This document shows, in pieces, positions 1-45,326 of a stretch of DNA of 45,326 bases; positions within the stretch are counted from its first letter, which is position 1; every line of letters starts with the position of its first letter. This stretch comes from Cyanobacteria bacterium RI_101 (GTDB taxonomy: Bacteria > Cyanobacteriota > Cyanobacteriia > Cyanobacteriales > Microcystaceae), in assembly GCA_016471375.1 (NCBI GenBank), contig WGLZ01000058.1:1-45326 (forward strand), in the 5' to 3' direction. Made by a program: the position numbers and the translations under genes. The notes under the pieces were generated by a model that was not told the origin of the DNA, ran no database searches, and saw only the letters and a program-made list of their open reading frames with translations.

Positions 1-412
1 TATTGAGAACGTGTCATCGATTTTGCAAAAATTTCAAAATTATGAAGTCTATATTCGAGCTTTTTGCTAAAGTCAGACTATACACAGTTCCTAATCTGAC
101 AAAGTATAATGCTTTTTCATGTCTCGTTTGAAAATGCTATACAAGGGTGAGGGTCAAGGTTTGAGGCGTACTTATCGCAAAAGTGAGATGCTCCCAGTTA
201 CCGTGTATACACAAGTCTCCAGATCCCCCCTAGCCTCTCATTGAAAGGGGGGAACCGGCTTCAAAGTCCCCCTTGTAAAGCGGGATTTAGAGGAATCAAA
301 CTCACCATTTAGGTCTTTAGCCAAGATCTGTGTACGCCGTAGCTCCCAAGAGGGGGAGTTAATGTTTATGTTTTAATCGGCGCAGTTTCGCCCCTTCATC
401 ACACGCTTGTTT
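1..412. other. Intergenic region upstream of aat
   Basis: I see no convincing gene in this stretch. The first 180 bases are AT-rich and show no recognisable feature. The rest is mostly a MITE-like repeat (196-344, listed separately). A short spacer then leads to aat. No strong promoter could be assigned. Confidence 0.5.
196..344 (+). repeat. MITE-like interspersed repeat, copy with both ends
   Basis: The left end reads AGTTACCGTGTATACACA. The right end, reverse-complemented, reads AGCTACGGCGTACACAGATC, so the two ends are imperfect inverted repeats. The interior is the C-rich/G-rich hairpin block (CCCCCCTAG...AAGGGGGGAA, then AAAGTCCCCCTTG...GGGATTTAG) that recurs elsewhere in the window. 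The pentamer CTCCC occurs just outside the left end and at the right end, and could be a target duplication. There is no coding capacity, so movement would need a transposase supplied from elsewhere. The family assignment is inferred from the other copies in the window. Confidence 0.7.
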
Positions 413-985
413 ATGGAAACAGAGGCAATTATCGCCCGCTACGCCCAGGGCTATTTTCCTATGGGGGACGAGAACGGCCAGTTGGGCTGGTATTCCAGTC
501 GGCGCCGGACGGTGATTCCCCTAGATGAACGCTTTCGCTACCCCAGATCCTTGCGACGGGTTCTCAATCAGGAGCGTTTTACCCCGGCCATCAATCGGGC
601 TTTCGCCGCCGTCTGCGCCGGATGCGCCGCTCGGGAAAGCACTTGGATTTCCCCGGAGCTACAGGAGATTTATAGTCGCCTTCACCAAGCGGGTTACGCC
701 CATAGTTTTGAGACCTGGGAGGGCGAGCGCCTAGCCGGGGGCGTCCTGGGCTTAGCCATTGGCGGAGTTTTTATCGGCGAATCGATGTTTTACGCTATTC
801 CCGACGGTTCTAAAGTCGCCCTAGTTAAACTGGTGGAGCATCTCCGGCGCCGGGGTTTTATCCTCTTCGACGCCCAACTCCCCAACCCCCACCTGAGTCG
901 CTTCGGCGCCGATGAACTGCGGGAGGAAGAATATCAGGCTCTACTCCGGTTTGGGATCGGACTGCCCCGGCGCTTTGCCCCCTAG
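413..985 (+). CDS. aat: Leucyl/phenylalanyl-tRNA--protein transferase
   Basis: This enzyme transfers Leu or Phe from aminoacyl-tRNA to proteins with N-terminal Arg or Lys, marking them for Clp degradation by the N-end rule. The protein is about 190 residues long. It shows the family landmarks in order: YFPMGD near residue 15, [35 protein letters not shown], a [18 protein letters not shown] stretch, and the C-terminal [15 protein letters not shown]. It is somewhat shorter at the N-terminus than the E. coli protein, as is usual for cyanobacterial forms. I chose the ATG at 413; an in-frame TTG lies at 407. It stands alone on the plus strand, with a DUF3598 gene just downstream. Confidence 0.93.
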
Positions 986-1027
986 GGCTATGATTTGAAC
1001 AGGGCTAATTTAGTAAACCGGAGGAAA

Positions 1028-1858
1028 ATGGGCAGTAATTGGGAGAATTTTCTCAAAAATCAGGGGGAATGGCGGGGTTCTTTTACCCAGGTTTCGCCTA
1101 GGGGAGAAATCCTTGGCTCTACCCCTTCGATCTTAAACTTAGAGCCGTTTGAGAATAATCAAAAAATGCGCTTTCGGATTCGGCGCTTTGGGGAAGACGG
1201 CGAAACCCCCACCTACGACCACAGTCAAGAGTATTCCTCCCTCGGGCGGCAGATTCTCTTCTTCGACACCGGCGCTTTCAGTAAAGGCTCTTTGCAGGCG
1301 GCGCCCTTCGCCGAATTCGGCGCCGAATTTGGCTTCATTGACGGCGACCGGCGCCTACGGTTGGTGCAACTTTTTGACAAAGATCTAAAACTGGCCAGCT
1401 TGACCCTGATTCGGGAATTTCGGGCCGGGAGCGCCGCCCAAGAAAATCCGCCCCTGACTCTAGAAGACCTCTGGGGAACTTGGCGGGGAACGGCCTACGC
1501 GGCCTACGGCGACCTGCGGGAACCGGAAACCGGCTCTACCGTTTTAACCCTGACCCAAGGCGCAGATTCCTCCCTGGCGGAGTTAAGTTTGGCCTGGGGC
1601 GGACACAAACATCAGGCCCAAGCTGAGATCCAGGGCAACCGCTTGCTCTTTCAGGGGGGAGAGCGGCAAATTCTTTTGCTCCCGGACGGCGCTTCCTGTA
1701 ATTTGCCCCTAACGGTTCCCCTCCGTCAACCGTTCTTTGTGGAAGCTGGCTGGCTCCTCGCGCCGAACCGGCGCCAGCGGTTAATCCGCTTTTACGACGC
1801 CGGCGGCGCTTGGGTTTCCTCGACTTTAGTCCTGGAAGAGCGAGAGGTCGGGGGATGA
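1028..1858 (+). CDS. DUF3598 family protein
   Basis: This is a cyanobacterial protein of unknown function with two similar halves, each resembling the lipocalin-like DUF3598 fold. The first half begins WENFLKNQGEWRGSFTQVSP. The second begins near residue 150 with LEDLWGTWRGTAYAAYGDL. Both carry the W-(R/G)-GxxxxxxxxG pattern typical of beta-barrel ligand binders. There is no signal peptide or membrane segment, so it is probably cytoplasmic. The ATG at 1028 gives the usual family start. GGAGG lies only three bases before it, so the TTG at 995 is an alternative start. Related lipocalin-like proteins in cyanobacteria bind pigments, but nothing here shows a ligand. Confidence 0.8.
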   Translation: MGSNWENFLKNQGEWRGSFTQVSPRGEILGSTPSILNLEPFENNQKMRFRIRRFGEDGETPTYDHSQEYSSLGRQILFFDTGAFSKGSLQAAPFAEFGAEFGFIDGDRRLRLVQLFDKDLKLASLTLIREFRAGSAAQENPPLTLEDLWGTWRGTAYAAYGDLREPETGSTVLTLTQGADSSLAELSLAWGGHKHQAQAEIQGNRLLFQGGERQILLLPDGASCNLPLTVPLRQPFFVEAGWLLAPNRRQRLIRFYDAGGAWVSSTLVLEEREVGG

Positions 1859-1999
1859 CTGGCGGCGCTCCGCCAAAAACGCTGAAGGAAAGCGGTATGA
1901 TTTGGGGGAACTCTTCCGCCCTTCCCCGGTCGGCGCCCTCGAAATCCCCCGGTCTTTCCCCGGACCGCTTCGCGATTAATCCCCCCTCAACTCCACTCC

Positions 2000-2926
2000 A
2001 TGCGCGAGCAAATCACCGTTCTCACCGAAAATCTGAGTCAAGCCATTGTCGGCAAAGACGAGGCCATTCGCCTGGTCTTAGTGGCGCTCCTCAGCGGCGG
2101 CCACGCCCTCCTAGAAGACGTGCCGGGGGTGGGAAAAACCCTGTTGGCTAAATCCCTCGCTCGTTCCATCAACGGCAAATTTCAACGGGTGCAGTGCACG
2201 CCGGATTTATTGCCCACGGATATTACCGGCGCCAATATTTGGAACCCCAGTCAACGGGAGTTTGAGTTTATGGCGGGCCCCGCCTTCGCCAATGTTCTGC
2301 TGGCGGACGAAATTAATCGGGCCACTCCCCGCACCCAGTCGGCGCTGTTGGAGGTGATGGAGGAAAAACAAGTGACCATCGACGGCCAAACCCGCTCCGT
2401 TCCCCATCCGTTCTTTGTCATCGCCACCCAAAACCCCATCGAGTATCAAGGCACTTTTCCCCTGCCGGAAGCCCAGATGGACCGGTTTACCCTTTCTCTG
2501 AAGCTGGGCTACCCCACGGAAGGGGAAGAATTGCAAATGCTCCAGCGCCATTTGAATTTAACCCCGGCGGAAGACCTCCAGCCCTGTATTTCCCTCGAAG
2601 ACGTGGCGGCGCTCCAGCAGGAAGTCCGGCAGTTCAAAATCGAGGAACTGACCCAACGCTACATTGTCGATCTCGTCCGGGGCACCCGAGATCATGAAGA
2701 TATTACCCTAGGAGTCAGTCCCCGCGGCGCCGTGGCCCTGCAACGGGCGGCCCAGGCCTGGGCTTTTCTCGGGGAACGGGACTACGTCAATCCCGCGGAC
2801 GTCAAAGCCGTGGCGCCCCAGGTTCTAGCCCACCGGATCATTCCCCGGAGCGGCAAACAGGCCGGGGCCATTATCCGCCAACTCCTGGACTCGGCGCCCG
2901 TGCCCGGCGCCGGCGGGACGCTTTAA
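2000..2926 (+). CDS. MoxR family AAA+ ATPase
   Basis: This is a 308-residue MoxR-type AAA+ ATPase, a chaperone-like family that usually activates or assembles partner proteins together with a VWA/DUF58 protein. Visible motifs are the Walker A GVGKTLLAKSLA near residue 45, the Walker B VLLADEINRATPRTQSALLEVMEE near residue 100, the sensor-1 region FFVIATQNPIEYQGTFPLPEAQ with the following MDRF arginine, and sensor 2 GVSPRGAVALQRAAQAWA in the C-terminal lid. The usual DUF58 partner is not adjacent; downstream lie a small unknown gene and ilvB. The partner and process are therefore unknown here. Confidence 0.93.
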   Translation: MREQITVLTENLSQAIVGKDEAIRLVLVALLSGGHALLEDVPGVGKTLLAKSLARSINGKFQRVQCTPDLLPTDITGANIWNPSQREFEFMAGPAFANVLLADEINRATPRTQSALLEVMEEKQVTIDGQTRSVPHPFFVIATQNPIEYQGTFPLPEAQMDRFTLSLKLGYPTEGEELQMLQRHLNLTPAEDLQPCISLEDVAALQQEVRQFKIEELTQRYIVDLVRGTRDHEDITLGVSPRGAVALQRAAQAWAFLGERDYVNPADVKAVAPQVLAHRIIPRSGKQAGAIIRQLLDSAPVPGAGGTL

Positions 2927-2958
2927 GCGCGACTATAACCTATAAGGGAGGGTCAACT

Positions 2959-3171
2959 ATGACGACAATTTGGGTCAACGAACAACTCGATCCCCAGGGC
3001 ATTGTTTACGCCTGTATCGCCTGCCTAGATGAAAGCGCCGCCCAGGATTGTCATCGCAACTGGTTGGAAAATTTAACCGAGGCCCAGAAGCAAGAGGGCT
3101 GGAGCGCCTCTCTACGGTCGGTGGAGTCCTGGGACGAGGTGCCGGTCAACGCCCTGAAAATCAGTTTTTAG
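2959..3171 (+). CDS. Small conserved-looking hypothetical protein
   Basis: This 70-residue acidic protein has two cysteines close together (CIACLDE) and a third further on (QDCHRNW). I do not recognise a family. It is likely to be real because a strong ribosome binding site (GGGAGGG) precedes the ATG at good spacing and the base composition matches its neighbours. It follows the MoxR gene by about 30 bases and may be cotranscribed with it. No membrane segment or signal peptide is visible. Confidence 0.65.
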   Translation: MTTIWVNEQLDPQGIVYACIACLDESAAQDCHRNWLENLTEAQKQEGWSASLRSVESWDEVPVNALKISF

Positions 3172-3321
3172 CGCCGTTTCTTAATAATTCTGGGGAATCG
3201 CTTTCGTATCCTAGAGCGCCAGATTACAATAGTTACACCTTCCGCCGTTGATGTCCCATTAACCGGCGCCGTATATTTTCCCGATAACCTTTGTCCACCC
3301 TCGTTTTTCTAGGTTTCTCCC

Positions 3322-5181
3322 GTGGTCGCCTCCCTTCCCAAACCGAGTCTTGCCCCCGATCTCGCCCCAAGTCAACGTCGGACTGGGGCCTTCGCCCTGA
3401 TTGACAGCCTGGAGCGCCACGGCGTCAAGCATATTTTCGGCTACCCCGGCGGCGCTATTTTGCCCATTTACGACGAACTCTACCGGGCGGAGGCGAGGGG
3501 GGAACTGCGCCATATTTTAGTGCGCCACGAGCAGGGCGCCGCCCACGCCGCCGACGGCTACGCCCGAGCCACCGGGAAAGTGGGGGTCTGTTTCGGTACC
3601 TCCGGCCCCGGCGCCACCAATTTGGTCACCGGCATCGCCACGGCCCATTTGGATTCCATTCCCATGGTGGTGATTACGGGGCAGGTGGGTCGAGCCTTTA
3701 TCGGGAGCGACGCCTTTCAGGAAATCGATATTTTCGGCATCACCCTGCCTATTGTGAAGCATTCCTACGTGGTGCGGGAAGCCAAAGATATGGCTCGCAT
3801 TGTCGCGGAGGCCTTCCACATCGCCAGCACCGGCCGCCCCGGCCCGGTTTTGATTGATATTCCCAAGGACGTGGGTCTAGAGGAGTGCGACTATGTTCCC
3901 GTGGAGCCGGGGGCGGTGGATATTCCCGGTTATCGGCCCACCGTCAAGGGCAATCCCCGCCAGATCAACGCGGCGTTGCAACTGTTAGAACAGGCTCATC
4001 AGCCCCTCCTCTACGTCGGCGGCGGCGCCATCGCGGCTAACGCCCACGCTCAAATCCAGGAATTGGCGGAGCGGTTTGAATTGCCGGTCACCACGACCCT
4101 CATGGGTATCGGCGCTTTTGACGAAAATCATCCCCTGTCCGTGGGCATGTTAGGAATGCACGGCACGGCCTACGCCAACTTCGCCGTCAGCGAGTGCGAC
4201 CTCCTCATCGCCGTCGGCGCTCGCTTTGACGACCGGGTGACGGGGAAATTGGACGAGTTTGCTTCTCGGGCCAAGGTGATCCACATTGATATTGACCCGG
4301 CGGAAGTGGGAAAAAACCGAGCGCCGGAGGTGCCCATCGTCGGAGATGTGCGTCAAGTTTTGGAGCAACTGCTACAACGGGCCCGGGAGTTGGATTACCC
4401 CACCCGTCCCCACGCCAGCCAAGCTTGGCTGAACCGCATCGAACGCTGGCGGGTCGATTACCCCCTCTCGGCGCCGAAGTACGAAAGTAGTATTTCTCCC
4501 CAGGAAGTGATCGTCGAGTTGAATCGTCAAGCGCCGAACGCCGTCTATACCACCGATGTGGGGCAACACCAGATGTGGGCCGCCCAGTTTTTAAATAACG
4601 GCCCCCGCCGTTGGATCTCCAGCGCCGGTTTAGGGACGATGGGCTACGGACTGCCCGCGGCCATGGGCGCCAAGATGGCCGTCCCGGAACAGGAGGTAAT
4701 TTGCGTCAGCGGCGACGCTAGTTTCCAGATGAACCTTCAGGAACTGGGCACCCTAGTGCAGTACGGCATCAATGTCAAAACCGTGATCCTCAACAACGGC
4801 TGGCAGGGCATGGTGCGGCAGTGGCAGGAAACCTTCTACGAAGAGCGCTATTCCGCCTCCAATATGCAGGAAGGGATGCCCGATGTGGAACTGCTCTGCT
4901 CCGCCTACGGTATGAAGGGTCTGGTGGTGGAGCGCCCGGAAGACTTAAGCGGCGCCGTGGCGGCCATGCTGGCCCACAACGGCCCCGTCGTCCTCGACGT
5001 CCGGGTCAAACGGGACGAAAACTGTTACCCCATGGTGGCGCCGGGTAAGAGCAACGCCCAAATGTTGGGTCTCCCCGAACCCCAGCGCCGGGAGCTAAAC
5101 GCCCTGATCCAATGCGGCGACTGCGGCGCTCAGAGTCCCATGACCCACCGTTTCTGCCCCGAATGCGGCGCTAAACTTTAG
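3322..5181 (+). CDS. ilvB: Acetolactate synthase large (catalytic) subunit
   Basis: This thiamine diphosphate enzyme condenses two pyruvates, or pyruvate with 2-oxobutyrate, in the first common step of valine, leucine and isoleucine synthesis. Three TPP-enzyme domains are visible. The N-terminal domain has [14 protein letters not shown] and the catalytic glutamate in [16 protein letters not shown]. The central domain has the FAD-binding region with [19 protein letters not shown]. The C-terminal domain has [12 protein letters not shown] and the Mg-TPP motif [13 protein letters not shown]. The start is the GTG at 3322. At 619 residues it is longer than typical because the last 22 residues form a CxxC...CxxC knuckle (CGDC and CPEC), which looks like a zinc ribbon. 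The regulatory small subunit (ilvN/ilvH) is not in the window. Confidence 0.95.
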
Positions 5182-5206
5182 GTCAAAACGCTCAACCCGT
5201 TTTAAC

Positions 5207-5340
5207 AGCTACCGCGTACACACAAGTGTCCAGATCCCCCCTAGTCCCCCTTTGAAAGGGGGGAAAACTTCTTAAAGTGCCCCTTGTAAAGGGGGATTTA
5301 GGGGGATCAAACTCCAAAACCGGTCTTTAACCGAGAGGTC
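5207..5340 (+). repeat. MITE-like interspersed repeat, right end lost
   Basis: It begins AGCTACCGCGTACACACAAG and continues through the C-rich/G-rich hairpin core and the tail AACCGGTCTTTAACCGAGAG, closely matching the copy at 196-344. The right inverted end (TGTGTACGCCGTAGCT in the first copy) is missing here. It lies between the convergent ilvB and GH57 genes and may act as a bidirectional terminator through its hairpin. Confidence 0.7.
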
Positions 5341-5377
5341 GGCGCCGTTTGCGCCGGCTTAAAAAAACGATTCGGGG

Positions 5378-7885
5378 CTAGACCAAGCTGACCCCGAGCG
5401 CCTGACCGAGGGCAACCAGCGCCGGAGAATCGGCGCTGTTTTGATTTAACCGTTGGGGATGGAGACAATAGAAATAGAGTTCCTGGGGACGATCCAAATT
5501 CAGAGAAAGGTTTAACTGGCGCCCTAGGCCAATTAACTGAATCAGCCGTTGGCTTGTCTCCTCCCGACGCGGGTTTTCCGAGGGTAAAAGCGCCTGAAGC
5601 CCCTCTAAAATCAGGCGCTCTAAAATAGCCTGACCTTCCGGCAACCGCAGACGGCAATTTAAATACCGGGCTTCCTGGGCGATGGCTTCGAGTTCCTGCG
5701 TCAAGCTTTGAGGGGAGACGCCGTCTTCGGAAGACTGGCTTAAGGCTTCCAGAATCTGGTCGCAACGGTGGGCCAGGGCGATTTCAGCGGCGACTTGAAT
5801 TTCCGGCGGCACCGGTAGTTCGTCCCGTTGAAAGGCGACTAAAACACTGTAATTGTCCCGATAGACCTGGGTATAAAGCTGATCCAAGTTGCGCTGGGTC
5901 TGGGCCGTGAGCACCCGCATAATTCGCTGGCGCTCGGCGGGGAATAAATTCGGCAAGCTAAAGGACTGAGCGCCGAAATAGTCGTTCATGGCTAAAATCA
6001 CCTGGGCGGCGCTGGCGCTCGCCAAAGTTTGCAGGAGTTTTTGCTTCAGTCGCCCGTAGCGCCCCCGGCCCTGGGTGGGTTGAACGCAACAATGGAAATC
6101 CCAGCCCCCCAGGTGAAGCGCCGCGAAGGTGAAGGTCTGGCTCTCCCAAGTAATGGTGGAGGTGAGGTTAACCTGTCCTAGGGCTAAGGTCAAAGCGCCC
6201 AGTTGCTGTTTGTGATAGTCTACTTGCTCGGTTTGGTAACAGTAAAGGCTTTGTTGCGGGCCGTAGGGGGTAAAGAGAGAACTCATGGCGTAGTGGGCCG
6301 CCACCTGGGCCAGGCTAATTTTCGCCGGGGAAACCAGCTCCTCGTAAACCCGGCGACCGTTTTGGAATTGGGGCACGTTACTCGGCGCCGGCTCTAGACG
6401 GGCGATAAACTCCGGCTCCAGATCAATCCCCGTCACCTCCGCGGCCAACTCCATCGCCCGAGCGCCGTAGCGGAGAATTTGGGCGCCCTCCGGGCGGGAG
6501 ATTTCGTCAAAAAACCAGCCGCAACTGGTGAACATCAACAGACTATAGCGTTGCATCTCCAACAAACGCAGGGCGTCGGCTCGCTCCTGGGGTCGGAGGG
6601 GGCGGGTCTGGTGGCGGGAGAGGAACTGATTGACCCGCTCTAAGCCGCGGTTTAAAATCACCTCGACGTACTCCCGGCGGGCCTGCCAGGGGTCCTGAAA
6701 ATAACGGAGCGCCGCCGTCTGATAGAGTTCCGCCAACTGGTCCCGGAGCCAATTCAAACTCTCTCGGAGCGGCGCTCGCCAGCGTTGATGCCAGTCGCCG
6801 CCGCCGCCGCATCCGCAGTCCGCCTGCCAGCGATCCACCCCATGACAGCAACTCCAAGCGGTGACGGGTTTGAGGCAAACTTCCCACTGAGGGGGGTAGA
6901 GACTGAGATAGTGGGCGAAATTGGTGGTCTGCCAACCCCGGCGGGGAAATTCCTGGGTAAAGGCGTAGGCCAAACAACGCTCGGCGCTGCCTTTATGGTG
7001 TCCGAAGGTTTCCCCGTCCGTGGCCAGCGCCAACAACTGACTGGGGCGGAAGTCTCCCCGCACCGCCTGTCCCAGACGCCCGGCCAGAAAGTCGGAACTG
7101 TTTAAAACGTCGCCAAAGCCCAGATCCCGGGAGATGGGGCCGTCGTAGAAGAAAATATCAATGAAGCGCCCGTCCTCGATAAAGCAACGATAGGGTCGGG
7201 TGGGGTCGATTTGCCCCCCGTTGACGACGCGCCACTCTTCTTCCCCAAAAGGGCGACAGGCTTCCGCCTGGGAGGGCGCCAAGATGGTGAATTTTATCCC
7301 TTCGTCGATTAAAACCCGTAAGGTCTCCTGATCCACCGCCGTTTCCGCCAACCAGATCCCCTCCGGCTCCCGCCCAAAACGATGGCGAAAATCCGCTACC
7401 CCCCACTGTACCTGGGTGTATTTATCCCGTTCGTTCGCTAGGGGTAAAATGATGTGATTGTAAACCTGGGCGATGGCGTTGCCGTGGCCCCCTAGGCGCC
7501 GGCAACTGAGACGGTCGGCTTCGAGGATGCGCTGATAGACCTCCGGGTCGTGGTTTTCTAACCAGGACAGGAGGGTGGGGCCGATATTAAAGCTTAAATA
7601 TTCATAATTGTTAACAATAGCCAGCACTTCCCCTTGATCGCTAAAAATGCGGGCGAAGGCGTTGGGGCGGTAACATTCGGCGTAAATCCGCTCGTTCCAG
7701 TCCTGAAACGGCGCCGCGCTGGGTTGGCGCTCAATGCGCTCTAGGTAGGGGTTTTCCCGAGGCGGTTGGTAAAAATGTCCGTGAATGGTGACATAGACCT
7801 GGGTGGCGGAGGGGGCGGGAACAGCCGCTTCTGTCTGCCGGCGCTCCGGGGAGTCGAGGGTGGTGGTGGTCATAACTCCCGCCAA
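5378..7885 (-). CDS. Glycoside hydrolase family 57 / DUF3536 protein
   Basis: This 835-residue protein has a GH57 catalytic domain at the N-terminus and a DUF3536 region filling the C-terminal half. GH57 enzymes act on alpha-glucans such as glycogen (amylases, amylopullulanases, 4-alpha-glucanotransferases). Visible motifs are TIHGHFYQPPRENPYLE near residue 33, the retaining-enzyme nucleophile region EGIWLAETAVD near 175, and the acid/base region LATDGETFGHHKG near 290. The DUF3536 part contains YAMSSLFTPYG and a long helical tail. There is no signal peptide, so it is probably cytoplasmic and involved in glycogen metabolism; the exact substrate is unknown. An ATG 12 bases inside the chosen start is also possible. 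Confidence 0.9.
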   Translation of the reverse strand: MAGVMTTTTLDSPERRQTEAAVPAPSATQVYVTIHGHFYQPPRENPYLERIERQPSAAPFQDWNERIYAECYRPNAFARIFSDQGEVLAIVNNYEYLSFNIGPTLLSWLENHDPEVYQRILEADRLSCRRLGGHGNAIAQVYNHIILPLANERDKYTQVQWGVADFRHRFGREPEGIWLAETAVDQETLRVLIDEGIKFTILAPSQAEACRPFGEEEWRVVNGGQIDPTRPYRCFIEDGRFIDIFFYDGPISRDLGFGDVLNSSDFLAGRLGQAVRGDFRPSQLLALATDGETFGHHKGSAERCLAYAFTQEFPRRGWQTTNFAHYLSLYPPQWEVCLKPVTAWSCCHGVDRWQADCGCGGGGDWHQRWRAPLRESLNWLRDQLAELYQTAALRYFQDPWQARREYVEVILNRGLERVNQFLSRHQTRPLRPQERADALRLLEMQRYSLLMFTSCGWFFDEISRPEGAQILRYGARAMELAAEVTGIDLEPEFIARLEPAPSNVPQFQNGRRVYEELVSPAKISLAQVAAHYAMSSLFTPYGPQQSLYCYQTEQVDYHKQQLGALTLALGQVNLTSTITWESQTFTFAALHLGGWDFHCCVQPTQGRGRYGRLKQKLLQTLASASAAQVILAMNDYFGAQSFSLPNLFPAERQRIMRVLTAQTQRNLDQLYTQVYRDNYSVLVAFQRDELPVPPEIQVAAEIALAHRCDQILEALSQSSEDGVSPQSLTQELEAIAQEARYLNCRLRLPEGQAILERLILEGLQALLPSENPRREETSQRLIQLIGLGRQLNLSLNLDRPQELYFYCLHPQRLNQNSADSPALVALGQALGVSLV

Positions 7886-7981
7886 TTCTCAATAAGGGAC
7901 AAGTTTTTTCAATCTACCACAGGCGCCAAGTTTGGGGCCTTCTCTAAAGTCTTGTCGGGCAAGAGAGCGGGGCGGGATAGT

Positions 7982-8395
7982 TCACTCTTCCTCAAAGAGA
8001 CCGCTGGGGCCGACGGAATCGCAATAGTGTAAAAAAGTCTGGAAATTTTCCGCAGAATCGACGGCGGTAATCCGAGCGCCGATTTCGTCGAATTGGGCGT
8101 TGCGAACCTTGCGCCAGACCGGGGACACCGTGAGGGTGACCGGGGGTAAAGCGGGCTGGTCGGCCCGCTTGAGAACAATCTGGAAACTTTCGTCCTTGGG
8201 CCAAGTGTTGGGTAGGCTCAGACAAATGCCCTGTTGAGTTAGATCAAAGGAAACCCCCAACAGATTACGATCCAGATCCATGACCTGACAAAAGGCCAAA
8301 ATTCTCGGCTGAGACCGTCTTTCCTGCATCTGGCGCTCAAATTCTTGCTCGGAGAGCGCCGGGGCGGAGAGGGAGGGGGAAGTGGGGTCGGTCAT
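7982..8395 (-). CDS. PilZ domain-like protein
   Basis: This 137-residue protein contains the two parts of a PilZ cyclic-di-GMP binding site. RRSQPR near residue 27 fits RRxxxR, and FDLTQQGICLSLP near residue 50 resembles the (D/N)xSxxG motif with Thr in place of Ser. It is followed by beta-rich sequence ending in a conserved-looking GARITAVD. No other domain is present, so it would be a stand-alone c-di-GMP receptor, if the degenerate second motif still binds. It lies about 100 bases upstream of the GH57 gene in the same direction and could share its transcript. Binding is inferred, not shown. Confidence 0.7.
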   Translation of the reverse strand: MTDPTSPSLSAPALSEQEFERQMQERRSQPRILAFCQVMDLDRNLLGVSFDLTQQGICLSLPNTWPKDESFQIVLKRADQPALPPVTLTVSPVWRKVRNAQFDEIGARITAVDSAENFQTFLHYCDSVGPSGLFEEE

Positions 8396-8541
8396 GGTTT
8401 GAAAATGTGGAGAAAATCACGCGCTAGGGGAATCCGGCGCGGCGCCGGGACGCGCCAGCCCTAACTCCCAATAGTATGCTAGACACCAGCGCTTTTTGTG
8501 AGTGATCCGCGTCAACCCTTCTTGGTGATTTTTACGCTCCC

Positions 8542-9360
8542 ATGCTCCACGGTTTCATTCCCCCCGCTCGTTATTTCGCCTATCTGACCTGGCCGGAGAT
8601 CGCCGGACTGCCGGAGCGAGACCATACCGTTATCCTGCAACCCGTCGGCGCCGTGGAGCAACACGGCCCCCACCTGCCCCTGGCGGTGGACGCGGCCATC
8701 GGCGCCGGGGTGTTGGGCCGGGCCCTAGAGAAACTGGATCCCCAGATCCCGGCCTATAGCCTGCCCCCCCTCTATTACGGCAAATCCAACGAACACAGCG
8801 GTTTTCCCGGCACCATTACCCTGACAACGACCACCCTGCTGGCGCTGTTGGCGGAAATCGCTGAGAGTTTATACCAAGCCGGTTTTCGTAAATGGGTTCT
8901 GGTCAACGCCCACGGCGGCCAACCCCAGATTATGGAATTGGCGGCCCGGGATATTCGCGCCCGCCACCCGGATTTTTGGGTTTTCCCGCTTTTTGTTTGG
9001 AATGTTCCCTTTGACGGCGCCGAAGCGCTAAACGCTCGGGAACTATCCCTAGGACTCCACGGCGGCGAGTTGGAAACCAGTTTGATGATGGCTTTGCTCC
9101 CGGAGCAGGTCAGAATCGAAAAATTAACGAAAGAATACCCAGAGGGTCTGCCCTCGGCGGACGGTCTGCTGAGTTTAGAAGGCAAACTGCCCTTTGCTTG
9201 GCTGACCCGAGACCTGAGCCGGAGCGGGGTGATTGGGGACGCGACCGGCGCCGCTCGGGCCAAGGGGGAGCGCCTGTTGGAGTCCCTCGCCCAGGGCTGG
9301 GTTCAAGTGATCACTGAAGTTTATCAATTCCAACCGCCCCGACCCCATGAGCCAAATTGA
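8542..9360 (+). CDS. Creatininase family amidohydrolase
   Basis: This 272-residue protein belongs to the creatininase superfamily of metal-dependent amidohydrolases, which includes creatinine amidohydrolase, riboflavin-pathway ArfB and mycofactocin MftE. Metal-ligand motifs are visible: QPVGAVEQHGPHLPLAVD near residue 36 (Glu, His and Asp ligands), GKSNEHSGFPGTITL, LVNAHGGQ near 128, and the late glutamate in LHGGELETSLMM near 175. Creatinine itself is an unlikely substrate in a cyanobacterium, and the real one is unknown. It overlaps the next gene by 14 bases, which suggests translational coupling with a HAD hydrolase. Confidence 0.88.
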   Translation: MLHGFIPPARYFAYLTWPEIAGLPERDHTVILQPVGAVEQHGPHLPLAVDAAIGAGVLGRALEKLDPQIPAYSLPPLYYGKSNEHSGFPGTITLTTTTLLALLAEIAESLYQAGFRKWVLVNAHGGQPQIMELAARDIRARHPDFWVFPLFVWNVPFDGAEALNARELSLGLHGGELETSLMMALLPEQVRIEKLTKEYPEGLPSADGLLSLEGKLPFAWLTRDLSRSGVIGDATGAARAKGERLLESLAQGWVQVITEVYQFQPPRPHEPN

Positions 9361-10015
9361 AAGTTTACGGGAAACCTGGAACCGACCGGCGCCGCGGTTA
9401 ATCTTTTTCGACGCCATGGGCACCCTCTTTGATCTGCGGCAATCCGTGGGGGAGATTTACGGCGCCGTCGCCGCTCGTTACGGGGTAGAAACGGAGCCGG
9501 AGTCGTTAACCCGCTCGTTTTTCCAAGCCTTCGCCTCGGCGCCGCCTCTGGCCTTTGGAGACTGTTCCCCGGCGGAACTGAACCAACGAGAGCGGGACTG
9601 GTGGCGGGAGGTGGCCAGAAAAACCTTCGCCGGCGCCGTTTTTAGGGATTTTGACGCCTTTTTTACGGCGCTTTACGACTATTTCGCCGACCCGGCGCCC
9701 TGGCGGGTGTACGAGGATGTCCCGCCCACTTTGGAATACTGGCGGGATCAGGGCGTTCCTTTGGTTGTCCTTTCTAACTTCGACAGTCGTTTAAACCCGA
9801 TCCTGACTCGTTTAGGGCTGTTAGACTATTTTGCCGACGTTGTCGTCTCTTCCCACTGCGTCGCCGCCAAACCCGATCCCCGCATTTTCCAACAGGCGCT
9901 GGTTCCCTGGGGCTTAGACCCCTCCCAGGTTTGGCACATTGGCGACAGTTTCGGCGCCGATTACCAGGGCGCGTTAAAGGCCGGTTTGCGAGGCTTTTGG
10001 CTCCAACGGCGCTAG
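9347..10015 (+). CDS. HAD-IA family hydrolase, HDHD3-like
   Basis: This 222-residue haloacid dehalogenase-like protein has motif I FFDAMGTLFD near residue 20, motif II VVLSNFDSRL near 140, the motif III lysine in VAAKPDPRIF near 173, and motif IV HIGDSFGADYQGALKAG near 195. Motif I has Met where most phosphatases have the second Asp (DxD). This resembles the HDHD3-type subgroup and may weaken or alter catalysis. Its ATG lies inside the end of the creatininase gene, so the two are probably one operon. The substrate is unknown. Confidence 0.85.
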   Translation: MSQIESLRETWNRPAPRLIFFDAMGTLFDLRQSVGEIYGAVAARYGVETEPESLTRSFFQAFASAPPLAFGDCSPAELNQRERDWWREVARKTFAGAVFRDFDAFFTALYDYFADPAPWRVYEDVPPTLEYWRDQGVPLVVLSNFDSRLNPILTRLGLLDYFADVVVSSHCVAAKPDPRIFQQALVPWGLDPSQVWHIGDSFGADYQGALKAGLRGFWLQRR

Positions 10016-10018
10016 GCG

Positions 10019-10077
10019 TTAGCCCCCCTAGCCCCCCAATTCTGGGGGGAACTAGACTCAAAGTCCCCCAAATTTGT
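10019..10077 (+). repeat. C-rich interspersed hairpin repeat at left edge of island
   Basis: It reads TAGCCCCCCTAGCCCCCC, then a complementary G run, then CTCAAAGTCCCCCAAATTTG. It is the core of the repeat found with full ends elsewhere (for example 27470-27627). It ends about six bases from the stop codon of the DUF499 gene, so it marks the left boundary of the acquired block. A related copy in the same orientation marks the right boundary at 23981-24105. Confidence 0.65.
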
Positions 10078-10082
10078 AAGAA

Positions 10083-13000
10083 CTATTCGTTCTCAAAGGC
10101 TTGCTGGTTAAATTTAAGAGTATGGCAGTTTTCCATAACAGTCCGCACGATATCGTCAGGAGCGCCGTTGGGAATATCTGCTTCAATTTCCAGCGTTATT
10201 TTGACGTTGGCCCCTTTCAGCTTGGTAAGGTGTTGGATGATCTCATCGGCGATGGCCGAAGCATCCCGGTTAACTCGTAAAGCGTCTAATTGCACATTGC
10301 CGTAGAAGCGCCGGGGCTGGGGTTTGGGAGCTGGGAGTGATGGTGGGGGAGAAATAGGAATCATTTCTGAGCCTGTCGCTGTTTGGGATGGCAATGGGTT
10401 AGAAAAGGTAGAGACACTCGTTGGCCCAATGATCACATCAGGAGATCGCTCAGAGTCAATCTGGTCTTGGGCGATTTCAGGTTTAACAATTAAAGATTGG
10501 TTGCTGATACTGGGAGAAATACCCGTGCCATACTTCAGTCCCCTGTAACGTTTTTCGTTCTCGTCAAAGGCTTCAGCATAAGCAAAGTTTTCATGCCAGA
10601 TGGTAGAGGCTACCCCTTGACAAATGCAGTCTAATAAAACGGATTGATCCTTGAGGCGGGGCAGATACAAATATTGGGTCAGGTATTCCCACAGGGTCTT
10701 GAGATCGAGATGGTCTTTATTTTTCCAGAGATAGTCATCCAATGCCTGCATTTTTAAGATGCTAGGGGCGCAGACAGTTTTGATATAATCGCTATCAACT
10801 GCCCGACGGCTGGCCCGTAAGACAGCGGAATCTGCGCCCTGAATGCGGACTTCTTCCCATTCAATGTCACCTTGGGGATTATCGGTCTGCCCGGGAATAA
10901 TGAGCCACTCGTAGGCATTACTGAGGAGTTGATCTACGTCTTGGGTGCTTTGATTGCGCTTAGTGGTGGCTTGTTTTTGTTGAAAGCCGTCGAGATTTAA
11001 GGCGTCTTTGTCCTGCAAAATCGATTCCCAGGCGAGATATTGGGCGGTGTTCTCTTCGAGAATCTTGATTTTAGCGAGATCGGGGGCAAGAAATAACAGG
11101 GTGTTTTTGTAGTAGCGGGGACTACTGCCGCGGGTTTGAAGGGTTGCTTCAATCCATTGTTGAGCCTGACTATCGGGGGTTTTCTTTTGATGCCCGTACT
11201 GGGGATGGAGAATAACAAGTCGGACGCCAAGACTCCCATCATCGTGAACATCGGCGGAATTGTCCGGGGCAATGTGAATGGCGCTAAATTCGCCTCGGTT
11301 TTTGTCTTGTTTCAAGCGCCGCACAATTTCTTCCCAGACGGGATAGTGTTCTTCTAGGATTTGGGAGGCCCGCTCTTGAACGGTGCGATTGACGTTGGGC
11401 TGAGTGGAAACCCAATAACGACTGCCATCAATGTAGAGATAGGTGGCTTGATCAGTGAGGCGACGGAGGGCGTCGCTAAAGGTGGCTACGCTCTCCCCCG
11501 GTTGGACACACCCCAGTTTGACTCGGCGTTCCTCTAGTCCTCGATTAGCGGCCCGAAGGGTGGGGGCCGATCCCATGTAAATGGCGCGACTGACGCGACG
11601 ACAAGCAGAATAACGACCTAGGTTAGGGTTTTGGCGATCGAGGGTTAAAGGCAAGGAATTTAACCCATCCACGTCTTTTTCGATAATCGGTATCCAGTTG
11701 TCGTCTAAATAGCGGGTGAGTTCCGACTGTACTTGGGCGTCGTCCATGGGAATTTGCCCTGGCATGATCACTAAACTAGCGTCGTTGCGTTCCCAGAGGG
11801 TATGGATCACTTTGGCCATGAGCCGCAACACGCCCCGGGTGCGTTGGAATTTATCTAGAGTTGACCAGTCGGAATAAAGGCGATCGAAGAGTTCGGGGTG
11901 AATGGGGTAGGCGTCTTTCATCCTTCTTTCATAGTCCCGTTCTTTGCATTCGGCGGGGAATTCCTGAGCCTGGTTTTTGTAGAGATCAGCAAAGGCTTTA
12001 ACCACGGTATCCCGTTGGACAAACAGACCGGGGTCGCTCATGGTTTGAAAGAGTCGCCGCCGCACAATTTCAAAGCTTTCTTCGGCGCTAGCGGGGCGCC
12101 AGGGGGATTCCACTCGACCGATGGCATTTTTGAGCCGGTCTAGGGCTTCTTTGCCCCGATCGCCGCCAATTTCAATATCGGAGGAGGGGACACTGACCAC
12201 GAGCAGGGTATCTTTGGCATTTTTTGCGGATTCGCTGAGGGTCTGCGCAAAGGTGAAATGGGTATCAAAATCTCCCGCTGGAAGATCGTTTTTGTCATGC
12301 AGTTGGCGGCCATAGGCGACCCATTCATCGATCAGAATCAAGCAAGGGGAAAAGCGATTAAAAAGGGTTTTGAGTACGTCCCCCGGATTAGTAGAAGTCT
12401 CATCGGCTTCCCGCATCAGTTCATAGCCTTCTTTTCCCCCTAATTGCCAACCGATTTCCCCCCAGAGGGTACGGATTCGGGTGCCGTCGGGTTTGGAGTG
12501 GACTTGTCCAGGGGAAATTTTATTACCCACTAAGACAGCGACATTAACGTTCTGCGGCGGGGTGTTGAGTTCAGTTTCTTGGAAAAGGGGTTCCATCCCT
12601 GGCAAATCATTAATATTAAGGGCATGGCAGAGATGATAGAGGGCCAGCATGGCGTGGGTTTTGCCGCCCCCAAAGTTAGTTTGCAGTTCGATAACGGGAT
12701 CGCCGCCTTGGCCGCTTAACCGGAGTAGGGCGTTTTTGAGTAATTGCTTGAGTCCTTCGGTCAAATAGGTACGGCGGTAAAATTCAGTGGGGTCGCGATA
12801 TTCGTCTGAGCCTTCATCGAGGTAAACCTGCCATAAATCAGCGGCAAATTCCGCCTGTTGAAACCGTCCAGAGGCGACATCGGGGTGGGGGGTGGCAATT
12901 TCTCGCCAAGGTTTAAGACCTGTTTGGGGTTGCCCCTCGGTAGAGGCCAGCGCCGTTTTGCGGGTTTCGCGGCGGGCCTGTTCTTCAAACCGGAGCCGGA

Positions 13001-13418
13001 GAACTTCTTGTTTTTGTTTGTCGATTTCAGCGACTTCCGGCGCCGCGATGGCCGTTAGTAGGCGGCTGATGCTATCGAGAGCGCGGTAGGCGTTATCGGC
13101 GCTGTAGGTGGCGCTATGGGCCCAATCGTTGCGGATGGTGCGGAGTTCGCTGACGAGGGTTCTTTCCGCTTGACCCAGAGTTTTACGAAAAACGGTATTC
13201 CAGTTTTCCCAGATGGCGATCAGCAAGCTAGAAACGTCTTCCTTAAGTATCTCGTCGGGGGACTTACTGCGGGTGTAGTGTTCCGGCAGGCTATTTTCGA
13301 CTTTGCCTAACCACTGCCCACCGTGGGCAAATTTCATTTCCCGCTCAAAGTAGGGATATAGCCCCTGGTGAAGTAGCTTTAGGGCCCGTCCGACTCGTTC
13401 GTGATTGCTGATGGCCAT
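10083..13418 (-). CDS. Swt1-type HEPN / DUF499 ATPase, predicted defence protein
   Basis: This large 1111-residue protein has an N-terminal Swt1-like HEPN region whose RNDWAH motif near residue 97 fits the RX4H signature of HEPN ribonucleases. A DUF499 P-loop ATPase domain follows, with Walker A FGGGKTHAML near residue 247 and Walker B CLILIDEWVAYG near 364. Long helical and beta segments run to a C-terminal region after a proline-rich linker (PISPPPSLPAPKPQP near 1035). DUF499 ATPases accompany DUF1156 methylases and helicases in predicted phage-defence islands and resemble the large BREX-type ATPases. It is the last gene of the seven-gene block, about 50 bases after the PD-(D/E)XK gene. A role in sensing or executing defence is inferred from family and context. 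Confidence 0.85.
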   Translation of the reverse strand: MAISNHERVGRALKLLHQGLYPYFEREMKFAHGGQWLGKVENSLPEHYTRSKSPDEILKEDVSSLLIAIWENWNTVFRKTLGQAERTLVSELRTIRNDWAHSATYSADNAYRALDSISRLLTAIAAPEVAEIDKQKQEVLRLRFEEQARRETRKTALASTEGQPQTGLKPWREIATPHPDVASGRFQQAEFAADLWQVYLDEGSDEYRDPTEFYRRTYLTEGLKQLLKNALLRLSGQGGDPVIELQTNFGGGKTHAMLALYHLCHALNINDLPGMEPLFQETELNTPPQNVNVAVLVGNKISPGQVHSKPDGTRIRTLWGEIGWQLGGKEGYELMREADETSTNPGDVLKTLFNRFSPCLILIDEWVAYGRQLHDKNDLPAGDFDTHFTFAQTLSESAKNAKDTLLVVSVPSSDIEIGGDRGKEALDRLKNAIGRVESPWRPASAEESFEIVRRRLFQTMSDPGLFVQRDTVVKAFADLYKNQAQEFPAECKERDYERRMKDAYPIHPELFDRLYSDWSTLDKFQRTRGVLRLMAKVIHTLWERNDASLVIMPGQIPMDDAQVQSELTRYLDDNWIPIIEKDVDGLNSLPLTLDRQNPNLGRYSACRRVSRAIYMGSAPTLRAANRGLEERRVKLGCVQPGESVATFSDALRRLTDQATYLYIDGSRYWVSTQPNVNRTVQERASQILEEHYPVWEEIVRRLKQDKNRGEFSAIHIAPDNSADVHDDGSLGVRLVILHPQYGHQKKTPDSQAQQWIEATLQTRGSSPRYYKNTLLFLAPDLAKIKILEENTAQYLAWESILQDKDALNLDGFQQKQATTKRNQSTQDVDQLLSNAYEWLIIPGQTDNPQGDIEWEEVRIQGADSAVLRASRRAVDSDYIKTVCAPSILKMQALDDYLWKNKDHLDLKTLWEYLTQYLYLPRLKDQSVLLDCICQGVASTIWHENFAYAEAFDENEKRYRGLKYGTGISPSISNQSLIVKPEIAQDQIDSERSPDVIIGPTSVSTFSNPLPSQTATGSEMIPISPPPSLPAPKPQPRRFYGNVQLDALRVNRDASAIADEIIQHLTKLKGANVKITLEIEADIPNGAPDDIVRTVMENCHTLKFNQQAFENE

Positions 13419-13471
13419 AGCGTCGTGATGGAAACAATACTCTTATCTTACAGGCATTGTAAAGAGGCAGA

Positions 13472-14104
13472 TCAATGAGTTTTACTGAGGGTTCCTAAGT
13501 ATTTAAGGATGATCAGAACTTTTTCAAGGTCGTTCCCTGGATTGATCAAGGAAAATAAACGGGATGGGGCGTATTCGGGACTGGGGTGATGGCTGGCTTT
13601 CAAAAATAAAAATTCACTGCCGTTGCTGATTAAGCCAAAGGCGTCTTTTTCTTGATCAGGGTTACTGAGCAGATAGGCAAGGGTCTGGGGAATGGCGCGG
13701 GTGACGGCAAAATCACTGCGTTTGGATTCGATAACCACCACCCATAAGCGCTCTGTGATCACTAAAACGTCAATGCGTCCCCGGATAGTTGCCCCTTCAT
13801 CTACCATTTCCAGATTGACGCTGGCTTCGGTCTGAATACGAAAGGGAGGACGATAAAATCCGGCTAAGTCCAGCAGGGGGGCTAGCACCACCATTTTGAC
13901 GCTATTTTCCAGCAAGGGCGGGTCTTCCATCAAGGCGAGGTAATTGGTTTTAACCCGTTGTAGGAGTTGTTTTTCGGTGTCTTCCAAGGCTTCCGGTGCC
14001 GTTGACCATTCAGGAAAAAAATTGGGATCTTGGCTTGCTTTTAGCCCAAATTGTTGCTTGAGGATATGGAGGGTAATGTCGGTGGCGGCAACGGTGAAAG
14101 ACAT
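13472..14104 (-). CDS. PD-(D/E)XK nuclease-like protein, HsdR N-terminal type
   Basis: This 210-residue protein resembles the short cyanobacterial proteins related to the N-terminal nuclease domain of type I restriction R subunits. The central pattern RGRIDVLVITERLWVVVIESKRSDF near residues 105-130 supplies the Asp and the ExK of the PD-(D/E)XK nuclease core. No helicase motifs are present. Its ATG follows the 14-bp repeat TTTTCTTTAGAGGA by 8 bases, so that repeat contains its ribosome binding site. In the island it is a candidate DNA-cleaving component paired with the DUF1156 methylase, but cleavage is inferred from the motif only. Confidence 0.8.
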   Translation of the reverse strand: MSFTVAATDITLHILKQQFGLKASQDPNFFPEWSTAPEALEDTEKQLLQRVKTNYLALMEDPPLLENSVKMVVLAPLLDLAGFYRPPFRIQTEASVNLEMVDEGATIRGRIDVLVITERLWVVVIESKRSDFAVTRAIPQTLAYLLSNPDQEKDAFGLISNGSEFLFLKASHHPSPEYAPSRLFSLINPGNDLEKVLIILKYLGTLSKTH

Positions 14105-14112
14105 AGTATAAA

Positions 14113-14126
14113 TCCTCTAAAGAAAA
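14113..14126 (-). repeat. 14-bp direct repeat, downstream copy (cassette boundary)
   Basis: On the coding strand it reads TTTTCTTTAGAGGA. It contains the ribosome binding site of the PD-(D/E)XK gene, 8 bases before its ATG. An identical 14-mer occurs at 16371-16384, again 8 bases before an ATG. The two copies bracket the small protein, AAA and PIN genes. Confidence 0.8.
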
Positions 14127-14127
14127 T

Positions 14128-14622
14128 TTATGGATTCGGTATAGGTGACACGATATCGGGACAAAGAAACTCTATGGTTAGCCCTAATTGCGTTAAGGCC
14201 TCATAACATTCTGCCCAATCTGGATCAACGGCATTAATAATGGGGGGGCGATCAGGACTTTTCAAGGCAACAGCAACAAATTTTCGATCTGAGGGATCAA
14301 ATTTTGTCAAACTAGCATCGTCAGGAAATTCTTGAAAACTGCCATCTTTAGGAGTGATAGTAATTTTCTGACAACGTTTTGGGTTGGCTTGATTAGTAAG
14401 TATCCATTTCAAAAAAGCATCTCCTATGCCGGGTTGTCCTTTGGGATTAACTTTATTTTGATACTCTTTAAGGATTAGCCATTTATCATCCACAATAACC
14501 ATTCCTTCTTTCTGGAAAGTTTCTAGGTATTTAATAGCTGAAAACTGACACTGTTGGGTAACCTGGGGGCAATCCCTACCGTTGGCAGCAATTAAAACAT
14601 TGGTGTCGATGACGGCTTTCAT
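14128..14622 (-). CDS. PIN-domain nuclease-like protein
   Basis: This 164-residue protein starts with MKAVIDTNVLIAA, whose Asp is typical of the first PIN acidic residue. A glutamate follows in LKEYQNK, then KFDPSDRKFVAVALKS near residue 110 and INAVDPDW near 133, which supply the remaining acidic cluster. PIN domains are metal-dependent ribonucleases, common as toxins and as effectors of defence systems. Its ATG overlaps the TGA of the AAA ATPase gene by one base (TGATG), so the two are translationally coupled and probably work as an ATPase-nuclease pair. It is AT-richer than the flanking methylase and DUF499 genes. Confidence 0.8.
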   Translation of the reverse strand: MKAVIDTNVLIAANGRDCPQVTQQCQFSAIKYLETFQKEGMVIVDDKWLILKEYQNKVNPKGQPGIGDAFLKWILTNQANPKRCQKITITPKDGSFQEFPDDASLTKFDPSDRKFVAVALKSPDRPPIINAVDPDWAECYEALTQLGLTIEFLCPDIVSPIPNP

Positions 14623-15998
14623 CAGTTTAATCCATCTCCCATTTGTCGTTTTATTGCGGCTTCTGTCATTGCCATGAGGTCGCCCATTTCATCCCCGAAA
14701 AAGTTATCTGGCCAATTAATAATATTGCCGAATAAATCAATCTCTAAAGGGGTAATGGAAGATTGTCCATCGGGCTGTGAATTGCAAAAATAGAGATTAA
14801 TATCATCAGGATTTAAGCCATCTTTTTCTTCCGCTATGCGTCGTTGTAGCCTTCTGAGCAAATGTTCGCTGTGGCTTTCGACAATAATTTGAATATTACG
14901 GGTTTTGATGGCATCAATAAATACATCAGCTAGCCCCGCTTGAACAGAGGGGTGAAGGTGAATTTCTGGCTGCTCTAGGATAATGGTCGATCCTTCGGGG
15001 GCATAGTAACACAATACTAAAACGGGAAGAACTTGGGAAACACCGAAGCCGACGTCAGTGATCAGCACTTCGGATGAATCTAACGTTCGTTTGACTCGTA
15101 CTTCATAATCTTTGCGATTTTTACCGATCGCCTGGACGTTAAAGCTATCAATTAGGTTGAGGTCTTTGAGCCAGAGGGCAACTCTTTCTTGAAGGGAAAC
15201 GGTTCTACGTGGACTCACTCTAATTTTTGGCAGTTTACGGGAAGCTAAGAGCGCGGGAATAGCGAGTTCTCCTCGTCTGCCTACATCTTGGGGTTTTTCT
15301 CCTGCCCAAGGATAGATACGTTTAGGATATTCCCGTAGAGGGCCAAGGTAATAGGTCTGTTGAAAGACTTGTTCATAGGCTAGGGAAAAGTCAGATAAGA
15401 AACCCGTATTTTGATAGTAACCGCTGGCTTGATCTGGAAATCCGTAATGTTTGATGGGTTCGGGCAATGGCCAGACCCTACCTTTGACCCGTTTTGGCCT
15501 AAAGCCCTTAGCTTTTAGGGTATATTCTGGGGGAGTTGATTGTCGTTGTTTCAGCTCAAAATTAATGAGTTCTTGTTCACATTTAAATTTATAGGAAAAT
15601 TCTTCGACAGAGATTTGGTCTTGATCAAGGCTTATCTTTGAGCTAAATTCAAGTTTATTAATGGCAAATAACACATCATCCTTTGTTCCTTCTGGATTGA
15701 GTATATTCAGGGTTTTAGGCAGTTCCCAAGCTAAATTAAAATTAATCATATTAGGAATAATATGTCGATAGGAAATATCGTAAAATGTGCCGACATCAAC
15801 ATAGCTTCTTTCATCGCCGGTATGGAGCACTCTCTGTCTATCAGTAGATTCGACAGTTTGCTTTAATAATAGTAAGAATTGAAGAATACTGGATTTTCCC
15901 GAACTGTTACTGCCAAAGAAAGCTGTAATTGGAGATAACTTTATTTCTCCAGTATCTTGCCATGATTTAAAATTCTGAAATTTTAGCTTGGTAAACAT
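14622..15998 (-). CDS. DUF3696 AAA (ABC/OLD-like) ATPase
   Basis: This protein of about 458 residues belongs to the SMC/OLD-like ATPases. It begins MFTKLKFQNFKSWQDTGEIKLSPIT, the usual family start, with Walker A FFGSNSSGKSSILQF near residue 28, Walker B STIILEQPEIHLHP near 338, the H-loop VESHSEHLLRRLQRRI, and a C-terminal DUF3696 tail with WPDNFFGDEMGDL. I chose the ATG at 15998 because it lies one base after the stop of the preceding gene. The in-frame start at 16031 would lie inside that gene. Such ATPases pair with nucleases in several anti-phage systems (PARIS and Septu are examples of the principle). Here the partner would be the coupled PIN protein. Confidence 0.85.
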   Translation of the reverse strand: MFTKLKFQNFKSWQDTGEIKLSPITAFFGSNSSGKSSILQFLLLLKQTVESTDRQRVLHTGDERSYVDVGTFYDISYRHIIPNMINFNLAWELPKTLNILNPEGTKDDVLFAINKLEFSSKISLDQDQISVEEFSYKFKCEQELINFELKQRQSTPPEYTLKAKGFRPKRVKGRVWPLPEPIKHYGFPDQASGYYQNTGFLSDFSLAYEQVFQQTYYLGPLREYPKRIYPWAGEKPQDVGRRGELAIPALLASRKLPKIRVSPRRTVSLQERVALWLKDLNLIDSFNVQAIGKNRKDYEVRVKRTLDSSEVLITDVGFGVSQVLPVLVLCYYAPEGSTIILEQPEIHLHPSVQAGLADVFIDAIKTRNIQIIVESHSEHLLRRLQRRIAEEKDGLNPDDINLYFCNSQPDGQSSITPLEIDLFGNIINWPDNFFGDEMGDLMAMTEAAIKRQMGDGLN

Positions 15999-15999
15999 C

Positions 16000-16362
16000 T
16001 TAATTAAATGGGTTTTCCATTTTGGACACAAGATAGGGTAAATTGCCGGATTTAAGCATGATTACCAGATGTTCAATTTGTTCGTATTCTGCTAATTCTT
16101 GGGTTTCTTCGGGGGTTAGATTGTCTTCTTGACTGCGGGTAAGTAGATAATTTAAACGCTGTTGCATGGCGGGAGTCGGTCGAAAAGCGGCAATTTCTTC
16201 GGGGGTGGGTTGACTGATCAAAAAATCAAGAATATGGCGATAAACTTGGGTCGTCAAAATAGAAGGTTGTAGGCATTGACTTAATAAATGGGGTAACTGG
16301 TCTTGAATAGGAGCCAGGCGCTCCATTAAATCATCGGGAATTTCAACGGTGAAGGTTGCCAT
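16000..16362 (-). CDS. Small antitoxin-like protein
   Basis: This 120-residue protein begins FTVEIPDDLMERLAPI and ends in a helical region RPTPAMQQRLNYLLTRSQEDNLTPEETQELAEYEQIEHLVIMLK. This pattern is seen in many small cyanobacterial proteins encoded next to PIN or HNH nucleases. By analogy it could be an antitoxin or regulator for the PIN protein two genes downstream. Its stop codon is one base from the AAA ATPase start, so the three genes form a tight unit. The exact 14-bp repeat containing its ribosome binding site overlaps the end of the methylase gene. The function is inferred from context. Confidence 0.7.
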   Translation of the reverse strand: MATFTVEIPDDLMERLAPIQDQLPHLLSQCLQPSILTTQVYRHILDFLISQPTPEEIAAFRPTPAMQQRLNYLLTRSQEDNLTPEETQELAEYEQIEHLVIMLKSGNLPYLVSKMENPFN

Positions 16363-16370
16363 GGTGTTTT

Positions 16371-16384
16371 TCCTCTAAAGAAAA
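16371..16384 (-). repeat. 14-bp direct repeat, upstream copy (cassette boundary)
   Basis: TTTTCTTTAGAGGA on the coding strand. It encodes the last codons and the TAG stop of the DUF1156 methylase and also supplies the ribosome binding site of the small protein, 8 bases before its ATG. It is identical to 14113-14126. Deleting the sequence between the copies would fuse the methylase end directly to the PD-(D/E)XK gene with correct spacing. Confidence 0.8.
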
Positions 16385-19300
16385 CTCATTTGTTCGGGCG
16401 CCGGTTGAGATTCGTTGGCTAGGCGGGAAATCTCTGGCCAGGAAATCACTAGGCTGTTATAACTAATAGCTTCCTGAGTCCAGCCTTTTCTGTCGCACAG
16501 GTTATACAGTCGATAGGCTAAGTCGCGGGCAATTTCCCCTTGATCGCCGAGTTTGGCTAGGAGATCCGCCGCGCCGGTTTCGCCTTTCTTGTCGAGGGCA
16601 TGGATAAGGACTTGGGTGAGGAACCAGTGGGGGGCGTTGGAGGGAATAGATGACAGGGAACTGGGAACAGAATTTTCACTATTCCCTCTTCCCTCTTCCC
16701 TCTTCCCTTTTTTCTGGCCAATTTCTTCGCGGGGCAGTAGACGCGCTTTTCCGGCTTTGGCTTCGAGGATTCCGGCATCCACTAGCCCTTGGACGCTGGT
16801 TACTCTGGCTTTGCTCAGTAGTTCAGCTTCACCGTAGGGGCCGGGGTTGAATTGATATTGCTCGAACCAGGTCAGGGCCCAACGGGTATCACTATCAAAT
16901 TCCCCTTCTTGTTCGGTTAAAAATTCGTCGAGGAGTTGGTTGATCAGTTGCAGGGCTGTCCGTACTCTGAGGGGTGAGCCATCGTTTTCGAGGACGGCGG
17001 CATATTGGGAATAAATGGCCATGCCGGGGCCAATACTGGCTTGTGCCAAATCCACGGGGGCGATGTTGCCTTGCTGGAGGGTTTTTAGTGCTCTGGGTAA
17101 TTTGTCGTTAAGTTCCTTAATGAACTGGCGGCGGCTAGTTTTGGGGGCATTAGCGGGACGGGGACGGCATACGAGGACGATGGAAGATGCTAGGGCATTA
17201 GAGCCTATATTTCTTGTTCGAGCTTCTCGCTCTGTTTTTAGTGGCCAGGTTCCGCCAATGCTGAAATTAGCTTGCATTAAGCCTTCTAAGATGGTTTCCC
17301 AACCTGTAGATGCAATTTGATCCTCGCTATCTGATTCCGTCTGTTTAAGGGCGTAATAAACGGTAAAGGGATAGTTTTGATGGGTTATTGTATTAACGCG
17401 ATGAAAAACTTTTGTTAGTCCTGTTTCAAAAAATTCTTTGGCTTTGGCTTTACTTCCATGACGAAAATTGTCTGCCACCATTTCTTGGGCTTTTGGTACT
17501 AGCAACGTTCCAAATATTTCAGGATAAATTTCCCCAACAGAGTGCCGCAACCAAACATAAAAGAAATCAGAAAGATCGGCATAAGGAACTGCGTCATAAT
17601 ATGGAGGATCTGACGACATTATTTTAGGCTTTAAATCATTACAATAAAATTCTTTTGCATCATGTTGAAATGAAATTCCTGAAGATGTTTGAAATCCTAC
17701 TGAGTCTATTCCTTTCAACATCCTTTCAAATAAATTATGCAAACTACCCGAAGACTCACAAAAAAGATTACTTTCTGCAAAATCCCAGGTCATCGGAATG
17801 GCTTGGCGAGCAAAAACATTTCGCATTTGTTCATTGACAGAGTTCCAACTACAAACAGTTGATTGATGATTTGCAATTTGATCAATAAGAAAAGCTAAGT
17901 AAACGGCGATCGCCTCTCCATAAGCCCTTGCTCCTTGTCCCCCTTCCGCTAAGGGTTGATCATCATCGGGTAAACCAGTCGCTATAGCATCTTGAATTGC
18001 CTTTTCCTTCGCTTCACTCACCAAATCACTAAAGGTTGTCAGGGCAACTAATTGGCGATCTGTGAATAAATGAGCGTGTTCTGTCATGCCATAATTTTGC
18101 ACACGAAACCCTAATGCTTCTTTCGGTAACTTAGTGTTAGGTTTCCAATCTGGTTGGGCAGATAAAGCAATTTCTTCCTGCTCCGGCGTTGGCGACAAAT
18201 AAACCCGTCCCCCCTGACCTTCCGCCACGATCGCCATCAACTGTTGACCCATTCGCCCCGCTTTTCCCTCACTGCGGACATGATCCAACGGCACAGGGGT
18301 TTCACACGCCAAACAGACCGCCCCCTTACGTTCCACCGTACCCTCCGGCGCTTTTCCTTTCCCCGTTTTCACCTCAAAGCGAATGCGAGGAGTGAGAAGT
18401 GAGGAGTGAGAAGTAAGAGGAGAAACTTCATCTACACTCCCATCTCCCTTCTCTTTCCTCTCTTCTACAACAGGCTCCACCCAAGCCTCCTTACCCTTCT
18501 TCGTCGAAAGCTGAAACGATCGCACCAACGGCATCCGACAACCACAGGCCGGATTGGGACAAGTAACAGTTCTAGCCCATAACCAAGCAATGACGGTGAG
18601 AAGAGAGGTGTTAGGAGTGAGTTGTGAGGGATTAGGAGAAGAGTTGGTAGGAGTGAGTTGTGAGGGAGCATTCTCATTCCTCACTCCTCGTTCCTCACTT
18701 CTCGTTCCTCCTGTCTCACTGCTAACTTTTGGATACAAATGCCCGATACGTTTAAACGCCTCCTCTCGCATCCATTCCCCGTAATACCGCACATCCGCCG
18801 CCAACCCTTGGGCCCCTTTGTAGAAGTGAGAGGTTAGGAGAGAGGAATTAGGAGAGAGTTGAGGAATTAGGAGAGAGGAGTTAGGAGAGAGTTGAGAGGA
18901 AATAGTCTTGTTCCTCACTTCTCCATCCTCACTCCTCACTTCTCCACCCTCACTCCTCTCTTCTCCACCCTCACTCCTCTCTTCCCCCGCCGCAACGTCG
19001 TTAACATTCGACTCACTTCGTCCAATAACCCCCGCAATTGAGCCGTCTGATCCTTCGGGAACCACCCCAGAGCCTCGCACAGCGTTAGTAACGTCTCCAC
19101 CTCCGCTAGAGATCCCTGAGCGATCGCCAGAAAGTGAGCCTTCTCCTTGTCCGACTCCCTCGTCCACCCCTCCGCTATATTGGCTGGAATAGAGACCACA
19201 GCCCGCGTGATTTGAGAACGCATTCCGTAGGTTTCTTCCTTCGGTAACTTCGGCGTCAGCTGATAAACGGCGATCGCCGCCTTCATAGCTTTCTGCCAAA

Positions 19301-19965
19301 CGATCAAATCCTTGTACGCCATCCTCGTTCCTCACTCCTAATAACTCGTTTCTAGAAACTGGATTCACCGGCGCCTGATCCTTAAACCTCGGCGGAATCT
19401 CGATTAACGCCTTATTGATTAACACTGCCACCGGATTGAGATCGCTGGCATGGGCTTCCAACCCCAACCGCTGAGCCTCCAAGGGAATCGAGCCACCCCC
19501 CGCGAACGGGTCATAGGCCGGCGGCGCGTACCGGGCAATATAATCCCGCACCGCATCGGGTTGAGTTGGGGGTTCCTCCCCCCGCTCCCAGGCCAAACAG
19601 CGGGCAATCTCCCGCTGAGCCTCATTGATCACCTCTGGCTCCTTAATATCATCCCAGGACACCAAGCCCCGTACCACCTGCTTTGTAGCGCCCTTCTTAT
19701 CCGTCTCCGTCTCAAAGCGCCCCAAAATATCAAACAACCGTTGCCGTTCCCGCTTTTGTGCCTCCTCCGTTGGGAACCGATCCGGCCAGCTAGATGGATC
19801 ATCCACCAAAGAAGCCCACAACACCGCCCGACAAGCCGCTAAAGGGCGCCGCGCCCACCAGAGATGAAGCGTCGAAGGATGACCATGACGGATCGACTTC
19901 TCCCGCGCCGATTCCGCATTGATGGCCTCTAGGGGTAAAGCCACTTCGATGAGTTTTTTACGCAT
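16375..19965 (-). CDS. DUF1156 DNA methylase with in-frame repeat inserts
   Basis: This 1196-residue predicted N6/N4 DNA methyltransferase starts with the DUF1156 region (EVALPLEAINAESAREKSIRHGHPSTLHLWWARRP pattern, residues 6-40). It shows the AdoMet motif DPFAGGGSIPLEAQ near 153 and the catalytic motif SSDPPYYDAVPYADLSDFFY near 789. It is a likely modification component of the island. The frame is interrupted, without being broken, by low-complexity inserts: about residues 204-380 (containing another gene), about 413-457, about 498-526, and about 1085-1108. Family-like sequence resumes after each (GAQGLAADVRYYGEWM after the first). Whether this long form is active is unknown. It is separated from the upstream helicase by 148 bases with a possible promoter. 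Confidence 0.85.
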   Translation of the reverse strand: MRKKLIEVALPLEAINAESAREKSIRHGHPSTLHLWWARRPLAACRAVLWASLVDDPSSWPDRFPTEEAQKRERQRLFDILGRFETETDKKGATKQVVRGLVSWDDIKEPEVINEAQREIARCLAWERGEEPPTQPDAVRDYIARYAPPAYDPFAGGGSIPLEAQRLGLEAHASDLNPVAVLINKALIEIPPRFKDQAPVNPVSRNELLGVRNEDGVQGFDRLAESYEGGDRRLSADAEVTEGRNLRNAFSNHAGCGLYSSQYSGGVDEGVGQGEGSLSGDRSGISSGGGDVTNAVRGSGVVPEGSDGSIAGVIGRSESNVNDVAAGEERSEGGEERSEGGEVRSEDGEVRNKTISSQLSPNSSLLIPQLSPNSSLLTSHFYKGAQGLAADVRYYGEWMREEAFKRIGHLYPKVSSETGGTRSEERGVRNENAPSQLTPTNSSPNPSQLTPNTSLLTVIAWLWARTVTCPNPACGCRMPLVRSFQLSTKKGKEAWVEPVVEERKEKGDGSVDEVSPLTSHSSLLTPRIRFEVKTGKGKAPEGTVERKGAVCLACETPVPLDHVRSEGKAGRMGQQLMAIVAEGQGGRVYLSPTPEQEEIALSAQPDWKPNTKLPKEALGFRVQNYGMTEHAHLFTDRQLVALTTFSDLVSEAKEKAIQDAIATGLPDDDQPLAEGGQGARAYGEAIAVYLAFLIDQIANHQSTVCSWNSVNEQMRNVFARQAIPMTWDFAESNLFCESSGSLHNLFERMLKGIDSVGFQTSSGISFQHDAKEFYCNDLKPKIMSSDPPYYDAVPYADLSDFFYVWLRHSVGEIYPEIFGTLLVPKAQEMVADNFRHGSKAKAKEFFETGLTKVFHRVNTITHQNYPFTVYYALKQTESDSEDQIASTGWETILEGLMQANFSIGGTWPLKTEREARTRNIGSNALASSIVLVCRPRPANAPKTSRRQFIKELNDKLPRALKTLQQGNIAPVDLAQASIGPGMAIYSQYAAVLENDGSPLRVRTALQLINQLLDEFLTEQEGEFDSDTRWALTWFEQYQFNPGPYGEAELLSKARVTSVQGLVDAGILEAKAGKARLLPREEIGQKKGKREEGRGNSENSVPSSLSSIPSNAPHWFLTQVLIHALDKKGETGAADLLAKLGDQGEIARDLAYRLYNLCDRKGWTQEAISYNSLVISWPEISRLANESQPAPEQMSFL
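16640..16712 (-). repeat. Heptad-repeat hairpin inserted in methylase (C-terminal)
   Basis: On the coding strand, purine heptads of the type GGGAAGA are followed by a short spacer and a pyrimidine arm with TTCCCAGTTCCCTG, so the RNA can fold back. In the methylase it encodes a KKGKREEGRGNSENSVPSS-type peptide between the LPREE and APHWFLTQVL parts of the protein. Confidence 0.7.
18386..18472 (-). repeat. Heptad-repeat hairpin inserted in methylase (third insert)
   Basis: On the coding strand, purine-rich units (AAGAGAGGAAAGAGAAGGGA) are followed by pyrimidine-rich units (CTCACTTCTCACTCCTC), encoding a peptide with SPLTSHSSLLTPR. It has the same purine-arm then pyrimidine-arm build as the other inserts, and the methylase frame continues on both sides. 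Confidence 0.65.
18595..18722 (-). repeat. Heptad-repeat hairpin inserted in methylase (second insert)
   Basis: The coding strand has GAGGAACGAGAAGTGAGGAA-type units, then AATGCTCCC, then CAACTCACTCCTA-type units. The purine arm can pair with the pyrimidine arm. It adds a RSEERGVRNENAPSQLTP-type peptide between the family-like segments RIGHLYPKV and IAWLWARTVTCPNPACG. Confidence 0.7.
18821..18978 (-). repeat. Heptad-repeat hairpin downstream of the nested four-helix-bundle gene
   Basis: The coding strand shows repeats of GGAGTGAGGGTGGAGAAGAGA, a spacer ACAAGACTATTTC, and then repeats of CAACTCTCTCCTAA. The purine part encodes the tail of the nested four-helix-bundle protein (RGVRVEKRGVRVEK) and, in the methylase frame, EERSEGG units. 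A short related segment (TTAGGAGTGAGGAACGAGG) precedes the nested gene at 19323-19341, so the nested gene is bracketed by repeat sequence. Confidence 0.75.
18936..19322 (-). CDS. Four-helix-bundle (S23/IVS, Avd-like) protein nested inside the methylase gene
   Basis: This 128-residue protein reads on the same strand as the methylase but in a different frame. It begins MAYKDLIVWQKAMKAAIAVYQL and contains LPKEETYGMRSQITRAVVSIPANIAEGWTRES, the hallmark of the four-helix-bundle family of 23S rRNA intervening-sequence proteins, related to Avd of diversity-generating retroelements. Its C-terminus runs into the heptad repeats (RGVRVEKRGVRVEK). A Shine-Dalgarno-like GAGGA precedes the ATG. In this interval the methylase frame encodes Gly/Ser/Glu-rich sequence unlike a folded domain, so the four-helix-bundle frame is the evolved one. 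The methylase frame is probably a by-product that stays open. It probably arrived as a repeat-bracketed insert. Confidence 0.85.
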   Translation of the reverse strand: MAYKDLIVWQKAMKAAIAVYQLTPKLPKEETYGMRSQITRAVVSIPANIAEGWTRESDKEKAHFLAIAQGSLAEVETLLTLCEALGWFPKDQTAQLRGLLDEVSRMLTTLRRGKRGVRVEKRGVRVEK

Positions 19966-20008
19966 GGGAGAGTTAATAAGTCCTACTTAAGAACGCAAAG
20001 GTGAGGAT

Positions 20009-20031
20009 AATCAACGATTTTACCGTTGATT
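20009..20031. promoter_or_regulatory. Inverted repeat between helicase and methylase genes
   Basis: AATCAACG and CGTTGATT are perfect 8-base arms around a 7-base loop, 44 bases upstream of the methylase start. It could be an operator dyad or an RNA hairpin in the leader. No T-tract follows on the coding strand, so it is not a convincing terminator. Confidence 0.5.
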
Positions 20032-20091
20032 GATAAGTGTTGATCCTGGCATTTGTCGGATATTCAATAAAAGTTTTAAATCTTTTTAAAT

Positions 20092-20097
20092 ATTATA
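20092..20097 (-). promoter_or_regulatory. Possible -10 element for the methylase operon
   Basis: TATAAT occurs on the minus strand 127 bases upstream of the methylase ATG, with no good -35 hexamer at the usual spacing. Together with the 148-base gap after the helicase, it suggests that the methylase and downstream genes may have their own promoter. Confidence 0.35.
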
Positions 20098-20113
20098 GTT
20101 GGCATACAGACCT

Positions 20114-23100
20114 TTATTGAGGTTCCCCCCTTTCCCATAATGCCCGCCAATCATAATTAACGCTACAGGCTCCCCAATCCGGTTCCTTCTCAAACGGCGC
20201 TCGTACATAACGCACCTCGCAACCGGCTAGATCCGCTTGATAATCCCTCCCCGATTCCTTAACCCGAAACGCGTCCCCCTCTGGAAAATCCGCCGCCGGC
20301 ACCGAGACCAAGGCCAAGAGAAAATTATCGGGCTTATTGAGGGCAGTTAAAACCTCGTTTTTGGTCACCGTCACCGTGGTAGCCCCGACGATCCGCCCCT
20401 TGACCTCAATAAACCGCAAATGGCCCGTCTCTGGGATCTGAGACTCAATATCATAGCCACACTTTTTGGCGCTCACGTCCTGGGGTAAATAACCCAACGC
20501 TTTTTCCCGCGCCATGACCGCCCCCATCGCCGCTAACTCCACCCGTTTAGTTTCTCTAGCAAATAGACTGGGTTCCGCGTCCCGTTTCCCTTGACGTCGT
20601 TGTAATAGACCAATAGGAACCACTAGACAACCCCCCACCACTATGGGCGGCATAGGGGACAACTGCCGCTCCTGTTCTAATTCCTCTAAACGCTTTTGTA
20701 GTCGAGCCGCTAGATCGTCAGCCCGTTGTTGGGCCTTAGCGGAATTAAGTTTGGCGTTGAGTTTGCCCGCTTCTTCCTGTCGCCGTAAATCCGCGGCCCG
20801 CTGATCCCAATAGTTAATTTCTTTGGTGAGCCGGTCTTTCACCGCTTGGAGAGTTTTATCAATTAAACGCTCTTTGGGTTCCCGCACGTCTTTGAGGTGA
20901 TTGGGGACTAAATTGGCGATCGCGTAACTGATGGCTTGGCTTTCTAGATTTTGTCCCAGTTGCAGGTTGTTTAAGGAATCGGCGATCGCCTCTTTTTCGG
21001 CGCCGGTGATGGGACGGTAATCCAGATAAGGCGCGTAACCAGCATTGATAGGAGTGAGAGAATAGGTAACAGGAACGCCTAATATCTGTTTTCTCTCTCC
21101 TCTATCCTCTTCCCTCTCTCCTCTACCCTCTTCCCTCTCTCCTCTACCCTCTTCCCTAAACTCCACATACTGCATCCGCCGCGACACCACCCGCCGACGG
21201 CCATCTTTGACGGTGCGGGCGTCTTGAATGGCGTGTTCTAAATAGACCAGAGCGCGAATGGCTTCCCCTGGATCGCTTTCATCCACCAATACCGCTCCCC
21301 GTTTTAATAAATCCCGATGGCGTTCTAGGGTCAAATCTAACGCGGCGTCGAGGAGGGGATGGCCGGGACAGACAAAATCGGCCAGGGGTTTACCCGGCGA
21401 GCTAATCAGACTTTTATCAAAACAGATCCGTTCATAGCGCCGCAGAATCGCGTCTCCTACCCCAATTTGCCGGTCTCTGTTGCGGACGATCGCCGGGACA
21501 TGGGTGATTTCATAACGGCGGGGTTCCCGTTGGCGAATACTGCCCCCCAATCGTTGAAAGGCTTCTAGGAAAAAGGCGGCGATGAAGTAGGGTTGCAACT
21601 TTCGCGCTTCCGCCCGTTCCATATCTTCCCGAATTTTCTGCACCTTGGTGGCGTCCATAGAATCCTGGGCTAGAGCTTTTTCTTCCAATAATTCCTGTAA
21701 ATGCTTTTGATCCAGACGATCGGCAATGACTTGATCTAACTTGGCTTTGACATCCGGGCGATCGCCGTAGCGCACCGCTTCGATCAATAATTCCCGCAGT
21801 TCCTTACCCGCAATGGCCTTCCCCAATACGTCAAACACCTTGCCCCCAAGGGCGGCTTGCTCCACCTCCAACTTTTTCAACAGGGCATAATAGACGTCTC
21901 CTTCCCGGGTTTCCTGAGCCACCAAATTCCAGAGGTGACAAACTTCTGTTTGGCCAATGCGGTGGATACGCCCAAAGCGTTGTTCTAGGCGATTAGGATT
22001 CCAAGGCAGATCGTAATTGACCATCAAATGGGCCCGTTGTAGGTTAATTCCTTCTCCGGCGGCGTCGGTGGCGATTAAGACTTGAACCCCAATATCTTGC
22101 TTAAAGGCTTCCTCCGCTTTTTTGCGTTCCTCCCGCCCCATACCTCCGTGAATAGTGACGATGGCTTCAGGACGCCCCAGTAAGGTGCCAATTTGGCGTA
22201 CTAGATAATTGAGCGTATCCCGATGCTCCGTAAAGATCACTAGTTTAGGGAATAGGGAGTAGGTAATAGGGAGTAGGGGTTTGTTCTCTGTTTCCTGTTC
22301 CCTATCCCCTAGCAACAGGGTTTGTAATAACTTAGACATTTCTTCCCACTTCCGATCCTTACCCCCCCGTCGCACTTGTAGCGCCAATTTCTCTAATCGT
22401 TCCAACAGTCGTATCTCAGTTTTCAACTCGGCGATCGTCCGGGCCGCCGTCGCTTGATCCACCACTTCTTCTTCCGTGGCTTCCCGTTCGGCGCTGGCCG
22501 CATCATCAAAGTCATCATCCCAATCTTCTGGGTCAATAGTCAGACCAAAGTCCAACTCGGCTGCGCCGCCCCGTTTCAGAATTTCCTCTTCCCGCAGTCG
22601 TTTTTGTAACCGTTCCCGCCGTCGTTGTAAGGATTGATAAATGGCTTCTGGCGAAGAGGCCAAACGCCGTTGCAGGATGGTCAGGGCAAACCCCACCGTG
22701 CCTTTACGCCCATCATTTTTAAGGCTCTCCGCTCGGTCAAATTCTTCCCGCACATAGTCCGTCACCTGCCGATACAAAATCGCCTCTTGGTCAGAGAGAA
22801 CATACTGCACCGTATGGGCCCGTCGCTCGGGGAAGAGGGGTTTACCGTCAAATTTCAACAAATCTTCTTTAATCAAGCGCCGCATCAAGTCTGATGTATC
22901 GCAGACATGAACCCCGTCCCGAAATCGTCCTTCAAAGCGATCGCCGTCCAGTAAAGCTAAAAATAATTGAAAATCTTCTTCCTTTCCGTTGTGGGGCGTC
23001 GCTGTCATCAACAGAAAATGACGGGTCAGAGTCGAAAGTAACTTGCCCAACTTATAGCGTTTAGTCTCTCGAATTTCTCCCCCAAAAAAAGAGGCCGATA

Positions 23101-23902
23101 GCTTGTGGGCTTCATCCACCACCACTAAATCCCAATCCGTCCGTTCCAGCTTGGCCTTAATCTCCTCGTTGCGGCTCAATTTATCCAATCGGGCGATTGT
23201 CAAGGGCATTTCCGCAAAAGCATTTCCCGTCCGGGCCGCTTCCAGGCGATCGTTAGTCAGAATTTCAAAAGGCAAATGAAACTTCTGGAATAATTCATCC
23301 TGCCATTGCACCGCTAAACTCCCCGGACAGACAATCAAGCATCGCTGTAAGTCCCCCCGGATTAATAACTCCCGGATCAGCAATCCTGCCATGATCGTTT
23401 TCCCGGCCCCCGGATCGTCCGCCAGCATAAACCGCAATGGCTGGCGCATCAGCATCTCACTGTAGACTGCTGTAATTTGATGGGGTAACGGCTCCACCAA
23501 AGAAGTATGTACTGCCAAAAGCGGATCGAATAGATGGGCAAGACGAATGCGATGGGCTTCAGACGCCAACCGCAATAATGCCCCATCCCCATCAAAGCTC
23601 CAGCGTTGTCCGGCCGTCGCAATTTCTAGCCCCGCTTCCCGTTCCCGCAGTAGCAAATCAACTTGGGGTTGACCTTCGGCGTCTTTATAAGTCAGTTCCA
23701 CCACATCGCTACCATGCCACTGAATATCAATGACGGTCACAACTTGGTTGGGCAGTATTCCCTTGAGAGACGCCCCACGGGTAAGGTCTTCTAGTCGCGT
23801 CACAACATGATTGGGAAAGATATTTAATAAACCTAATTTACCAGAAGCTACTGCTAAGGCTCTTGATTTTGCGGGGTTTGAAACGGCGCCGAAGAGGATC
23901 AT
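20114..23902 (-). CDS. SNF2-type helicase with C-terminal DUF3883, predicted defence protein
   Basis: This 1262-residue superfamily 2 ATPase has Walker A LADDPGAGKTIMAGLLI near residue 160, DEAH in VVVDEAHKLS near 261, motif III LLMTATPHNGK, and the C-terminal lobe motifs VLIATDAAGEGINLQRAHLMVNYD and RFGRIHRIGQ near 642. A DUF3883 domain with GYDIESQ and FIEVKGR lies near residues 1134-1195. Helicases of this type accompany methylases in DISARM-like and other defence islands. Two heptad-repeat inserts lie in frame at about residues 530-552 and 915-950. The homologous part seems to begin at TRLEDLTRGASLKGILPNQVV, where a GTG at 23803 could be the true start; the first 33 residues may be an extension. 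It is the first gene of the island. Confidence 0.87.
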   Translation of the reverse strand: MILFGAVSNPAKSRALAVASGKLGLLNIFPNHVVTRLEDLTRGASLKGILPNQVVTVIDIQWHGSDVVELTYKDAEGQPQVDLLLREREAGLEIATAGQRWSFDGDGALLRLASEAHRIRLAHLFDPLLAVHTSLVEPLPHQITAVYSEMLMRQPLRFMLADDPGAGKTIMAGLLIRELLIRGDLQRCLIVCPGSLAVQWQDELFQKFHLPFEILTNDRLEAARTGNAFAEMPLTIARLDKLSRNEEIKAKLERTDWDLVVVDEAHKLSASFFGGEIRETKRYKLGKLLSTLTRHFLLMTATPHNGKEEDFQLFLALLDGDRFEGRFRDGVHVCDTSDLMRRLIKEDLLKFDGKPLFPERRAHTVQYVLSDQEAILYRQVTDYVREEFDRAESLKNDGRKGTVGFALTILQRRLASSPEAIYQSLQRRRERLQKRLREEEILKRGGAAELDFGLTIDPEDWDDDFDDAASAEREATEEEVVDQATAARTIAELKTEIRLLERLEKLALQVRRGGKDRKWEEMSKLLQTLLLGDREQETENKPLLPITYSLFPKLVIFTEHRDTLNYLVRQIGTLLGRPEAIVTIHGGMGREERKKAEEAFKQDIGVQVLIATDAAGEGINLQRAHLMVNYDLPWNPNRLEQRFGRIHRIGQTEVCHLWNLVAQETREGDVYYALLKKLEVEQAALGGKVFDVLGKAIAGKELRELLIEAVRYGDRPDVKAKLDQVIADRLDQKHLQELLEEKALAQDSMDATKVQKIREDMERAEARKLQPYFIAAFFLEAFQRLGGSIRQREPRRYEITHVPAIVRNRDRQIGVGDAILRRYERICFDKSLISSPGKPLADFVCPGHPLLDAALDLTLERHRDLLKRGAVLVDESDPGEAIRALVYLEHAIQDARTVKDGRRRVVSRRMQYVEFREEGRGEREEGRGEREEDRGERKQILGVPVTYSLTPINAGYAPYLDYRPITGAEKEAIADSLNNLQLGQNLESQAISYAIANLVPNHLKDVREPKERLIDKTLQAVKDRLTKEINYWDQRAADLRRQEEAGKLNAKLNSAKAQQRADDLAARLQKRLEELEQERQLSPMPPIVVGGCLVVPIGLLQRRQGKRDAEPSLFARETKRVELAAMGAVMAREKALGYLPQDVSAKKCGYDIESQIPETGHLRFIEVKGRIVGATTVTVTKNEVLTALNKPDNFLLALVSVPAADFPEGDAFRVKESGRDYQADLAGCEVRYVRAPFEKEPDWGACSVNYDWRALWERGEPQ
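21047..21157 (-). repeat. Heptad-repeat hairpin inserted in helicase (second insert)
   Basis: On the coding strand, three near-identical copies of GGGAAGAGGGTAGAGGAGAGA are followed by an AAACAGATATTAGGCG spacer and a pyrimidine arm (CCTATTCTCTCACTCCTA). In the helicase it encodes REEGRGEREEGRGEREEDRG and a following SLTPIN-like stretch, between FREEG and the resumed family sequence GYAPYLDYRPI. Confidence 0.75.
22246..22312 (-). repeat. Heptad-repeat hairpin inserted in helicase (first insert)
   Basis: The coding strand has GGGGATAGGGAACAGGAAAC, then CAAACCCCTACTCCCTATTA and CCTACTCCCTATTCCC, so the arms can pair. It encodes GDREQETENKPLLPITYSLF, directly before the conserved KLVIFTEHRDTLNYL helicase segment. 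Confidence 0.7.
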
Positions 23903-23980
23903 GGCATAAGCTTAGGCTAGCAAGGGGGAAACACCGCTCACCAGCCGGTCTTCGCTGATTTCTGGTTCTCCCCCTTCGCA

Positions 23981-24105
23981 AGCTACCGCGTACACAGATC
24001 TTCCCCAAAACTCCTTTTGCCCCCCTGCCCCCCAAGTTTGGGGGGAGATTGAGACTTTTTTGAGTTCAAAGTCCCCCAGAATTGGGGGATTTAGGGGGCT
24101 GATTG
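23981..24105 (-). repeat. MITE-like repeat at right edge of island
   Basis: It begins AGCTACCGCGTACACAGATC, which matches the reverse complement of the right end of the copy at 196-344, and continues into C-rich/G-rich hairpins (GCCCCCCAAGTTTGGGGGG and CCCCCAGAATTGGGGG). The second inverted end is not recognisable. It lies between the helicase start and the cytochrome gene, at the right boundary of the acquired block. Confidence 0.65.
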
Positions 24106-24123
24106 ACCCTTGTTAAACAGTCT

Positions 24124-24699
24124 CTAAGAACCCTTTTCCCACTCCGGGGTCAGCGCCCGAAAATTAAAACTTTTAACCTGAGGATGACAAACGACACAGG
24201 TTTTAGCGGTGGTGTCCGCAGGCAACTCGACGCCGGGATGCAGAACCTTAAAGTAGCGGGACTTTTCTGCGTAGAGGGGAACGACGGAGTTGGGGGGCAA
24301 GGGTCGGGAAAAGGCGCTGACGTAATCCCAGATCAGCAGTTGGGTAAAGCGGTTAATATTGGGCACCGCTACTCCAAAATGCTCGTCGGGGCGCTGGAGA
24401 ATGGTCTGCCAGCTTTCCGTGGGCAGGACTTCCGGCGGCAGGGCGATATGGCAGGTAGAGCACGTATCCCAGTAAGCTTCAAAGCCGGGTTTATAGCGGC
24501 TGGGAATGGCGTCCACGGGGCCCATCTCCTCAACCTTCGGGCGCGGCGCCGCTAAAACCGGGAGCGTCGGCGTTTGGGCCAGCGCCGGCGCCGGAGCGAA
24601 ACCCTGGGCTAACCCCCAACCGAGCAGTAAACTCCCCGCCAGCGCCGTCAGCAGGAGGCACAAACGAGTTATCCAAGGGTGTTTTTGACGCAGATTCAT
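24124..24699 (-). CDS. Diheme cytochrome c
   Basis: This protein of about 191 residues has an N-terminal signal or anchor segment (RLCLLLTALAGSLLLGWGLAQG) followed by a Pro/Ala-rich stretch. It then shows two haem c attachment sites, CSTCH near residue 80 and CVVCH near 171. The segments between (ESWQTILQRPDEHFGV, LIWDYVSAFSRP) fit a small cyanobacterial diheme cytochrome. It would be exported to the thylakoid lumen or periplasm as an electron carrier with unknown partners. I chose the ATG at 24699; a TTG at 24708 is possible. Confidence 0.85.
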   Translation of the reverse strand: MNLRQKHPWITRLCLLLTALAGSLLLGWGLAQGFAPAPALAQTPTLPVLAAPRPKVEEMGPVDAIPSRYKPGFEAYWDTCSTCHIALPPEVLPTESWQTILQRPDEHFGVAVPNINRFTQLLIWDYVSAFSRPLPPNSVVPLYAEKSRYFKVLHPGVELPADTTAKTCVVCHPQVKSFNFRALTPEWEKGS

Positions 24700-24864
24700 G
24701 GAACACAATAGTATTAAGAGTATTAAGCTTGGGCAAGAGAGTCATAACGGCGAATGGAGCGGGGCCTACTCATGACAGACTTCCGGCGACGGTCTCAGAG
24801 AAACCGGTTAACGAAGGGATCTCCAGGATCATAGAATATAACTTTGCCATCGCCCCCTCCCCCC

Positions 24865-25293
24865 ATGTTTTTTCCCTCTCCCGGCGCCGCCCCGCCCGCT
24901 TCCCCTTGGTTCGCGACCTTGGATCGTTTTGTCCGGGAGCGGCAACTTCCCCTAGCGGCGCTGGCTTGGGAACTACGACGGGAATGGGGAGACCCCCAAA
25001 ACTATCTGGGCCTTGACCTAGAGCCGACGCCCCATTTTTTTCGTTGCTCTTACGCCCAATTAGAGAGGCTCAACCAAAGCGTTGACCGACAAATTCAGGA
25101 ACTCCTCGGGCTGTTACTCCACCATGATCCCGAACGGGAAACCGCCATTGTCGCCTTGGCCCAGGGGCAAGTGAAACTGCTCTACTTCCAACCGCAACTG
25201 CCGCCCCCCCAATGTCTTAACCATCTGGAAGTCAGTTTAGACGACCTGATTCCCCAGCTTGAAAGCGAACTGCTCCGCCTGTTAACCCCATGA
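24865..25293 (+). CDS. Cyanobacterial hypothetical protein
   Basis: This protein of about 142 residues is mostly helical, with WFATLDRFVRERQLPLAALAWELRREWGD near the N-terminus and a C-terminal LEVSLDDLIPQLESELLRLL. I do not recognise a named family. It has no signal peptide or membrane segment. The ATG at 24865 is preferred to a TTG 21 bases upstream. Its stop overlaps the start of the DUF2288 gene (ATGA), so the two are translationally coupled. Base composition matches the core genome. Confidence 0.75.
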   Translation: MFFPSPGAAPPASPWFATLDRFVRERQLPLAALAWELRREWGDPQNYLGLDLEPTPHFFRCSYAQLERLNQSVDRQIQELLGLLLHHDPERETAIVALAQGQVKLLYFQPQLPPPQCLNHLEVSLDDLIPQLESELLRLLTP

Positions 25294-25607
25294 CCCTCCC
25301 AGACCCCCTCCGCGCCCAACTCCAATCCGAACTCGCTCTGACGGAGTGGGAGAGCCTCCGACCCCACGCCCAGCGGGACGGGTTAATTGTGGTGGAACCC
25401 CGTTTGGATTTAGTGGAAGCCGGCGCCGCCATCGCCGCGGATCTAACCGAAACGGTGCAAGATTGGATCAGCGCCGGGTTGATTCGCAAACCCAGCGCCG
25501 CCGAGTTAGGTCAGTGGAACCAAGACGGCGCTCGAAGCTTCCAAACCCTGATTGTTCAACCCTACGTCCTGATCCAGGTTGCCGATCCAGTCTCTATTAT
25601 GAAATAA
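25290..25607 (+). CDS. DUF2288 family protein
   Basis: This 105-residue protein matches the DUF2288 pattern: LTEWESLRPHAQRDGLIVVEPRLDLVEAGAAIAADLTETVQDWISAGLI, then ELGQWNQD and LIVQPYVLIQ. The function of the family is unknown. Its start overlaps the previous gene by 4 bases, and it is closely followed by a small basic protein, forming a three-gene set upstream of pyk. Confidence 0.85.
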   Translation: MTLPDPLRAQLQSELALTEWESLRPHAQRDGLIVVEPRLDLVEAGAAIAADLTETVQDWISAGLIRKPSAAELGQWNQDGARSFQTLIVQPYVLIQVADPVSIMK

Positions 25608-25633
25608 TGGATCGTTTTTATGAGGAAATCAGA

Positions 25634-25801
25634 GTGGCTAAACGTCGTAACCTGAAAAAAGAAAAAGCCGAGCGCAATAGAGCCTACGCTCGCCAGTTCC
25701 GTTCCCAATCCACCAAAGGTCAGGGCAAACGCTTCGGCCAGCGCCGTCAATCCTCCGGCTCCGGCGCTCAAGGCGGTAACGGCGCTCAAGCCGAAGGCTA
25801 A
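25634..25801 (+). CDS. Small basic cyanobacterial protein
   Basis: This short Lys/Arg-rich protein of about 55 residues starts at a GTG and reads VAKRRNLKKEKAERNRAYARQFR, then a Gly/Ser/Gln-rich tail. The GTG is preceded by GAGGA at 8 bases, which favours this start over the ATG at 25607, where the stop of DUF2288 overlaps the start (TAATG). The basic, unstructured composition suggests nucleic acid or ribosome contact, but nothing else shows its role. Confidence 0.65.
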   Translation: MAKRRNLKKEKAERNRAYARQFRSQSTKGQGKRFGQRRQSSGSGAQGGNGAQAEG

Positions 25802-25813
25802 AGAAGAGCTAGA

Positions 25814-25885
25814 ATCCCCCCTAGCCCCCCTTGGAAAGGGGGGAATCGCATTCAAAGTCCCCCTTACCAAGGGGGATTGAGGGGC
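25814..25885 (+). repeat. C-rich/G-rich interspersed hairpin repeat
   Basis: CCCCCCTAGCCCCCCTTGGA, then GGGGGG, and a second arm pair CCCCCTTACCAAGGGGG. This is the hairpin core of the window's MITE-like family, without its inverted ends. It follows the small basic gene and could serve as its terminator. Confidence 0.65.
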
Positions 25886-25922
25886 ATAAAGTTAAGGATT
25901 TTTAACGGGATTTAAGGCGCTC

Positions 25923-25952
25923 TTAACGCCCCCAAGAGGATTCCTCTATAAG
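25923..25952 (+). promoter_or_regulatory. Possible promoter for pyk with internal palindrome
   Basis: TTAACG and TATAAG, 18 bases apart, lie about 30 bases upstream of the pyk ATG. The spacer holds an inverted repeat AGAGGA-T-TCCTCT (25935-25947) that could bind a regulator. This is a weak prediction without experimental support. Confidence 0.35.
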
Positions 25953-25982
25953 ATAGGGGTGTTTTCTTGACGGCGCCTGACT

Positions 25983-27416
25983 ATGAAACCCCTTCTGCAC
26001 CGGACGAAAATTGTGGCCACCATCGGCCCGGCTAGCTCTTCCCCGGAAGTGATTAAAGAGCTACTACTAGCGGGCGTCAACGTGGCCCGACTTAACTTCT
26101 CCCACGGCAGTTACGCCGACCACGAAGCCATGATCCGCCTTCTGCGAACCACGGCCCGGGAGTTGGATCTACCCTTAACTTTGTTGCAGGATTTACAGGG
26201 GCCGAAAATTCGGGTCGGGCAACTGCCCCCGGAAGGATTGCGGCTCGAAGAAGGCGCCGCTTTAACCTTAGTGCCCCAGGCGGAGTACGCGGGGCAACCC
26301 GGAACTGTGGGCATCGATTATCCCCACGTGGCGGAAGAAGCGGAAGTCGGCACGCCGGTTTTATTGGACGACGGCTTGCTGGAGTTGAAAGTGACAGGGG
26401 TGGACGGCGCCGCGGTTCACTGCGAGGTGGTGACCGGCGGCGTTCTCAAAAGTCGCAAAGGGGTCAATTTACCCTCTCTCCAACTGCGTTTACCCTCCCT
26501 AACGGAGAAAGACCAGCAGGATTTGGAGTTTGGCGTCGCCCAGGGGGTGGATTTAGTCTCCCTCAGCTTTGTGCGGAAACCGGAAGATATTCAGGCGCTG
26601 AAGCGGTTTTTAGCGGACCGCGGCTCCCATCTTCCCGTGCTGGCGAAGATCGAGAAACCTCAAGCCGTAGCCAATTTAGAAGCCATCATCGACGAGTGCG
26701 ACGCCATCATGGTAGCCCGGGGCGATCTGGGGGTGGAGATGAGTCCCGCCAAGGTGCCCCTAATTCAAAAACGGATTATTCGTCTCTGCAACCAGCGGGC
26801 CATTCCGGTGATTACCGCCACCCAAATGCTAGATAGCATGATCCGCAATCCCCGTCCTACTCGGGCGGAAGCCAGCGACGTGGCCAACGCCATTATCGAC
26901 GGCGCCGACGCCGTCATGCTCTCGGGGGAATCCGCCGTGGGGGACTACCCCATCCAGGCGGTGAAAATGCTGGCCCGCATCGCCACGGACATCGAGCCGG
27001 AAATTAATTTTGTCAACTATCCCGCCCGCCATCAGGATAAGGCCCACGCCCTGGTGGAGGCGCTGAACCGGGTGGATCATATTTTGGAATTGCAATGTAT
27101 TGTGGCCTTCACGGAAACAGGTTATTCCGCCAAACTGGCCGCCGCGGAGCGCCCTCGGGTGCCCATCGTCGCTTTTACCCCCCATCGGAGCACCTACCAC
27201 CAATTAAACCTCGTCTGGGGCGTGCGGCCCATCATGTTTGAGTACGACGACCATTCCCTAGAGGAGTTGATCGACCACATGGAGGAGCAATTATTGGCTT
27301 ACCAATTTGTGGATCCGGGAGATCAGGTTTTGATTTTAGGGGGACTCCCCCTAGGCAAACCCCGCACCACCAGTTTTATCAATATCCACACCATCTGCGA
27401 CGACGTCCACTCCTAA
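25983..27416 (+). CDS. pyk: Pyruvate kinase
   Basis: This enzyme converts phosphoenolpyruvate and ADP to pyruvate and ATP in the last step of glycolysis. At 477 residues it is a standard-length single-unit enzyme. Motifs in order are [77 protein letters not shown] with the catalytic Lys, [14 protein letters not shown] with metal ligands, [11 protein letters not shown] and [25 protein letters not shown]. The C-terminal domain includes the [16 protein letters not shown] effector-binding part. The extra C-terminal phosphotransferase-like domain of some homologues is absent. Confidence 0.96.
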
Positions 27417-27469
27417 AAAAATCCCCTTGAGCCTTGACAATCAACATAATCGCTAAATCCCCCTTTGCA

Positions 27470-27627
27470 AGCTACGGCGTACACGCAAGTCTTTGGTTTT
27501 GCCATTAACCTTATCTCGCCCCCTAAATCCCCCAATTCTGGGGGACTTTGAACTCAGACAAGCTCCGAACTCCCCCCAAAATTGGGGGGTTGGGGGGGGA
27601 TTCTGATAGTTGTGTGTACACGGTAGC
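27470..27627 (+). repeat. MITE-like repeat with both inverted ends
   Basis: The left end GCTACGGCGTACACGCAAGT and the reverse-complemented right end GGCTACCGTGTACACACAAC are clear inverted repeats. The interior holds two C/G hairpin blocks. The left flank CCCCCTTTGCAA and the right flank CCTCCAAAGGAGGGG resemble an interrupted C/G hairpin, as if this copy inserted into another repeat. Confidence 0.75.
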
Positions 27628-27766
27628 CTCCAAAGGAGGGGAATTGATCGCGGACAAGTAAATTGTTACAATTCTCCTCCCGCGGAGGGGGCAGGCGTAG
27701 CCTGACGGGGGGGTCAAGTTCCCCAAGCCATAAAGGAGCGAAGAGGGCTAACTCTGGCGAAATTGA

Positions 27767-30700
27767 CTACACGGTAAAGTTCGCTAGGCTCAGGGAACCG
27801 GCCAAACCGGAAACCGCCAGTTCGAGCACCGCGTCGCTCTCTTTTTGGAAGCCCGCGGTGGCGTCGTTGATGGCGACAAAAATCCGGGAGCCGAAACTAA
27901 AGACGGCGCTGTCGCCGGGGTTGGCCAAAACCGCCGGGGTTAAGATCCCTTGAATTTGGCTGGCGTTGAGTTTACTCACAGCGCCGGCGTTGGCGGTAAA
28001 GAGGGTTGGCAGTTGGCTCACCCGTAGGAAGTCCTCGGCGGCGTTGAAATCTTTAATGACATCGAAACCGGCGAGGAGGGAGTCGCTTAAATCGCGGTAA
28101 TCAAAGGTATCGGCGCCGTTGCCGCCGGCTAAAGTGTCTTTCCCGAGACCGCCCACTAAGAGGTCGTTCCCGGCTTCGCCATTAAGGTTGTCTCGCCCTT
28201 GACCCCCCAGCAGGGTATCGTTACCCGCGCCGCCCTTAAGAACAGCTTGGATAGAGGTCAGCGCCGAAGCGTCGAGGGTATTGTCCCCAATGCCTCCGGT
28301 GAGTTGGATAACCTCGATGTTGATAAAGGCGTCGGTTCCCTCCGGCCCCGTTAACCCCGTTTGAGTAGCGACAAAATTTCCGTTGCCGCTGGCAATCAGA
28401 GTATCCCGCCCGGCGCCGCCGTCGATGAGGTCGTCCCCGGCGCCGCCCTGGAGCCGGTCATCCCCTTCCCCGCCCTGAAGGACGTCGTTTCCGTCTTGTC
28501 CCAGTAAGGCGTCATTCCCGGCGCCGCCCTGGAGAATATCGTCCCCTTCCCGGCCCTCTAAACGGTCGTTGCCGCCTAGGCCGTTAATTAAATCGACGGA
28601 GCTGGTTCCCCGGAGGCGATCCGCTAGCGCCGTGCCGTTAATGATGTTCAAAGGCGGCGCGGTCGCTAGATCCAGACCCACTAAAATCGGGTCGTGGTCG
28701 GAGGCGCGGAAGGCGTTGGCCTCAAAGAGGGGATTGCCGCTGGGTTTGGCTTCAAAACTGGCCTCCCCGGCGCCGTCGTCAACCGTATTGTTGTAGTCGA
28801 AGAGGGGAATTTCGTCGGCGTTAATGCGCCATTCCGCCACCCCGGTAATTTGGGGCGTCATCGCGTCATTGGCCAGGGCGTAGTCGAGGTAGCCCAGTTG
28901 GCCGCTAAAGAGAAAACTATAGGCGTCGGGGCCGACAAAACTGTTCACCAAATCCGTAAAGCCAGCGTTTTTGATGGCGGTAATGGGGGTTTCCCCGGCG
29001 TAGGCGTTTAAGTCCCCGATAATCAGCCAATCGGCGTCGCCCTGACCGGTGGGGTCGCTGGGGAGCCAGGTCTTGACCAAAAAGTCCGCCGCCTTGGTGC
29101 GGGTGTCGTTAAATTGTCCCTGGCCGTCCCCTTGATCTACATCTAAGCCGGTTGCGTCGCTTCCGCCCTTGGATTTAAAGTGATTAACCGCCAGGTTAAA
29201 GACCCCCCCGAAGTCGGGGTTGGCGGGATCGATGACCTCAAAGGTTTGGGCCAGCGCCGGGCGATTGCGTTGGGTTCCGGCGCCGTTGGGGTCGGTAAAG
29301 GCGGGATCCGTCAGGGTGGCGAAAGTCCCCTTCGGTTGAAGAACGGCGGGCTTGTAAATCAGGGCCACCGTAATCTGATCCGTCCCCACAATGCCCGTAT
29401 CAATGGCGGCGTAGGTTCCGGCGCCGAGGACGGCGTTCAAGCGGTTAACCAGTTCTAAAATGGCGGCGCCGTTGTTTTCAATTTCGATAAAGCCGAGAAC
29501 GTCGGCGTCGATCTCCGTCAGCGCCGCGATTAATTTCTGGTTTTGGCGCTCAAATTCGTCGGCGCTGTCGGCGCCCCGGGGAGAGCCGGAGCCGCCCACG
29601 GTATCGATGGTGTTGAAGTAGTTGAGAACATTAAAGCTGGCGACTTTGATATTCCCCCCCACCTCCGGCGCTGTTAGGGGCCGGGGATTTTCCACCGTAA
29701 ACTGGATCGGATTAGCCTCGGTGGGCCGTAGGCGCCAGGCGTTGGAGCCGAAGTTAAGAATGGCGGTTAATCCGGTAATGGAATCCCCGCCCCGGAAATA
29801 ATCCGGCCCCTGGGCGCCGACACTCAGCCCTCCCGGCTGGGGATAGAAAATACGCCCGTTGGGCAGACCGCTATTTTGGCTGTTGTCGTCGTCGTCGAGG
29901 ATAATGCGACGGCGGTTCAACTGGTCGAGGAACTGGGTAAACTCCGCCGGGGTGGGGGTGTCGTCCAGTTGGGTGTACTGAATCGGGCGCTCGTTGAGGG
30001 TGAGAACCACTTGCCCAAAGCGGGAGAGTTCAAAGTATTCCGAGACCACTAATTTATCGGGGAACTGGCTCAGCATTCCTTCAAACTGCTCGTAGTAGTC
30101 GTCCAGATCTCCCGCCACCGGTAGCGTTAAGGACGCGGGGGTGACCAGACCGAGATTATTGCCCCCGTCAATCAGCGTTAACGCGCCGTCCGGGCCGGTA
30201 GTGCCAATTTGGGTGGCGCCGTCAAATTCGCTCACAATCCCCTTCACCCGCGCGATTTGTCCCTCCGTCACCGTTAACAGGGGCGTATTGCCGGTAAAGA
30301 CAAAGAGACCTTCCGAAGTGCTGGCGTCGCCGTCCTCGTCGGCGGTTTCTTCCTGAATGAAGAAGCCCCGTAGTTGATCCGTCCCTTGCAAAGCGCCGAT
30401 GACCACCCCCTCAATGGTGACCACTTGCCCCAGTAGGGGACTGACGTCGTCGTGGGCGCCGCCGGGGCCCTGATTGGCGCTGTTGCCCTGAATTTGGTGA
30501 ATTTTGGTAATCGTCGTTCCCGTTAACGGGGCGCCGTCGCCGGGAGACCCCACCGCCGGGACGGTTCCCCCATTACCCCCCAAGGCTAAGGTCGCCACTG
30601 CGCCGTTTTGCCCCGCCACGCTAAAGGCGCCGAGGTTGACGTCATAGGACGCGCCGTCAAAGCCGGCGGTATCAGGATAGGCTTCGTTATCCGCGACGGT

Positions 30701-33589
30701 ATTGGCCGCCGGGCCGCCCACAAATAAAGTGACTGCGTCGCCGCCATCCCCCAAACTGGCGCCGCTGGTAAAGCCAATTTCCACCCCGGTTAAGCTAATC
30801 ACCGGACTCCAAACGGTGTTAAAGACCGTGGCGGCGCTGGCGTCGCCAATGACCACAATGGCGGTTTGACCGGGATCTAGACGGGTCAGTCCTTGGATCA
30901 GGGTCGCGTCCGCGGCGGAGGCGGACTCGTCGTCGTAGAAAAGGTCGGGATCGGCGCCGGCCACCCAAGCCACCGGGCCGACATTGGTGATTTCAAACCA
31001 GTCCGCCGTCAGATCCGTCCCGATTTGCCCCGGCCAAATTTCCGTGATTTGCAGATCAAAGGTCAATTGGTTGGCAGTTCCCGGCGTGGGCAGTTGGGCC
31101 ACAAAAGCGCCGGTTCCGTCGGGGACGCGACTGTTGGACTCGTTAGCGCCGTTCGCGTTGGCGTTTTCGTTGAATTGAGTCGTTTGTCCCAAGGCGGCTA
31201 ATAACCCGGCGTCGTCGGGGTCGCTGGTGTCGTAAACAAGGGCGTCAATTAAATGCAGGGACGTAACCGGCGTATTGTTGGGAAAATCCATCCCGTTCCC
31301 TTGGTAGAGCGCCACAGCGTCGGCGCCGTTTTGGAGGAAATTACCGGGAAAGACCAAAGAGACGTTAGGAACGCCGCTGTTGCCAAGGACAAAGAAACCT
31401 TCCGCATTAGTGCTAAAGCCGTCTAAATCAAAGGCGCCGTAGGAGAGGTCGTTATTGTCGCCGTTAAAGAAGACCAGAACCAGACCGTCTAGGGGCGTAT
31501 TCCCCGCGCCGCCGTCGTAGAGTTCCACAAACTCGGCGGCGTCCGTTCCGGGAGTGTCCGCGTCCACTTCGTTAATGACAATGGAGGGTAGGGGCGGTTG
31601 CTCCGTGGTGGGCGCGCCGAGGAGAATCTGTTCGGTGCGGAATTTTTGCAAATTATCCTGGGCTAACTCTTTGGAAACTTCGCCGTTGCCGTACCAAACC
31701 GTATCGCCGTTATCCACCAGTAATTGCAGGGCGGCGCCGGTGGTTAAACTCCCCGGCAGACCGACAACGCCCTCAAAACTACCGCCGCTGGGGTTCAGCG
31801 CCGTTAAATCGTTGTCTCGCAGAACCGGCGCCTCATTGGGGTTCCCCGTCCAGGTGTAGAGGCGAAAATCATTGGGCGCCGTCCCGGTGGCGGCGCCGGA
31901 GGGGCCGGCGATGATTAAATACTCGCCGTTGCCATTACGCTCCAGACTGCGAACGCCCCGACCCCCGAGGTTGAGTTGAATTGGCGGGCCAAAGAGAGCG
32001 GGACCGGCGCCGCCGGCCGCAATTTGTTCAAAATTGGTCACCGGCGCGATTAGCGCCTGGGTTCGGGCGGAAGTATCGCTCAGGGGCGCCCGAAAAGCCA
32101 AGTACATCGTTGAGCCGTCCGGCGCCGGAGCCAGGCCTTCGATGCTAAAACCGTTCACCGCTTCCGGCGCCACTCCGTCGGCGGCGCTGGCCGCTAGACC
32201 AAAGAAATTAGCGCCGAGGCCGTGGAGATTATTAACGTCCCAATTGACTAAATCTCCTTCTAAATCGTTGTACTGTCCGACAAAACTCAACTGGGTTCCC
32301 AAACCGGCGCCGGTCAGATCCGTGGCGAAGACAATTTCCCGAGTGTCCCGCTCACTGCCGCCGCTACTGTTGCTGTGGGAGCCGAGCCAATAAATCCGGT
32401 TGCCCATGCGGGCGGAGGCTTCCAGATCCACCTCCCGACCGTCGGGGGTGGTTAAAAACGGACGCAGGTCAAAGCTCGCTAGGGGTAAACCGGAATCCTC
32501 CCGGTCGTAGAGGCGAATCACCTCGTCTTCGTCGTCCGCCACCAACATGAACTCTTGATCTAAAGCGATGGCGGTGGAGGCGTCGCTGGTTCCCGTATGG
32601 AAACGGGTGCCAGCGGGATTAACCGAGGCCGCCGAAGCGCCGTATTGAATGACGTAGGAACCGCTTAAGTCCCCGTCGCTGACGGTAACGGTAATCTCCG
32701 TTAACCCGACCCCGGTGGGGATAATTTTTAAATTCCGACTGGCGCCGGCGCCGGTTAAAACTAAATTGGCGTCGCTGACCACGGCGCTGTTACTACTGGT
32801 CGCGGTTACGGTTAAATTAGCCGCCGGGGTTTCGACGTCGCCGAGGTTAAACTCAATCCCGAGGGTCTGGGCCGGGTCGGTGGGGTCGTTAAGGACGGCG
32901 CTGACAAAACCGGGGCCGTCGTCCGGCAGGCTTAAAAAGGGCGTAACGGTTTCTAGGTCAATAATCGTTTCATTATCCGCCTGAATTTGCGGCGCCGTGT
33001 TGGCGGTATTAGAACTAACGGCGCTGAAGACGACGTTGTCAAAGCGCCAGGTTCCCGTTGTCGCATAGGAGCTAGAACTATTGGACGCTTTATAATTTCC
33101 CGTCGTTTGGTCAAATCCCGCCACCAGACGAATCCGGGCGTCGCTAATATTTTCCAACGCATCCACGCCACTTAAATCTAGGGAGCGGGAAAACCAGGTA
33201 TCCCCCGTCGGCGCCACATAGGTCTGGGCGTCGATCCAAGTTAAACCCCCATCGGCGGAGTATTGGGCGATAACGGTATTAGCGGCAGTATTACTATGGC
33301 GCTGGTCAAAGCTGAGTTGTAGATCGATGAAGCCGACAGTGTTGAGGCTAAATTCAATGCCTCTGGTTTTATTTCCCGTCCCCGACGCTGGGTAATTAGT
33401 TGTATTCCAGCCGGAATCGTCGCCGCCGCTGACTTGATTTTTACCCGACGCAAAGGTGGCGGTGGTTCCCCCCACGAGATTAACGCTGGGCGTCCCCTCC
33501 AAAATTTCCAACAAGGGCAAGGTGGTTCCTGTGCCAGTACTAGCGTCGGCGGTTAGGGAATCAAAAGTCCATTGGGCAACGGTGGTCAT
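27767..33589 (-). CDS. Giant RTX extracellular nuclease (ExeM/NucH-like)
   Basis: This 1940-residue multidomain exoprotein has an N-terminal beta-sandwich-like region (1-200) and a DUF3616 region near 330-640. Two lamin-tail-like segments follow near 670 (PSIVINEVDADTPG) and 845 (DLQITEIWPGQ). An OB-fold-like segment lies near 1030-1100 (GQVVTIEGVVIG), and an endonuclease/exonuclease/phosphatase domain near 1313-1635 (NIKVASFNVLNYF, DVLGFIEIENNG, SDHDPILVG). RTX repeats of GGxGxDxLxGG type follow near 1660-1835, with a C-terminal tail. This architecture is known from secreted ExeM/NucH nucleases. The calcium-binding repeats point to export by a type I system, which is not in the window. It may scavenge phosphate or nucleotides from extracellular DNA. 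Confidence 0.88.
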   Translation of the reverse strand: MTTVAQWTFDSLTADASTGTGTTLPLLEILEGTPSVNLVGGTTATFASGKNQVSGGDDSGWNTTNYPASGTGNKTRGIEFSLNTVGFIDLQLSFDQRHSNTAANTVIAQYSADGGLTWIDAQTYVAPTGDTWFSRSLDLSGVDALENISDARIRLVAGFDQTTGNYKASNSSSSYATTGTWRFDNVVFSAVSSNTANTAPQIQADNETIIDLETVTPFLSLPDDGPGFVSAVLNDPTDPAQTLGIEFNLGDVETPAANLTVTATSSNSAVVSDANLVLTGAGASRNLKIIPTGVGLTEITVTVSDGDLSGSYVIQYGASAASVNPAGTRFHTGTSDASTAIALDQEFMLVADDEDEVIRLYDREDSGLPLASFDLRPFLTTPDGREVDLEASARMGNRIYWLGSHSNSSGGSERDTREIVFATDLTGAGLGTQLSFVGQYNDLEGDLVNWDVNNLHGLGANFFGLAASAADGVAPEAVNGFSIEGLAPAPDGSTMYLAFRAPLSDTSARTQALIAPVTNFEQIAAGGAGPALFGPPIQLNLGGRGVRSLERNGNGEYLIIAGPSGAATGTAPNDFRLYTWTGNPNEAPVLRDNDLTALNPSGGSFEGVVGLPGSLTTGAALQLLVDNGDTVWYGNGEVSKELAQDNLQKFRTEQILLGAPTTEQPPLPSIVINEVDADTPGTDAAEFVELYDGGAGNTPLDGLVLVFFNGDNNDLSYGAFDLDGFSTNAEGFFVLGNSGVPNVSLVFPGNFLQNGADAVALYQGNGMDFPNNTPVTSLHLIDALVYDTSDPDDAGLLAALGQTTQFNENANANGANESNSRVPDGTGAFVAQLPTPGTANQLTFDLQITEIWPGQIGTDLTADWFEITNVGPVAWVAGADPDLFYDDESASAADATLIQGLTRLDPGQTAIVVIGDASAATVFNTVWSPVISLTGVEIGFTSGASLGDGGDAVTLFVGGPAANTVADNEAYPDTAGFDGASYDVNLGAFSVAGQNGAVATLALGGNGGTVPAVGSPGDGAPLTGTTITKIHQIQGNSANQGPGGAHDDVSPLLGQVVTIEGVVIGALQGTDQLRGFFIQEETADEDGDASTSEGLFVFTGNTPLLTVTEGQIARVKGIVSEFDGATQIGTTGPDGALTLIDGGNNLGLVTPASLTLPVAGDLDDYYEQFEGMLSQFPDKLVVSEYFELSRFGQVVLTLNERPIQYTQLDDTPTPAEFTQFLDQLNRRRIILDDDDNSQNSGLPNGRIFYPQPGGLSVGAQGPDYFRGGDSITGLTAILNFGSNAWRLRPTEANPIQFTVENPRPLTAPEVGGNIKVASFNVLNYFNTIDTVGGSGSPRGADSADEFERQNQKLIAALTEIDADVLGFIEIENNGAAILELVNRLNAVLGAGTYAAIDTGIVGTDQITVALIYKPAVLQPKGTFATLTDPAFTDPNGAGTQRNRPALAQTFEVIDPANPDFGGVFNLAVNHFKSKGGSDATGLDVDQGDGQGQFNDTRTKAADFLVKTWLPSDPTGQGDADWLIIGDLNAYAGETPITAIKNAGFTDLVNSFVGPDAYSFLFSGQLGYLDYALANDAMTPQITGVAEWRINADEIPLFDYNNTVDDGAGEASFEAKPSGNPLFEANAFRASDHDPILVGLDLATAPPLNIINGTALADRLRGTSSVDLINGLGGNDRLEGREGDDILQGGAGNDALLGQDGNDVLQGGEGDDRLQGGAGDDLIDGGAGRDTLIASGNGNFVATQTGLTGPEGTDAFINIEVIQLTGGIGDNTLDASALTSIQAVLKGGAGNDTLLGGQGRDNLNGEAGNDLLVGGLGKDTLAGGNGADTFDYRDLSDSLLAGFDVIKDFNAAEDFLRVSQLPTLFTANAGAVSKLNASQIQGILTPAVLANPGDSAVFSFGSRIFVAINDATAGFQKESDAVLELAVSGLAGSLSLANFTV

Positions 33590-33723
33590 AGCGGCGCTGT
33601 GGGGGGAGACGGTAAAATCGGCGCTCTGGGGACTAAGCCCAGATTTTCGCCACTGTTCACCCTCCCACGGCGACTTTAAGGTTGGGGTAAGGAAACTTTA
33701 ATTTTTTCCCTCAAGACAGGCGC

Positions 33724-33760
33724 AAAAAAAGCGCCTTTCCCCATCAACGGAGGAAAGGCG
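33724..33760 (-). terminator. Rho-independent terminator after the antiporter gene
   Basis: On the minus strand, CGCCTTTCC and GGAAAGGCG form a 9-base stem with an 11-base loop, followed closely by seven T's. It lies about 20 bases after the stop of the Na+/H+ antiporter gene and would end the bicA-antiporter transcript. Confidence 0.8.
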
Positions 33761-33782
33761 TCAAGCAAGGGCGTCAAGGAAT

Positions 33783-35147
33783 TTAGCCGGGGGTCTCCGA
33801 CTTTAATTCCGGCGCCGTTTGCCCAAAGCAAATCCGCAGGAAGGGCGGCGCGAGGAAGGTGGTCAAAATCACCATGATAATAATGGAGACCTCTAGGGGT
33901 TTATCCAAAACGCCGCTGGCGGTGCCGATACCGGCGAAGACTAGACCCACTTCCCCCCGAGGAATCATGCCCACGCCGATGGCGGCCCGGTTAATGCCGG
34001 GAATGCCAAAGACGGTCCAGCCGGTGACTAATTTACCGGCGATGGCGACGGTTACCAAAAAGATAGCGATGAACAGGCCGGCCCGATTGTCCGGGTTAAG
34101 GGGATTGAGAACCGTTAAGTCCGCCCGAGCGCCGACGGTGACGAAGAAAATAGGCACCAGGGTATCCGCCACCGGTTTAATTAACTCGTCCAACTCCTTG
34201 CGAGCGTCGGTTTCATCCAAGACTAGACCGGCGGTAAAAGCGCCGAGAATGGCTTCGAGGTGAATAGCGTTGCCGACAAAGGCCATGGCGAAGGCGAAAA
34301 TAAAGGCGGGAATAATAATGTCGCTCCGGTCTTCTAATCGCTCGAAGATGCGCACAAAAGCTTTATTAAACAAGCCGCCCAGGGCGATGGCGCCGACGAG
34401 GAAAGCCGTGGCTCCGGCGATGAGATAGACCACGTTGAGGACGTCGATTTCCCCGGTTTTGGCTAAGCTGGCCACCACCGCTAGGACGATAATTCCCAGC
34501 ACGTCGTCAATGACCGCGGCGCCGACGATAATTTGCCCTTCCTTGGATTTCAGTTGTCCCAATTCCGCCAGCACCTTCGAGGTGATGCCAATACTGGTGG
34601 CCGTTAAGGCGGCGCCGGCGAAAATGGCCGGGATGGCGGGGGCATGAAACAGGAGCATTAAGCCCGCCGTCCCCGCGGCGAAGGGAACCGCGACCCCAAC
34701 GCAGGCCACGACAATGGCTTGAATCCCCACTTCCTTCAGTTGGCGAATATCCGATTCCAGACCGATTTGGAAGAGGAGGATGATCACCCCCAGTTCCGCC
34801 AGCACGGACACGACTTCGCCCTGGGCGCCGAAGACCGTCTTCACCCCCTCCAGATCTAAACCGTTGAGGTAGGTCAGAAAGGACATCAGATAGGAGTCGT
34901 TCGCCGTTAAGCCCCCTTCCGGGAAAATAATCAAGTGGAGCGCCGAGACCCCCACCACCACCCCCGCCACCAGTTCCCCCAGCACGGGGGGGAGATCCAG
35001 AAGTTGAGCGGCGCGGGCGCCAATGCGGCTAGCCAGATAGATCACGACTAAACTCAGAAGCACGCCGCTGAGAATCACGGGACTAAATTCGGCTTCGGCG
35101 GTGGCCAAAAAAGGCGGCGAGAAAAACCAAGGGCTGAGAACAGGCAT
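33783..35147 (-). CDS. Na+/H+ antiporter, CPA2 family (NhaS3-like)
   Basis: This 454-residue cation:proton antiporter has about 12 membrane segments. Visible segments include VILSGVLLSLVVIYLAS, PPVLGELVAGVVVG, ELGVIILLFQIGLESD, GAALTATSIGITSKVLAELG and IIVGAAVIDDVLGIIVLAVV, whose neighbouring Asp residues are the typical ion-binding pair. The late segment GVGMIPRGEVGLVFAGIG is also present. It resembles NhaS3 of Synechocystis. It lies about 100 bases downstream of bicA on the same strand. BicA imports bicarbonate with Na+, so the antiporter can restore the Na+ gradient. Confidence 0.88.
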   Translation of the reverse strand: MPVLSPWFFSPPFLATAEAEFSPVILSGVLLSLVVIYLASRIGARAAQLLDLPPVLGELVAGVVVGVSALHLIIFPEGGLTANDSYLMSFLTYLNGLDLEGVKTVFGAQGEVVSVLAELGVIILLFQIGLESDIRQLKEVGIQAIVVACVGVAVPFAAGTAGLMLLFHAPAIPAIFAGAALTATSIGITSKVLAELGQLKSKEGQIIVGAAVIDDVLGIIVLAVVASLAKTGEIDVLNVVYLIAGATAFLVGAIALGGLFNKAFVRIFERLEDRSDIIIPAFIFAFAMAFVGNAIHLEAILGAFTAGLVLDETDARKELDELIKPVADTLVPIFFVTVGARADLTVLNPLNPDNRAGLFIAIFLVTVAIAGKLVTGWTVFGIPGINRAAIGVGMIPRGEVGLVFAGIGTASGVLDKPLEVSIIIMVILTTFLAPPFLRICFGQTAPELKSETPG

Positions 35148-35203
35148 AAGGGTTGAGCCAAATAGAAAGTTAATGAGTATTAGGAGTTAAGTGGTCGAAG
35201 GAG

Positions 35204-35231
35204 CGAGGGCTGAGCGTAGCCGAAGCCCTCG
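35204..35231. repeat. Short interspersed hairpin between bicA and antiporter gene
   Basis: CGAGGGCT and AGCCCTCG form an 8-base stem around GAGCGTAGCCGA, a common cyanobacterial intergenic hairpin type. On the plus strand it is followed by ATTTT. In the bicA transcript it could reduce read-through into the antiporter gene or protect the mRNA. Confidence 0.45.
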
Positions 35232-35250
35232 ATTTTGGCGAGCCTCGGCT

Positions 35251-36918
35251 TTAGGATAGAGGCGCCAGAGGCGTTTTAAGCGTCAGGTTCACCGCTCGGC
35301 GGAGGGCCTCGGTGCGGTCGTCCAAAACGTGCTCCGCCGTGACGAGGTCGAATAATCCTAGCTTATGCAAGCGTTTCTGGATTTTTTCGCTAGCGCCGAC
35401 AATATAGATTTGCAGACCTTTATCGTGGGCGTCCCGGATGGCGTTCTCAATGGCGAGGGAAGCCGTCACCCCCAAGAGAGGAACGTCCGTCAGATCCATC
35501 ACTAGGGCGTCCCCTTCATGGAGGGCGTTATGCTCCCGAGCGATGGCTTTGGAAAGACCGAAGATCATGGGGCCGCTGAGGTAGAAGAGCAACACCCGAC
35601 CCATGCCCCGATCCAACAGTTCCTTTTGCTCCGCCGTTAAACGGACGTCGTCGTCGGTGTCGGTAATCAGTTTCACTTCCCCCGACTGCATTTCGCTCAG
35701 GCGCTCGATGGTGAGGATATTGGCGATGAAGACGCCCACCCCCACGGCGACGATCAGATCCACAAAGACCGTCAGCAGAAGCACCCCGTACATAATCAAG
35801 GAACCCTTGACGGAGACCTTGTGGGAGCGCTTGAGGAAACTCCAATCCAAAATATCGATCCCCACCTTGAGGGCGATACCCGCTAACACCGCCATGGGAA
35901 TGGGTTCCGTTAACCGGGCGGCGCCGAGCACCACGACTAGCAACACTAAAGCTCGGGTTAACCCGGAGAGCGCCGAAGTGGCGCCGGTTTGAATATTAAC
36001 CACCGTCCCCATGGTGGCCCCGGCGCCGGGGAGACCCCCCGCTAAACCGGAAACAATGTTGGCGACGCCCTGACCGATGAGTTCTTTATTAGAGTTGTGC
36101 TCGGTTCGGGTCAAACTATCCGCCACCACCGCGGTGAGGAGGGTGTCAATACAGCCCAACATGCCCAACATGACCCCGTCCACTAACATCTGGGTCACTT
36201 GACCGGCGCTGAAGGTGGGGAACTGGAGAGGGGGCAAACCCACGGGAATTTCGCCAATGCGGCGAATCTCTGTGCCCTGAAAGAGGGTGACGGAAATCAA
36301 CGTGCCGACGAGCAAGGCGATTAATTGGGGCGGCACCACCCGTTTCCATTTTTTGGGCCAGAGGAAAATAATCGTTAAGGTCAGGGCGGCGAGAATCAGT
36401 TCCGGCCAGTAGATATTACTGAACAACTCCGGCAGAGCTTTCACCGTGGCAATCACGCCTCCCTTCGGCGGCGCTTGTCCGAGGAAGGGGGCGATTTGGA
36501 GAATAATCAGGATCACGCCAATGCCCGACATAAAGCCGGAAATGACGCTGTAGGGCATGAGGGTGATGTATTTGCCCAGTTTAAAGACCCCGAAAATAAT
36601 TTGGAAAACCCCCGCCAGCATCACCACGGTAAAGGCCATGGCTAAACCGTTGTCTGGGTTAGCCGCCGTTAACGAGGCCACGATGGCTGTCATCACCACG
36701 GTCATGGGCCCCGTGGGTTCGGAAATCAAGGTGGGGGTGCCCCCGAACAGCGCCGCAAAGAAGCCCACACAGATGGCGCCGTAGAGACCGCCGATGGGGC
36801 CGACGCCGGAGGCGACGCCGAAGGCTAGGGCGAGGGGCAGGGAGACCACCGCGGCGGTCAAGCCCCCAAAGAGGTCGCCCTGAAGGTTGTTAAAGCGAAT
36901 TTTATTGGTAATTTGCAT
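35251..36918 (-). CDS. bicA: Na+-dependent bicarbonate transporter BicA (SulP family)
   Basis: This 555-residue SulP transporter begins MQITNKIRFNNLQGDLFGG and contains AALFGGTPTLISEPTGPMTV, LGCIDTLLTAVVADSLTRTEHNSNKELIGQG and GGAGATMGTV-like segments of BicA from marine Synechococcus. It has 12-14 membrane helices. A cytoplasmic STAS domain follows near residues 430-545 (RVLLFYLSGPMIFGLSKAIA, VMDLTDVPLLGVTAS). BicA brings in bicarbonate for the CO2-concentrating mechanism with low affinity but high flux, driven by the Na+ gradient. It is transcribed away from psbA, and the NhaS3-like antiporter follows. Confidence 0.93.
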   Translation of the reverse strand: MQITNKIRFNNLQGDLFGGLTAAVVSLPLALAFGVASGVGPIGGLYGAICVGFFAALFGGTPTLISEPTGPMTVVMTAIVASLTAANPDNGLAMAFTVVMLAGVFQIIFGVFKLGKYITLMPYSVISGFMSGIGVILIILQIAPFLGQAPPKGGVIATVKALPELFSNIYWPELILAALTLTIIFLWPKKWKRVVPPQLIALLVGTLISVTLFQGTEIRRIGEIPVGLPPLQFPTFSAGQVTQMLVDGVMLGMLGCIDTLLTAVVADSLTRTEHNSNKELIGQGVANIVSGLAGGLPGAGATMGTVVNIQTGATSALSGLTRALVLLVVVLGAARLTEPIPMAVLAGIALKVGIDILDWSFLKRSHKVSVKGSLIMYGVLLLTVFVDLIVAVGVGVFIANILTIERLSEMQSGEVKLITDTDDDVRLTAEQKELLDRGMGRVLLFYLSGPMIFGLSKAIAREHNALHEGDALVMDLTDVPLLGVTASLAIENAIRDAHDKGLQIYIVGASEKIQKRLHKLGLFDLVTAEHVLDDRTEALRRAVNLTLKTPLAPLS

Positions 36919-36972
36919 AGTTTAAACACATGGCAAAAAAAAGCGGGAATGGCTAGTTTAAATGAATTGACT

Positions 36973-36988
36973 ATAGCTTGATGGCTAT
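36973..36988. promoter_or_regulatory. Dyad ATAGC-N6-GCTAT upstream of bicA
   Basis: This is a perfect inverted repeat, 54 bases upstream of the bicA start in the bicA-psbA intergenic region. Sites with the same spacing and similar arms lie upstream of psbA (37135-37150) and acsF (43465-43482). It is a candidate regulator site; the protein is unknown. Confidence 0.5.
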
Positions 36989-37124
36989 CTTGTGAGGAAA
37001 AGCATAGATTAAAGACAATCCCCCTGTAAATCCCCAGTCTCAAAATTGTCCATTAAAATCCCTAATCTTTCCCATAGCCCTGGGCTTATCAATGGGCGGC
37101 GGCGCTCTTTTTTGACTCCAGCCC

Positions 37125-37153
37125 TTGACACTTAATAACCAAATAGTTATATT
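37125..37153 (+). promoter_or_regulatory. psbA promoter with overlapping dyad
   Basis: TTGACA (37125-37130) and TATATT (37148-37153) are separated by 17 bases, a near-consensus sigma-70 promoter. It leaves a leader of about 80 bases before the psbA ATG. The spacer and the start of the -10 element contain ATAAC-CAAATA-GTTAT (37135-37150), an inverted repeat placed to control RNA polymerase binding. Confidence 0.75.
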
Positions 37154-37241
37154 AGGGAAAAGCGATTGAGTTAACCCGGCTGTCCTTGCGGACGCTAAGA
37201 GCTAACCCCAGTCGCCCCGCACTTTATACCTAATCATTCCC

Positions 37242-38324
37242 ATGACCACCACCCAAATCGGATTACGGGAGCAGAGTCAGTGGACTCGGTTCTGTAACTG
37301 GATTACCAGCGCGTCTAATCGTCTTTACATCGGCTGGTTCGGCGTTCTTATGATCCCGACCCTGCTGGCCGCTACGACCTGCTTTATCATCGCCTTCATC
37401 GCCGCCCCTCCGGTGGATATTGACGGCATCCGGGAACCCATCGCCGGCTCCCTCCTCTACGGCAACAACATCATCACCGCGGCGGTGGTTCCGTCCTCCA
37501 ACGCCATCGGCCTGCACTTTTACCCCATCTGGGAAGCCTCCAGCCTCGACGAATGGCTCTACAACGGCGGCCCCTACCAACTGATTATTTTCCACTTCCT
37601 CATCGGCATTTTTTGCTACATGGGGCGCCAGTGGGAACTCTCCTACCGTTTGGGGATGCGGCCTTGGATCTGTGTCGCCTACTCGGCGCCGGTTTCCGCC
37701 GCCACCGCCGTTCTTTTAATCTACTCCTTGGGTCAAGGCTCCTTCTCCGACGGTCTGCCCCTCGGCATCAGCGGCACCTTTAACTTCATGTTGGTTCTCC
37801 AAGCCGAGCACAACGTCCTCATGCACCCCTTCCACATGCTGGGCGTGGCGGGCGTCTTCGGCGGCGCCCTCTTCTCCGCCATGCACGGCTCTCTAGTGAC
37901 CTCTTCTTTGATTCGGGAAACCACCGAGATTGAGTCCCAAAATCAGGGCTATAAATTTGGTCAAGAAGAGGAAACCTACAATATCGTCGCCGCCCACGGC
38001 TACTTCGGTCGCCTGATCTTCCAATACGCCTCCTTCAACAACAGCCGCGCCCTCCACTTCTTCCTCGGCGCCTGGCCCGTCGTCGGCATCTGGTTCGCGG
38101 CGCTGGCGGTCTCCTGCTTTGCCTTCAACCTCAACGGCTTCAATTTCAACCAATCCATCCTCGACGCCCAAGGCCATCCCGTCAGCACCTGGGCCGACGT
38201 GATTAACCGGGCCAACATCGGGTTTGAGGTGATGCACGAACGCAACGTCCACAACTTCCCCTTGGATTTAGCCGCCGGCCCGCAGGTTCCCGCGGCGCTC
38301 AACGCCCCCGCCATTCAGGGTTAG
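37242..38324 (+). CDS. psbA: Photosystem II D1 protein, low-oxygen D1' isoform
   Basis: This is the reaction-centre D1 protein, 360 residues, which binds P680, pheophytin, QB and the Mn cluster. TyrZ (Y161), D170, E189, H190, H198, H215, S264, H272, H332, E333, H337, D342 and A344 are all present, so it should be a working D1 rather than a rogue D1. Residue 130 is Gln. It carries Ala80, Leu158 and Ala286, the three changes that mark D1' proteins induced under micro-oxic conditions in other cyanobacteria (usual residues Gly80, Phe158, Thr286). It ends with a 16-residue C-terminal extension after A344. The promoter and terminator are clear. Neighbouring chlL, chlN and acsF fit a low-oxygen role. 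Confidence 0.95.
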
Positions 38325-38371
38325 TTTCCCGGACATGATTAAGTTTTGGTTTATGATTCCTTAGATAGGAG

Positions 38372-38397
38372 CGCCCCGGTCAATCGGGGCGTTTTTT
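38372..38397 (+). terminator. Rho-independent terminator of psbA
   Basis: CGCCCCG and CGGGGCG form a 7-base stem with a 6-base loop (GTCAAT), followed by six T's. It lies about 50 bases after the psbA stop codon. Confidence 0.88.
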
Positions 38398-38880
38398 GGT
38401 CTCTTCCTTCGCCTCAACCAGTTTTTAGGTATTATCTTGACTTCGAGGGAAGAGCGTTTGCAAAAAATTCATAAATCGTTAGATTTCTGCCTCTTCTACC
38501 CAAAATTGAGGGTTGAAACCTTAGCCGCGAGATGGTTTTTGGCAAGGGCGGCCGTCTCAAACCCTTATCTAGACCGACTTAGCTCCGAGACTAAGCATAA
38601 AGTCCTAGGCGGTGAGCTTAACTTTTTGTTTTTTGTTTTAGATTATTAAAATTAAATTTATAAAATCAGATTATGAGCTATTTTAGGGTTTGAGGAAGCT
38701 TTAAAGCGGATTTAAAGCCTTTAAACGGTTATTTACGCCTTTTTACGGCATCTAACGTCATTTTTCAAATTTAGCCCCCCTTTCCATTTCCCCAGCGCCG
38801 GTGAATAATGCCAATAGAGATTGACGGAGCGAACCGGCTCCCCAAGCGAACTTTTAACTTCTCATCTGGAGCGAACGACC
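38398..38880. other. Intergenic region between psbA and chlL
   Basis: I see no convincing gene here. A 70-codon open frame (38437-38649) starts at TTG and shows no ribosome binding site or family pattern. At 38698-38729 there are three TTTAAA-centred units (GCTTTAAAGC, GGATTTAAAGCC, CCTTTAAACGG) spaced by 11-12 bases, which could be regulator sites for chlL. No clear -35/-10 pair was found. Confidence 0.45.
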
Positions 38881-39747
38881 GTGACCCTAACTCTGGCAGT
38901 CTATGGAAAAGGCGGTATTGGCAAGTCCACCACCAGTTGCAACATCTCGACGGCGCTGGCCAAACGGGGTAAGAAAGTTCTGCAAATTGGTTGCGACCCC
39001 AAACACGACAGCACTTTTACCCTGACGGGTTTTCTTATTCCCACCATCATCGACACCCTTCAGGAAAAAGATTTCCACTATGAGGACGTCTGGCCCGAAG
39101 ACGTGATCTATAAAGGCTACGCCGGGGTGGATTGCGTGGAAGCGGGGGGCCCTCCCGCCGGCGCCGGTTGCGGCGGTTACGTGGTGGGAGAAACGGTTAA
39201 ATTGCTCAAGGAACTGAACGCCTTTGACGAGTACGACGTCATCCTCTTCGACGTTTTAGGAGACGTGGTCTGCGGCGGTTTTGCGGCGCCGTTGAACTAT
39301 GCCGACTACTGCTTAATTGTGACGGACAACGGCTTTGACGCCCTCTTCGCCGCCAATCGCATCGCCGCCTCCGTCCGGGAAAAAGCCCGCACCCATCCCC
39401 TGCGCCTAGCGGGGTTGATCGGCAACCGCACCTCTAAACGGGATTTAATCGATAAATATATCGAAGCCGTTCCCATGCCGGTTTTGGAAATTTTGCCTCT
39501 GATTGAAGATATTCGGGTCTCCCGAGTCAAGGGAAAAACCCTCTTTGAAATGGCGGAAACCGATCCCTACTTGAGCTATGTCTGCGACTATTACCTAAAC
39601 ATCGCCGACCAGATCCTCGCCCAACCGGAAGGCGTTGTGCCCAAGGACGCTCAAGACCGGGATTTGTTTAGTTTGCTCTCGGATTTCTACCTCAATGGCG
39701 ACCAACCCAAAGCGCCGGTGGCGGAGCCGGAATTGATGATGGTTTAG
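38881..39747 (+). CDS. chlL: Light-independent protochlorophyllide reductase iron-sulfur ATP-binding protein
   Basis: This is the NifH-like ATPase component of dark-operative protochlorophyllide reductase, which passes electrons to the ChlN-ChlB protein for light-independent chlorophyll synthesis. Motifs are P-loop [16 protein letters not shown], switch [15 protein letters not shown], and the two cysteines that bridge the [4Fe-4S] cluster in [11 protein letters not shown] and [11 protein letters not shown] chose the GTG at 38881, which gives the usual N-terminus ([11 protein letters not shown]) and about 288 residues, with GGAG at 9 bases. An upstream TTG at 38821 would add 20 residues. The enzyme is oxygen-sensitive. 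ChlB is not in the window. Confidence 0.95.
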
Positions 39748-39766
39748 CCGGGACGAGATCATCACA

Positions 39767-39797
39767 GTAGGATGCGTTAGCGATAGCGGAACGCATC
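39767..39797 (+). repeat. Short hairpin repeat left of the two-gene cassette
   Basis: GTAGGATGCGTTAGCG then ATAGCGGAACGCATC. ATGCGTT and AACGCAT pair as a hairpin. This is the common cyanobacterial GTAGGATGCGTTAG-type intergenic repeat. A related repeat in the opposite orientation lies at 40765-40803, on the far side of the two DUF4365-like genes. Confidence 0.6.
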
Positions 39798-39830
39798 TAA
39801 AACTTCCACACTTTTATCAGAACTCTCGAT

Positions 39831-40303
39831 ATGTCAACTAATATTTCTAACGCTCTGGGCAAACGGGGCGAAAGAATTTTTGAACTGGCCATAACAGATC
39901 TGGAAAAATTTAATTTTCCACTGTTTAACCCAGCCAACTTGGGCGATAAGTGGCCTGTTGTTGACTATTATGTAGAGCTGTGTGGAATCACACAATTTAT
40001 TCCCTTCTTTTTCGTTCAAGTTAAAACGACAAAATCTCCAATTCACAAGGAGGTTTTGGAAGTGAAAATCAGTCAGTTAGACTGTGCAAATTTATTTAAA
40101 ATTACGGCGCCGACCTATCTAGCGGGAGTCCATGAGCCTAGCAAAAGGGTCTTTATTCTTGCAATTAATCATTTTCCTCCCCAGGGAATTTATAATATTC
40201 CTCTAAAATATGAGCTAACTTCTAAAAACTTGAAAATCCTGTACGAAGAAGTCAAAGAATTCTGGCAAACTTATTTTCGTAAACCCTCCACATCCTATTT
40301 CCA

Positions 40304-40307
<4 letters not shown>
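39831..40307 (+). CDS. DUF4365-like protein (PD-(D/E)XK nuclease fold)
   Basis: This 158-residue protein starts with LGKRGERIFELAIT, then VVDYYVELCGITQFIPFFFVQVKTTKSPIHKE. The Glu of RGE, the Asp of VDYYVEL and the QVKTT motif fit the DUF4365 / PD-(D/E)XK nuclease-like pattern. It is AT-rich compared with chlL and chlN and overlaps the next gene by 4 bases (ATGA). It sits with that gene in a cassette between chlL and chlN that is bounded by oppositely oriented short repeats. Function is unknown; such proteins occur in accessory and defence-like settings. Confidence 0.7.
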
Positions 40308-42240
<1,933 letters not shown>

Positions 42241-42305
42241 GACTAACGGCGCTAGAAAGAAACTATACCGGTTTGCAGACGGGTGAGAACGACGTTTGTT
42301 AGTCC

Positions 42306-42372
42306 TCATCCCCTTCGACTGCGCTCAGGGGATCACCCAGCCCCTTCTCCCATGAAAGGGAGGCGAGGGGGG
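42306..42372. repeat. Interspersed hairpin repeat between chlN and acsF
   Basis: CCCC-TTCGACTGCGCTCA-GGGG (42310-42331) is a common cyanobacterial hairpin, followed by a CCCCTTCTCCC...GAGGGG block. It lies between the convergent chlN and acsF genes and could end transcription from both sides. Confidence 0.55.
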
Positions 42373-42394
42373 ATAATCCGTTGATTTCGCTCGG

Positions 42395-43456
42395 TTAAAG
42401 CGCCAAACCCCGGCGCTCTTCCACGGCGATGGGCTTCAGCCAAAACAAGCGCCAGAGGTGGCCGACAACGCTGAAAATATAGGGCAATTTACGCGCGGTT
42501 TTCAGCCAAGCCGGCGCCGAGGTTTTCTCGATTTGACCCATCTCTAAATTAGCCCGACTACAGGCCTGTAAGCGGGGGAAAAATTCCGGGTGCTCCACGT
42601 CTAAAATTACGGGAAAAGCCCGGGCGGAAGTTTCGTTGGTTTTACGAATCACCTCTTGATCGAAGGCTGTGGCGTCTAAGCCTAGAGCGCGGTAAAAATT
42701 AACCCGCTCATGCACTGTGAGGGTATGGGTGGCGAAGACCGAGAGCAGGAAAAAACGACTTTGCCAGCGGGCTTGCCAGGTTGCCCAGAGGGACGTTTGG
42801 GAACGGAGAAGCGCCTTAAAAATATCGCCGTGGCGGTTTTCGTCCTGACACCAGCTTTCAAAGTAATTGAAGAGGGGGGAAAACTGATTTTCCGGGTGTT
42901 TTTCTAGGTGGCGAAAAATGATGATATAGCGCCAATAGCCGATTTTTTCCGAGAGATAGACGGTGTAGATCACCCAGGCGAGGGGGAAAAAGGTATAGGT
43001 GCGATTTTTCGTCAGTTTCCCCAGATCCAGCGTAATGTTGTAGTCCGCCATCGCTTTATTCAGGAACCCCGCGTGACGGGCCTCGTCCCGGGCCATGAGA
43101 TGGAAAATTTCCGAGAGCAGAGGGTTTTGGGTTTTAGTACGGCGGGAAAGTTCTTTAAAGAGTAAAAACCCCGAAAATTCGGAAACGCAGGAGCGCTCTA
43201 GATAATCGATAAAGGCCTGGCGCGTCTCCGGCTCCAACTGTTGCAACGCCTGCTCGTACTCCGGGGTGCGGACAAAGTGGGAGCGATTGTAGTCGGTCTT
43301 CATCTCCGTCAACATCGCTTGCAGTTCCTCCCGCTGAGCCGAGAGATCCATTTGGGCCGCCGCCTGAAAATCGGTGACGTAAAAGCGGGGCGTCAGCAGG
43401 CTCTCCCGCATCTGGGTTTTAACTTGGGGGACTTGAGGCGCTAGGGTACTGACCAT
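42395..43456 (-). CDS. acsF: Mg-protoporphyrin IX monomethyl ester oxidative cyclase
   Basis: This is the oxygen-dependent cyclase that builds ring E of chlorophyll, 353 residues. The di-iron ligands are visible: a Glu in LERSCVSEFSGFLLFKEL, EARH in ARDEARHAGFLNKAM, and ENRH in WCQDENRHGDIFKALL. Other conserved segments are LTPRFYVTDF, LSEKIGYWRYIIIFRHLE and ETSARAFPVILDVEHPEF. The segment EQALQQLEPETRQ differs from the usual ChlAI wording. With its neighbours, this suggests the low-oxygen ChlAII-type paralogue, but I cannot prove the subtype from sequence alone. RBS GAAAGGA precedes the ATG. A dyad like that at psbA lies 9 bases upstream. Confidence 0.93.
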   Translation of the reverse strand: MVSTLAPQVPQVKTQMRESLLTPRFYVTDFQAAAQMDLSAQREELQAMLTEMKTDYNRSHFVRTPEYEQALQQLEPETRQAFIDYLERSCVSEFSGFLLFKELSRRTKTQNPLLSEIFHLMARDEARHAGFLNKAMADYNITLDLGKLTKNRTYTFFPLAWVIYTVYLSEKIGYWRYIIIFRHLEKHPENQFSPLFNYFESWCQDENRHGDIFKALLRSQTSLWATWQARWQSRFFLLSVFATHTLTVHERVNFYRALGLDATAFDQEVIRKTNETSARAFPVILDVEHPEFFPRLQACSRANLEMGQIEKTSAPAWLKTARKLPYIFSVVGHLWRLFWLKPIAVEERRGLAL

Positions 43457-43464
43457 TTTCCTTT

Positions 43465-43482
43465 CATAGCTAAATAGTTATG
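43465..43482. promoter_or_regulatory. Dyad CATAGC-N6-GTTATG upstream of acsF
   Basis: Imperfect inverted repeat with five of six arm bases paired, and the same N6 spacing as the dyads upstream of psbA and bicA; its centre TAAATA resembles CAAATA at psbA. A second CATAGC half-site follows at 43489-43494. It lies between the acsF start and the likely promoter. Confidence 0.5.
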
Positions 43483-43626
43483 AAAAATCATAGCGTTAAA
43501 ATGAGACTCGGCGGACTTAGGGCAAGTAAAGTTTTGTGACGGGGGCGCGAACGGGCCAGCAGAGCCGAAATTAAGGGAAAATGACGAAAACGCTAGCCCC
43601 TCTAGCCCAGATTTTGTTTACGCCCT

Positions 43627-44235
43627 ATGGGTATGAACCCCCTCCCCAAAGGAGCCAGATTCCCAAAGCGCCGTTATTGGCTGGGGTTAACCGGTCTTTT
43701 TTTCCTAGGCCTCGGCGCCTGGATTCCTCTCAGATTAGCGTTGACCCAGGCCTCCGGCGTTCCGCCCCAGGGAATTTTAGTGTTAGGCGGCAATCCGAAC
43801 CGCATGTATTGGGGCGCCGATTTAGCTAATAAGCATTCTGATCTACCGGTCTGGATCTCCGACGGCGCCGCTAACCGGGAGCTAAACTTAGCGATTTTCC
43901 AAGAAGGAGGGGTTGCCCAAGAACGCATTACCCATCTTCTCTGCGCCACGGACACGGTGACGGACTTTACCTGCGCGGTGGAAAGTATCGCAAACCCCAA
44001 AATGGCTCATATTTATCTGGTCACCTCCGATTTCCACATGGCTCGGGCCCTCGCTATCGCCTACTGGGTGTTGGGCAGTCGGGGAATTCGGGTCACCCCG
44101 GTGGAAGTTCCCTGTTTGTGCGACATTCAAGAGTCGGCGTTGCATATTTTGCGGGATCAACTGCGCGCCATTCTCTGGCTAACCTCGGGCCGCACCGGCG
44201 CCAGTCTGAATCCCCGTTTACGTTTATCAGACTAA
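43627..44235 (+). CDS. YdcF/DUF218 family membrane-anchored protein
   Basis: This 202-residue protein has an N-terminal membrane segment (YWLGLTGLFFLGLGAWIPL) followed by a YdcF-like domain. QGILVLGGNPNRMYWGADLA gives the LGGxxxR pattern, and VWISDGAANREL, AHIYLVTSDFHMARALAIAYW and GIRVTPVEVP follow. The family (DUF218) includes ElyC/SanA-like proteins linked to envelope integrity, but the activity is not established. It is transcribed divergently from acsF. The ATG at 43633 is an alternative start. Confidence 0.85.
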   Translation: MGMNPLPKGARFPKRRYWLGLTGLFFLGLGAWIPLRLALTQASGVPPQGILVLGGNPNRMYWGADLANKHSDLPVWISDGAANRELNLAIFQEGGVAQERITHLLCATDTVTDFTCAVESIANPKMAHIYLVTSDFHMARALAIAYWVLGSRGIRVTPVEVPCLCDIQESALHILRDQLRAILWLTSGRTGASLNPRLRLSD

Positions 44236-44710
44236 AAGCTATTTCTGGAGTCGGCGCCGGCGTTGAATCCCTGAAATGTGGAGAATCACAGATGGCTTGA
44301 CCGTCCCGTCAGGCTATTTCCCTGAATTTTCTTCCAGTCATACTTTCCACAATTTTGTCGCTCAAAATTGCCTGATCAGCATTTCAATCCTTACCGCGGG
44401 TTCGCTAAAGAGTTCTGGGGAAGACCTCCCTCAGGGGGGGGCGGTGTACACAGATCTCGGTTAAAGGCTCAGTTTTATGCTCTATCGCCCTACACTTCGG
44501 CAAGCTCAGTGGGACAATCCCCCTTTGCAAGGGGGACTTTGACGGCCGGTTCCGCCCTTTCCAAGGCTACGGTGTACACAAAAGTGGAGTGTGAGCTAGT
44601 TTCCATCCGAGGAAGATAGCCTCAAAGCGCCGCAGATCATGGATCAGGGTGGGCATACCGGGAGGGCGTTGGGAACGATACCCAGACCATCCCCCCAAGC
44701 GAGCAACGAA
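44236..44710. other. Intergenic region with repeat remnants
   Basis: No gene is convincing here. The first 200 bases show nothing recognisable. From 44441 it holds MITE-like ends and C/G hairpin pieces (listed separately). The last 100 bases are likely the 3' part of the adjacent insertion sequence, but I could not define its inverted end. Confidence 0.5.
44441..44600 (-). repeat. Rearranged MITE-like repeat ends
   Basis: GCGGTGTACACAGATCTCGG at the start matches the reversed right end of the copy at 196-344. A hairpin CCCCCTTTGCAAGGGGG follows. A second end, GGCTACGGTGTACACAAAAG, lies at 44575-44594 in the same orientation as the first. This suggests two adjacent or nested partial copies. 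Confidence 0.6.
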
Positions 44711-45326
44711 CTAAGTTGCCCATGCTAAAGAAGTCGGAGGATAAGGATTGTGCTGTTTTGGAGTGCGCCCCTGCAAGGAGGGGGCCAGTTGGGTCAGGCA
44801 TTGCTGCTGCTCATCGGTCAAGGCAATAGAGGGTGATAGTTCTGAATTATCACGCCCTTCGAGCAGTTGTAGAGTTCGCACGGCAATCGACAAGGCCAGA
44901 ACAGTTAAGCGCTTAATGGCTTCGACCGATTCGAGTTGAGTGGCTTCGAGATTGAAGCCTGCTCGTTTGAGGGTAGCAAGCATTTGTTCGATGCGCCAGC
45001 GCCAGCAATACCATTGAATAACCTGCAGAGCTTGTTCGATGCAAACAACTTCATGGGTGGTCAACAGTCGCCAATGAATCGGCTCTTGTCCAGCAGGAGG
45101 GTTGACTTCCTTTGCCTCTACCGCATATAGACGGACGCTAGGGGGATAGTCCTGAGCGCTGAGGTTGTCGGGACGTTAAAGGTGGACATTGGCAATCCGC
45201 ACTGCCAAGAATGCTTCTCGCGCAACGCTTCCTCTCCGTGGGTCTTCTGTCACTTGCACAGTGTAAGTCCCCGCGCAGGGTTGGGCGCTCAAGTAGTCAT
45301 ACAACAACGTCGATTGTCCCAAGAGA
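44711..45326 (-). pseudogene. IS4-family transposase, C-terminal part with premature stop, cut by window end
   Basis: The frame runs from the window edge with sequence LLGQSTLLYDYLSAQP, then VARE-AFLAVRIANVHL, an in-frame TAA at 45176-45178, and continues without shift as RPDNLSAQDYPPSVRLYAVE and WRLLTTHEVVCIEQALQVI. The C-terminal YCWRWRIEQMLATLK fits the Y-(2)-R-(3)-E-(6)-K signature of IS4-family DDE transposases exactly. The stop could come from a single change of a Gln codon (CAA to TAA). The copy is therefore probably inactive unless the stop is read through. The 5' part lies outside the window. Confidence 0.8.

Follow-up and report, generated by a model that had tools for sequence, protein, structure and literature searches.

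An S23 gene nested in another frame of a cyanobacterial DNA methylase gene, probably as a mobile and dual-coded insertion

The Hma operon and the insert in hmaB

The window, by which we mean the whole stretch of 45,326 nucleotides analysed here, carries a complete Hma anti-phage defence system, with HmaA, HmaB and HmaC all present. Its hmaB gene reads as an open frame of 1196 amino acids with no internal stop in the ORF reading of the window. The PADLOC HmaB profile (1140.9 bits) matches the encoded methylase over two separate stretches, and its best stretch begins at residue 381 (profile position 211), exactly where a sequence-only reading of this DNA had seen family-like methylase sequence resume; DUF1156 (PF06634), at the N-terminus, is the sole Pfam match of the protein. 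The relevant features, all on the minus strand, are as follows.

10083..13418, minus strand: HmaC, AAA+ ATPase (DUF499, HEPN_Swt1), PADLOC 1093.9 bits
16375..19965, minus strand: HmaB, the host gene, a DUF1156 DNA-adenine methylase of the Hma anti-phage operon (PADLOC HmaB, PF06634)
18379..18474, minus strand: site C, a cargo-free heptad hairpin, in frame
18598..18729, minus strand: site B, a cargo-free heptad hairpin, in frame; G284 and G083, two of the homologues, have an in-frame DUF559 domain here
18820..19362, minus strand: site-A insert spanning host codons 202-382, with ...PVN(201) before it and K(383)GAQGLA... after it
18834..18896, minus strand: repeat array, C-rich on the coding strand, inverted relative to the 5' arm
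18912..18984, minus strand: repeat array, G-rich on the coding strand, 3.5 copies of 21 = 3x7
18936..19322, minus strand: complete nested gene of 128 amino acids for an S23 (23S_rRNA_IVP, Avd-like) four-helix-bundle protein, frame +1 relative to the host
18999..19313, minus strand: PF05635 domain of the nested gene (profile match)
19323..19338, minus strand: 5' heptad arm GGAGTGAGGAACGAGG, which probably doubles as the Shine-Dalgarno region of the S23 gene
20114..23902, minus strand: HmaA, SNF2-type helicase, in the same operon as HmaB, PADLOC 1649.9 bits

The sequence-only reading had described a methylase interrupted after about residue 204 by some 530 bases, holding an intact S23 gene in another frame of the same strand, flanked by heptads and crossed by a methylase frame that stays open. 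All of this is borne out, with the limits refined: the insert adds 181 HmaB codons after residue 201, at a place where most homologues have 11-12, and it replaces this spacer rather than splitting it; with the spacer replaced, site A allows neither a target-site duplication nor an exact insert end to be fixed. The nested protein matches PF05635 with 132.4 bits (cut-off 33.8) and TIGR02436 with 125.1 (cut-off 24), and its fold is assigned by homology to a solved relative (PDB 2gsc, E 2.5e-19). Its Pfam matches are PF05635 and bAvd only, with no endonuclease among them, and it scores 31.2 bits against the Avd model NF033474, below the cut-off of 80. The C-terminal tail of S23 is coded by the repeat array, and a GGAGTGAGGAACGAG repeat stands directly upstream of the S23 start, where the window (G000) has the start signal AGGA and a second genome discussed below (G119) has GAGGAG; a clear start signal is absent in Chryseobacterium and some other copies. 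In the methylase frame the same bases read as a stop-free, Gly/Ser/Glu-rich linker. The arms of the window insert are short and pair modestly, with a score of 19 that falls below the 95% point of 22 for swapped arms, and the RNA fold has a z of -1.9. A structure model of HmaB with its insert, based on an alignment of two sequences only, was unusable (mean pLDDT 31.8).

The insert lies in hmaB and not in a 23S rRNA gene, the location of classical intervening sequences (IVSs). Pfam identifies no splicing (Hint) domain of the intein kind in the HmaB host frame, and group I and II intron families of Rfam give no match at E<=0.1 over positions 16300-24000. An RNA-family explanation was dropped, as the nine Rfam matches at E<=0.1 are to hairpin models of the miRNA type or UTR models, all below their gathering scores.

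Several observations concern the surroundings. Between hmaC and hmaB lies a PADLOC candidate defence pair, HEC-03A/HEC-03B (window positions 14128-16031), and further in-frame heptad arrays occur inside hmaA (21093-21157) and near the C-terminus of hmaB (16682-16708), making the Hma operon of the window rich in in-frame repeats. There is no support for a multicopy, mobile repeat of this heptad type in the genome, GGAGTGAGRARNGAG having four matches (one for the backward control), three of them inside the window. Additional S23 copies in the window genome amount to one, weak, in a protein search, and a family search finds three in all. A phage collection yielded zero matches to the window S23 at E<=1e-3. 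Plasmids gave 26 records, all less than 60% identical to it. The nearest of these plasmid S23s hint at a cyanobacterial source; GCGATCGC-rich sequence presumably points the same way.

Occupied and empty sites, and other hosts

Within a set of 291 genomes of the same phylum (own genome included), the window protein has matches at E<=1e-50 in 22; 13 of these are close and complete enough for site A to be read, six are distant (33-36% identity) and three are fragments (G007, G070, G121). Site A measures 11-12 amino acids in nine of the 13 close homologues, 23 amino acids with repeat arms and no gene in G083, and is short, as judged by eye, in G051, which the pattern search had missed. An S23 gene occupies it in the window genome and in G119, which belongs to another family, leaving 11 of the 13 without one (window genome counted). 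Sites B and C hold cargo-free repeat arms in several homologues. A Meiothermus MAG has an S23 gene, 71% identical, at the same HmaB site within a host frame open over 1056 amino acids, and a Halochromatium locus (L218) bears an apparent remnant. The sequence-only reading had allowed for an assembly artefact; this is unlikely because the insert recurs at the same site in the Meiothermus MAG and in G119, in the latter case on a contig of 3.78 Mb and in a host frame open over 1199 amino acids.

On a tree of 14 HmaB host proteins (midpoint-rooted, with one row 29% filled), the presence of S23 demands three changes, three of them forced by well-supported branches, and S23-less proteins are the sisters of both cyanobacterial carriers (G083 of the window protein, G114 of that of G119). 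This patchy, homing-like occupancy of a single site could reflect homing, or else repeated clean and precise loss. The S23s of site A, including the Halochromatium remnant, form one clade (100/99) beside the copies of G177, Nitrospirales and L216. In a 190-row S23 tree, which has few columns and an unsettled bootstrap, the nested label (13 rows including the remnant) needs eight changes, three of them forced.

The single clade fits an account in which one old HmaB insertion has been lost many times and its S23 has become an immobile, domesticated part of the Hma defence, as does the strong purifying selection on S23 at this fixed site over a near-saturated synonymous distance. Such a history needs repeated precise loss, the nearest sister hosts lacking S23, and it is at odds with the occurrence of the same type of S23 in hosts as unrelated as DnaE2 and the N6_N4 methylases; we find it rather unlikely.

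A search for S23 genes within other genes, an idea already contained in the sequence-only reading, revealed nested copies in several phyla. The host sites number six, with one register throughout: HmaB, a second DUF1156 site, an N6_N4 methylase, an Eco57I-type methylase, DnaE2 and probably LeuRS. A first sample consisted of 113 distinct S23 domains in fetched loci, part of the matches listed, and contained four nested ones (the window, G119, G307 and G177). The host in G307 was recognised by eye as another DUF1156-type protein, with S23 at its site B, and that in G177 is an N6_N4-type methyltransferase 49% identical to the host of a Pseudanabaena MAG (L275). A second sample, drawn from a collection of genomes of 84,980 species with an alignment of the four nested S23s (best 80 of 561 matches) and from a scan of viral contigs, is biased towards S23s resembling the nested ones, and eight of its 88 S23 domains are nested. 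Methylases with the PF01555 N6_N4 domain, for which we suggest the label 'type III-like', are the hosts in Nitrospirales, Chryseobacterium and Pseudanabaena MAGs, with S23 at the place it has in G177 in all of them. The host in a Hydrogenedentes MAG is an Eco57I-type methylase (PF07669), as is, by motif only and at a contig end, that in a Myxococcales MAG. An IMG/VR contig has S23 in the error-prone polymerase DnaE2, whose profile is matched over positions 5-566 before the insert and 562-1047 after it, and in a Treponema MAG the host, again at a contig end, is probably a leucyl-tRNA synthetase. Two of these hosts, L236 and L264 (the latter without a family match), are cut off by a contig edge, and we count them as no more than probable.

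Seven of the 12 nested hosts are open to their own end stop, four run off the contig (G307, L236, L264, L274) and one, in G177, is damaged by an in-frame stop soon after host sequence resumes. Homologues of the L275 host exist in nine of 194 genomes, and those of G033, G039, G085 and G127, open over 893-937 amino acids, have no match over the S23 segment. By eye, the N6_N4 methylase of L275 also contains several cargo-free, heptad-like hairpins in frame beside its S23 insert. Left out of the count were L225, L252 and L265, where a frame is open over S23 with no host recognised on both sides, L216 and L218, which look like remnants of hosts with S23, L157, a same-frame extension only, and L222, which has another offset and no host.

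Selection in two frames and the absence of stops

Over 113 codons compared between the window and G119, the S23 proteins agree at 89 positions and the host-frame readings at 39. In the S23 frame pN is 0.157 and pS 0.767, against 0.356 and 0.14 for the same bases in the methylase frame, and all ten same-site pairs behave alike, with S23-frame pN of 0.13-0.31, pS of 0.54-0.87 and a host-frame pN exceeding pS. These substitution patterns indicate that the S23 frame is under purifying selection and that the linker is not conserved as a protein; selection, then, would see the S23 protein and leave the linker free. The segment reads as 30-36% identical as host protein where S23 is 72-80% identical, and it is absent from most homologues, in line with the sequence-only reading, which had not taken it for a conserved domain of such methylases. 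The reading of residues 202-382 as a true, conserved domain of HmaB, with the S23 frame as a by-product, has in its favour a single point, the presence of the segment at the same site in three hosts, and we consider it negligible as an explanation.

The frame that corresponds to the host's is free of stops in all 11 nested copies and in six of the 167 other copies among 178 full-length S23 domains (rows shorter than 290 bases or with ambiguous letters, L236 among them, were left out); in a first set of 94 domains, zero stops occurred only in the four nested ones. We estimated the chance of such an open frame by keeping the S23 protein fixed and drawing codons from S23s of similar GC content. 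It is 0.005 for the window, 0.0005 for G119, 0.0055 for G307, 0.0285 for G177, 0.046 for Meiothermus, 0.024 for Nitrospirales, 0.023 for Myxococcales and 0.0385 for DnaE2, with 0/2000 draws for Chryseobacterium and Pseudanabaena (L228, L275); the Hydrogenedentes copy (L274) has 0.15 and, being GC-rich, belongs to the cases that carry little information on stops. These values are not fully independent, same-site copies having common ancestry, although many of the copies are close to saturated with respect to one another at synonymous positions. The third frame contains 4-12 stops in all 11 nested copies, which is enough to explain why they have one register in common, and we have dropped the single register as a sign of mechanism.

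Two further accounts of the host bear on these data. In one of them, raised in the sequence-only reading, the insert would be cut from the mRNA in the manner of a 23S rRNA IVS or an intron and the host protein made without it. The S23 family is indeed known from IVSs excised by RNase III (PMC4990558), and the flanks of the insert can fold back. RNase III cutting without ligation, established for IVSs, would break the mRNA, however, and the intron families of Rfam are unmatched here at E<=0.1. A removed insert would not need an open host frame, and yet all 11 full-length nested copies have kept that frame clear of stops while their synonymous sites largely turned over. Removal at the RNA level appears highly improbable. 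In the other account HmaB is non-functional here and only S23 matters. The broken frame in G177, one of 12 nested hosts, speaks for it; the open host frames of the window, G119 and Meiothermus, the constraint on host codons 2-204 between the window and G119 (pN 0.096, pS 0.751) and the avoidance of stops inside the insert speak against it, and we judge it very unlikely. What we favour, as quite probable on the evidence of the sequences compared, is that the insert is a mobile, IVS-type, dual-coded S23 element translated through by its host. The suggestion that it is tolerated as an open linker within coding sequence agrees with the stop-free host frame.

Repeat arms, known relatives and the proposed element

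Many S23 genes lie between tandem heptads, the 3' array being the reverse complement of the 5' one and the heptads themselves differing between loci. To score the arms, we aligned each 5' flank locally with its reverse-complemented 3' counterpart. In 110 S23 loci, a set that includes near-copies from G118 and in which a few top scores come from sequences other than heptads, the median score is 28.5, compared with 13 when arms are swapped between loci and 12 elsewhere in the same locus, and 77 and 92 loci, respectively, exceed the 95% points of these controls. A wider set of 86 loci gives a median of 20 against 12 (swapped) and 13 (same locus), with 50 and 37 loci above the respective 95% points. 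After de-duplication at 70% identity, 122 S23 loci give 23 versus 12, with 85 of them above the threshold and the inverted score exceeding the direct one in 99. The Meiothermus insert, with a score of 17, is weaker than that of the window. Identity at a lag of seven is 0.378 and 0.387 in S23 flanks against 0.260 in controls, and the flanks are G-rich on the 5' side and C-rich on the 3' side in 127 of 196 loci, with the reverse in seven. Heptad tandem arrays are also familiar from cyanobacteria, as short tandem heptad repeats (STRR), alongside small dispersed repeats; heptads as paired inverted arms around S23 genes were not found in the literature searched.

Mobility, surmised in the sequence-only reading, gains support from the patchiness on the host tree, the variety of host genes and a multicopy, MITE-like S23 element in G118. 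This genome has 12 related S23 copies (L135-L143, L145-L147) in segments mostly 95-99% identical and up to about 800 bp long, with terminal inverted repeats and, in some, internal deletions. Seven copies have both ends readable, and in five of these (L135, L139, L141, L146, L147) we recognised by eye direct end repeats of 7-8 bp, which we take for target duplications; those of L140 and L145 do not match. To judge from these copies, the S23 unit has clearly moved in G118. The S23 domain is broken off near position 87 in most of them, whence the MITE-like look of an element moved by another protein, with S23 and the heptads as passengers, and the multicopy element may be a special case.

Many proteins unrelated to one another contain a second domain, DUF559, as an in-frame insertion or attachment next to repeat arms of the PLPRGEG or PSPSGRGAGGEG type. 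Its hosts include DUF1156 proteins (L063, L064), PriA (L107), a radical SAM protein (L108), an M14 peptidase (L112), a GHMP kinase that looks IspE-like by eye (L104), methylases of the Eco57I/ISP type (L193, L196, L202) and an N6_N4 methylase (L203). Twenty-nine of 53 distinct copies lie in frames longer than 250 amino acids, in a set enriched by the picking of long frames, and their flanks pair as inverted arms with a median of 29 against 14 for swapped arms (30 of 53 above the 95% point). Insertions of this kind thus probably have DUF559 as another cargo besides S23. In L203 (G011), the region around ORF residues 490-720 reads by eye like DUF559 within a split Hint/intein, in the position of a homing endonuclease, a tentative call made on motifs only; Pfam reports no match to a Hint domain in L203.

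The principle of a dual-coded insertion is already known, since it underlies the published ShiLan element of phages, in which an HNH endonuclease gene lies out of frame inside a methylase gene whose own frame stays open and whose insert is predicted to loop away (PMC11855218). ShiLan and the S23 insert are alike in placing a complete gene in another frame of a DNA methylase gene, in the stop-free host frame and in a patchy, homing-like distribution. They differ in cargo, an endonuclease there and a non-nuclease four-helix protein here, and in setting, ShiLan being described mainly from phages, with similar elements reported in other phages and prokaryotes, whereas the S23 inserts occur in bacterial genomes of several phyla. 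The S23 inserts also stand apart by their hosts, which include DnaE2 and probably LeuRS, their heptad arms and, in several copies, a Shine-Dalgarno-like sequence; ShiLan-type insertions lie between two codons for conserved residues, while site A is a variable spacer.

The other relatives concern RNA genes and repeats. In the 23S rRNA IVS of Coxiella, tandem heptamers stand directly upstream of the S23 start, so that this IVS and our insert have in common the protein family, heptads before S23 and, as far as the modest pairing of the window arms suggests, a gene between complementary ends (PMC4990558); IVSs reside in rRNA and are cut by RNase III, whereas the present insert sits in a protein gene whose frame is open through it. 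23S_rRNA_IVP ORFs are also described from insertions in 16S and 23S rRNA genes of CPR bacteria, and these are confined to rRNA genes and mostly carry homing-endonuclease ORFs, unlike S23 in a protein gene (PMC11270868). Protein genes may also tolerate in-frame palindromic repeats, known as Rickettsia RPEs and as REPs, the latter also from DnaE2 genes; these are short and gene-free, as are sites B and C, while site A has a gene (PMC3733652). The resemblance of PF05635 to the Avd protein of diversity-generating retroelements is likewise in print (PMC10053308), although the window S23 stays below the cut-off of the Avd model. The literature searched, which took in few subscription journals and no preprints, showed no case of S23 nested within a protein gene; what seems new within that scope is the non-nuclease S23 cargo, the chromosomal location, the spread over several phyla in hosts such as DnaE2, the heptad arms and the connection with rRNA IVSs.

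We picture the events as follows. A small element of the 23S-rRNA-IVS type, with one S23 gene between heptad repeat arms, would have landed in a permissive HmaB loop, site A, which is variable in homologues. The host ribosome would read through it, so that HmaB acquires some 181 residues of Gly/Ser/Glu-rich linker where 11-12 are usual, and S23 would be made from its own ATG within the same mRNA, aided by a purine-rich Shine-Dalgarno sequence that the 5' heptad arm supplies. Both proteins would then be produced, the linker presumably being disordered and harmless. The arms may act as hairpins or as insertion homology. S23 resembles Avd, the accessory protein of retrohoming elements, and may therefore bind nucleic acid in a process akin to retrohoming; its product would, in a homing-like role, help the element to move or stay. 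Given that the Coxiella IVS also has heptamers before S23, the IVSs of rRNA, the free S23 genes with heptad arms and the nested ones may all be one kind of element. A wider view, which we put forward tentatively and regard as possible though doubtful, would unite them as one family of gene-sized mobile parasites that enter tolerant RNA-encoding sites, keep the host usable by RNase cutting in rRNA or by dual coding in mRNA, and spread in a homing- or retrohoming-like manner, with the Avd-like S23 recognising the heptad arms.

S23 proteins have been known from interrupted rRNA genes, with, to our knowledge, no settled function. The nested copies present S23 as a protein selected inside a foreign protein gene while the host frame is kept open, and they show dual coding arising repeatedly through insertion. 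They would thereby make testable the function of S23, the movement of IVS-type elements and the way in which one mRNA may serve both a defence enzyme and its passenger.
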